From positions 1 through 38,165 of IMG/VR virus record IMGVR_UViG_3300032291_002500: a stretch of 38,165 bases of DNA; one strand, 5' to 3'. The translations under genes and the position numbers were made by a program. Below are positions 1 to 38,165 of the stretch, piece after piece (position 1 is the stretch's first letter; the number at the start of each line of letters is the position of its first letter). The notes beneath the pieces were generated by a model that did not search any database, had not been told where the DNA came from, and saw only the letters and a list, made by a program, of their open reading frames with translations. The DNA comes from a virus.

Positions 1-123
1 CCTTGTTGCAGAATACATTCATGCCTCAATTCGTTGACTACATGGAATCGTTCTTTGTCGGTTTCGTTGGTTATGCAAACGAAGCGTTAAAGACATTTGA
101 CGATTGGAAAGGTGCGAGGGTAA
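1..123. repeat. Direct terminal repeat, left copy (circular assembly overlap)
   Basis: Bases 1-123 are identical to 38043-38165. The repeat lies inside the portal gene and keeps its reading frame. It is therefore most simply the overlap left when a circular or permuted genome is linearised by an assembler, not a packaging repeat. The unique length is 38,042 bp. Confidence 0.95.
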
Positions 124-1010
124 TGACTTCTAATCCGATTCGTGTTGAGAAGCAAATGCCCTGTACTGCTGAGGGTTGTCAGAATGGATTGGTATGGGGA
201 ACGGATAGTTCGGGCAATGATACACGCAACAACTGCAATACCTGCAACGGTTCAGGCGTATTGGTTAGAAGTCCGTTCGGAGTGTATCAAATCAAAGTAC
301 CTGATTCAACTACACTTGAGAATCAAACGCTAATTGATGACCCTGTGTCGTATGTATCGCCACCAGTTGAAGGATTGGAATACATGCAAAAGGCTTGGGA
401 AACATTGATACATAAAGCAGAGTTAGAATTGTATCAATTGTTTACCGATTCGGCACAATCTGGCGAGGCTAAGAAGGTAGACAGAGAGGGTAAATACGCA
501 ATGATTATGGCAATGAGCAATCATATCTTTGACCATATCATTTTCAACCATCTGAACTACTTGATTAGGCTTAGGAATATCGTCAATCCTGAGCCTCCAA
601 TTATCGTCAAGCCTACATCCTTTGCTATTCGTGATGAGGGTATGATAATTGAGGAATTGAAACAACTGAACGAAGCGAACGCACCGATTCCGGTTAAAGT
701 CAAAGCACAAAAAGACTTGATGAAAAAACGCTTTTCGGGCAAAGCCGAAGCGAGTGAAGTAATTGAGTTGATGGTTCAGTTTGACCCTTTGTATGGTCAA
801 TCAATGGAGGACATCGAGCGTATGCAACGAATGGGGGCTATTGATACCAGAAGCGTTCAGAAGCATGCATATTGCTATTACATTCTCGAAAGAGTTATGG
901 AGCGTGATGATGTGTACGAAATGGAAGAGGTCAATGTACTTGAATTGATGGAAGCCGAGTTCAATGTAATTGTTCCGCCACCTGCTACGACTATAATTGT
1001 ACCTGAGTAA
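1..1010 (+). CDS. Portal protein, C-terminal part (continues from 37226)
   Basis: This is the C-terminal 335 codons of a protein that starts at 37226 and crosses the join of the circular map. Read through, it has 608 residues, a normal size for a phage portal, the dodecameric ring at the capsid vertex through which DNA is packaged. Position 1 is inside a codon, so no start should be looked for here. A four-cysteine motif is visible at full-length residues 327, 332, 351 and 354 (CX4C, then CX2C followed by NGSG), resembling a DnaJ-type zinc knuckle. The gene ends in TAATG with the next start overlapping at 1010. The portal call rests on size, on the adjacent Mu F/SPP1 gp7-like gene and on general likeness to Bacteroidota phage portals; no single portal motif proves it. 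Confidence 0.72.
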   Translation, partial: LLQNTFMPQFVDYMESFFVGFVGYANEALKTFDDWKGARVMTSNPIRVEKQMPCTAEGCQNGLVWGTDSSGNDTRNNCNTCNGSGVLVRSPFGVYQIKVPDSTTLENQTLIDDPVSYVSPPVEGLEYMQKAWETLIHKAELELYQLFTDSAQSGEAKKVDREGKYAMIMAMSNHIFDHIIFNHLNYLIRLRNIVNPEPPIIVKPTSFAIRDEGMIIEELKQLNEANAPIPVKVKAQKDLMKKRFSGKAEASEVIELMVQFDPLYGQSMEDIERMQRMGAIDTRSVQKHAYCYYILERVMERDDVYEMEEVNVLELMEAEFNVIVPPPATTIIVPE

Positions 1011-1864
1011 TGAAGCCTGAGGATGAAATCGACTTACTCATTGATAACTTGGTTGACAACGCCCGCAAAGGTGCAGACAATGCCACTGCGAGAATCATTA
1101 AAGTATTGGATAAATACTTGGATGGCTTTCAATTGTCTGATGGAACTTTCGTACTATCAGAGCAGAACAGCCGATTGCTCACAGGATTGGATTCAGAAAT
1201 TGCCAAAGCAATTAACGCAAGCACCTACCCAGCAAGCGTGTCCGAAATCGTCCGAAGCCTGCCCGAAATTGAAAAGTTAAGCGAGATGGTACTACGACAA
1301 TATAACAGAACCTTCTCGTTTGATTTTGATAAATTAGGTGTAAGTCAAATTCGACTGATGCAGACTGAAACAATCGTTCAGAATATGACTGGTACTGGAT
1401 TGACAGCGGAAATAAGACAGCCGATTCGAGATGCTATTAATCGCAATGTGTTCGCAGGTGCTAAGGTAACGGACACTAAGAATCGTTTGCGTGAGTTCCT
1501 ACTTGCATCGGATAAAGACAAGTTTAACCGAATGGCAAGATACGCTAATGTGTGGGCACAGGATGGAATTATGCAGTACGATGGTATGATTTACGATAGG
1601 TTCAGAACCGAGTACAAGCCTAACAGCATTCGATACATAGGTAGTCTAATTGGTGATTCCAGACCGCAGTGTGTAAGGTGGGTTGGAAAGTATCAAAGTA
1701 ATATCCCAATATCCAAACTTCAAAGCGAAATTAATTGGGCATTTAATAACGGTTCAGGGATGAATCCAGCAACAACAAAAGAATCATTTTGCACATATCG
1801 TGGAGGCTTCAATTGCCGACACAAAGCCATTCCAGTATTTATTTCTCCAGATGAAAATGAGTAA
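1010..1864 (+). CDS. Minor head / head morphogenesis protein (SPP1 gp7 / Mu gpF-like)
   Basis: A protein of 284 aa whose ATG overlaps the portal stop (TAATG), as is usual for portal and minor head protein pairs. The C-terminal third carries the family signature: DSRPQCVRWVGK near residue 217, then a small-residue stretch and FNCRH..IPV at the end, with conserved Cys, Trp and His. In SPP1 and Mu these proteins bind the portal, enter the procapsid in few copies and help DNA ejection. The N-terminal half is helical and less conserved. The family assignment comes from the C-terminal motif plus position. Confidence 0.72.
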   Translation: MKPEDEIDLLIDNLVDNARKGADNATARIIKVLDKYLDGFQLSDGTFVLSEQNSRLLTGLDSEIAKAINASTYPASVSEIVRSLPEIEKLSEMVLRQYNRTFSFDFDKLGVSQIRLMQTETIVQNMTGTGLTAEIRQPIRDAINRNVFAGAKVTDTKNRLREFLLASDKDKFNRMARYANVWAQDGIMQYDGMIYDRFRTEYKPNSIRYIGSLIGDSRPQCVRWVGKYQSNIPISKLQSEINWAFNNGSGMNPATTKESFCTYRGGFNCRHKAIPVFISPDENE

Positions 1865-2093
1865 TACCGAAGCCATTCTAATTGATAGAGTGAAAGCCTA
1901 TGCGTTTCCGATAGCCCTTGCCGTAGTTGCATTCTTTATGATGCGATTAATTACCGGAATTGATAATATTCAACAAGACCTTGTTGATATTAAGGTTGAG
2001 CAAGCCAAGCAACAAGGATTAATTAACGGCAATATTCAATCAATCGAAAAGCGTTTACAGGTGATTGAAAACAAGATAAATGAATGGGAATAA
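1857..2093 (+). CDS. Small membrane protein with coiled coil
   Basis: A 78-aa protein. I chose the ATG at 1857, which overlaps the end of the head gene by 8 bases; a reading from 1800 would only add residues lying inside that gene. One hydrophobic helix spans about residues 15-32 (AFPIALAVVAFFMM). A heptad-like, charged segment to the C terminus (IQQDLVDIKVEQ... to the end) is predicted to form a coiled coil. The architecture resembles small phage membrane proteins related to holin accessories or spanins, but there is no specific signature and lysis genes lie elsewhere (6675-7477). Function unknown. Confidence 0.6.
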   Translation: MSNTEAILIDRVKAYAFPIALAVVAFFMMRLITGIDNIQQDLVDIKVEQAKQQGLINGNIQSIEKRLQVIENKINEWE

Positions 2094-2101
2094 TTATTTC
2101 G

Positions 2102-2109
2102 TAACTTTG
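2102..2109 (+). promoter_or_regulatory. Putative Bacteroidota -7 box (TAACTTTG)
   Basis: TAACTTTG fits TAnnTTTG and lies 20 bases before the ATG of the secreted-protein gene at 2130. I do not see a TTTG at the canonical -33 position, so this is a weaker candidate than those before the capsid gene or at 16.5 and 17.3 kb. Confidence 0.45.
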
Positions 2110-2129
2110 TACAACAACAATAAATTAAA

Positions 2130-2621
2130 ATGAAACATTTAGTAACACTTATCTTCCTCTTTGCATTCGCCTTCATCGGCTTGAGTGCCCAAACAAAAGA
2201 TACGCTATCCGTATCTCAAAACACATCGACTGGCGTTATTACAATTCGCAGTCAAAGGTCTGGCAATCTCGTTATCAATCCATTCGAGTATAATGGATTT
2301 GGAAACATTGAAGCCGTTTACAGCACATCAGGTGCGGACACAATGGTTTATTTGCGGAATGTAAAAACCCAGACCGTAATTACTCGTTATCGCAAGACTG
2401 GATTCTTCTTTGGGTATCGCCAATTGGGTATTAGTAATGCGACTGCACTTTGGTTGAATGCCACTTATTTTAATCCAGTTAATTTGCGTCAATTGAATGT
2501 AACCACAGCGGTTAGAGATAGTCTACTTTTATGGGGAACGGTACCAGCAGGAACGGTTATATTCAACACCACTTTGGATAGTCTTCAAGTAAGAACAACA
2601 AGCACTTGGCGTACATTCTAA
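2130..2621 (+). CDS. Secreted protein with N-terminal signal peptide, fibre-like C-terminus
   Basis: A 163-aa protein with a clear signal peptide: Lys at residue 2-3, a hydrophobic core (LVTLIFLFAFAFIGL) and a probable cleavage site after SAQ near residue 21, typical of Bacteroidota exported proteins. The mature part is beta-rich. Its end (AGTVIFNTTLDSLQV..., closing in TW) resembles the GxxxYNTTxxxxQ..xxxW element seen near the ends of many Bacteroidota surface and tail-fibre proteins. A signal peptide on a gene among head genes suggests an envelope protein made during infection (for example receptor masking or superinfection exclusion) rather than a head part; that is inference. It has its own putative promoter at 2102. 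Confidence 0.6.
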   Translation: MKHLVTLIFLFAFAFIGLSAQTKDTLSVSQNTSTGVITIRSQRSGNLVINPFEYNGFGNIEAVYSTSGADTMVYLRNVKTQTVITRYRKTGFFFGYRQLGISNATALWLNATYFNPVNLRQLNVTTAVRDSLLLWGTVPAGTVIFNTTLDSLQVRTTSTWRTF

Positions 2622-2632
2622 TTTAATTTACT

Positions 2633-2824
2633 ATGCAGAAATTAAATGAAAAGCAGGTATTGGTTCAGAACACCAAGACAGGCAAGCAAGTAATTCTTTC
2701 CAAGCACTTCTTTGAGCGTCAAAAACAATTAAAGAAAAACGGTTTTTCCGATTTTGAAATCGTTCCTTCTTTAGTTGAGGATGAACCCAAAAAAGCAAGG
2801 AAGTCAAAAGAAGTAACCGAGTAA
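2633..2824 (+). CDS. Small hypothetical protein, lysine-rich
   Basis: A 63-aa protein starting 11 bases after the previous stop. It is charged, with a Lys/Glu-rich C-terminus (KKARKSKEVTE). The KTGKQVILSKHFFE stretch resembles short proteins found just before scaffold genes in some phages, but I cannot name a family. It is probably co-transcribed with the scaffold gene. Confidence 0.5.
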   Translation: MQKLNEKQVLVQNTKTGKQVILSKHFFERQKQLKKNGFSDFEIVPSLVEDEPKKARKSKEVTE

Positions 2825-2841
2825 ATTAATTGTCAGCAATC

Positions 2842-3666
2842 ATGAGTAAAGCAATCGAATTTTTAAAAACTATTGGCGTTCCTGAGGATGTTGTTACAGC
2901 CATCGAAACTGCCAATGAGGAAACAGACCTTTCCAGTCTTGTGGACTTGACAGAAAACCATTTTACGAACTACTACAAAGAGCGTGTCAAGGATGAAATA
3001 CACAAGGCTGGGAAGGGTTCTGCCTATGCCGAAGCAAAGAACTTTGTTAAGAAACAATTCGGGTTAACCGAAGCCGAAATTAAAGAACTTGACTTTCAAG
3101 GCGTGCTTAAATTAGTCAACGACCGAGTAAGCGAAAAGTCAGGCAACAAAGACTTATTGGAGCAGTTGAACCAAGCCAAGCAAACGATTATCGACTATGA
3201 AAATCGGGTAAAAGATTTTGAGGAAACCGTTATTCCTTCAATCAAATCTGAATCCGAATCGGCAATTCGTTCATTCAAAGTTAATCAGGCAATTCAAGCC
3301 GAAGTTAGCAAACATCCTTTGATTGGTGCAAGTCAATATGTCGTACCCGGATTTACTCAGGACTTCAACAAAAAATATAAGGTTGAAGTTGACGATTCAG
3401 GAACGGCAGTTGTTACTGATTTAAACGGTGCGAAGGTTTACGACAAGAACAAAAAAGAATTGACCTTGTCTGAACTTATCGTTATCGAGGGCAAAGAATC
3501 CAAGATATTCAAAGAATCGAATGGTGATGCACAGCCACCGAAGCCGGGCAATGTAGCACCTCCAAACCCACAGCCTGCACCTGCTAAGAATCAAATCAGC
3601 AAGTGGCAACAGGAATCCGCACAAAGAGTGGCTGAGATGAAACAGCGTGCCGGATTGAACGGATAA
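2842..3666 (+). CDS. Putative capsid scaffold protein
   Basis: A 274-aa protein placed directly before the major capsid gene. I prefer the ATG at 2842 over a TTG at 2830. It is strongly helical and charged. Residues about 95-150 form a likely coiled coil (DLLEQLNQAKQTIIDYENRV). A flexible Pro/Ala/Asn-rich linker sits near residues 235-250 (PPKPGNVAPPNPQPAPAKN), followed by a short basic helix at the C-terminus. This plan (coiled coil, linker, basic capsid-binding helix) is that of phage scaffolding proteins, which guide procapsid assembly and then leave. No protease motif is visible, so any cleavage would need another enzyme. The assignment is by position and architecture. Confidence 0.65.
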   Translation: MSKAIEFLKTIGVPEDVVTAIETANEETDLSSLVDLTENHFTNYYKERVKDEIHKAGKGSAYAEAKNFVKKQFGLTEAEIKELDFQGVLKLVNDRVSEKSGNKDLLEQLNQAKQTIIDYENRVKDFEETVIPSIKSESESAIRSFKVNQAIQAEVSKHPLIGASQYVVPGFTQDFNKKYKVEVDDSGTAVVTDLNGAKVYDKNKKELTLSELIVIEGKESKIFKESNGDAQPPKPGNVAPPNPQPAPAKNQISKWQQESAQRVAEMKQRAGLNG

Positions 3667-3692
3667 AATATTACTAATGCTCAAACACAACT

Positions 3693-3718
3693 AACCCGGC
3701 TTATGTCGGGTTTTTTGT
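3693..3718 (+). terminator. Rho-independent terminator after the scaffold gene
   Basis: AACCCG (3693-3698) pairs with CGGGTT (3707-3712) across an 8-base loop and is followed by a T-rich run. It separates the portal-scaffold transcript from the capsid promoter, whose -33 box lies inside the T run (3713-3717). Confidence 0.8.
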
Positions 3719-3744
3719 TTTTATCGAAATTATATTTACCTTTG
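3713..3744 (+). promoter_or_regulatory. Major capsid promoter, exact Bacteroidota consensus
   Basis: TTTTG at 3713-3717, a spacer of exactly 19 bases, then TACCTTTG at 3737-3744 match TTTG-N19-TAnnTTTG. It lies about 110 bases before the capsid ATG, leaving a long structured leader, and overlaps the T tract of the upstream terminator. Confidence 0.85.
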
Positions 3745-3750
3745 TATTGT

Positions 3751-3824
3751 CTGATGCCAATCAGGCTTAGGAGGCGTCCATCCGCATTAGGGTTATTTCC
3801 TCGAACCCACACAGAGACGAGGAG
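3751..3824 (+). promoter_or_regulatory. Structured 5' leader of the capsid gene with H-type pseudoknot
   Basis: The leader begins with a perfect hairpin, CTGAT-gcca-ATCAG (3751-3764). Further on, GGGTT (3790-3794) pairs with AACCC (3804-3808), and TCCTCG (3798-3803), inside the first loop, pairs with CGAGGA (3818-3823). The two stems interlock as an H-type pseudoknot of 5 and 6 bp with no bases between the stems. It ends about 30 bases before the ATG. It may stabilise the mRNA or control translation of the most abundant virion protein. Confidence 0.55.
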
Positions 3825-3854
3825 TTTCAAACGCAAATAATAAACTTATTTATC

Positions 3855-4886
3855 ATGTCATTTTCCGCAATTTGCCCGGCTATAAACGAGCAATTACTTA
3901 ATCTGGCTAATGAGCATACACCTGCAATCAAATCAAGTCAGGTTGGAACTCTTAGAGCCGTTAGCGACCAATACAATCGCTACAATGTGAACATCGTTCC
4001 ATTGAACCGCCAGAATGGTCAAATCAAAACCGTTCAGGTGATGTACCAAAAGCGTTCAACAATCAATCAGGTAACATCCACGATTGATTCTTGCTTGAAC
4101 GGTCCTTTCGACGAATCTGATAACTTCGCTGAGAATGTTACTATCGGATTCCAAGCATCTCAGCAGTTCAAATACACTGAGGAAAGCATTCGTGAACTTT
4201 GCGAAGGCAGAAATTCTTGGGTGACCAAAGACATTGCCAATCGCCTCGATGCAATGCGTCAGTACATCAACAACGACATCATTACCGAGATGCTTGCCAA
4301 CTCTGGTAATTACGCTGGTGGTACAAACTCAGGAACATCTCCAATCGCATTGAACTTGTTGGAGCCAATCGCAACAGGTGGTATCACCGTAGGTAACTAC
4401 ATTGGTGAGGCTACGATGTTGAACACTTTGAGCGATGCTCGTGTATCAGGTCTTCCAATGGCTATCGGTAACGGTGACCTTCGTACCTATACCAAGATGC
4501 AGAAAATCGGATGCTGTAACAACGGTGGTATAGACATGATGCAGGCTGGTCAGTTTGCATATTTCGAAGATGACCAATTGACAACAGCACTTGCAAATAA
4601 CAACTTCTATGTTCTTGAGGCTGGTGCATTGCAGTTCATTCCAGTTCCGTTCTACTTGGGCGAGTACGAAACTTTGACCGAAACAGAAACTCGTTCAACT
4701 ATCGTTGACCCATTGATTCCCGGATTGGTTTACGACTTTAAAATCTACAAGCCACAAGGTTGTGACGAGTGGAATGCTCAGTTGTCATTACACTACGCTA
4801 TCACTGCATTGTACAACAACAATTACCGTACAGGTGACCCGTTGTTTGATGTAAATGGTATCTTCAAATTTAACGCTGCGACCTAA
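3855..4886 (+). CDS. Major capsid protein (candidate)
   Basis: A 343-aa protein behind the strongest promoter in the window and directly after the scaffold-like gene, the usual place and size for an HK97-fold major capsid protein. The predicted pattern fits the fold: an N-terminal arm, a long helix near residues 120-140 (ANRLDAMRQYINNDIITEML, a spine-helix-like stretch), Gly/Ala-rich loops and a beta-rich C-terminal half. Codon choice looks biased towards a narrow set, as in a highly expressed gene. Cysteines occur singly and as CC near residue 222. Independent of position, the sequence alone does not prove the assignment. Confidence 0.72.
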   Translation: MSFSAICPAINEQLLNLANEHTPAIKSSQVGTLRAVSDQYNRYNVNIVPLNRQNGQIKTVQVMYQKRSTINQVTSTIDSCLNGPFDESDNFAENVTIGFQASQQFKYTEESIRELCEGRNSWVTKDIANRLDAMRQYINNDIITEMLANSGNYAGGTNSGTSPIALNLLEPIATGGITVGNYIGEATMLNTLSDARVSGLPMAIGNGDLRTYTKMQKIGCCNNGGIDMMQAGQFAYFEDDQLTTALANNNFYVLEAGALQFIPVPFYLGEYETLTETETRSTIVDPLIPGLVYDFKIYKPQGCDEWNAQLSLHYAITALYNNNYRTGDPLFDVNGIFKFNAAT

Positions 4887-4888
4887 TC

Positions 4889-5329
4889 GTGGTTTTAAAT
4901 TACTCTGACAAAACGGTAAACATCCGGGTGGCGAAAGCCCTCCGGATGGTTGCTGACACACTCGAAGGGGCGGGGTATCATGTTCGCATGTTACCTCTTC
5001 CCAACGAGGTGCAGTTTCTTGCCTTATGCAAGGCTGGTAAGGCTTTGAAGCGATACAATACCGCTCGAATTGAATCGGGTTTATGGGAATTAAAGCAGGA
5101 TAAAAACATTGAGATAGTCGATAAGACTTGGAAAGGATTGCACGATGGCTCTGGTGTTTATTTTACTTTGCATTGGCACAACTCAATCCACATTAAAGAG
5201 TTTTTGCCTGATGAGTTATTTGATAAGATATTTCAAGTTGCATCTGATAACGATAAACTTGTCGAGGTGCTACATAACAAAGAGTATAGTGTAATTTATC
5301 TTTATGAACCTGATAAACTGCCTTCGTAA
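4889..5329 (+). CDS. Hypothetical protein after the capsid gene
   Basis: A 146-aa protein read from a GTG at 4889, two bases after the capsid stop. The next in-frame ATG (4946) would remove 19 residues that look like normal coding sequence. It is a mixed alpha/beta soluble protein with no motif I recognise. Position directly after the capsid gene suggests a decoration, head-completion or connector role, but this is only positional. Its end overlaps the next gene by 26 bases. Confidence 0.55.
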   Translation: MVLNYSDKTVNIRVAKALRMVADTLEGAGYHVRMLPLPNEVQFLALCKAGKALKRYNTARIESGLWELKQDKNIEIVDKTWKGLHDGSGVYFTLHWHNSIHIKEFLPDELFDKIFQVASDNDKLVEVLHNKEYSVIYLYEPDKLPS

Positions 5330-6299
5330 TATAATTGGGAGTAATAATCCTGCTTGGAATGTTCCGAGTGATTTTAATCTTTATGTTGAATCACTGCCGG
5401 GCATATCGAGAGCGGATATAATTGCAATGACCGATTCCGACTGGCAGACAACAGGCGATTTTATTCAAGATAAGGTTAGTTTCAGTATGAATATGGTCGT
5501 TGCTGAGTTGTCGCAATGGATTATCCAAGACTTCCGACAAAACTCGATTATAGACCGTATGAAGGCTGGTAAGTATCCAAACAATACGGTAACATACAAT
5601 TCGACAACAAACGCAAACAGAGGGCTTAAATTCGTTCGGCAAAAGAATGATGACTACGGTCTTTTGGTTGTGCCGAATATAAAAATACTCGTAAACAATT
5701 CCGGTTCAGTAACGGTAACAATTAGCGACAATATCGGTCAGGTTAAGACCTATACCGAAACCGTTGTGGCTGGTGTGCCTTATGAAATTAATACCGACTT
5801 TATTACCGATGGAGGCGAGGTGTTTTTAACGATGGATAATACATCGCTTGACACTGCTGATTTAAAGGTTGGAGGATGTTGCAACCGACCTTACAATGAA
5901 TCGAGCGTTGGTGCTTGGCGTGTTTATGGTTGGGATGGCTCGGTTGCAGTTGATAATACATTCGGCATTATCGCTGAGGCTCAATACCAATGCGACCAAT
6001 CGCAAATAGCCTGTATCTTTCGGAATAGTGTTAGTTTCCAGCAGGCGTGCATGTATCGTTTAGGTGTTGATTTATTGGACGAGTTAATTAATACAAGTCG
6101 TGCCAATGCTAAAACCATTCACAACAAAGAAGAAAAGATTGAACTGCGTAATAAGTTCGAATTGGACTACGAACGCAGAATGGAAATATTACGGGTTGAA
6201 GCAAGAACAATGCTGTCAAGACCCAGAACGAATTGCATAGCGTGCAATGGAACTCGTTATGCTGAAACTCAAAGACAATCTAAAGGATATTACAGATGA
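5304..6299 (+). CDS. Virion structural / connector-region protein, unknown family
   Basis: A 331-aa protein. The ATG at 5304 overlaps the previous gene by 26 bases. Three zones can be seen: a helical N-terminal part, a beta-rich middle (NIKILVNNSGSVTVTISDN and following), and a charged helical C-terminal part (KEEKIELRNKFELDYERRME) ending with a CIAC pair near residue 312. The middle resembles a carbohydrate-binding or adhesion-like beta sandwich inserted between helical parts. Its place in the capsid-to-neck gene run suggests a head-tail connector or virion surface protein. I cannot assign a family. Confidence 0.55.
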   Translation: MNLINCLRNIIGSNNPAWNVPSDFNLYVESLPGISRADIIAMTDSDWQTTGDFIQDKVSFSMNMVVAELSQWIIQDFRQNSIIDRMKAGKYPNNTVTYNSTTNANRGLKFVRQKNDDYGLLVVPNIKILVNNSGSVTVTISDNIGQVKTYTETVVAGVPYEINTDFITDGGEVFLTMDNTSLDTADLKVGGCCNRPYNESSVGAWRVYGWDGSVAVDNTFGIIAEAQYQCDQSQIACIFRNSVSFQQACMYRLGVDLLDELINTSRANAKTIHNKEEKIELRNKFELDYERRMEILRVEARTMLSRPRTNCIACNGTRYAETQRQSKGYYR

Positions 6300-6427
6300 A
6301 AAACTTAATGCTTCCAATGTATGCAGGTTGTGCTTCCTGCGGTGGGTCAAGACCACAACCAAGACCAAGCACAGGCAGACCAGCACCAAGACCGGGAACG
6401 GTAAGAATCCCCGGAGTAAAAAGATAA
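6296..6427 (+). CDS. Hidden 43-aa Pro/Arg-rich peptide with CASC motif
   Basis: The ATG overlaps the previous stop (ATGA at 6296-6299), and the frame runs 43 codons to TAA at 6425-6427, two bases before the next gene. The product starts MKNLMLPMYAGCASCGG and continues with repeated Arg-Pro units (RPQPRPSTGRPAPRPG). Tight coupling on both sides and a composition that makes sense only in this frame support it as a real gene. Function unknown. Confidence 0.65.
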   Translation: MKNLMLPMYAGCASCGGSRPQPRPSTGRPAPRPGTVRIPGVKR

Positions 6428-6429
6428 CA

Positions 6430-6678
6430 ATGGGAACGATAAAAGCAAGCAACGCAAAGGGCAAGAAGTGGTCTGTTGAAGTTGGAGGCAAAACATATCA
6501 CGCCGGCGATGCAAACGCCAAGGTAAGCCCCGGAACGCCTCGAGGCGATGCCTATTGTGCAAGGTCGGCTAAGATTAAAGGTAGTGGCGTTCCAAACAAA
6601 TTAGCCCGAAATATGTGGGGATGTGTTGGTACGAAATCAGTCAAGTCAAAAGCAAAAAAAATAGGAGATAAATTATGA
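6430..6678 (+). CDS. Small basic phage protein (CARSAKI motif)
   Basis: An 82-aa protein starting at ATG 6430, two bases after the hidden peptide; an upstream in-frame reading from 6247 would only add sequence that codes in other frames. It is basic and carries a GDAYCARSAKIKG segment, a motif I recognise from many short proteins in phages, usually near structural genes, with no known function. It may bind nucleic acid or a virion surface. It ends in an ATGA overlap with the next gene. Confidence 0.6.
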   Translation: MGTIKASNAKGKKWSVEVGGKTYHAGDANAKVSPGTPRGDAYCARSAKIKGSGVPNKLARNMWGCVGTKSVKSKAKKIGDKL

Positions 6679-6926
6679 GCAAGATTACATTCGGAACAAT
6701 GGAAAGCCCAACTCCTAATTGGGCTAAGAAGATTCGCAACACTGCATTGAAGATAGGTGGTGCATTGGTTGTCGTGGGCGGTGCAATTGCAACACTTCCA
6801 CTATCGTTACCTGTTGCTGTTGTTACAATTGCGACCAATGCAGTTGTTTACGGTACGGCAATAACCACACTCGTTAGTGCTGTATCGCAGGCGTTCGGAA
6901 TTGAACAAGATAAACCAAACAATTAA
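6675..6926 (+). CDS. Two-helix membrane protein, holin candidate
   Basis: An 83-aa protein, ATGA-coupled to the gene before. It has two hydrophobic helices, about residues 27-46 ([19 protein letters not shown]) and 48-72 ([23 protein letters not shown]), with a basic N-terminus and short polar tail. Size and topology fit a class II-type holin, the inner-membrane pore former that times lysis. The DUF5675 gene, a possible lytic enzyme, lies 155 bases downstream. Small membrane proteins of this sort are diverse, so the role is inferred from topology and context. Confidence 0.5.
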
Positions 6927-6927
6927 G

Positions 6928-7071
6928 ATGCCACTGAAAAAAGGATATTCGCAAAAGACTATTTCGTCAAACATCAAGACTGAGATAAAAAGTGGAAAGC
7001 CACAAAAGCAAGCAGTTGCAATCGCTCTATCAAAGGCTGGCAAATCTAAGCCTAAAACTAAGCGTAAATAA
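6928..7071 (+). CDS. Short conserved phage protein (SQKTISSNI / [12 protein letters not shown])
   Basis: A 47-aa protein starting at ATG 6928. It is very basic, with the pattern [15 protein letters not shown] followed by [15 protein letters not shown] and a Lys-rich end. I recognise this pattern from tiny proteins in many unrelated tailed phages; their function is not established. The KQAxAIALSxA segment is a conserved helix. Confidence 0.65.
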
Positions 7072-7081
7072 TTTGAAAAAA

Positions 7082-7477
7082 ATGGAATTGGTTTTAACTC
7101 GCGATGCATTTTTACCGACCAGAACATTGGGTAAGTTATACGCTGACAATGTATTTGAGTGCTTCACTTGCGAGGATGCTGTCAGGGATAAAAAGATTGC
7201 AGGCGAAACGGCTATTCCGAAAGGCAGGTATCGAGTTATAATTACTTTGTCAAATAGATTCAAGCGTGAATTGCCAATACTTTTGAATGTGCCGAATTAT
7301 GAGGGCGTTCGTATTCATTCAGGCAATACCGAAGCAGATACGGAGGGCTGTATCTTATGCGGTTCAACTCGTAACGATAGCGGTGTATTCAGTTCAAGAA
7401 TAGCAACGAATAACCTGATATTAAAAATTCGAAACGCTATTAATTCAGGCAAAGAAGTCTGGATTACGATTCGTTAA
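7082..7477 (+). CDS. DUF5675 family protein, possible lysis enzyme
   Basis: A 131-aa protein starting at ATG 7082 after an A-rich stretch; earlier in-frame codons overlap the previous gene. It shows the DUF5675 pattern: TAIPKGRYRV near residue 44, LPILLNVPNYEGVRIHSGN near residues 65-84, and DTEGCILCG near residue 88. The arrangement of His-x-Gly-Asn with a downstream Glu-Gly-Cys resembles the His/Cys active site of YkuD-type L,D-transpeptidases, so a peptidoglycan role is possible. It follows a holin-like protein closely and no other endolysin is visible in the genome. The family call is firm; the function is inference. Confidence 0.7.
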   Translation: MELVLTRDAFLPTRTLGKLYADNVFECFTCEDAVRDKKIAGETAIPKGRYRVIITLSNRFKRELPILLNVPNYEGVRIHSGNTEADTEGCILCGSTRNDSGVFSSRIATNNLILKIRNAINSGKEVWITIR

Positions 7478-7480
7478 ACT

Positions 7481-8137
7481 ATGGCTAATTTAACGCCTGA
7501 GCAGTTCGAGAAAGCATTGTCAAACGCTAAGCAGGCGTTGACGAAAAACATAGGCAAGATATTAATCAATGCGACTAATATCGGGTCTTCCGAAATGCAG
7601 GTAAGGGTGTTTAATCGTGGTCAAACAACTGCTGGCAAACAGATGCGATACAGGTCTGCACCTTATAAAAAATTGCGAACCGATGCAGGTTTGCAAACGA
7701 ATTGGAAAGACCTGATTTTTACAGGCGATTTATTCTATTCGCTTACGATTCTATCAACTGCGGAAAAAGAAGTTACCTACGGCTTTAATAATGCTGAAAC
7801 AGCACAGATAGCCGAGTGGCAACAGACATCAGATGTGCAGGTAGGCGAACCGATATTCCCTTTGAATCAAAAGGAAATATCAAAGATGGAACGACAGATT
7901 GCGATTGATGTTGCTAAGGTATTTACAGGAGCGTTGGAGAATTTTCCGAATATGCCGAGCGTGTCAGGTATCGGTAAATCTGCAACGGAAAAAAGTATTG
8001 CAAGGAATAAGGCGAAGAAGGCTAAGACAAAAACAAAATATCCGAAAGGCTCAACCGCAAAAGATAAAGCAAGAATAGCCCGAGCAAAGAAATTACGACA
8101 AGGCACATACAAACCTAAGAAACGAAAGAAAAAATGA
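7481..8137 (+). CDS. Neck/tail-completion protein, HK97 gp10 / Mu gpG-like
   Basis: A 218-aa protein. The N-terminal 150 residues show the virion morphogenesis pattern: an amphipathic N-terminal helix, an Arg/Lys-rich loop (QMRYRSAPYKKL), then W..L.FTGDL..SL and a C-terminal helix containing PLNQKEISKMERQ. The last 60 residues are an unusual Lys/Arg/Ala-rich tail that could bind nucleic acid. Members of this group act at the head-tail junction. It starts three bases after DUF5675 and ends in an ATGA overlap with the next gene. Confidence 0.6.
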   Translation: MANLTPEQFEKALSNAKQALTKNIGKILINATNIGSSEMQVRVFNRGQTTAGKQMRYRSAPYKKLRTDAGLQTNWKDLIFTGDLFYSLTILSTAEKEVTYGFNNAETAQIAEWQQTSDVQVGEPIFPLNQKEISKMERQIAIDVAKVFTGALENFPNMPSVSGIGKSATEKSIARNKAKKAKTKTKYPKGSTAKDKARIARAKKLRQGTYKPKKRKKK

Positions 8138-8691
8138 CATCAGAAACGATTTATATTATCTCATCCATACGCCAACAAATTGAGCAATACAATGTGATAT
8201 TCCCTGTTGGATATGACTTCTGTTTTCGTGAACCCGATACAGGTAATATCTTCCTGCGTCGTATGGATGATAATTCGGAACTTGTTCGATTTCCTAACAT
8301 AGACACTCAAGGCAATTGGTTCTATTTGCGTTATGAAGAATTAGAGAAATCCACATTCAGACCAATCGACAGACAAGGGTCGTGTCAGGAACGATTCGAG
8401 CAATCAATAACGCTCAAAGGTGTGTTTATCTTTACTGCAAATAATCAATATGAGGTTGGCGATTATACGGTAAATACTATCATGGGTACATTCATTCCAC
8501 CGTTCGGAACGATTGATAATATCAAGATTGACCCTGCCTCGATTCAATACGATTACTTTAATTTTAACGAGGCTGATACAGGCAACGAGTTACGCTCATA
8601 CATGCCAGAAATACAATCGTTTGCAATTGATATAAATGTTACCTTTGCAAGAGAGTTTTCCGATTGCAGAAATCCACCTGAACTGATATAA
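8134..8691 (+). CDS. Putative tail terminator / neck protein
   Basis: A 185-aa protein, ATGA-coupled to the gp10-like gene. In siphoviruses the gene after gp10-like is usually the tail terminator; the size fits, and the mix of an N-terminal helix with later beta strands is compatible. I see no diagnostic motif, so the name is positional. Codons and composition match the neighbours. Confidence 0.45.
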   Translation: MTSETIYIISSIRQQIEQYNVIFPVGYDFCFREPDTGNIFLRRMDDNSELVRFPNIDTQGNWFYLRYEELEKSTFRPIDRQGSCQERFEQSITLKGVFIFTANNQYEVGDYTVNTIMGTFIPPFGTIDNIKIDPASIQYDYFNFNEADTGNELRSYMPEIQSFAIDINVTFAREFSDCRNPPELI

Positions 8692-8693
8692 TT

Positions 8694-8999
8694 ATGAATA
8701 CTTTTAGCACATTGAACTTGGGTAATTTCCCAGCGAATCAAGCAACCATTCCTATCCCCGGTATGGTTTATCCCGATGCCGATAGTTACACATTTGAAGC
8801 ACTTATAAATGGTGTATTCAGCATTCAATTAGTTACATCTGTATTGGGCAATCCTATTGTAATTCCGAATAACTTTCCTGACGATGCGACCGTAATGGTT
8901 CGGATAAAAATACCCACAGCCAATAGGACATTGACCAATACATACATCAACGATTCGGCTGGTCATATCTGGTTTCAATTCACAAATATCCCAGTATAA
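8694..8999 (+). CDS. Hypothetical beta-rich protein
   Basis: A 101-aa protein starting two bases after the previous stop in a TATAATTATG context shared with the next gene. It is rich in Asn, Thr, Pro and Ile, with alternating hydrophobic residues suggesting a small beta-sandwich. It could be a tail or neck part. Family not recognised. Confidence 0.5.
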   Translation: MNTFSTLNLGNFPANQATIPIPGMVYPDADSYTFEALINGVFSIQLVTSVLGNPIVIPNNFPDDATVMVRIKIPTANRTLTNTYINDSAGHIWFQFTNIPV

Positions 9000-9001
9000 T
9001 T

Positions 9002-9313
9002 ATGCTTGATTTTGCAATTAATTTATTTGTCCTGATCTCGTTCAGTTTTGCAGTTTCTTGTGTGTCTTATGCGTTTGAAGTTTGGATACAGCCTAACCAC
9101 ATATTTCAGCGTTATGGCAGGTGGTTACACAAACATCAGGACAAGCACTGGTCAAAGCCATTAGGGCTGTGTATATTGTGCCAGAATGCTTGGCTTGAAC
9201 TAATATGTTTCACTGTGGCGTTAATCGCTTTAGGTCAATTAGAATCGTGCTGGTGGATGCCAATTCTTGCTCCGTTTGTTGGTAACGCTTGGCTCAGGAA
9301 GGTGTTGAATTAA
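9002..9313 (+). CDS. Membrane protein with CxxC motif
   Basis: A 103-aa protein, last gene of the plus-strand head module. Hydrophobic helices lie at about residues 5-25 (NLFVLISFSFAVSCVSYAF) and 64-80 (LELICFTVALIALGQL), with a third weaker one near the end. Between them is LCILCQNAW, a CxxC pair on the probable loop or membrane edge. The pattern recalls DUF1360-like small membrane proteins, but I am not certain. Role unknown. Confidence 0.55.
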   Translation: MLDFAINLFVLISFSFAVSCVSYAFEVWIQPNHIFQRYGRWLHKHQDKHWSKPLGLCILCQNAWLELICFTVALIALGQLESCWWMPILAPFVGNAWLRKVLN

Positions 9314-9407
9314 TTACAATCGTTCTCAATTTGAACCGATTGATTTGATTTGAATATTCCGTATCTCCTTGCCTCTATTCGGAGGCGGATGTCGGATTTG
9401 CGTGCTT
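9314..9407. terminator. Convergent intergenic region with hairpin, possible bidirectional terminator
   Basis: Plus and minus gene blocks converge here. GCCTC and GAGGC around 9370-9386 form a short hairpin with a 6-base loop, enclosed by TCCG/CGGA. There is no T run, so terminator strength is doubtful, but no other stop signal for either block is visible. Confidence 0.35.
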
Positions 9408-9797
9408 TCATCGTTTAATTCCTATCCAAAACCCATCCCCACTAATCGGGTATCGGTCAACCCGTTTGAATTCGAGTTTGCCCGGTGAAATGCGATAAAT
9501 CAGGGCTTCGTTATTCCAATCGACCATCTCCCAGACCTGAACGAAATAATGCGAGTGTTTGCCGTATAGTTTGATTATAACGGCACAATCCGAGGCGAGT
9601 GTATCTTTATCTGACATAAACCAATCAGGATAAAGGCAGGACAAAGGAATGCAATCGAAGCCTTCGTAAACCTCGTTCCGCTTGGTATCAATCAGTACGG
9701 TATCTTTCGGCAGGTCTTTGCGGTCGCCTCTGAACCCGGCAAAGTAGTTATCGGATTCGAGTTGCCATAGGGAGTTATTTGAGGGGGTGAGGGTCAT
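9408..9797 (-). CDS. Hypothetical protein
   Basis: A 129-aa protein, last gene of the minus-strand block, ATGA-coupled to its upstream neighbour. It is acidic and aromatic-rich (many Trp and Tyr), with a mixed beta pattern. I recognise no domain. Confidence 0.5.
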   Translation of the reverse strand: MTLTPSNNSLWQLESDNYFAGFRGDRKDLPKDTVLIDTKRNEVYEGFDCIPLSCLYPDWFMSDKDTLASDCAVIIKLYGKHSHYFVQVWEMVDWNNEALIYRISPGKLEFKRVDRYPISGDGFWIGIKR

Positions 9798-10207
9798 GTG
9801 GTTTGCGTTGGTTCGGTTGTAGGTTCCTTGTCTGCATTTAAGACATTCAACTCTTTGAAAGTGTTATAAACAATTCTTTTTTCTTCTTCGCTAAATTTAT
9901 GGCTATCAAACCACCCTAAAATAGACCGCCTTTCTTTTTCTAATTTGGCTTCTTCTAATATTTCCGTGGTTTGAATCCTCCACTCTTCCCACATATCACC
10001 ATAGGCTCGGTAGTAAATAGTTTTGCTTTGGTAGTCAACCTTTGGGGTATTTATTAATTTTTTTCCAGAAGATAATACCGCCTGAGTTTTGGTAAGCCTC
10101 ACAACATTCTGAAAGTAATAATAACAATTGTTACTATAGCTGGGGCATTTCTTTAAATATACCTTGTCGCCTACTTTTAATGGTTGCATTTGTTTTTCTA
10201 ATTCCAT
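9794..10207 (-). CDS. Hypothetical protein, possible SH3-like fold
   Basis: A 137-aa protein. The N-terminal part (PLKVGDKVYLKKC) looks like the start of an SH3-like or KOW-like barrel seen in small phage proteins that bind nucleic acid or modify host machinery. The C-terminal half is helical and charged. It is more AT-rich than its neighbours. Start context is AGTAATTATG. Confidence 0.5.
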   Translation of the reverse strand: MELEKQMQPLKVGDKVYLKKCPSYSNNCYYYFQNVVRLTKTQAVLSSGKKLINTPKVDYQSKTIYYRAYGDMWEEWRIQTTEILEEAKLEKERRSILGWFDSHKFSEEEKRIVYNTFKELNVLNADKEPTTEPTQTT

Positions 10208-10237
10208 AATTACTTATACGCTATTCGTTTCAAAAAG

Positions 10238-10726
10238 TTACTTGCTGGTCTTATTTCTTTGATTCAACTTGCCTTTAAGCGACCATATCCGCATACAGCC
10301 TAAGTGATAGAATTTATTTATGGTTTTTTGGTCTGGCTTTTCTGCCTTTTTGTTGTGCTTAGGAATTCTCCACCATTGGGCTTTGTAGTAAGTACAGCCT
10401 TGTATTTCTTTGGCATTGACTACGATTATACCACAACTCGAAGGCACTAAATCAAGGGCTAAGTCAAGCATGAAATCGGGCACGGCATAAACAAGCCTCG
10501 ATATTATTTTACTGCTGTGGTTGTGCCCTTTTTTAAAGTCTGCTTTCAGGTCTGATTTGCTGACCTTGATTTCGACTTCCGTAAACCTGCCTTGGGAGTC
10601 CAATATGAGCATATCGCATTCATGCCTAAGCCCAAGTCCCCATGATACATTTGGCACGATTGTGTGTTGCCTATATCCGATTAGGTCAGCAACAGCTAAC
10701 TCCATTTGCCCCGAGTGTGGCTTCAT
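10238..10726 (-). CDS. PD-(D/E)XK nuclease-like protein (MmcB-type fold)
   Basis: A 162-aa protein with a restriction-endonuclease-like core: an early helix with Glu (QMELAVADLIGY), ECDMLILDSQGRFTEVEIKVSKSDLKAD at about residues 36-63 giving Asp-38 and the E-x-K triad element (EIK), and a later KISRLVYAVPD strand. This fits the MmcB/YraN-like branch of the PD-(D/E)XK superfamily. The catalytic residues appear intact. It is coupled by ATGA to the tiny HTH gene upstream. Possible roles are DNA processing during replication or host DNA degradation; which one cannot be told. Confidence 0.62.
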   Translation of the reverse strand: MKPHSGQMELAVADLIGYRQHTIVPNVSWGLGLRHECDMLILDSQGRFTEVEIKVSKSDLKADFKKGHNHSSKIISRLVYAVPDFMLDLALDLVPSSCGIIVVNAKEIQGCTYYKAQWWRIPKHNKKAEKPDQKTINKFYHLGCMRIWSLKGKLNQRNKTSK

Positions 10727-10842
10727 TTCCCCGTCTTAACTATCCTCAATATTGTCGATTCGGCTTTGCCGTACATCCGGGCAATTTCGTATGTTGATAG
10801 ACCACAATCGGCAAATGCTTTGATGTATTGGGTTTCAGTCAT
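10723..10842 (-). CDS. Hidden 39-aa helix-turn-helix protein
   Basis: Read on the minus strand, ATG at 10842 to TGA at 10723-10725 gives 39 codons, overlapping both neighbours by ATGA. The product (starting MTETQYIKAFADCGLSTYEI) is a bare helix-turn-helix: GLSTYEIARMYGKAESTILR has the resolvase/sigma-like shape. It could be a tiny regulator or DNA-binding accessory of the nuclease encoded next. Confidence 0.65.
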   Translation of the reverse strand: MTETQYIKAFADCGLSTYEIARMYGKAESTILRIVKTGK

Positions 10843-11360
10843 TTCAATTTCGGGTTAAGTCGTTTCGATTGTTTCCAATCAAGTCCGGTGGGTAAGGTAA
10901 ATTCAGAATTTCCAATATTGCAACGATACCATTCTATTTCATCACGCTTTACCCCATACCAATTGCCTTTCCCATTTGCATCAAAGCAATGCACATCAGC
11001 CCACTCAGGAGCATTATCCCAATCAACCTGATACGGGTCGGGTTCAGCCGTAACCGATTCGTGAATAGCAACATGGTATTGGATGGTGCGGACGGGGCGG
11101 TAGTGTTTGCTGTGCGGATTACTTGGACTAAGCCAAACCATACCTACTGAAACTTGCTTTGATTCAGGTATGTCCGGATTCATCTCCACCTTAACCCACT
11201 TCTCCGCATCTTCCTCGGTGCAGAACTCGTAGCCTTCTGGCAGTAGGTGGGTGTAGTCGGGTTCTGAACCGTTCGGTTTTTCCGAATGGTTCAATCCCAA
11301 GTTCTCCCGAATTGCGTCAATCGCTTTTTGAATCTCGTCTAATTGCTGTTTTGTGTTCAT
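10839..11360 (-). CDS. Hypothetical phage protein
   Basis: A 173-aa acidic protein. The N-terminal 30 residues form a helix; the centre carries EGYEFCTEEDAEKWV and the C-terminal part APEWADVHCFDANGKGNWYG, motifs I have seen in many phage-encoded proteins of unknown role in early regions. It is followed by the tiny HTH gene through an ATGA overlap. Confidence 0.55.
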   Translation of the reverse strand: MNTKQQLDEIQKAIDAIRENLGLNHSEKPNGSEPDYTHLLPEGYEFCTEEDAEKWVKVEMNPDIPESKQVSVGMVWLSPSNPHSKHYRPVRTIQYHVAIHESVTAEPDPYQVDWDNAPEWADVHCFDANGKGNWYGVKRDEIEWYRCNIGNSEFTLPTGLDWKQSKRLNPKLK

Positions 11361-11374
11361 GTTGATTTTTACGC

Positions 11375-11701
11375 TTATTTACTTTGTTTTGTTTCCGTTT
11401 CCATCGCCTTCCTTGCAATATTTTCCCGAAACAATTCTTTTCGGCTACAATACAAATCCCACATCGCTAATTCCTGTGCGGTTATCTGGTCAATTACCAA
11501 ATCGGTTTGATGAATTGAAACCAAATATAACGCCTTGTTCATTATCGCTTCTTTTCGCCAATATATTTCATTGGTTTTGGAAATATCTCGCTGTGTTGAG
11601 GCTGTAATCCATGCTAAGATTAATCCTGCACAAACAAGGCACATCAGGTAAAATCCGAATTTGAAATAGAATCGGTAGGTATAGGAATTGGGCATTTTCA
11701 T
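11375..11701 (-). CDS. Small membrane protein
   Basis: A 108-aa protein. One hydrophobic helix covers about residues 12-31 (KFGFYLMCLVCAGLILAW), followed by a soluble, charged helical domain. A single-span inner-membrane protein with the C-terminal part outside or inside the cytoplasm is likely. It begins MKMP, as does the adjacent upstream gene, and overlaps that gene by four bases. Confidence 0.5.
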   Translation of the reverse strand: MKMPNSYTYRFYFKFGFYLMCLVCAGLILAWITASTQRDISKTNEIYWRKEAIMNKALYLVSIHQTDLVIDQITAQELAMWDLYCSRKELFRENIARKAMETETKQSK

Positions 11702-11955
11702 AAGTTCGATTCCTTTAGTTTCCTTAGTTCATTTAAAAAAAATATCATTTTATGGCAGGCTTCAATCGGAGTCGCTGATTTCGTGTCTGGATTTTCAAAA
11801 TTTGCAGGATTGCGAAATGATACTTGCCAATAATTTAACCCGTAAACATAATCTAAAGACAATACGCCAAAGCCCAATGATTTGTATTTAATGCCCTCAA
11901 GATAGTCAAGGCATCCCTCAAGTGTGGTTGGTAGGTATTGGTCAGGCATTTTCAT
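11698..11955 (-). CDS. Hypothetical protein
   Basis: An 85-aa protein. The pattern LPTTLEGCLDYLEG and a C-terminal helix with ATPIEACHKMIFFLNEL resemble small phage proteins of the KIxELPxxxxxxLExxxx type, without a named function. Coupled at both ends by ATGA overlaps. Confidence 0.5.
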   Translation of the reverse strand: MKMPDQYLPTTLEGCLDYLEGIKYKSLGFGVLSLDYVYGLNYWQVSFRNPANFENPDTKSATPIEACHKMIFFLNELRKLKESNL

Positions 11956-12161
11956 AAGTTCTCAGGTAGTTTGGGGAGTGGTTGCCAATGGGTGACTTGT
12001 TGGAAATCTTGAAAATCACAATGAAATTTATTCCAATCGCCTCTAAATAAACTTATATCTACAATTCCGTATTTAACTACTAAGTAATTTTCAGATGGTA
12101 CTTCCGGCAATCTCTCGCTAACCGGAATCCATCCGTGGAGGTTTGGTTCAAAGATACTCAT
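11952..12161 (-). CDS. DUF551 family protein
   Basis: A 69-aa protein with both DUF551 ends: WIPVSERLPE near residue 11 and VTHWQPLPKLPE near residue 56. DUF551 proteins occur in phages and prophages in early or accessory regions; their function is unknown. Length is normal for the short members. Confidence 0.7.
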   Translation of the reverse strand: MSIFEPNLHGWIPVSERLPEVPSENYLVVKYGIVDISLFRGDWNKFHCDFQDFQQVTHWQPLPKLPENL

Positions 12162-12631
12162 ACTATCACCCCCATGCTTTCGTTTAACCCGTTTCCAATA
12201 TTCTGATTCACGACTGGGTAATCAATTTTGACCAAGTCAAATTCTCGCTTATTCGCATTGAACTTAATCAATCGTTTTCGATTATCAGTCTGCCAATTAT
12301 CCGACTTTAACTCATTGAATAACTCAGACATAACGAGTTGCATATTGGCATTGAACATCAACTCCAATAACCACCACGGGCGGTCAGGGAATAGTACATA
12401 GTCAGTCCATTCCTTCCTAAAATCAAGTGATTCTTGGATATAATCATGCTCAATCGTTTTCACATTATTATCCCTGTCAAACTGAACCAAACAAGGCTTC
12501 CCACCTGATTCGATTTGGAAATTTTTGAGGTCATCGTAACTATCGAACTGGCAGAATAATGTCTGTCCGTTCGGTAAAATCGCCTCGGCAAGTGCTGGGC
12601 AGGCTTGGGTAGTTTCTGTTAATTTGGTCAT
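12158..12631 (-). CDS. Hypothetical protein
   Basis: A 157-aa acidic, aromatic-rich protein. The start context is TAAATAATTATG, a T/A-rich non-Shine-Dalgarno type. It may be soluble and alpha/beta. I recognise no domain. Confidence 0.5.
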   Translation of the reverse strand: MTKLTETTQACPALAEAILPNGQTLFCQFDSYDDLKNFQIESGGKPCLVQFDRDNNVKTIEHDYIQESLDFRKEWTDYVLFPDRPWWLLELMFNANMQLVMSELFNELKSDNWQTDNRKRLIKFNANKREFDLVKIDYPVVNQNIGNGLNESMGVIV

Positions 12632-12637
12632 AATTAT

Positions 12638-13066
12638 TTATACGGTTTTAGGTTCGTTTTGTTTCACCAAGGTTGCCAATATTTTCAATGCGTCTTTATT
12701 TCCAATTGAAATCAATCCTCCAAAATCGTCCCGATGGTGCATTACCGTTGTGTGGTCAATATACCCGAGCATATTGGCTGTGTCTTTGAGGCTGAGATTA
12801 TTCAACTCAGTTAGGTAATAACATAATGCTTTTCGAATGTTTATAATCTTTCTCAGCCTTGATTTGGACCGGATTGATTCAGTAGTGAATCCGTAATATT
12901 TTAACCATTCCGAAAAATCATTAAGGCTCGTAACTTTCCGCTTCGATATGTCCGGAGCGAGTGCTTGCAATCGTCTGCGTTGTTCCTCATAAATCATATC
13001 AGATAACATCTGACTGACTGCTTGTTGTCCGCATAACTTTACGGCTCGGTGGTATGCGTTGCTCAT
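12638..13066 (-). CDS. DnaA domain IV-like DNA-binding protein (no AAA+ domain)
   Basis: A 142-aa protein read from ATG 13066, one base after the methyltransferase stop; a longer in-frame reading would lie inside that gene. Residues about 82-118 match the DnaA C-terminal helix-turn-helix: INIRKALCYYLTEL, NLSLKDTANMLGYIDHTTV. The DHTTV segment is the domain's DNA-contact signature. The ATPase part of DnaA is absent. Phage proteins of this kind may bind host DnaA boxes, replace the initiator or act as a regulator. Confidence 0.68.
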   Translation of the reverse strand: MSNAYHRAVKLCGQQAVSQMLSDMIYEEQRRRLQALAPDISKRKVTSLNDFSEWLKYYGFTTESIRSKSRLRKIINIRKALCYYLTELNNLSLKDTANMLGYIDHTTVMHHRDDFGGLISIGNKDALKILATLVKQNEPKTV

Positions 13067-13067
13067 G

Positions 13068-13913
13068 TTAGAATAGTGTTGGTGCGACCTTTTCTGTTTC
13101 GGTCTTGTTAAATCCAAATTCTTTAATATCCTTCTTACGCTGAATTGTTTGTTTAATCCATTTAGAAGCGTCTGCGTGAAAGTTTCTTTTAATCTCAAAA
13201 CCGTATGCCTTACGGTCTAATTCAATTGCAGCGACTAATGTACTTCCACTTCCTGCACAAGGGTCAATTACCACATCTCCCGGGTCTGTAAATATCTCAA
13301 TTAGTTTCTTCAATAATTTCACAGGCTTTTGAGTTGGATGCAGTTTCTCGGAATCCTCATCTCTTTCCCAATCAATGCAGTTGAATATCATTTTCCCGTT
13401 ATTGTTGAATTTTGGCAATCTATCTCGATATAGCAATAATCCATATTCACAATTTCCGACTATTTTCATATTTGCTTTTAATACCTGAGCCGAAAAATTT
13501 TTACGAAAAACCAAATTGATATATCGGTTCAGTCCGTATCTTTTTGCCAATTCAATTAGGCTGAACTGTTGCTCAAATTCGCAGAAAACAATCATACATG
13601 GTGCATTTGATTTTTGTCTTTTACCATCGTCTGACTTTGGTGCAGGAGGTTCTTTTTTCAACATGGTTGAGCAAAAGTGCATAAATTCAGCAGGTCGGAA
13701 ATCTTTATCAGTATCGAAAAATTCTTTCCCGGCTAATTCGGATTCCCCATTTGAATTATCTCCATCCTTGTACCATGCAGGATTTGAAGCGTAGGCATTA
13801 TTCCCAAGATTATACGGAATATCCGCTATAATCAATTGAGCTTTCGGTATCTGATATACCTTGAAATTCTGAAAGTGATTATGATATAATTCGCTCATGT
13901 TTTTAAATCCCAA
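13068..13913 (-). CDS. DNA N6-adenine methyltransferase (DIPY type)
   Basis: A 281-aa methyltransferase. Catalytic motif IV is ADIPYN near residue 30, and the SAM-binding motif I (DPCAGSGSTLVAA) is near residue 220, after the target-recognition region. That order (IV before I) is the beta class. A conserved EKLHPTQKPVKLLKKLI precedes motif I. A second possible ATG at 13898 lacks only 5 residues. No matching restriction gene is present, so it probably protects phage DNA or affects regulation; its target is unknown. Confidence 0.85.
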   Translation of the reverse strand: MGFKNMSELYHNHFQNFKVYQIPKAQLIIADIPYNLGNNAYASNPAWYKDGDNSNGESELAGKEFFDTDKDFRPAEFMHFCSTMLKKEPPAPKSDDGKRQKSNAPCMIVFCEFEQQFSLIELAKRYGLNRYINLVFRKNFSAQVLKANMKIVGNCEYGLLLYRDRLPKFNNNGKMIFNCIDWERDEDSEKLHPTQKPVKLLKKLIEIFTDPGDVVIDPCAGSGSTLVAAIELDRKAYGFEIKRNFHADASKWIKQTIQRKKDIKEFGFNKTETEKVAPTLF

Positions 13914-14175
13914 ACACTTTAACCGCTTCCACCAAACTCAAATCTACCTTATCCAAGCCATGACAAATAGTGCTGGGGTGTTGGTTGTAAATCGCACCTA
14001 TCTCTTCACAGGTCAATCCTTTTCGCCTTAGATTCCACGCAATTGCTCGTCTGATTGCGACTATCTCTCGGTATTGGATACCGCTCAGGATTAATTCTTT
14101 TGTTACTGGCATCCAAGTGTCGGTAAGCCTGTTCTGCTTATCTCGCAGTCGGTATTTTAATTGATTCTCGTTCAT
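13903..14175 (-). CDS. Second DnaA domain IV-like small protein
   Basis: A 90-aa protein whose centre, IVAIRRAIAWNLRRKGLTCE followed by EIGAIYNQHPSTICHGLDK, aligns by eye with the DnaA domain IV helix-turn-helix (HPSTI in place of DHTTV). It differs from the 142-aa protein encoded nearby. It overlaps the methyltransferase by 11 bases if that gene starts at 13913. Confidence 0.6.
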   Translation of the reverse strand: MNENQLKYRLRDKQNRLTDTWMPVTKELILSGIQYREIVAIRRAIAWNLRRKGLTCEEIGAIYNQHPSTICHGLDKVDLSLVEAVKVFGI

Positions 14176-14381
14176 TTTATCGTTATTTGTATCTCCAAAA
14201 TCTTTACTATTTCCATCAGCCTCGGAACTGACAAGGTAATAACTTGTCGTTCCATTCGTGTGTACTGCTGTTTGGTCATGTGCAGTCTGTCTGCCATTTC
14301 GTTTTGACTTAATCCGATTAGTTTCCGGGTTGCTCGGATTTTGTGAATTAGGTCTGGGTAGGTCATGTCGGTTCTACGCAA
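14172..14381 (-). CDS. XRE/Cro-type helix-turn-helix regulator
   Basis: A 69-aa protein (64 aa if it starts at the ATG at 14366). The HTH_3 fold is clear: KIRATRKLIGLSQNEMADRL, then MTKQQYTRMERQ and IVKILEI. Cro/CI-like proteins of this size are phage transcription switches. There is no integrase in the genome, so a lytic-phase timing role is likelier than lysogeny control. ATGA-coupled to the DnaA-like gene. Confidence 0.8.
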   Translation of the reverse strand: MRRTDMTYPDLIHKIRATRKLIGLSQNEMADRLHMTKQQYTRMERQVITLSVPRLMEIVKILEIQITIK

Positions 14382-14398
14382 CCCCGGCTAACTTTGTT

Positions 14399-14803
14399 TC
14401 AATCTGAATGATAATAATCGCTCATTTGTTTTGCGGTGGGTTTAGCAATATTGTTTTTTTTCAAAATATCATTTACTAAACTGCAATAAAGAAGTTTTAG
14501 GTATTTGTAATCATCTTCCTTTTCTAATTTGTACTTAGAATCATTCACAAATCTCCAAGCACCAAATTTATTACTTTTAAGTTCTTTTTCAAACAGATGT
14601 ATAGGTTTACTGCCAGACATTAAATGACATTCAAATTGAATACCTATACTAACTCCAGTTGTTTTAAACAGCACCCAATCATATTGGCAATTAATAGACA
14701 ATCTTTCTTTTAATGAATCGTCTATTTCTGGATGGAAAACCTTTACTATCTCCCAAGCAACATTTTTATTGCTTAACATTGATTTTTGAAAGTTGTTTAG
14801 CAT
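14399..14803 (-). CDS. AT-rich hypothetical protein, possible moron
   Basis: A 134-aa protein, noticeably richer in A and T than its neighbours, with Lys and Ile/Asn-rich codons. An internal stretch (QYDWVLFKTTGVSIGIQFEC) looks like a beta-hairpin of a PD-(D/E)XK or immunity-type fold, but no catalytic set is clear. The composition suggests recent gain. Confidence 0.5.
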   Translation of the reverse strand: MLNNFQKSMLSNKNVAWEIVKVFHPEIDDSLKERLSINCQYDWVLFKTTGVSIGIQFECHLMSGSKPIHLFEKELKSNKFGAWRFVNDSKYKLEKEDDYKYLKLLYCSLVNDILKKNNIAKPTAKQMSDYYHSD

Positions 14804-14805
14804 AA

Positions 14806-15189
14806 TTACGATTGTTTCAATTCAGCCAGAATTTTCTCAAGTTCCGCTATCTGCTCCTGTTTTGTTCCAGCGTGAATACAAAATGGGTTTAAAACCGTCT
14901 TGATTCGCCTAAATTCAAAGTCGCAATAAAGCGGTGAAAAATTACCATCTGTTGTTTTTACATCCCACTCTCCACGCTTCAACTCAAACTCATCCGGCAA
15001 TTCCCGCACTGGCATCATTGATTCGGGCAGGGCGAACCAGTAAGCCCAAACATTATTAATACCTTCATTAAACGCTTCGTGTATCTCGACACATGATAAT
15101 TTCCCTTGTAAATCATCACTCACCCCATAAACTCGCCCCGGAATCCGTTGCTCAACGGGGACTTGTGTTAATTCGCTTTTAGGTATCAT
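14806..15189 (-). CDS. Hypothetical protein with C-terminal coiled coil
   Basis: A 127-aa protein ending TKQEQIAELEKILAELKQS, a short leucine-zipper-like helix. The main part is mixed alpha/beta. No family recognised. It is coupled by ATGA to the Cys-rich gene upstream. Confidence 0.5.
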   Translation of the reverse strand: MIPKSELTQVPVEQRIPGRVYGVSDDLQGKLSCVEIHEAFNEGINNVWAYWFALPESMMPVRELPDEFELKRGEWDVKTTDGNFSPLYCDFEFRRIKTVLNPFCIHAGTKQEQIAELEKILAELKQS

Positions 15190-15383
15190 ATCACATCCTC
15201 CATTTTAGATTTCCTTTCCTCATCACCTCGGCTATTCGCATCCCACCACGCCATCGTTTCGATGTCCATTGTTTCTTCTTGTTCGTCGTGGTGCGGACAT
15301 CTGCCTTTTTCTTCACAGCATCCATCAAAATCGCAACAGCACCCATCGCAATCTTCGCATCTTACTTTTTTTTGGCTTTCCAT
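15186..15383 (-). CDS. Cysteine-rich small protein, probable metal binder
   Basis: A 65-aa protein with nine cysteines in residues 9-29: C-x2-C-x2-CCC-x3-CC-x4-C, followed by PHH. Such density in a cytoplasmic phage protein points to zinc or another metal site, perhaps two. The C-terminal half is acidic and helical. No matching family comes to mind. Confidence 0.6.
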   Translation of the reverse strand: MESQKKVRCEDCDGCCCDFDGCCEEKGRCPHHDEQEETMDIETMAWWDANSRGDEERKSKMEDVI

Positions 15384-15559
15384 ACTCGAGAAAATAAAGA
15401 GTTAATTGTTCCTACCTTAACAGCATCGCTAATGGCTTGTTTTTGCTCGGGTGATAGATTCACCCCTTGCCTCTCCCAAACTGCTAATACAGCCTCGTTT
15501 GCGTTCGATTCTGGCGGTAATTCCCGAATGATGTCGATTATCTTTAGTGGTTTAAGCAT
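15362..15559 (-). CDS. Hypothetical small protein
   Basis: A 65-aa protein. I chose ATG 15559 (MLKPLKIIDIIREL) because it overlaps the stop of the 34-aa upstream gene by 8 bases; an earlier in-frame start at 15592 would lie within that gene. It is helical, with SPEQKQAISDAVKVG. Its end overlaps the Cys-rich gene by 22 bases. Confidence 0.5.
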   Translation of the reverse strand: MLKPLKIIDIIRELPPESNANEAVLAVWERQGVNLSPEQKQAISDAVKVGTINSLFSRVWKAKKK

Positions 15560-15656
15560 TTCCAAAAAATCTAAGAAGTTGAATGAATGCAATGAATGCG
15601 AACATGGCTAATAATCCTGCCACAAGGTAATCGGTAAAGGTGGGGCGGTGTTTCAT
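15552..15656 (-). CDS. Hidden 34-aa single-span membrane protein
   Basis: Minus-strand ATG at 15656 to TAA at 15552-15554. The product begins MKHRPTFTDYLVAGLLAMFA, with a transmembrane helix over about residues 10-28 and a short basic end. It is linked by ATGA to the preceding gene and overlaps the next one. It is the second of two very small membrane genes in this stretch. Confidence 0.6.
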   Translation of the reverse strand: MKHRPTFTDYLVAGLLAMFAFIAFIQLLRFFGNA

Positions 15657-15889
15657 GAGTTAAGTATAATTTTGTTGTCAATTGTAATTTTCATGTTTGG
15701 GTGCGATTCTTTAATCAAGCATTCGAGTGCTGAACATTTGTTAGCCCACTCAGACCAATGCCCTGATTTATCATTTGATTTGTCGCAAATTGGTTTATCC
15801 CAAGTCAATAATTCACGAAGCCGCTTTTTATATCCGGCTATATTGCCGATATTTTGCTCGTATGCGTTTATCCAAGTTGTAGTTTTCAT
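15653..15889 (-). CDS. Hypothetical small protein
   Basis: A 78-aa protein. ATG 15889 is preferred to one at 15901 because it overlaps the stop of the 26-aa gene before it (ATGA). It is soluble and Lys/Asn-rich (KSNDKSGHWSEWANKCSALE), with no recognised family. ATGA overlap with the 34-aa gene follows. Confidence 0.55.
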   Translation of the reverse strand: MKTTTWINAYEQNIGNIAGYKKRLRELLTWDKPICDKSNDKSGHWSEWANKCSALECLIKESHPNMKITIDNKIILNS

Positions 15890-15966
15890 GCGAATCTCCA
15901 ATAAATGTAAAAGATTAAAAATACTGCAATTAGATAGGGTGCGATGGTGTCGATGTGCTTTTTCAT
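15886..15966 (-). CDS. Hidden 26-aa single-span membrane protein
   Basis: Minus-strand ATG 15966 to TGA 15886-15888. The product begins MKKHIDTIAPYLIAVFLIFY and ends IYWRFA: a basic start and one hydrophobic helix. It overlaps the upstream and downstream genes by ATGA on both sides, which supports translation by re-initiation. Confidence 0.6.
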   Translation of the reverse strand: MKKHIDTIAPYLIAVFLIFYIYWRFA

Positions 15967-16160
15967 AATTCTTCGATTCCTAAAATTTGGTTGAATGTCA
16001 TTGATTCGCCAGCCTCATCCTCAATCCATCCGTTTTTGGCTTTGTCTTTTTTTCCAAGGCGTTTAAAGGCGTCCTCAAAACTTTTTGCCTTGATTTTTTT
16101 AAGTCCTATGCCAAACTCATTTGGCGTCCAGATTTCGAAAGTGTTTAGTTTATTTTTCAT
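15963..16160 (-). CDS. Hypothetical small protein
   Basis: A 65-aa protein. ATG 16160 is used because it is preceded by AAAAACGACAAA, the A-rich element found before three neighbouring starts; an in-frame ATG at 16223 would overlap the upstream gene. NTFEIWTPNEFGIGLKKIKA suggests a small beta-sheet protein. Function unknown. Confidence 0.5.
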   Translation of the reverse strand: MKNKLNTFEIWTPNEFGIGLKKIKAKSFEDAFKRLGKKDKAKNGWIEDEAGESMTFNQILGIEEL

Positions 16161-16197
16161 TTTGTCGTTTTTGAAAGTGTTTGAATGGTGAAATTGA

Positions 16198-16419
16198 TTA
16201 AAGTAAATCCGATATGCAATCACCTGATGCTAATACTTTCCAAGTGCCCTTTTCGATAAGGAAGAATATCTCATCTCCAGTGATTGAGTTTTCGTATTTT
16301 GATACAAATGCGTTCGGTCTAATTTGGGTAAAGTTGCATCTAACTTTTTCCCATCCAATTCCGAAGTGAATTGATTTCTGCAACTGGTTTAGGTCTTGTG
16401 TTTGTGTTGATGTGTTCAT
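16198..16419 (-). CDS. Small early protein under its own strong promoter
   Basis: A 73-aa protein. ATG 16419 is chosen because the promoter -7 box lies at 16453-16460, so an upstream in-frame start (16482) would be outside the transcript. Preceded by AAAAACGACATG. MNTSTQTQDLNQLQKSIHF begins like the product of the gene at 17305. A strong separate promoter suggests early high expression; a host-takeover or anti-defence role is possible but unproven. Confidence 0.55.
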   Translation of the reverse strand: MNTSTQTQDLNQLQKSIHFGIGWEKVRCNFTQIRPNAFVSKYENSITGDEIFFLIEKGTWKVLASGDCISDLL

Positions 16420-16452
16420 GTCGTTTTTGTTTATGTTTATGTTTAACGAGTA

Positions 16453-16484
16453 CAAAGGTATATTTAGTTTCAACAAAAACAAAA
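16453..16484 (-). promoter_or_regulatory. Early minus-strand promoter, exact Bacteroidota consensus
   Basis: Read on the minus strand: TTTTG (16480-16484), a 19-base spacer, TACCTTTG (16453-16460). The spacer contains GTTGAAAC (16467-16474), at the same place as in the promoter at 17329. Confidence 0.85.
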
Positions 16485-16507
16485 CTATTTTTTTAACTCG
16501 TTGAAAA

Positions 16508-16954
16508 TCAGGCTGAAAAAATTATAGAATTTACGATTTGATTCCAAGTTAAGCCTGATTCTTGTTTTTCAGCCAATACGCTGGCAGGTGCTGGATGTTT
16601 TGCTCCTGAGCGAACCCAATCCTGTATTGTTTGAGATAATTCAACTACGGGCTTAATTTCGGGCGTTTCGGTAACTTCCTGACCACCCCAGAGTGGACGC
16701 TCGCCACGCTGAACAAGTTGAAATCCTGCCTTGCGCATCTCGTTTGCTGAGTAGTAGAATTTTCTAAAGTCTGCTTTGCCCTGTGAATGCTTTATATCAA
16801 AGCCATATTTTTTGTAAAATTCATCCCCGATAACACGCTCGGCATTCCATCCGAATGAGTTACGATTGGCTGGGTAAATCTCCTGTGTTGTTGGGTTAGC
16901 CCATACGGTAACTTTTACCGTGTTTTTTTTGCTGATTTCAAATTGAGTTGTCAT
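16508..16954 (-). CDS. Hypothetical early protein
   Basis: A 148-aa protein with start context AAAACGACAAAATG. The N-terminal part is beta-rich (TVKVTVWANPTTQEIYPAN); the C-terminal part is helical and carries LSQTIQDWVRSGAKHPAPAS. No domain recognised. It is probably transcribed from the promoter at 17329. Confidence 0.5.
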   Translation of the reverse strand: MTTQFEISKKNTVKVTVWANPTTQEIYPANRNSFGWNAERVIGDEFYKKYGFDIKHSQGKADFRKFYYSANEMRKAGFQLVQRGERPLWGGQEVTETPEIKPVVELSQTIQDWVRSGAKHPAPASVLAEKQESGLTWNQIVNSIIFSA

Positions 16955-17020
16955 TTTGTCGTTTTTTTAAAGTGTTTGATTGATTTTTGCGTGTACGATG
17001 CGACCCCGGTGGATGTGAAA

Positions 17021-17305
17021 TTATAAACTTGTTCTAAGTCCTGTTGTTGATTCAAAAATATTTCTAAGCATATCGGAATAGGCACCGCTCACCTCTTTAA
17101 TTGTCTTAACATCCATGCCTCTAAATTTGCAAATCTTAACATCGTAAGTATCCATGCTATTCAGGGTTACATACATAATATTAGCGACCCTGCTACCTTT
17201 GAATTTTACTATTAAAGTTTCATTGTCTGAAAAACAAGTTGCTCCGGTCATTGCGATGAATTTGTTACCGCCTAATTGATTGAGTGTTTGTTGTGCTGTG
17301 TTCAT
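17021..17305 (-). CDS. Small early protein under its own strong promoter
   Basis: A 94-aa protein with start context AAAACGACATG. It begins MNTAQQTLNQLGGNKFIAMT, and VKFKGSRVANIMYVTLNSMD in the centre looks beta-rich. The exact-consensus promoter lies 24 bases upstream. The leader is near-identical in layout to that of the 16419 gene. Function unknown. Confidence 0.55.
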   Translation of the reverse strand: MNTAQQTLNQLGGNKFIAMTGATCFSDNETLIVKFKGSRVANIMYVTLNSMDTYDVKICKFRGMDVKTIKEVSGAYSDMLRNIFESTTGLRTSL

Positions 17306-17328
17306 GTCGTTTTTTTAAATTGTTGATA

Positions 17329-17360
17329 CAAAGATATAGCAAGTTTCAACAAACGCAAAA
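17329..17360 (-). promoter_or_regulatory. Early minus-strand promoter, exact Bacteroidota consensus
   Basis: Minus strand: TTTTG (17356-17360), 19 bases, TATCTTTG (17329-17336). GTTGAAAC at 17343-17350 lies 6 bases upstream of the -7 box, as at 16467. Confidence 0.85.
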
Positions 17361-17402
17361 CATTTTTACCACTATTTTATAACTCATTGATTTTCAAACT
17401 GC

Positions 17403-17654
17403 CTATTTTTTACCCCAACACCCATAAATCCAACTCGATACCTCGCTATTCAAAAATTCATACACCGCAACCGACCCGACACAATGGGTATTATTCGTGC
17501 TAATTGAAAGCATCTGCACCTTGAACACCTCGCCCGGCTCTCGTTCGATAATCGCCACCGGAAGCCCGTTAAGGCTTACCGATGTGCGATTCGATTCGGG
17601 ATGACGCTGAAAGGTCAAGTTGAGATTTGCGATAACAGCGTTTTCCTGCGACAT
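17403..17654 (-). CDS. Hypothetical protein after the SSB-like gene
   Basis: An 83-aa protein. ATG 17654, four bases after the previous stop, is preferred over in-frame starts inside the upstream gene. LTFQRHPESNRTSVSLNGLP and IEREPGEVFKVQML suggest a small beta protein. Probably part of the recombination operon. Confidence 0.5.
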   Translation of the reverse strand: MSQENAVIANLNLTFQRHPESNRTSVSLNGLPVAIIEREPGEVFKVQMLSISTNNTHCVGSVAVYEFLNSEVSSWIYGCWGKK

Positions 17655-17658
17655 GATT

Positions 17659-18003
17659 TCAAAAAGGAAGCGGATTTGATTCATCCTGATTTGGCTGAAC
17701 TGGTGCGGTCTGACTTTGACTTCCTTCAACCGCCACCTTCCAAGCCGTAATAGTATTAAACACCTTTACTTCCCCATTGGTGTTAGTCCACTCACGACCT
17801 CTCAAATTCAGGCTGAAATCAACCGTATCGCCCTGCTTGAAAGAATCTGCCAGACTGCATTTCTCTCCCTGAAATTCAATCTCAATCGTTTGCGGGTACT
17901 TTGAATCAAGGTCAATCTCAACCCATACTTTCCGCTTCTGGAAATTGTTCGTTCCAACCGATTCAACCGGGTGGATTTGCTTAACTCTGCCTTTTATGTT
18001 CAT
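17659..18003 (-). CDS. DUF3127 OB-fold protein, SSB-like
   Basis: A 114-aa protein. The DUF3127 plan is visible: MNIKGRVKQIHPVESVGTNN, strands with VWVEIDLDSKYPQTIEIEF, FKQGDTVDFSLNLRGREW, then an AWKVAV strand. The C-terminus ESNPLPF imitates the acidic DDDIPF-like tip by which SSB recruits partners. DUF3127 proteins are common in Bacteroidota and their phages. Likely function: single-stranded DNA binding with the exonuclease gene next to it. Confidence 0.72.
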   Translation of the reverse strand: MNIKGRVKQIHPVESVGTNNFQKRKVWVEIDLDSKYPQTIEIEFQGEKCSLADSFKQGDTVDFSLNLRGREWTNTNGEVKVFNTITAWKVAVEGSQSQTAPVQPNQDESNPLPF

Positions 18004-18006
18004 GAT

Positions 18007-18627
18007 TTAAAATGTTACTTGGTTATAATACTTTTCAAATTTAGCCCAAAATTTGATGACCTCAACCTCCAATGTATTCAACTCGTCAATAATATCATTC
18101 CGCTCAATTCGGTGAATATACAAAGGGCGTGGCGTAAAACGAGGGTCGTAACTTACGAAGTCAAGCCATTGCAACTTCTCATTAACAAGGAAGTACTGAT
18201 ACACTTGATACTTATGTTCGTTCGGCAATCCTCCCATTCGAATAGTCCTGATGTGGGTTTTTGTGTTCGGGCATTTTACCTCAATACCGCCCGTCCGGTC
18301 TGGCGTTAATCTATCCGGTGACATTGCAAGATATTCGAGTGTGTCGTGTGTGCAGAATCCGACTTGTTCCAGTTCGTGTCCGGTCTGCTTGGTATAAATT
18401 TCCGAAGCCTCCGCCTCATGGTCAGTTCCCCATTGCATCGCTTCCGATACGAAGCCATCGACTTCGTCCCAAACTGCCATATCTGGACATACTCGTTCGT
18501 AAATAAGTTCGTCAACTACTTTCAGATTGTCCGACTTCATAATTCCAGCGACACGACTGCTGGTAATTTTGCCGATTCGCAACTTATGCCAATCTGGCGT
18601 GCCTTGTTCAACTTTGTGTTCTATCAT
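18007..18627 (-). CDS. YqaJ / lambda-type exonuclease
   Basis: A 206-aa protein. ATG 18627 is two bases after the upstream stop. Motifs in order: QGTPDWHKLRIGKITSSR near residue 6, AMQWGTDHEAEASEIY near residue 60, SPDRLTPDRTGGIEVKCPN near residue 99 (D and E-x-K catalytic set), and HKYQVYQYFLV later (the conserved Q..). This is the YqaJ viral recombinase family, which digests one strand from double-stranded ends for strand annealing. Confidence 0.85.
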   Translation of the reverse strand: MIEHKVEQGTPDWHKLRIGKITSSRVAGIMKSDNLKVVDELIYERVCPDMAVWDEVDGFVSEAMQWGTDHEAEASEIYTKQTGHELEQVGFCTHDTLEYLAMSPDRLTPDRTGGIEVKCPNTKTHIRTIRMGGLPNEHKYQVYQYFLVNEKLQWLDFVSYDPRFTPRPLYIHRIERNDIIDELNTLEVEVIKFWAKFEKYYNQVTF

Positions 18628-18629
18628 AA

Positions 18630-19124
18630 CTATTTTGTAAGTTCTAATTTGCGTGCATCCTTTACCGCCAAACATGCCGTTTGACCTTCGCTATCCAATC
18701 CCTTCCAAAGTGTCTGCAATGTAGCCAAATCAGGTGCGGTTCGGATTGATTCAATTATGGCTGAATAGTCCTGAGGTGCTTTTTGACTAACCTTCTCATT
18801 CCGCACCCTCAACGCATCCGTTACATCCCCAAACGCTTTGACCTTATCAACTCCGATTTTTACCTGCTGACCTGCCCACTTTTCAATAGCAGGCGTTCCG
18901 AGCAATCTCGTTATCGTCTTGCAGTTCGTCTTGTTCAGGATAATCGGCTTCGTTTCTTTCGTAGTCGCTACGATGCAATCAGACTTCTTTCCATCCGCAC
19001 CCGGTACGGCTTTCTTTTCAACCGTTACGAGTGTAACGATTACTTCCCGATACTGATTGTCCGATTCGAATAGGTCGTGACTTCCGAAGTAGTCAGGGTT
19101 TGTTAATTGCTTCCAATGTGTCAT
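18630..19124 (-). CDS. Recombination-associated protein, probable OB-fold / annealing partner
   Basis: A 164-aa protein, first gene of the minus block. ATG 19124 is chosen: the candidate -7 box lies at about 19161-19169, so an earlier start at 19163 is unlikely. HWKQLTNPDYFGSHDL at the N-terminus and KPIILNKTNCKTITRLLG with KVKAFGDVTDALRVR later are a combination I know from phage genes next to YqaJ exonucleases. It may bind single strands or replace a classical annealing protein; none other is seen. Confidence 0.6.
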   Translation of the reverse strand: MTHWKQLTNPDYFGSHDLFESDNQYREVIVTLVTVEKKAVPGADGKKSDCIVATTKETKPIILNKTNCKTITRLLGTPAIEKWAGQQVKIGVDKVKAFGDVTDALRVRNEKVSQKAPQDYSAIIESIRTAPDLATLQTLWKGLDSEGQTACLAVKDARKLELTK

Positions 19125-19202
19125 AAATTCGTTTTTTTCTGTTTTAACGGAAATAATTAGCAAAGGTTACAAACTTTTTTATTCTTATTTGCGTTTTGTT
19201 CT

Positions 19203-19210
19203 TATATTTG
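19203..19210 (+). promoter_or_regulatory. Helicase operon -7 box (TATATTTG)
   Basis: TATATTTG fits TAnnTTTG. Transcription should begin about 5-7 bases later, placing the whole folded leader (19217-19305) in the RNA. The upstream -33 box is not clear. Confidence 0.55.
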
Positions 19211-19216
19211 TAAAAT

Positions 19217-19305
19217 ATCCGGGTGGAAGCGGATTCAAAATATTTTCCTTCATCGGAAACAAACCCCTTGAAATAGCAGTCTTCCACCTGCTGTTTCGGG
19301 GGTTT
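19217..19305 (+). promoter_or_regulatory. Kissing-loop RNA leader of the helicase gene
   Basis: Hairpin 1: ATCCG (19217-19221) pairs with CGGAT (19230-19234), loop GGTGGAAG. Hairpin 2 is long: AAACCCC (19261-19267) with GGGGTTT (19299-19305), then after a small internal loop GAAATAGCAG (19270-19279) with CTGCTGTTTC (19288-19297), loop TCTTCCAC. Seven loop bases, GTGGAAG and CTTCCAC, are exact complements. The long hairpin ends 13 bases before the ATG at 19319. Confidence 0.65.
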
Positions 19306-19318
19306 ATTATTTAATAGA

Positions 19319-20704
19319 ATGCCTGAAATACATCTTAGACCATATCAACTCAAAGCATTAAACGAACTTCGGGCGTCTATTTTGAAGTTTAAACGATCAA
19401 TACTTGTCATGCCCACAGGATCAGGCAAGACAACCGTTGCAGGATTTATGGCAAAGGAATCTACATTGCGTAAAAAACGATTGCTGTTTATCGCGCATCG
19501 AACCGAACTACTAACCCAAGCGCGAAGCAGATTCCAGCAACTTGGTCTTAGTTGCGGAATTATTCAGGGTCAAAAATCAATTATTGAGCCTTACTTGAAT
19601 GTCGCGTCCGTTCAAACCGTTCGGAATAGGTTGTCTTTTATGAGACCCTATGATATTATAGTAATTGACGAATGTCACCTGTCAATGGCGTCGTCATATC
19701 GCAAGGTTCTCGATCATTTCCCTAATGCTTTCGTTGTCGGATTGACTGCAACACCGCGCAGGCTTGATGGAAAACCGCTTGGAGAAATTTACAAAGATTT
19801 GGTTAATCCTATTTCAATAAAGGATCTTGTCGAATCAGGCAATCTTGTTCCTGCAAAATATTCAGAAGCGGTATCCTCGGCAGACCTGACCGGAGTCGCT
19901 ACGATTGCTGGCGAGTTTAGCCAATCAGAATTATTTTCAAGGTTTGACAAACCAACGCTTTATTCAGGCGTTATTGATCACTACAAATTAAAAGCAAATG
20001 GAACATCATTTATCTGCTTTTGCGTCAACATTGAACACTCAAAGAAGACAGCAGAGGCGTTTAATCAGGCTGGAATATCCTGCGTGCATATCGACGGGGA
20101 ACTGCCAACAAACGAACGCAAGCGACTAACAGACTTATTTCGGTCTGGGGCGGTTATGGGTGTCTGCAATGTAAATCTTTTTACCGAGGGGTTTGATGTG
20201 CCTCATGTTCAGACCTGTATTATTAATCGCGCAACTCAATCAGAAGCGTTATTTATGCAAATGATCGGTCGTTGCCTCAGACCATACCCCGGCAAATCTA
20301 ACGCCATCGTTCTTGATCATGGGCGCAATGTTACTGAAAGGCATGGATTTCATGACGACGACAAAGAATGGTCATTGACTGAAAAAGCGAAGAAAAAGTC
20401 TAACAAATTAGGTGCGTTTGGCGTTAAAACTTGTTCACAATGTCAATACATGATGCCTCCTTCGGTTAGGTTTTGTCCTGAATGCGGGCATACTGATTAT
20501 CAGCCAATTGAAAATAAAACCACAGAAGCCGAGATTTTTCGAGATATTACCGCCAAAGACCGCCCGAAAAGACCTGAACATTTGCGAAAAAAATATACCG
20601 AAATGAATGAGTCAGAATTAAGGCAAGTACAGCAGTTATTAGGATACAAGGACGGCTGGGTTTATGCAATGTTAAAAGTAAAAAAGAAGTACCAAAACAA
20701 ATAA
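19319..20704 (+). CDS. SF2 DEAD/DEAH helicase with C-terminal zinc ribbon
   Basis: A 461-aa helicase. N-terminal Q-like motif LRPYQLKAL; motif I MPTGSGKTTVAG near residue 31; motif Ia FIAHRTELL; motif II IDECH (DECH box) near residue 115; motif III LTATPRR; C-terminal domain motifs HIDGELPTNERKRL, FTEGFDVP and QMIGRCLRP (motif VI). At about residues 377-396, CSQCQ..., CPECGH make a four-Cys zinc ribbon. It belongs to the restriction-helicase/UvsW-like group used in phage replication and branch migration. Five bases separate it from the primase gene. Confidence 0.88.
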   Translation: MPEIHLRPYQLKALNELRASILKFKRSILVMPTGSGKTTVAGFMAKESTLRKKRLLFIAHRTELLTQARSRFQQLGLSCGIIQGQKSIIEPYLNVASVQTVRNRLSFMRPYDIIVIDECHLSMASSYRKVLDHFPNAFVVGLTATPRRLDGKPLGEIYKDLVNPISIKDLVESGNLVPAKYSEAVSSADLTGVATIAGEFSQSELFSRFDKPTLYSGVIDHYKLKANGTSFICFCVNIEHSKKTAEAFNQAGISCVHIDGELPTNERKRLTDLFRSGAVMGVCNVNLFTEGFDVPHVQTCIINRATQSEALFMQMIGRCLRPYPGKSNAIVLDHGRNVTERHGFHDDDKEWSLTEKAKKKSNKLGAFGVKTCSQCQYMMPPSVRFCPECGHTDYQPIENKTTEAEIFRDITAKDRPKRPEHLRKKYTEMNESELRQVQQLLGYKDGWVYAMLKVKKKYQNK

Positions 20705-20709
20705 AAATC

Positions 20710-22872
20710 ATGTCATACATATCAATTTACAAAAACGCCAAAGATTCGATTTCAACCGATACCGAACATATTGATAATTTTATTCATTCGGTAAAATCAG
20801 GGAGATGGAAAGAACCAGTCGAAAAATATCGGTCTACCGGAGATCAGTCTGATAAAGAAAAACTGCCAATGGTAACTATTTCCGGTCAGTTTCAGCGAAG
20901 AAGGGCAGACGCACTTATAAAACATTCCGGTTTTATTTGCGTAGATATTGACAAACTGCCAACAGAAGAACATTTCCTTTTGTATCAGTCAATTTGCGAA
21001 GATAGTTATACTTATGCCTGCTTTTCTTCCTGCTCAGGAAATGGGATTGCCGTAATTATAAAAATAGACCCAAGTAGACACCTTGACGCGTTTGCTGGCT
21101 TAGAAAAATATTACGCTGAAAAATTCGCTACCGTTATAGACCGTTCTTGCAAAGACATAACGCGTTCTCGATTTGTGTCATACGACCCACACCTTCAACA
21201 CAATCAAAAAGCGCACATATTCAAAAAATATATCCCTAAAAAGGAACTACCAAAGTCAACACCACCTCCAGTATATTCAACCGCTGACTTCAATCAGATA
21301 ATAGATCACATTGAACGCAATGCCGTTGATATTACTAATTCATCTTATCATGACTGGTATAGAGTTGGTTTTGCTTTGGCAGACGAATTTAAAGAGTCCG
21401 GACGCGTTTATTTTCATGCTATTTCAAAATTCTCTACAAAATATGACGAGAAAAAAGCAGATCAGCAATATAATGCCTGCCTAAAGTCGCGCGGTTCAGG
21501 ATTAACTATTTCTACTTTTTTTCATTATTGCAAACTTGCAGGCGTACCGATTCGGTCAAAGCAAACGCTCGAGGCAATGCGAATTTGTGAGCAAGCAAAA
21601 AAACAAGGCAGACCGATTGAGTCTGCCGTTAAGGTGCTGACGCAACTAAACGGTATGGATGCTTTAGAGGCTTCAGAAATAGCCGAAAAGGCATTTAAAA
21701 GAGAATATACGCCTGAGTCTGGCGGTAATATTGTCAAAGAAATTGAAATATACCTAAACTCAAACGCGTCGCTTAGGTACAATACAATAACCCAACGAAT
21801 TGAGAATAATGGAACGGAAATATCTGACAAGCAAATTAATTCCATGTATCTGGATATGAAAGAAATCGTACCAAAACTACCACTTGAAACATTTAAAATA
21901 TTCATTAATTCAGACAGGGTAACGCCATACAATCCGCTAACAGAGTTTATTGAAAGCCATTCAGACAGAACTCCACTTGGATCAATCAAAGAAATGGCAG
22001 ACTGCATCAAGGGTGGGAATGGATATTTACCCGATGGCGAATACATACCGGACTTTATTGAGACTTTTTTGACCAAGTTTTATCTTGGTTTGATAGCAGG
22101 CGCATTCGGTCATAAAATGCCACCTATAATTCCGATTTTATGGGGCAAAGAAATTGGCAAAGGTAAGACTTGGTTCTGGTCTAATCTACTTCCGGAAGAT
22201 CTTCGCGAGCGTTATTTTCAAATATCTCAAATGGATCAAGGGAAAGACGACGATATTCTACTTTCAAAAAAGTGGCTTGTGTGTGACGATGAATGGGGCG
22301 GTAAATTTTCAAAAGATTCCAAATTTATGAAGACAAAAGTAGGTCAGAACTCATTTACCGTCAGGAAAGCATACGCGCGAGAACATGAAGAAATGAAGCG
22401 AGTGGCAATGATTTGCGGAACATCAAACGAGCGTGACTTGATTCAAGAAACAAATAACAGAAGAATTATACCAATAAATGCTCAGGAAATAGACCTTGAC
22501 AAATACAATGCCATTGATAAAATTGACCCAATCATTGAAGCCTATCACCTTTACACTTCTGCTGGTGAGTCTCCGTTTTTATCCCAAGTCGAAAATAAGT
22601 TACTCAACGAAATTTCAAAACAAAATACCACAACTGATTTTGTTCAGGAAATGATAATGAAGTTTTATGAGCCAATTGACGATCCACTTGATGCAAGAAC
22701 GGTACTTTTGACTGCTACCGAAATTCACGATTATATTACAAAGAAAATGCCCCATAGCAGGGCGTCAGTTGTTCAGGTTGGGAAAACACTACAAAGACTT
22801 GAATTTCTTCAACACCACGACGGTAAAAAACGAGTTTATTTGGTTAGAAATATTTCCGATACAGACCGATAA
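20710..22872 (+). CDS. Primase-helicase: BT4734-like + PriCT-like + VirE-type helicase
   Basis: A 720-aa fusion. Residues about 20-170 match the BT4734-like/VirE N-terminal primase-related domain (FICVDIDKLP, TYACFSSCSGNGIAVIIKI, ITRSRFVSYDP). Residues about 190-280 resemble PriCT (DWYRVGFALADEF, then DQQYNACLKSRGSGLTISTF). Residues about 430-640 are a VirE helicase/ATPase: P-loop ILWGKEIGKGKTWFW, Walker B-like WLVCDDEWGG, then MICGTSNERD and NRRIIPI. A short winged-helix-like end follows. It likely lays primers and unwinds DNA at the adjacent origin. Its last 37 bases overlap the antisense nuclease. Confidence 0.82.
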   Translation: MSYISIYKNAKDSISTDTEHIDNFIHSVKSGRWKEPVEKYRSTGDQSDKEKLPMVTISGQFQRRRADALIKHSGFICVDIDKLPTEEHFLLYQSICEDSYTYACFSSCSGNGIAVIIKIDPSRHLDAFAGLEKYYAEKFATVIDRSCKDITRSRFVSYDPHLQHNQKAHIFKKYIPKKELPKSTPPPVYSTADFNQIIDHIERNAVDITNSSYHDWYRVGFALADEFKESGRVYFHAISKFSTKYDEKKADQQYNACLKSRGSGLTISTFFHYCKLAGVPIRSKQTLEAMRICEQAKKQGRPIESAVKVLTQLNGMDALEASEIAEKAFKREYTPESGGNIVKEIEIYLNSNASLRYNTITQRIENNGTEISDKQINSMYLDMKEIVPKLPLETFKIFINSDRVTPYNPLTEFIESHSDRTPLGSIKEMADCIKGGNGYLPDGEYIPDFIETFLTKFYLGLIAGAFGHKMPPIIPILWGKEIGKGKTWFWSNLLPEDLRERYFQISQMDQGKDDDILLSKKWLVCDDEWGGKFSKDSKFMKTKVGQNSFTVRKAYAREHEEMKRVAMICGTSNERDLIQETNNRRIIPINAQEIDLDKYNAIDKIDPIIEAYHLYTSAGESPFLSQVENKLLNEISKQNTTTDFVQEMIMKFYEPIDDPLDARTVLLTATEIHDYITKKMPHSRASVVQVGKTLQRLEFLQHHDGKKRVYLVRNISDTDR

Positions 22873-23183
22873 ATTTCTTCTTCGCTTCTTAATATTTTTA
22901 CATTTATGCCCTGCTCAGACCAGTTTTGATGCAGGGCTTTTTGCGCTTTGGATAATACGCCCGTTTCCGTCTTAACCTCAAACCAATAAACACACCCTTT
23001 CCATACAAGGCACAAATCTGGAACGCCAGCAATTACCCCCATACCTTTAAGTATTGCGCCCTCTCTTGCGCTTCCGGACGCTCTTTCATTGGCAATGTGG
23101 AATAAACACCCACGCGACGCAGGAAAGTCGTTCCAGAGGCGTATAAATGCGTTTTGTTGAATTCTGGCTTCGTTTGCTTCCAT
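22836..23183 (-). CDS. VRR-NUC domain nuclease
   Basis: A 115-aa protein on the minus strand between plus genes. The VRR-NUC core is complete: QNAFIRLWND at the start, GVIAGVPDLCLVW near residue 48, WFEVKTETGVLSKAQKALH near residue 67 (E-x-K), and a final helix. This stand-alone phage type cleaves branched DNA such as Holliday junctions or flaps. It overlaps the primase gene tail to tail and starts 29 bases before the repeat region. Confidence 0.85.
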   Translation of the reverse strand: MEANEARIQQNAFIRLWNDFPASRGCLFHIANERASGSAREGAILKGMGVIAGVPDLCLVWKGCVYWFEVKTETGVLSKAQKALHQNWSEQGINVKILRSEEEIYRSVSEIFLTK

Positions 23184-23211
23184 ACGACAAAGTTAGTGAT
23201 CGAAATTAATT

Positions 23212-23502
23212 TTAACAGATAACAGATACTAACAGATAGTTTTTTTATCTGTTAATTTATGTATATTATTGATTATCAATATATTTGATATAATTTCTAA
23301 CAGATATACAGATTTTGCACACAAACATCAAAATACTATTGGAAAAAATAATAATTAATAATTGAAAAAAATAAATCTGTATAAGTGAAATATTAAATAT
23401 ATCTGTTAATCTGTTAATAATATAATATAATATATTGATTATTAATATATTAGATAGTTCTAACAGAAGTAATAACAGAAGACTAACAGATAAAGTCTGT
23501 TA
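23212..23502. repeat. Iteron-like repeat array, candidate replication origin
   Basis: Copies of TAACAGATA or its complement TATCTGTTA, exact or with one change, occur near 23212, 23220, 23230, 23246, 23298, 23375, 23400, 23409, 23461, 23473, 23484 and 23496. Some form inverted pairs: 23230-23238 with 23246-23254 (9 bp), and TAACAGA at 23484 with TCTGTTA at 23496. Between them lie long A/T-only stretches. The location next to primase, helicase and nuclease genes supports an origin. Confidence 0.65.
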
Positions 23503-23624
23503 TATCAAGTAGTTATAAAAAACACGACTGAATATCAACAAGTTATAAAACGCTAATTTTGGCAAATATTATAATTAAAGTCTGATCACAGAAAACGAGA
23601 TTGAACCCTTTTCACCAATTTCCG

Positions 23625-23720
23625 TATCTTTACCCATCGGATGATTCTCAAAACAACCGATTTTCTACCAGAATTATTTTTTCACTCAAACCCATCCTCC
23701 CCGGTTGGGTTTGTTTTTTT
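23625..23720 (+). ncRNA. Candidate short RNA unit before the terminase operon
   Basis: TATCTTTA (23625-23632) is preceded by GAACCCTTTT and TTTCCG like the two sites near 36.4 kb. A hairpin (23636-23661) and a terminator follow, and there is no reading frame. A transcript of roughly 80 bases is predicted. The -7 box deviates in the last base, so the case is weaker than at 36474. Confidence 0.35.
23687..23720 (+). terminator. Rho-independent terminator
   Basis: CAAACCCA (23687-23694) pairs with TGGGTTTG (23706-23713); seven T follow. It insulates the terminase operon from the origin region. Confidence 0.85.
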
Positions 23721-23722
23721 CG

Positions 23723-23730
23723 TATATTTG
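23723..23730 (+). promoter_or_regulatory. Terminase-tail operon -7 box (TATATTTG)
   Basis: CGTATATTTG directly after the terminator, 22 bases before the ATG at 23753. It supports that ATG and excludes an in-frame start at 23705, which is upstream of the box. Confidence 0.65.
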
Positions 23731-23752
23731 CATCGTACAGCAACTATTGAAT

Positions 23753-24280
23753 ATGGCAAAAATATTTATCTATGCCCTACATTGTCCTAAAACTGACGAA
23801 ATCAGATACATAGGGAAAGCAAATAATCCTGATAAAAGATTTTCAGCTCATTTGCGAGAAACCAGAAGAAAAAAACCTCTTTACCATTGGATAGAAAAAC
23901 TAAGAAACAACGGTTTAACGCCTAAAATTTCAATCGTTTCAGAAGTTGACAATGATAATTGGAAGGAAGAGGAAATTAATCAAATAAAATTGCACATTGA
24001 GTCTGGGTGTAGTCTTTTAAATTTAGCCAAAGGAGGTGACGAACCATTTTGCTCAAAAGAACAAAGAGCAATTAACGGAAGGAACAATGCAACGGCTATC
24101 CATTCAGATGAGAAAAAAAAGCGGGTATGGTATTTAAAGAAACAAATGGGGGCTTCTTTAAAATGGCTGAAAGAAAATAACCGAAAAGAAACATACAATA
24201 AAGTTATTTTAAAACTAAAAGAAGCGGCTAAAAAAAATCCTAAATTATTTGGATGCTACGCCTCACTTGAAGCGATTTAA
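23753..24280 (+). CDS. GIY-YIG endonuclease (homing-type)
   Basis: A 175-aa protein starting at ATG 23753. The GIY-YIG domain occupies residues 1-90 in a variant form: IYALHCPKTDEIRYIGKANN (Y..L and YIG), then RFSAHLRE with the catalytic Arg/His region, and later WKEEEINQIK with a conserved Glu. The C-terminal half is Lys/Asn-rich and helical, a plausible DNA-binding part. The gene is AT-rich compared with the terminase genes after it and sits directly before small terminase, where free-standing homing endonucleases often insert. Confidence 0.75.
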   Translation: MAKIFIYALHCPKTDEIRYIGKANNPDKRFSAHLRETRRKKPLYHWIEKLRNNGLTPKISIVSEVDNDNWKEEEINQIKLHIESGCSLLNLAKGGDEPFCSKEQRAINGRNNATAIHSDEKKKRVWYLKKQMGASLKWLKENNRKETYNKVILKLKEAAKKNPKLFGCYASLEAI

Positions 24281-24281
24281 T

Positions 24282-24692
24282 ATGGCAAAGATTCAGAAAA
24301 TAACGCGTCCACCCCTCGAAGTGGTGTTTGAGGATATTTACAATGGATTGTCTTACCGGGCAATGGCAAATAAGTATGGAATGAGTTTAACCTTGCTTTT
24401 CGAGTTCCTGCATGACCCTGAACATTCCGCGCGAATTAAAGAGGTACGACAAGCCTCAGCCGATATGGATTCAGACCGGGCGGAACAGGTTCTAATTGAA
24501 TCAGAGGGAACGATGGCGGAGGTAACGAGGGCGAGGGAATTGGCTCAATTTTACAAGTGGCGTGCATCCAAAAAAGCCCCCAAATATTACGGGGATAAAC
24601 TTGAAACCGAATCGACGCAAGCCGAAACCTACCAACCGCCCCAAATCATCGTAAACATATCGAAGGAAGCAATTGATAAACTAAACAAATAA
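24282..24692 (+). CDS. terS: Terminase small subunit
   Basis: A 136-aa protein starting two bases after the endonuclease stop. The N-terminal helix-turn-helix (YNGLSYRAMANKYGMSLTLL) is followed by a helical region with HSARIKEVRQAS and AREL..FYKWRASKKAPKYYGDK, the pattern of the terminase small subunit that binds the packaging site. A flexible tail ends in IIVNISKEAIDKLNK. The large subunit follows three small genes later. Confidence 0.75.
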   Translation: MAKIQKITRPPLEVVFEDIYNGLSYRAMANKYGMSLTLLFEFLHDPEHSARIKEVRQASADMDSDRAEQVLIESEGTMAEVTRARELAQFYKWRASKKAPKYYGDKLETESTQAETYQPPQIIVNISKEAIDKLNK

Positions 24693-24696
24693 AATC

Positions 24697-24912
24697 ATGG
24701 AAACATTCACAGCAGATTACGCAAGACAATTAGTCGAACGCTCCAAACTCAAAGAACTTGGATTGATTCTGGCAGACATTCACAGCGTTGCCGAAACCGG
24801 AGCGACTGAACTTGTATTGAGTTACAAGTTGAAAAACAACACCGAATTTGAGTTGAATAATCTCGGATTTATGATTGAGAGTAACGATATCTATACCTTC
24901 ATCCGGTGGTGA
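24697..24912 (+). CDS. Hypothetical small protein
   Basis: A 71-aa protein between the terminase genes: helical N-terminus (YARQLVERSKLKELGLIL) and strands in the second half. No family recognised. It starts four bases after the small terminase gene. Confidence 0.5.
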   Translation: METFTADYARQLVERSKLKELGLILADIHSVAETGATELVLSYKLKNNTEFELNNLGFMIESNDIYTFIRW

Positions 24913-24913
24913 A

Positions 24914-25114
24914 ATGACCGAAGCCGAAGCCCTCCAATTACAGAAAGTTCTGGATTCGAAAACAGCCGAACTAATGGAGCATTTCGACACCGTTCAGATA
25001 GTTGTTACTCGGCATAATAAATCAGATGACACTACCGATATGATGTCAAAAGGTAGGGGTAATCTTTACGCCCGTTTCAGTTCGGTTGATGCTTGGATTG
25101 AATCAATCGAATGA
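24914..25114 (+). CDS. Hypothetical small protein
   Basis: A 66-aa protein. ATG 24914, one base after the previous stop, is used; the reading from a TTG at 24875 overlaps that gene. MTEAEALQLQKVLDSKTAEL then strands with VQIVVTRHN suggests a small alpha/beta protein. GRGNLYARFSSVDAWI closes it. No family recognised. Confidence 0.5.
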   Translation: MTEAEALQLQKVLDSKTAELMEHFDTVQIVVTRHNKSDDTTDMMSKGRGNLYARFSSVDAWIESIE

Positions 25115-25145
25115 AACTAAAGTGAGTTGATTCCGTTAAAGGATT

Positions 25146-25532
25146 ATGACAACTGAAGAACTTTTAATAATTGCGGATAGGCTTTGTGGTAATGCAAGCC
25201 TTGTAATTAATTCAAAACTTAGCGAACTAAGCGACAATATATCAAGCCTTGCATCTACCGAATATGTATTTCGACAGGCACTAATACAATATCAAAAGCA
25301 GATAAAATCAAGCACAACACAAAAAATCGAAATAACAGAACCGGATTCAATTTCGTATTTCAAAAACCATTTCGAATTACAAAAAGATACATTCGATAAA
25401 ACCGATTTGAATGTAATTTCAGGCAGGATATTGCACGCCCGCTCATTTGGGTTTGGAGATGCCGAAAATGATTTGAACCGGATTATTAGAGGTATCTATG
25501 CTTTTGATAGCGTTAATGTAACTATAACTTGA
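25146..25532 (+). CDS. Hypothetical protein before large terminase
   Basis: A 128-aa helical protein, Ser/Ile/Asn-rich. It ends in TTGA with the large terminase start inside its stop. No family recognised; operon position suggests a packaging or head role. Confidence 0.5.
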   Translation: MTTEELLIIADRLCGNASLVINSKLSELSDNISSLASTEYVFRQALIQYQKQIKSSTTQKIEITEPDSISYFKNHFELQKDTFDKTDLNVISGRILHARSFGFGDAENDLNRIIRGIYAFDSVNVTIT

Positions 25533-26857
25533 CCGAACTCAACGAAGCCCAGCAACAAGCGTTTTATCTACTCCACCATTCCGAAGCCAAAGAAGTTCAC
25601 ATGGTAACGGGTGTTGGAGTAGGTAAAACATTCATGCTCGGGATGGCTTCGATTCCATTCCTTTCCGTACCGAATAGCCGAGGGTTAATCTGTGCCCCAA
25701 CCGTTCCGATGATGAAGACAGCCACGCTACCCGGAATCGAATCGGCTTGGCAACGGGCAGGACTTCAACCGGAACGAGATTATATCGTTAACAGGCAAAT
25801 GAAAAGCGTTAAACCATACAGCCGTATCGGTTCGGAGAATGTTATTACCTTTCGGTGGGGGAGTTATGCCGTGCTAACTTCACTCGAAAACTACAACACC
25901 GTAAACGGTTCTGAATGGGATTGGATTGTTGTGGACGAAACAAGGGATGTCCGGAACTTTGAATTTGCCTTAGGTAAACTCCGGGCAAGGATGCGTGGTC
26001 AGACTTTCAAAGGATTGAATCTAACCCATAAAATTCTAACTGCAACAACTCCGCCCGATAATGTTAAATACTATCTCGAACTCAAAGAAGCCAGTCAAAT
26101 CGAATCAAATCGAATTGCAATAGTTCAAGCCGAATCGTATGTCAATCAACACAACTTACCACCGGGCTATATTGAGCAGTTAGAAGCCACTCTTGACCCG
26201 CAAACATTCAAGCGGGAAGTATTGGCTCATTTGATTACGGCACAATCGTCAATCTACGCTTATTCATTCACCCGTAGTGTTCATGTCGGTAAAGTTGAGG
26301 AAGACCCGAACTTGCCTATTTACATTTCATTCGACTTTAATGTTTCGCCAATGACTTGTATCTATGCCCAGCACACACCAGACCGTAAGCGAATAAGAAT
26401 AATCGGAGAGGAACGGATAATCAATTCAGATGTTACCGAACTATGTCAGCGTATCAAAAGCAAATATCCGAACCAACACAGGTTGATTTTGACTGGTGAT
26501 GCATCGGGGCGGAATCGTACAACAATAAGCAAGGGACTATCCAACTGGAAAATAATCAAAGGCGAATTGGGTGTATCGGAGGCTCAGATACGACTGCTTT
26601 CGGCTAACCCGCTGAGTGTTGATTATATTGTCCTGCTTAATTCTATGCTGTCAAAGCATGGCAATATCATGATTGATTCAGGATGCAAGTACCTAATTCA
26701 AGACATGGAGTTAATGCAACGGGCAGATGATTCGGGGAAAAAAGCACCGGACGCCTTGACCGGTCACTTATTCGATTGTGCCGAGTATTACCTATGGACT
26801 TTTCATAGGCAGTTTTTGGATAGGTTTGCTAAAAAGGGTAACTTTACATCGATATGA
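25529..26857 (+). CDS. terL: Terminase large subunit
   Basis: A 442-aa packaging motor. Start is TTG at 25529, overlapping the previous stop as TTGA; no ATG exists before the Walker A region. Walker A: VTGVGVGKT near residue 27; Walker B: WDWIVVDE near residue 131; motif III TATTPP near residue 171. Nuclease domain: SFDFNVSP near residue 268, LTGDASGRN near residue 326, and DALTGHLFDCAEYYLW near residue 409. These are the acidic catalytic sites of the RNase H-like nuclease. It translocates DNA into the procapsid and cuts it. Confidence 0.88.
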   Translation: MTELNEAQQQAFYLLHHSEAKEVHMVTGVGVGKTFMLGMASIPFLSVPNSRGLICAPTVPMMKTATLPGIESAWQRAGLQPERDYIVNRQMKSVKPYSRIGSENVITFRWGSYAVLTSLENYNTVNGSEWDWIVVDETRDVRNFEFALGKLRARMRGQTFKGLNLTHKILTATTPPDNVKYYLELKEASQIESNRIAIVQAESYVNQHNLPPGYIEQLEATLDPQTFKREVLAHLITAQSSIYAYSFTRSVHVGKVEEDPNLPIYISFDFNVSPMTCIYAQHTPDRKRIRIIGEERIINSDVTELCQRIKSKYPNQHRLILTGDASGRNRTTISKGLSNWKIIKGELGVSEAQIRLLSANPLSVDYIVLLNSMLSKHGNIMIDSGCKYLIQDMELMQRADDSGKKAPDALTGHLFDCAEYYLWTFHRQFLDRFAKKGNFTSI

Positions 26858-27099
26858 CACACACATACGACCTCAAGATTTACAACGGCAGAATTAAGAT
26901 TTATGTGGATGGCTTTGTTATGTTCTCGTTCAATCAAATAGACTTCTCAGGGTATTATGCATTCAAAGATGATTCCGATTTATACGGAATTACAATCTAC
27001 ATGAATCGAGAAAAAGCAGGGGCACAAGAGATGGATATTTATTTTAAGACTAAACAGAATTGGCTTAATATTTTAGAATTACTTGACAAAAATTTATGA
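26854..27099 (+). CDS. Hypothetical protein
   Basis: An 81-aa protein, ATGA-coupled to large terminase and to the next gene. Beta-rich pattern (YDLKIYNGRIKIYVDGFVMF). No family recognised. Confidence 0.5.
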   Translation: MTHTYDLKIYNGRIKIYVDGFVMFSFNQIDFSGYYAFKDDSDLYGITIYMNREKAGAQEMDIYFKTKQNWLNILELLDKNL

Positions 27100-27638
27100 G
27101 CAACCTTAAAAACATTTACACCGATTCAAACGGCATCGAGTGGCGTTCATTCGAAACATGGGGAGATATACCAGCCAATCGTGTTATACCTGCTGACCTT
27201 GCTGTTCGTAGGGCTTCGATGGGATTGAATCCAGAACGATTAGTTCAGGCGTTTGAAGAAATTAAGCAAGACTTAAACGCAGGTAAAATAGTCGATGGAT
27301 TTGCCAAGTTCGACCAACTACAAAGACGAATAAATGATATTCCAGACGAATCGTTATTGCAAGATTTAGCCTGCGTATTCGTGATTCATCCAGACGAAGA
27401 ACCACTCGACTTCGACCCGAAAATGCAACGAAAAAAAATCGAATTATGGAAGCAGGATGAAGAAGCAAGGTTTTTTTTTATTCAGTTGGCAGTGCGTTAT
27501 ACAATGGACTTATCGGACATCTCAGACGCTTATATCCGTATGCATATCCTTCAAAGGAGTTTGATGGAGTCGAGCGACCCAAGCAAGAGTATCTTTCCCT
27601 TAGCCGAAACTGGGCTGATGAGTTCTCAACCTGCGTAA
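27096..27638 (+). CDS. Tail assembly chaperone candidate (zero-frame product)
   Basis: A 180-aa product. The first 125 residues are helical and acidic. At codons 126-128 there are nine T in a row (27471-27479), a slippery site on which a ribosome can move back one base. In the zero frame translation continues to 27638. Position three genes before the tape measure, with the only intervening genes being tiny, is that of lambda gpG-like chaperones, which coat the tape measure during tail assembly. Confidence 0.55.
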   Translation: MSNLKNIYTDSNGIEWRSFETWGDIPANRVIPADLAVRRASMGLNPERLVQAFEEIKQDLNAGKIVDGFAKFDQLQRRINDIPDESLLQDLACVFVIHPDEEPLDFDPKMQRKKIELWKQDEEARFFFIQLAVRYTMDLSDISDAYIRMHILQRSLMESSDPSKSIFPLAETGLMSSQPA

Positions 27639-27787
27639 CTGAGGTGAACTTATTACATCGCATGGCTTGCAACGGCTCAATTACCGAAATTAAAATGCTT
27701 GAACGAATGCCAATTGAAGAATACGCCTCGACAATTAACGCATGGAAATACGAATTGCATTTAAAACAAAAAAGCATTAAAGTATGA
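27461..27787 (+). CDS. -1 frame extension of the tail chaperone (gpGT-like fusion)
   Basis: In the -1 frame the sequence is open from 27461 to TGA at 27785-27787. With a -1 slip at the T9 run, the fusion protein would be 230 aa. The extension reads like a real protein towards its end (SLSRNWADEFSTCVTEVNLL, then ITEIKMLERMPIEEYASTIN), and the next tiny gene starts in an overlap with its stop. A plain internal start at ATG 27662 is the alternative. Confidence 0.55.
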   Translation, partial: RSKVFFYSVGSALYNGLIGHLRRLYPYAYPSKEFDGVERPKQEYLSLSRNWADEFSTCVTEVNLLHRMACNGSITEIKMLERMPIEEYASTINAWKYELHLKQKSIKV

Positions 27788-27858
27788 TGGTACTAATATT
27801 TTTAATTGGAGTAATTTGCGGAATCGCACTAACAGCATTTACTTATGGCGAGCGTTAA
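27784..27858 (+). CDS. Hidden 24-aa membrane peptide
   Basis: ATG 27784 overlaps the chaperone-extension stop (ATGA). The product is MMVLIFLIGVICGIALTAFT plus YGER, one hydrophobic helix. It overlaps the next tiny gene by 14 bases. Confidence 0.45.
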   Translation: MMVLIFLIGVICGIALTAFTYGER

Positions 27859-27970
27859 CAGACAATATCGAAGAGGGTTGATTCGTGCCGTTATTGACGA
27901 TACAGGCAAGGTCGTTGGTCATCAAAAGAAAACGAATCGGGGTAAATGGGTTGATGTGAAATTGCCATAA
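27845..27970 (+). CDS. Hidden 41-aa basic protein
   Basis: ATG 27845 to TAA 27968-27970. The product begins MASVNRQYRRGLIRAVIDDT and is basic. It ends just before the promoter of the tape-measure gene. Confidence 0.5.
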   Translation: MASVNRQYRRGLIRAVIDDTGKVVGHQKKTNRGKWVDVKLP

Positions 27971-27976
27971 TTTTCT

Positions 27977-27984
27977 TACCTTTG
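27977..27984 (+). promoter_or_regulatory. Tape-measure gene -7 box (TACCTTTG)
   Basis: TACCTTTG fits TAnnTTTG and is 60 bases before the ATG at 28044. The leader contains the hairpins GTCC/GGAC and GGCTT/AAGCC. No -33 TTTG at the standard distance. Confidence 0.55.
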
Positions 27985-28043
27985 TCTTGTCCTCCCCGGA
28001 CTTAGGCTTTCCAAGCCATATTGGGTTAAATTAAGTAAAACCG

Positions 28044-30182
28044 ATGGCTCAAAATATAGTATTCCGAGTAGTTGCCGACACCCAGCCAGCAGTGGATGGC
28101 ATGAATAAGTTGGATATTGCAACGAAAAACACAAAGAAGGATGTTAATCAATTAGACCAAGCGTTGGGTAAAATCGGGGCTATGGCTGCAGGTGCGTTTG
28201 CCCTTGGTTCTGTTATTCAATTCGGAAAAGAAGTTTACGCTGTAACAAACGAGGTAAACTCACTCAATATTCGAATGAGCCAATTACAGGGCACAGCGGA
28301 CGCAACTGATAGGGCTATGGGCATGCTTGTTGAACTATCTAAGAGATTAGGAGTTAATATGAATGAACTAACTGGAAATTATGTTCAGTTCGTTTCCGCA
28401 GCCAAAGCGTCTGGGGTTGAGGTCGCAAAAGCCGAAAAGATATTTGTCAACATGACAACGGCATTAAGGGGAACGGGTGCGAGTGCCGATGCCACAAAAA
28501 GAGCCATGACAGCCCTGACCCAAATGATGGGGAAAGGCACTATAATGAGCGAAGAATTAAAGGGGCAGTTGGGAGAAGCCATGCCTCAGGCTATTGGATG
28601 GATGGCTGAATCTTTGGGAGTTGGTACGAAACAACTTTTTAAAATGATGGAGCAGGGCAAACTTACCAGCGAATCCCTGTTGGGTTTTTCCGAGGTTGCT
28701 GTTAAAAGTGTAGGGGGGTCAGTTGATGCCATGAGCAAAACAATGGAGGCAAATGTAGCCAGATTATCAAACTCTTGGCAGGCGTACATGGCTTCATTAG
28801 GTCAAAGGTTTTACGGTGCTGGTGGTGGTGCGGAAGTTTTATCTAATATGTTGGATTGGTGGATGAAAATTAACGCATCACAAGACCAATATATTAAAAT
28901 GGAGCGTCAAAGATTGTTGGGTGATTCTAAACAGCAAGAGCAGGTATCAAAGGAGATTGAATTATTAAGGGAAAGAAAAATAAGTGAGGATGAAATAATT
29001 GAGACGCTACAAAAAGAAAGAGATTTAAATTTTGAGTTAGTTAAGACCGGGAAAAACAGATACGGTGTTGAACAGAATTTGAGCAATGAATTAAAGATTA
29101 ATATTCTATCCTTAGTCAATGCTTACGACCAACAAATCAAATTAATTAAGGAAGGTTCGGACGCAAAGAAAGCCGATGTGCCACTAACAGAAGCTCAAAT
29201 CAAAACCCTGCAAAAAGAAGCACAAGAACGCATCAAGGTAGCCCGGGAAATGAAAAAGGCGTTGGAGGATGTGTATAAAACGGACGGCAAGGTTGAGGTT
29301 GACCCGTTTACTCAGGTCGGATTAGATTTAAGGCGGGAAAGGAGAAATAAGGAACTGACCGAGGCAGAGGAAACCGCTAAGATGCTTCGTGACATTGAGT
29401 TGAGTGGTCAGGAAAAAGAAATTGCAGACCGGAAAGCACAAGCCAAAAGAATTGCCGAGGTAGAAAAGGATAAGCGTCAAATGATGAAGGACGCTCAGGC
29501 AGAACTTTACATGGGCTTAACTAATTTGGCTAATCAATACTACAAAAAAGACCTTTCAAAGCAGTCAGAAGTATTACAGAAACGATTAGAGGCAGGTCAA
29601 ATAAGCGAGGAAGGTTACGCTCAGGCAATACGGAAAATCAAGCGGAAAGAAATGGTTGCAGATAAAATCGCAGCACTTTCCCAGATTGCAATTAACACCG
29701 CTATCAATATCAGTTCACCACAAAACGCACTTGCTTTAGGTGCATTGACTCCGGCTTACCTTACCAACGCTGCGATACAGTCGGGCTTAGTACTTGCCCA
29801 GCCAATGCCATACAACAAAGGAACGAAGCGAGTACCAATGATGCGAGGTGCAGTTAGGGGGCGTGATTCCGTTCACGCTATACTAACACCAGACGAGCGT
29901 GTTGTTCCTGCTGATATCAACACACAGCCGGGTTATTCAGCTTTGTTGGATTTGGCTCAGGACAAAAAGATAAGCGACAAAGAGGCTGGATTCTTAGCCG
30001 AACTTGCCACATCTGGAATGAGGCGAACAAATACTTCGCAAACAATCGACCCTGATACGATTGGTCGTGCAATTGCAAAATACATTCCGCACACCAATGT
30101 GGCTATTAATGAGCGAGGCATTGCGGTAATAACAGAGAGAAGCCAGACCGAGATACGCAGACTAAGAAGGAGGATATCTTAA
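28044..30182 (+). CDS. Tail tape measure protein
   Basis: A 712-aa protein. Residues about 60-260 match the tape-measure N-terminal domain: NSLNIRMSQLQGTADATDRA, LVELSKRLGVNMNELTGNYV, FVNMTTALRGTGASAD, TMEANVARLSNSWQAYMASL. A charged coiled coil covers residues 290-530. A hydrophobic stretch near 555-600 (IAINTAINISSPQNALALGA) may insert in the membrane during ejection. Tape measures set tail length; at about 1.5 Angstrom per residue this gives roughly 100 nm. The stop overlaps the next start (TAATG). Confidence 0.88.
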   Translation: MAQNIVFRVVADTQPAVDGMNKLDIATKNTKKDVNQLDQALGKIGAMAAGAFALGSVIQFGKEVYAVTNEVNSLNIRMSQLQGTADATDRAMGMLVELSKRLGVNMNELTGNYVQFVSAAKASGVEVAKAEKIFVNMTTALRGTGASADATKRAMTALTQMMGKGTIMSEELKGQLGEAMPQAIGWMAESLGVGTKQLFKMMEQGKLTSESLLGFSEVAVKSVGGSVDAMSKTMEANVARLSNSWQAYMASLGQRFYGAGGGAEVLSNMLDWWMKINASQDQYIKMERQRLLGDSKQQEQVSKEIELLRERKISEDEIIETLQKERDLNFELVKTGKNRYGVEQNLSNELKINILSLVNAYDQQIKLIKEGSDAKKADVPLTEAQIKTLQKEAQERIKVAREMKKALEDVYKTDGKVEVDPFTQVGLDLRRERRNKELTEAEETAKMLRDIELSGQEKEIADRKAQAKRIAEVEKDKRQMMKDAQAELYMGLTNLANQYYKKDLSKQSEVLQKRLEAGQISEEGYAQAIRKIKRKEMVADKIAALSQIAINTAINISSPQNALALGALTPAYLTNAAIQSGLVLAQPMPYNKGTKRVPMMRGAVRGRDSVHAILTPDERVVPADINTQPGYSALLDLAQDKKISDKEAGFLAELATSGMRRTNTSQTIDPDTIGRAIAKYIPHTNVAINERGIAVITERSQTEIRRLRRRIS

Positions 30183-31906
30183 TGCTACACATAAAGATTA
30201 ACGGCACACCAATACAGGGCAGGATAGAAGGGTTAGAGGATTTCACTCTTAATTATTCGAGAGATTCCGAAACAGGCAGAACGCAAAAGTCTTACACGAA
30301 TCAATTGAAATTTTACGATGATGGTTTTGCAATAATATATCCTCTTATGGTTGCCAATCCAAACGGATTAAATCAATCCGCAACGGTTGAGGTTTGGGAT
30401 GACTGCTGTAATGCTCCTGTGTATCGTGACCTTATCATTCGTGGTGATATGGTTGACTTTTGTGCAAATGATTGCTTCGTAACTTGCCGATTAACACGAC
30501 AAGACCCAGATGAATTAATTTATCAGTGCCTAAATAAATACGAAATAAGTTCAAACCGAAACGGATATTTCAACAACCCACCAAGCGGACAACCTAAGTT
30601 TCCGTTGGTAGTATATTGCAATGAATTACGCCCGAATTGGTTGATGCCATATCTACTTGAAATTGCATTTATTCTATTATTTATCGGTACGGCAATATTT
30701 CCAGCATTAGCACTTATATTCAGTGCGATTACATTAATACTATTGGGAATATGTGGTGCTTTAAGAGGTATAGAACTTGCTATTAATTTAATTCCAACCG
30801 TAAATATTGATATAACTCCACCAGCGTGCGACCAGTTATTTCAAGACCCCGGATTTTTATTTAAGGAGTACGATGATTTACTTGACAGAATGGCTGAATC
30901 ATTCATCGGATGCGGACGCAAGCACCCTACTCCATTATATCGGCAGTACATCGAAAACGCTTGTCAAATATGCGGAATAAATCAGTTTAATTCATCGATA
31001 TTAAACGACCCAAATAGCGAGTATTATAATGCCCTATACTTCAATGCCCCAGCCGATGCAGGGGATAGACAAGCAGTCGGATATATTAGCGAAAATAGAC
31101 CAACAGCAACGATGTCAACTTGGCTTGATACCATTGCCAAAGATTTCAATGCTCGCTGGTGGATTAGCCAAAACCAACTATACTTTGAAAGAAAAGATTT
31201 CTTCCTCAATCAACCTGTAATTTACGATGCTGTTGTAAATGCATCCACAGGCGATATATTAGAGGGCGTGTGCTTTTCGTATAACGAGGGTAAATTATTT
31301 TCCTCTATCAAAGTCGAAGCGTTAATGGATGCCCTTGACGATGTAGGTAATGAAGACAGGAATAGATATACCGTTTATTTCGATTACGGTTCAAACCCGA
31401 ATTGGGAGGGTGCAAACAAGAAGGCGTTATCTTATTCGCCTGCTCGATTTAGAAACGATGGAATTGAACCCGATATAATAACTAGGTATGGAAATAGACC
31501 ACTTGCTAATTTTATATTTCAAGGTAATTTAAGCAATTTCAGTCGTGCCTTACTTATGTCAAAAGGCACAGCATCTAACCCAAAGATGCTTATCTGGGAT
31601 GGGCAATCTTATACGGATGCTTATGTTAAGTTATACAACGGTGTCCAGAATATGCCTGCAATGGTTAATTCGGGTCAGTCTGATTTATACGATAAATTCC
31701 ACCGTATAGATGACCCCAATCAAAACCCATTCCGATTCTGGAATGCCGAATTTACCGTTCGGGCAAATTGTCAATTAGTGCAACAACTCGATGTCAATCG
31801 CACCGTTCGATTAAGCACTCCATACGGTGCTGTTGTTAATGCCCGAATAAATCAAATCAATGCTAATTTAGGTGAGCGAACAATTCAATTTACTTGTGAA
31901 TTTTAA
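30182..31906 (+). CDS. Tail tip / distal tail protein with internal hydrophobic hairpin
   Basis: A 574-aa protein, start overlapping the tape-measure stop. The N-terminal 140 residues are beta-rich, like distal tail (Dit) or hub domains. Residues about 154-204 are strongly hydrophobic (LLEIAFILLFIGTAIFPALA, then IFSAITLILLGICGAL), enough for two membrane passes. The C-terminal part is again beta-rich and soluble. Cys-rich elements occur near residues 74-105. Position after the tape measure supports a tail-tip role; the hydrophobic part may open the host membrane. Confidence 0.6.
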   Translation: MLHIKINGTPIQGRIEGLEDFTLNYSRDSETGRTQKSYTNQLKFYDDGFAIIYPLMVANPNGLNQSATVEVWDDCCNAPVYRDLIIRGDMVDFCANDCFVTCRLTRQDPDELIYQCLNKYEISSNRNGYFNNPPSGQPKFPLVVYCNELRPNWLMPYLLEIAFILLFIGTAIFPALALIFSAITLILLGICGALRGIELAINLIPTVNIDITPPACDQLFQDPGFLFKEYDDLLDRMAESFIGCGRKHPTPLYRQYIENACQICGINQFNSSILNDPNSEYYNALYFNAPADAGDRQAVGYISENRPTATMSTWLDTIAKDFNARWWISQNQLYFERKDFFLNQPVIYDAVVNASTGDILEGVCFSYNEGKLFSSIKVEALMDALDDVGNEDRNRYTVYFDYGSNPNWEGANKKALSYSPARFRNDGIEPDIITRYGNRPLANFIFQGNLSNFSRALLMSKGTASNPKMLIWDGQSYTDAYVKLYNGVQNMPAMVNSGQSDLYDKFHRIDDPNQNPFRFWNAEFTVRANCQLVQQLDVNRTVRLSTPYGAVVNARINQINANLGERTIQFTCEF

Positions 31907-31908
31907 AC

Positions 31909-34900
31909 ATGGCAAATAATCAAATTATTGCGGTCGGGATTGACCGAAACTGGAATGTAGATTTCGGCAATTTATGTGATGGCGATACGGTAACATTGCG
32001 AGTATGTCATAACGATAATACCGGAACGCACACAGGAACAGTTAACATCTGCGGATGCGATGCGTTTACGGTTACGCCTGCAACATTTATATTAACTCAA
32101 TGTGCTTGTACCGATTTAACATTTACGCTAAATGGTAACGGTTATCCCGGCTCTGGAAGTTGTTACATTGAGATTAAATTTAACAACAAGGTCAGTTCAA
32201 TCAATCTTAATTGGAATGAGGTTTACTGCGATATTAAAGAAGTCGATTGGACTTTTGGCGATTTAAATAGTTCAATTATAATCGAAAGTAGAACATTCAA
32301 AGCCGATTGCGATATAACTGATAATTATGTATTTGCTCAGGCTGTTTACTTGCAACGCCAACTTTCATTCAACCAGCCATTAGTTGCAGGTGATGAGTTA
32401 TTTTTATCTCAATGGTTATTCGCTCAAATACCCGAATGGACTTATCAGAATTACCCTGTTGCAGGTTGGAGAACTCGGTTATGTTTGCAACCAGCAGGAG
32501 AGGGTGAAGACCCAAGCGTTGATGCTATTTATCAAATGGAATGGTACGGACAGCAACCATCGGAAGAGAATAGCCAAGACACGCCTTATGTGTTTGCAAC
32601 GGTATCGAATAACGGCAGTAATGTAACTTACAGGATTGAGTTTAATCTGCCTGAGGATGCTTTAAATCCACCAAGTAACTTTGAATTATCAAATCACAGA
32701 ACACTACTTGCTAACTCGATTAGGAACGGAATTGAATTAAATAATCAAAGCGAAAATTCAATTTATCGTAACTTAAAATACATGAGTTGGGCGTTTGTTG
32801 TTTATCGCTCAATTGGTTCGGTTTATCAGGATGATATCTTTTCAATTCGTGGTAAGTTCCCATTTGAAAAGGAAAGCCCGAGTCCGAGTGCCGTTCAATT
32901 GTTCGTGTTGAATGTGGCACTTTCAACGCCACTGAATCAACCTACTACCTACCTATCAACAACGAGGCAGACTAAGGTTCGTGTAGATTTTCAATTCAGC
33001 GACAACAATACAACAGGAACGCCACCGACTGATATGTGGGTGTATTTGATTCGTAACGATTCGCAGAATAACCAACTCGATTATTATGAGAATTACGAAT
33101 ACGACCAATCCGATTTGACCAACTCTTTAGCAGGCGTTTATATCACCCCTGTAACCATTCCGACTAACATCACATCTAATGAGTTCTTTACCGAATTTGA
33201 TGTTTCTCAACTCAGAACCGATTTAGGTGGCGTTGAAAATATATCGAATAATTACCGATTCATTTTCGTTGTTACGAGTGCCTTGGATAGACAGAGCAGG
33301 TCTTGGATAACAGAGCCTATCCAGTTAATTAATTACGATGACCAAGACTTGACATTGACTGGTATCGAAGCAAAGTTCAGAACGGTAGAACAAGAATATG
33401 CAGGAACGATTGGAACGCTTACAGGCACTTGTGTCAATATGAATTTAGAAACGGCATTACAGGCTAATTTGCCATTGTCGGATACAGAAGTTCAAGCCAA
33501 GACAGGTAATTTAATTATGACTGCCTTCGAAGCGTACAAAGGTGCGAGGTTATCAATCTATCAAGAATCGCCCTTGACAGGCTCGCAGTTGCTCAATACT
33601 CAATACTTCCAAGCAAGTGGTCAGTTGATTTGCGATAAAGTAACAGACAACGGATTAGAGCCAATTATAAACAGAACCCAAGGCAGTTTAATTGATTTAA
33701 CTTTTCCATTTACTATTCCCGATAATGTTTATCGCAAAATTGGCAGGGAGGGTTTATTTCAATCCGATGTTACCGAACCGACTGCTTGGAGTACATTGAG
33801 TTTGGCATCGTTGTCTTGTGTTCAAAACAGAACAAGCGAGCAGTGCGATGTGTTGTTTGCCTTGCCTGATGTAACAGGATTCACACAGCCCGAGTACATG
33901 ACTTATGTACCCGACACGAACGAATTATGGGTGGCAAATAATGGAGGTGATGAGATTGCAATAGTAGATGTTACAAATATGACTGCAACGGTATTTGTTC
34001 CACTAACTGCCGGAGATGCACCGACTGGAATTGTTTATGTTCCGGGCGTTGGCGTTTATGTTGCTTGCACTGGTTCAAGTTCTGTTCGGTTGATAAATAT
34101 ATTTACTCGCACCGTTACTTCATCCACTGCCAGCCCTGTTAGTCCTCAGCAGATAATATTTGAACCGAGCATAAACAGGCTATTTGTTATCGGAAATCTT
34201 GCAGGCGATTTGTGGGAGTTGAATGCAAGCACAGGAGCATTGATAACGGTTATTGCAACAGGATTATCCAGCCCTGAATGCGTAACATACGAACCAAGTA
34301 TAAACACACTTTATGTGGCAGGGTCAGGTTCAAATGACTTCTGTATTATTCCACGCTCAACCAATATTCCATCTGCCCCAATTGCAACGGTATCAAGCCC
34401 TAAAAGTATTTTATCGAACGGCTCAAACATTTGGATAGCAGGCATAACAGATATTGAGGTAGTTGATTTTGCAGGAGTAAGTTTATCCGTAATTAACGAA
34501 CCCGGATTAGTTGGTAACGGCATTGTTTACAACGCTGGTATAATGTATGTGGTTGACACAAACGATTTACTTGTACTTACATTCGATTCAGTATTATTCA
34601 CACCTATCAGTACATTTGCACTCGATGCAGGTGCAAAGCGGATAACATTCGGAGGCAATCATTTATGGGTAAGTCAACAAACACCTGCAACCGTTCGCCC
34701 CTTCCTACTCGACTGCAACGATTCGCTTCCACCGTTTACGATGGTAAACAGAAATATTAAATTGAATTGGGATTTAGAATTTCAATTTTTCGACAATACC
34801 GAAATATACACTATCAGTCAAGAATTGAACCGACCAAGCCCAAGTAGGATAGGTGATTTGATTAATGATTTTGTTGATATCATTATTGAAGAAGAACCAA

Positions 34901-35208
34901 ACGATGGTACACCTACTCCAATACCAATTGATAACCTTTGCCCCACAACAGGACAAGTTATTGTTACGGCTAACTTCATCAATCCGCAACGAGTTATGTC
35001 AGTTGGAATTGAACTGCAACCAGTCAGAGGTGGCGTTTATACTTCCGAATCTTCCGCATCACCTATATCAATTCCAAGCGATTCAGAAGCGATATACGAC
35101 CTTACACCTGCATACGGAACGACAAGCACCGTTCAATTCAGAATTGATACGCCAATGCTGAATCTGACTGGTGATTACGAAATACTTTTACACTTTATTA
35201 CACAATAA
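31909..35208 (+). CDS. Large tail-tip / receptor-binding protein with beta-propeller
   Basis: A 1099-aa protein. The first 110 residues are Cys-rich beta strands. Long beta-sandwich regions follow. Residues about 645-930 contain seven repeats of roughly 40 residues with the YVTN/NHL-type pattern: starts such as PEYMTYVPDTNELWVANNGG, PTGIVYVPGVGVYVACTGSS, PECVTYEPSINTLYVAGSGS. That predicts a seven-bladed propeller. Further beta domains close the protein. Propellers bind proteins or sugars, so this is the strongest candidate for host recognition. Confidence 0.6.
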   Translation: MANNQIIAVGIDRNWNVDFGNLCDGDTVTLRVCHNDNTGTHTGTVNICGCDAFTVTPATFILTQCACTDLTFTLNGNGYPGSGSCYIEIKFNNKVSSINLNWNEVYCDIKEVDWTFGDLNSSIIIESRTFKADCDITDNYVFAQAVYLQRQLSFNQPLVAGDELFLSQWLFAQIPEWTYQNYPVAGWRTRLCLQPAGEGEDPSVDAIYQMEWYGQQPSEENSQDTPYVFATVSNNGSNVTYRIEFNLPEDALNPPSNFELSNHRTLLANSIRNGIELNNQSENSIYRNLKYMSWAFVVYRSIGSVYQDDIFSIRGKFPFEKESPSPSAVQLFVLNVALSTPLNQPTTYLSTTRQTKVRVDFQFSDNNTTGTPPTDMWVYLIRNDSQNNQLDYYENYEYDQSDLTNSLAGVYITPVTIPTNITSNEFFTEFDVSQLRTDLGGVENISNNYRFIFVVTSALDRQSRSWITEPIQLINYDDQDLTLTGIEAKFRTVEQEYAGTIGTLTGTCVNMNLETALQANLPLSDTEVQAKTGNLIMTAFEAYKGARLSIYQESPLTGSQLLNTQYFQASGQLICDKVTDNGLEPIINRTQGSLIDLTFPFTIPDNVYRKIGREGLFQSDVTEPTAWSTLSLASLSCVQNRTSEQCDVLFALPDVTGFTQPEYMTYVPDTNELWVANNGGDEIAIVDVTNMTATVFVPLTAGDAPTGIVYVPGVGVYVACTGSSSVRLINIFTRTVTSSTASPVSPQQIIFEPSINRLFVIGNLAGDLWELNASTGALITVIATGLSSPECVTYEPSINTLYVAGSGSNDFCIIPRSTNIPSAPIATVSSPKSILSNGSNIWIAGITDIEVVDFAGVSLSVINEPGLVGNGIVYNAGIMYVVDTNDLLVLTFDSVLFTPISTFALDAGAKRITFGGNHLWVSQQTPATVRPFLLDCNDSLPPFTMVNRNIKLNWDLEFQFFDNTEIYTISQELNRPSPSRIGDLINDFVDIIIEEEPNDGTPTPIPIDNLCPTTGQVIVTANFINPQRVMSVGIELQPVRGGVYTSESSASPISIPSDSEAIYDLTPAYGTTSTVQFRIDTPMLNLTGDYEILLHFITQ

Positions 35209-35210
35209 CA

Positions 35211-36347
35211 ATGGGAATAATTAAATGGGTAGATGTAGGCACAGGTATCGGTAACGGTGCAGTTGATGCCGATGATATAATCTGGCAAGTTCCAGTCACG
35301 CCAAACTGCGGACAATTATGCGATACGATAATTCAGGAAGAGATTATTTGCAACCAAGCCGATGCGTGGAATAACAATCTATGTCCGAATGATTTTTGCT
35401 ATTCCGCACCTGTCGTACCGGGTGATTGCTTGCATTTTCAATTCCAATTCCAAGACACTCGAAATGCAAAAAATACAATCAGTTATTTGCAATTTTTGCA
35501 AAGACCGAATCCGAAAATAAGATACAACTGGTATCACCCGACTATCAATCCAACCGACTGGACTATTCGTGTTCGTATGTTTGATGCCTGCAATAATCAG
35601 GAATACAAAGACCCGGTTAATAATTATAATTATGCCGATATATTTATGCGTAATGCTGGTATATTCCTCAGCCAAGACCGCAACGCATCGGCTAAGACAC
35701 TTCCGATAAACTCTTGGTACAGGTGGACGCAGAATATTCAAATCTGCATACCTTCAACTCTACCTGCTAACTTTCCGAATCAATTTTATTTCACTTTTGA
35801 AGTTCGCAATTTTTCAAATGTTGGTTCGACCGTTTATACTCAACTTTATGAACTCGACACTTGCTCGAATACCGTTTATTTAGAGGGTGCATACAACCTC
35901 AAAGATTGTTTCGGATATGATTACTCCATTCCACTCGAGAACGACCAATACAGGGGAGATATCAAGCCGTTTAATCAAATTATATCAAGTAACTTCCTGT
36001 ATCGTGGCGTGTCGAAAAATTATCGCAACGCACACAGGTTAAGAGGTACGGCAACTTATGTGGGTAGAATGATTGAAAAGGACATTCCAGAGCGTCAATG
36101 TTTATCGATAAAGACAAGTACAAAGGAGCAGTACAGCGTTAAATTAAAACCACTGCCTCCGTATGTTGCTGAGATAGTTAATAACAATCTATCTGGCAAG
36201 GTATCGTATCTATCAGGCGTACCCGGCAAAGGTGCAATTGAAGTACAGCCGAATGGAGGTGCAGAAAAGGCAAACGATATAAGCAATATGTGGGTAGTTG
36301 ATTTGACATTGAACGGTTGCGAATGTTTGGATTTTCATCAGTGCTAA
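35211..36347 (+). CDS. Tail protein, cysteine-rich
   Basis: A 378-aa protein starting two bases after the large tail protein. At least a dozen cysteines are spread over the sequence, six of them within residues 33-75, and it ends with CECLDFHQC. Beta-rich, Asn/Tyr-rich as in tail tip and fibre parts. No family recognised. It is the last gene of the tail operon. Confidence 0.5.
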   Translation: MGIIKWVDVGTGIGNGAVDADDIIWQVPVTPNCGQLCDTIIQEEIICNQADAWNNNLCPNDFCYSAPVVPGDCLHFQFQFQDTRNAKNTISYLQFLQRPNPKIRYNWYHPTINPTDWTIRVRMFDACNNQEYKDPVNNYNYADIFMRNAGIFLSQDRNASAKTLPINSWYRWTQNIQICIPSTLPANFPNQFYFTFEVRNFSNVGSTVYTQLYELDTCSNTVYLEGAYNLKDCFGYDYSIPLENDQYRGDIKPFNQIISSNFLYRGVSKNYRNAHRLRGTATYVGRMIEKDIPERQCLSIKTSTKEQYSVKLKPLPPYVAEIVNNNLSGKVSYLSGVPGKGAIEVQPNGGAEKANDISNMWVVDLTLNGCECLDFHQC

Positions 36348-36348
36348 T

Positions 36349-36379
36349 GTAACCTTTTAAAATAGTTTGCGTATATTTG
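36349..36379 (+). promoter_or_regulatory. Promoter, GTAACCTTT-N14-TATATTTG type
   Basis: GTAACCTTT at 36349-36357 and TATATTTG at 36372-36379, start to start 23 bases, the same as at 36451/36474. It begins right after the tail gene stop. Only a short untranslated segment separates it from a terminator. Confidence 0.5.
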
Positions 36380-36410
36380 AGTTCTTATTAACCGTGCGAA
36401 AAACGCAATT

Positions 36411-36442
36411 AAGCCTCCTATAAAAACTGGAGGCTTTTTTGT
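36411..36442 (+). terminator. Rho-independent terminator after the tail operon
   Basis: AAGCCTCC (36411-36418) pairs with GGAGGCTT (36429-36436), 10-base loop, followed by T residues. Confidence 0.88.
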
Positions 36443-36450
36443 TTCAAATT

Positions 36451-36481
36451 GTAACCTTTATTCGAACTTTCCGTATATTTG
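36451..36481 (+). promoter_or_regulatory. Promoter, GTAACCTTT-N14-TATATTTG type (second copy)
   Basis: GTAACCTTT at 36451-36459 and TATATTTG at 36474-36481, spacing identical to the copy at 36349. A terminator lies only about 45 bases downstream. Confidence 0.55.
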
Positions 36482-36485
36482 CCCT

Positions 36486-36565
36486 GTGGTGCAACGCCAC
36501 GATTGGTGTTAATTGGTTTTAGGGGTCAGCCGGGTTAGTCGTTTTTCCCGGCTGATTTTTTTTAT
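36486..36565 (+). ncRNA. Candidate short structured RNA
   Basis: Promoter box at 36474-36481, no reading frame, terminator at 36526-36563. The predicted RNA of about 75-80 bases contains GTGG-tgcaacg-CCAC (about 36486-36500) and the terminator stem. It may be a small regulatory RNA or a leader attenuator of the downstream tail gene. Confidence 0.45.
36526..36563 (+). terminator. Rho-independent terminator, strong
   Basis: TCAGCCGGG (36526-36534) pairs with CCCGGCTGA (36547-36555), 9 bp, 12-base loop, followed by T8. Confidence 0.88.
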
Positions 36566-36580
36566 TCAAATTATTTTATT

Positions 36581-36588
36581 TATCTTTG
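36581..36588 (+). promoter_or_regulatory. -7 box for the candidate major tail protein (TATCTTTG)
   Basis: TATCTTTG fits the consensus and lies 75 bases before the ATG at 36663. It follows the strong terminator, so the gene has its own transcript. The -33 box is not clear. Confidence 0.6.
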
Positions 36589-36662
36589 TACAACCTCTCC
36601 CAGAGGGTAGGCAGTTAGCCATATTTCGGGACGAAATTAGTCCACACTTTAAAAAAACAAAT

Positions 36663-37211
36663 ATGCCATTAACTTGTACCGGATGCTCAGTAAGCGTTCC
36701 TACCCTTTCCGCTTCTTGCGGTAAAAACAAAAAGCCGGGCGGGCTTCCATACCTCGCCATTGTTGCCTGCGATTATACTTTTACAGACATTGAAGATTTA
36801 GCAGAATGGACTGCGGCAATCGCTGCGAATGATGCTCGTGTTGTAAAAGGCTTGTTGGGTTCATTGTCTGACCCATCCAACACAACTAAGCGTATCGGTT
36901 CTTGCGACCCCGAAACGCTATTAGGTCGTGTTTGGACGCTTAATTTCCAAGATTATAACTTCACCGAAACAGGCTCACCCCTTGTATTCGAGAAAGAAGC
37001 ATTTTACAATGATGTTCAAGCAGACCCATCTAAGTACTATTTAGTTTATGGTTCTTGCGATGGGCGTATTTGGTTAGTTCCTAACTTCACTCTGATGATG
37101 AATGTGAATGTACCTGATAACAATCAGGATGCTCGCTTCATGAATATCCAAGTGATGTACCAAGGCTTGACCATGGGTACTCAATATATTTTTGATTTAG
37201 GTTTAGTTTAA
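36663..37211 (+). CDS. Candidate major tail protein (or other abundant virion protein)
   Basis: A 182-aa protein. ATG 36663 is used; an earlier in-frame start would extend through the terminator and promoter. The protein begins with Cys pairs (LTCTGCSVSVPTLSASCG), then GGLPYLAIVACDYTFTDIED and an ending of beta strands. Size, its own promoter and strong upstream terminator suggest high expression. No other gene in the genome looks like a major tail tube protein, so that is my best guess; a head decoration protein is the alternative. It lies 14 bases before the portal gene. Confidence 0.5.
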   Translation: MPLTCTGCSVSVPTLSASCGKNKKPGGLPYLAIVACDYTFTDIEDLAEWTAAIAANDARVVKGLLGSLSDPSNTTKRIGSCDPETLLGRVWTLNFQDYNFTETGSPLVFEKEAFYNDVQADPSKYYLVYGSCDGRIWLVPNFTLMMNVNVPDNNQDARFMNIQVMYQGLTMGTQYIFDLGLV

Positions 37212-37225
37212 TCCACCCGTAAATC

Positions 37226-38165
37226 ATGGCAATAGAGCCTATTGATACGGGTTTCGGGTTCGACTTCGACCCGGAAGAACGACCAGATGCTTATCTGCGT
37301 TGGGCAGAGCAGTATTACTCGATGATTGTTCATACACAAGGACATAATCCGGGTAAACTGCTCTACCTGCAACGCCCGAACGAAGCGGATGATATCTATC
37401 GGTATCGTCTTGCTAATTTCGAGGCGATAACGAAAGGTGCAATCAGTCGGGCAAAGAACGAGGTGTTCAGTCCTATCGGGTCGGCTAAGTTTTCGTACAA
37501 GGTCGATGAAGATACGGAAGAGTATATTGAACGCCCTGTCTTTGGTATGTCCGAGGGTTACGGAACTGGATACGATTATTGGCAGTATATTTTCAAAGTT
37601 GCTTGCGAGCGTATCATTGATGACCCAAACGGATACATCACTTGGATGCCATTCGGAGAGGGTACGACAGACCCAACGCAAAAGGTAGACTTATATCCAT
37701 ACCAGATTTATTCCGTTTGTATCACTCGTCTTACAAAGGACAGAATAACCTTTTATAAGCCAGAGGAACGCTTCTATTTAAATTCTGGCACAACAGGTCG
37801 GATATTCTATACAATTGACAGGGAGGCTTATTATCGGCACTACGAAATCGAACTGCCAGACAACAAGTCGACATTCGGAACGGAACTAATGTATCGGCAC
37901 AACTTAGGCGAAATACCTATTGTGTTGAATGGTGGCTTTAGAAAATCTGCAATCGGACAATACGATTACAAAACACGCAAAGCCGTATGGGGCGAATCAA
38001 CTTACATGGGTTGGTCTCCTTACACATTCAACAGCGGTTCAGCCTTGTTGCAGAATACATTCATGCCTCAATTCGTTGACTACATGGAATCGTTCTTTGT
38101 CGGTTTCGTTGGTTATGCAAACGAAGCGTTAAAGACATTTGACGATTGGAAAGGTGCGAGGGTAA
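37226..38165 (+). CDS. Portal protein, N-terminal part (continues at position 1)
   Basis: ATG 37226 opens a frame that runs off the window end and continues in phase at 1-1010, giving 608 residues in all. The start region reads MAIEPIDTGFGFDFDPEERP and is followed by helical and beta stretches typical of portal wings (YRLANFEAITKGAISRAKNE). Positions 38043-38165 are the repeat of 1-123. Whoever annotates the linear file will see two fragments; they are one gene. Confidence 0.75.
   Translation, partial: MAIEPIDTGFGFDFDPEERPDAYLRWAEQYYSMIVHTQGHNPGKLLYLQRPNEADDIYRYRLANFEAITKGAISRAKNEVFSPIGSAKFSYKVDEDTEEYIERPVFGMSEGYGTGYDYWQYIFKVACERIIDDPNGYITWMPFGEGTTDPTQKVDLYPYQIYSVCITRLTKDRITFYKPEERFYLNSGTTGRIFYTIDREAYYRHYEIELPDNKSTFGTELMYRHNLGEIPIVLNGGFRKSAIGQYDYKTRKAVWGESTYMGWSPYTFNSGSALLQNTFMPQFVDYMESFFVGFVGYANEALKTFDDWKGARV
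38043..38165. repeat. Direct terminal repeat, right copy
   Basis: Identical to bases 1-123; see the left copy. Remove one copy for a circular map. Confidence 0.95.

Follow-up and report, generated by a model that had tools for sequence, protein, structure and literature searches.

The locus

The DNA analysed here, which we refer to throughout as the window, comes from a virus and spans 38 kb (38,165 nucleotides, IMG/VR record IMGVR_UViG_3300032291_002500). Its VirE-type primase is similar to the primases of Flavobacterium, Cellulophaga and Nonlabens phages. At 19217-19305, where two gene blocks diverge, the + strand carries three hairpins, P1, P2 and P3, in the leader of a helicase gene. The features are these:

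19203-19210, + strand: Bacteroidota -7 promoter element, TATATTTG, matching TAHHTTTG; transcription start inferred at 19215/19216
19217-19234, + strand: P1 hairpin, from folding; 5 bp, 19217-19221 with 19230-19234 (ATCCG/CGGAT), loop GGTGGAAG at 19222-19229; both-side changes at 3-4 of the 5 pairs, and found independently by RNAalifold
19222-19229, + strand: kissing loop 1, GGTGGAAG; partner 19281-19288; 10 distinct co-varying states among relatives
19235-19243, + strand: linker J1/2, TCAAAATAT, A-rich, likely spanning the kissing helix
19244-19259, + strand: P2 hairpin, from folding; TTTCC at 19244-19248 with GGAAA at 19255-19259
19261-19305, + strand: P3 hairpin, from folding; terminator-like, 18 bp and one bulged T
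19281-19288, + strand: kissing loop 2, CTTCCACC, complement of 19222-19229
19303-19313, + strand: U-rich tract, TTTATTATTTA, 3' of the P3 G-run
19319-20704, + strand: SF2 helicase gene (ResIII and Helicase_C by Pfam; PHROGs), with the VirE-type primase next; control by the leader is inferred

P3 is formed by 19261-19268 and 19270-19279 pairing with 19288-19305, which leaves the T at 19269 bulged and the loop TCTTCCAC at 19280-19287. It is the only terminator-like site in 18900-19600, and its end lies 13 nt from the ATG at 19319. The two loops are complementary over 7 bp, GTGGAAG (19223-19229) with CTTCCAC (19281-19287), or over 8 bp with C19288. The fold of the window leader beats 199 of 200 shuffles (z -2.8). 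By our own rough arithmetic, a stack of P1, the kissing helix and P3 would measure ~80 Å, which the linker with P2 is just able to span, and intramolecular kissing is therefore feasible. An earlier note, made from the sequence alone, had described a 5-bp first hairpin with its loop at 19222-19229, a second hairpin of about 17 bp with a small internal loop, a 7-bp kiss between the loops, and a gap of 13 bases to the ATG. All of these hold, the second hairpin being refined to 18 bp with one bulged T and the kiss reaching 8 bp if C19288 takes part; the third hairpin, P2, was missing from that description.

In F. johnsoniae, a TAHHTTTG box lies 4-5 nt upstream of the transcription start (PMC6847099). 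Because TATATTTG matches this -7 box, we infer a start at 19215/19216, 1-2 nt before the leader begins; P1 would therefore stand at the very 5' end of the RNA, an inference made without transcript data. That the leader directly follows a match to the sigma-A-type Bacteroidota promoter is plain, and a full or one-mismatch box is found upstream of nearly all members of the family described below. Many members carry an extra hairpin, P0, between the promoter and P1, and two (L158 and L160) have a tRNA-Met there instead, so that the RNA is inferred to begin with, or close to, a hairpin or tRNA. P0 is variable in sequence (e.g. L012 6133-6154, L023, L021) and is missing in the window's clade, where P1 is 5'-terminal. 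The tRNA-Met gene (L158 4624-4697, also in L160) is placed as if substituting for the 5' hairpin. As a separate observation, cumulative T-A skew in the window peaks at 19312, exactly at the leader, where the direction of transcription switches.

Covariation of the stems and of the kissing loops

The leader is kept in four IMG/VR contigs whose helicases are 90-98% identical, and the loop pairs of these contigs (GGTGGAAG/CTTCCACC in two, CTGGCAGA/TCTGCCAG in L003 and GGTGAGAG/CTCTCACC in L004) are all complementary. Approximately 20 distinct leaders were gathered by scanning for P3-derived patterns that ignored the loops, together with a covariance model lacking the kissing pairs. All 14 distinct sequences in the alignment pair fully across the 7-bp kissing core, which has two-sided changes at 5 of its 7 pairs and one-sided changes at none. 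The 20 homologous leaders present 10 distinct heptamer pairs, each complementary at 7/7 positions, giving 70 of 70 pairs; when heptamer partners are shuffled, the mean is 49 pairs, and 70 is not attained in any of 200,000 shuffles.

The stems behave in the same manner. Given no structure as input, RNAalifold recovers P1 and P3, with double changes at 14 of 19 pairs, and over the 20 sequences P1, P2, P3 and the kiss together outscore every shuffle and every slid register. In L154 and L155, the lower P3 stem reads GGG/CCC in place of CCCC/GGGG, yet the structure is retained, and so is the U-tract. P2 is TTTGAC/GTCAAA in L064 and L143, and shows covariation in a second subfamily as well (see below). 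An A-rich motif like AAARATATT recurs in other members as a counterpart of J1/2, but this is weak evidence, the motif having been picked after the fact. Across the leaders there are 61 G-U pairs versus 3 A-C mismatches, and we therefore take the folded molecule to be RNA of the + strand.

We conclude that the loops of P1 and P3 form a kissing helix of 7-8 bp that is maintained by compensatory changes. The earlier note had proposed that covariation be sought among related phages, and compensatory changes are found in stems and loops alike. Its claim that the arrangement is unlikely to have formed by chance also held, the comparative test being decisive, with 10 loop-pair states all perfectly complementary.

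A P3-like terminator hairpin with the loop ACTTGCAGC also occurs as an orphan (L014 943-1044; L020 12092-12193, minus strand), with its own promoter and no matching P1 loop. It could be a decayed copy or a trans-acting one.

Distribution among phages

More distant members were sought by architecture. A loose kissing-hairpin descriptor without a promoter gives 0.21 matches per shuffled window, whereas an anchored version, for which the two loop-complementary hairpins must also have a promoter box and a T-rich tail, lists ~36 distinct matches across 2.1 Mb of phage DNA, compared with 2 across shuffled sequence (~0.04 per window). A few of the 36 fall within coding regions and appear to be chance matches (e.g. 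L028 2812, L115, L161). Because complementarity selected the members found in this way, they were excluded from the covariation statistics, which take in only members found without a descriptor. Subfamily II (L165, L170, L192 and L214), recovered by the two-hairpin descriptor, has GCATCAC/GTGATGC and CCATCAC/GTGATGG as loop pairs and displays covariation of its own.

The architecture is present in cultured phages, namely Flavobacterium mumin, filifjonk, morran and 11b, Cellulophaga phi10:1 and Bacteroides B40-8. The leaders of mumin6-4, filifjonk9-1 and morran9-1 are ~85-91% alike, with the loop pairs GTGGAACG/CGTTCCAC, GTGAGACG/CGTCTCAC and GTGAGAAG/CTTCTCAC, respectively; those of phi10:1, 11b and B40-8 are GTACGAC/GTCGTAC, CGGGCAG/CTGCCCG and CCGCCAA/TTGGCGG. 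Cultured phages gave no match when searched by BLASTN with the window leader as query, and these members surfaced only through the architecture search. The helicase leaders of FPSV-S1 and lotta8-1 are without the element, L056 and L057 are ordinary terminators, and viral patterns based on P2 returned chance matches in coding sequence.

Within the limits of our searches, the element is absent from the host chromosomes sampled. The anchored descriptor gave two weak, chance-like matches in 1.5 Mb of Bacteroidota chromosomes, a pattern scan of 84,980 genomes for cellular homologues returned unrelated matches only, and models R1-R3 found no real match in ~300-395 Bacteroidota genomes. This is a sampling result: there was no positive control genome, and the E-values of home-made models are rough.

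Downstream genes

The leader usually heads a replication module, the first gene of which varies: an SF2 helicase; a small ORF with an initiator and DnaB; a prim-pol; or a primase with small ORFs. Nearly identical leaders stand before unrelated first genes, and it is therefore the leader, not the gene, that is the conserved unit. Autoregulation by the helicase through its leader was rejected as unlikely on the same grounds. The leaders of L003 (2714-2813) and L029 (7117-7216, minus strand) stay similar as far as the end of P3, while the helicases that follow are only ~52% alike, which points to recombination joints between replication modules at the leader edge.

Further copies lie upstream of an HNH endonuclease gene in mumin6-4, of a Rha-type regulator gene in B40-8 and, in the L021 phage, of a gene that inspection of L047 by eye assigned to the GIY-YIG-like endonucleases. 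One phage may hold two or three elements with differing loop pairs, as do the L021 phage and mumin6-4. The copies directly upstream of the endonuclease genes (L235 5161-5270 in mumin6-4; L047 1486, minus strand, in the L021 phage) have unrelated loop pairs.

A cis-acting attenuator as the favoured reading

The mechanism that we consider most likely, with a probability of roughly 0.5, is transcription attenuation in cis by the leader, with the kiss tuning a terminator hairpin. Termination and regulation are both inferred, as we have no RNA data. What is seen directly is a strong P3 hairpin followed by a U-rich tail, shortly before the start codon: in 35 members, the first 8 nt after P3 contain a mean of 6.2 T and a minimum of 5, the figure for the 8 nt preceding the start codon being 2.8 T. 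A strong stem with a U-tract behind it is what marks an intrinsic terminator, and transcription attenuation is therefore favoured; the leader shows one of the features that an attenuator of this type calls for, a stable 5'-leader hairpin with a U-rich tract after it.

In this picture, P3 would be an intrinsic terminator, and the leader would set the entry of RNA polymerase into the replication operon. The kissing helix would form intramolecularly as the P3 loop exits the polymerase and would alter the folding of P3, in a direction that remains unknown. A phage or host factor may be involved, reading the shape of the loop-loop helix and not its letters, and a private loop pair for each element would keep folding intramolecular when one cell holds several leaders.

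Several observations weigh against this assignment. Classical attenuators require a competing antiterminator helix, unless a protein or a kiss does that job. A conserved helix of this kind was sought among the leaders and none was found, and the classical attenuator model is therefore weakened. P3 is always 9-37 nt from the start codon, which suits control of translation or stability equally well; the U-tracts are imperfect in some members (B40-8, phi10:1); and a P3-like orphan exists without P1 (L014 943-1044). A leader peptide was also considered and rejected by eye, the reading frames through the element being unconserved and without a shared start. The roles suggested in the earlier note, namely a new RNA element, replication-operon control or a protein-binding RNA, are supported by covariation, 5' position, replication-operon context and the lack of an Rfam family, but the choice between transcription and translation control, and any protein partner, remain unproven.

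Alternative explanations

The alternative that survives best, and one that remains possible, is an element acting on translation initiation or mRNA stability, in which the kissing structure would shield the 5' end and keep the start region either accessible or occluded, in hosts without Shine-Dalgarno sequences on their mRNAs. In its favour, no member is without a hairpin (P0 or P1) or a tRNA at or close to the inferred 5' end, P3 is close to the start codon in all of them, at 9-37 nt, and initiation in F. johnsoniae depends on mRNA structure and on A-3 (PMC6847099). Against it, the distance from P3 to AUG is variable, only 21 of 35 members have A at -3, and the U-tract, specific to the base of P3, would be unnecessary for such a role.

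Less likely is a trans-acting RNA of ~90-100 nt terminated at P3, the loops of which would kiss a leader still being transcribed from a second genome copy and switch off the operon, giving copy control or homotypic exclusion in the manner of plasmid antisense systems. Close relatives do differ in their loops yet stay self-complementary (the window and L002 versus L003 versus L004; mumin versus filifjonk versus morran), as incompatibility groups do, and P3 resembles a 3' end. Covariation cannot separate pairing in cis from pairing in trans, however; intramolecular pairing would be expected to win, and no second matching hairpin was found in the window, where GTGGAAG occurs once on the + strand.

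We regard as very unlikely, though not excluded, a replication-origin or primer RNA, in which the leader transcript would form an R-loop and prime DNA synthesis beside the replication genes. The element usually heads replication modules, and transcription in the window diverges at it, but the same architecture precedes homing endonuclease genes (the second copy in mumin6-4, the third in the L021 phage) and the Rha-type regulator gene of B40-8, and GC skew in the window has no extreme at the element. Chance, or a DNA-level element such as protein-binding palindromes or single-stranded DNA hairpins, is all but excluded: inverted repeats do adjoin a replication gene, but double-stranded DNA binding explains neither the co-variation of two separated loops, nor G-U tolerance on one strand only (61 versus 3), nor a promoter at the start of the element.

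Significance and relation to known RNAs

Returning to the attenuator, the kissing-loop leader is a real RNA element, its pairing kept in many Bacteroidota phages while the letters change; that it works as a switch, or as a brake, in the expression of phage genes is inferred. To our knowledge, almost nothing is known of gene timing in Bacteroidota phages, those of the gut included, and here an apparently undescribed RNA element recurs in unrelated phages at key operons. The cultured phages mumin, filifjonk and morran provide natural alleles with matched loop differences, which makes the proposal immediately testable, and the many orthogonal loop pairs would be useful gene-control parts for Bacteroides and Flavobacterium. 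A bolder reading, which we take as a genuine possibility, is a new, phage-specific class of RNA control defined by loop-loop shape and not by sequence: each promoter would have a private kissing-loop lock, made of a 5'-end hairpin and a terminator-like hairpin, forming mutually orthogonal switches across Bacteroidota phages, with one factor sensing the loop-loop helix.

ColE1 RNA I and RNA II, which act with Rom/Rop, have fully complementary 7-nt hairpin loops with many alleles and control replication. The leader shares the complementary 7-nt loops, the many sequence alleles and the link to replication; in ColE1, however, two opposite-strand transcripts pair, whereas here a single inferred transcript supplies both loops from the same strand, and no antisense TAHHTTTG box was seen opposite the leader by eye, without a systematic scan. 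Antisense attenuation of Shigella icsA by RnaG likewise employs a trans antisense RNA, on a cellular gene, in contrast to a kiss and a terminator-like hairpin within one phage leader. The c4 antisense RNA and P4-type immunity RNAs are phage leader RNAs with complementary segments that control early or replication genes, as the leader may; c4 (RF01695) nevertheless gave no cmscan match in the leaders, and host phyla and arrangement differ. The put antiterminator RNAs of HK022 resemble the leader in being paired hairpins close to the start of early phage transcripts, but they are not known to kiss, they lie upstream of terminators where the leader contains a terminator-like hairpin, and their hallmark is direct binding of RNA polymerase with factor-independent antitermination.

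Other likenesses are looser. The STAXI motif (Weinberg 2010) is a pseudoknot near DNA-handling genes. Phage phi29-type pRNA combines intermolecular loop kissing with a packaging role, which the replication-operon position of the leader does not suggest. The highly conserved ligand-binding core expected of a riboswitch is lacking, as architecture is kept across subfamilies while sequence is not, apart from the weak A-rich linker motif. HMP2_4078 (Fremin and Bhatt, 2021; PMC8040213) is, like the leader, a structured candidate of ~100 nt near Bacteroidetes phage domains; unlike the leader, it is described as palindromic and without a predicted terminator.

The open-access literature that we searched does not describe the element, which appears to be new and falls under leader RNAs or attenuators, with the reservation that HMP2_4078 was not compared by sequence. 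Against Rfam 15 (cmscan), the window matches no family at gathering score, L012 and L016 have chance matches only, outside the element, the leaders of L236, L238, L239 and L042 have no match at E<=1, and that of L235 has none. Elsewhere in morran9-1, L238 178-212 is a strong match to the Rfam DUF805b RNA (RF02914, E 9.5e-13), ~20 nt before a ParB-like gene.
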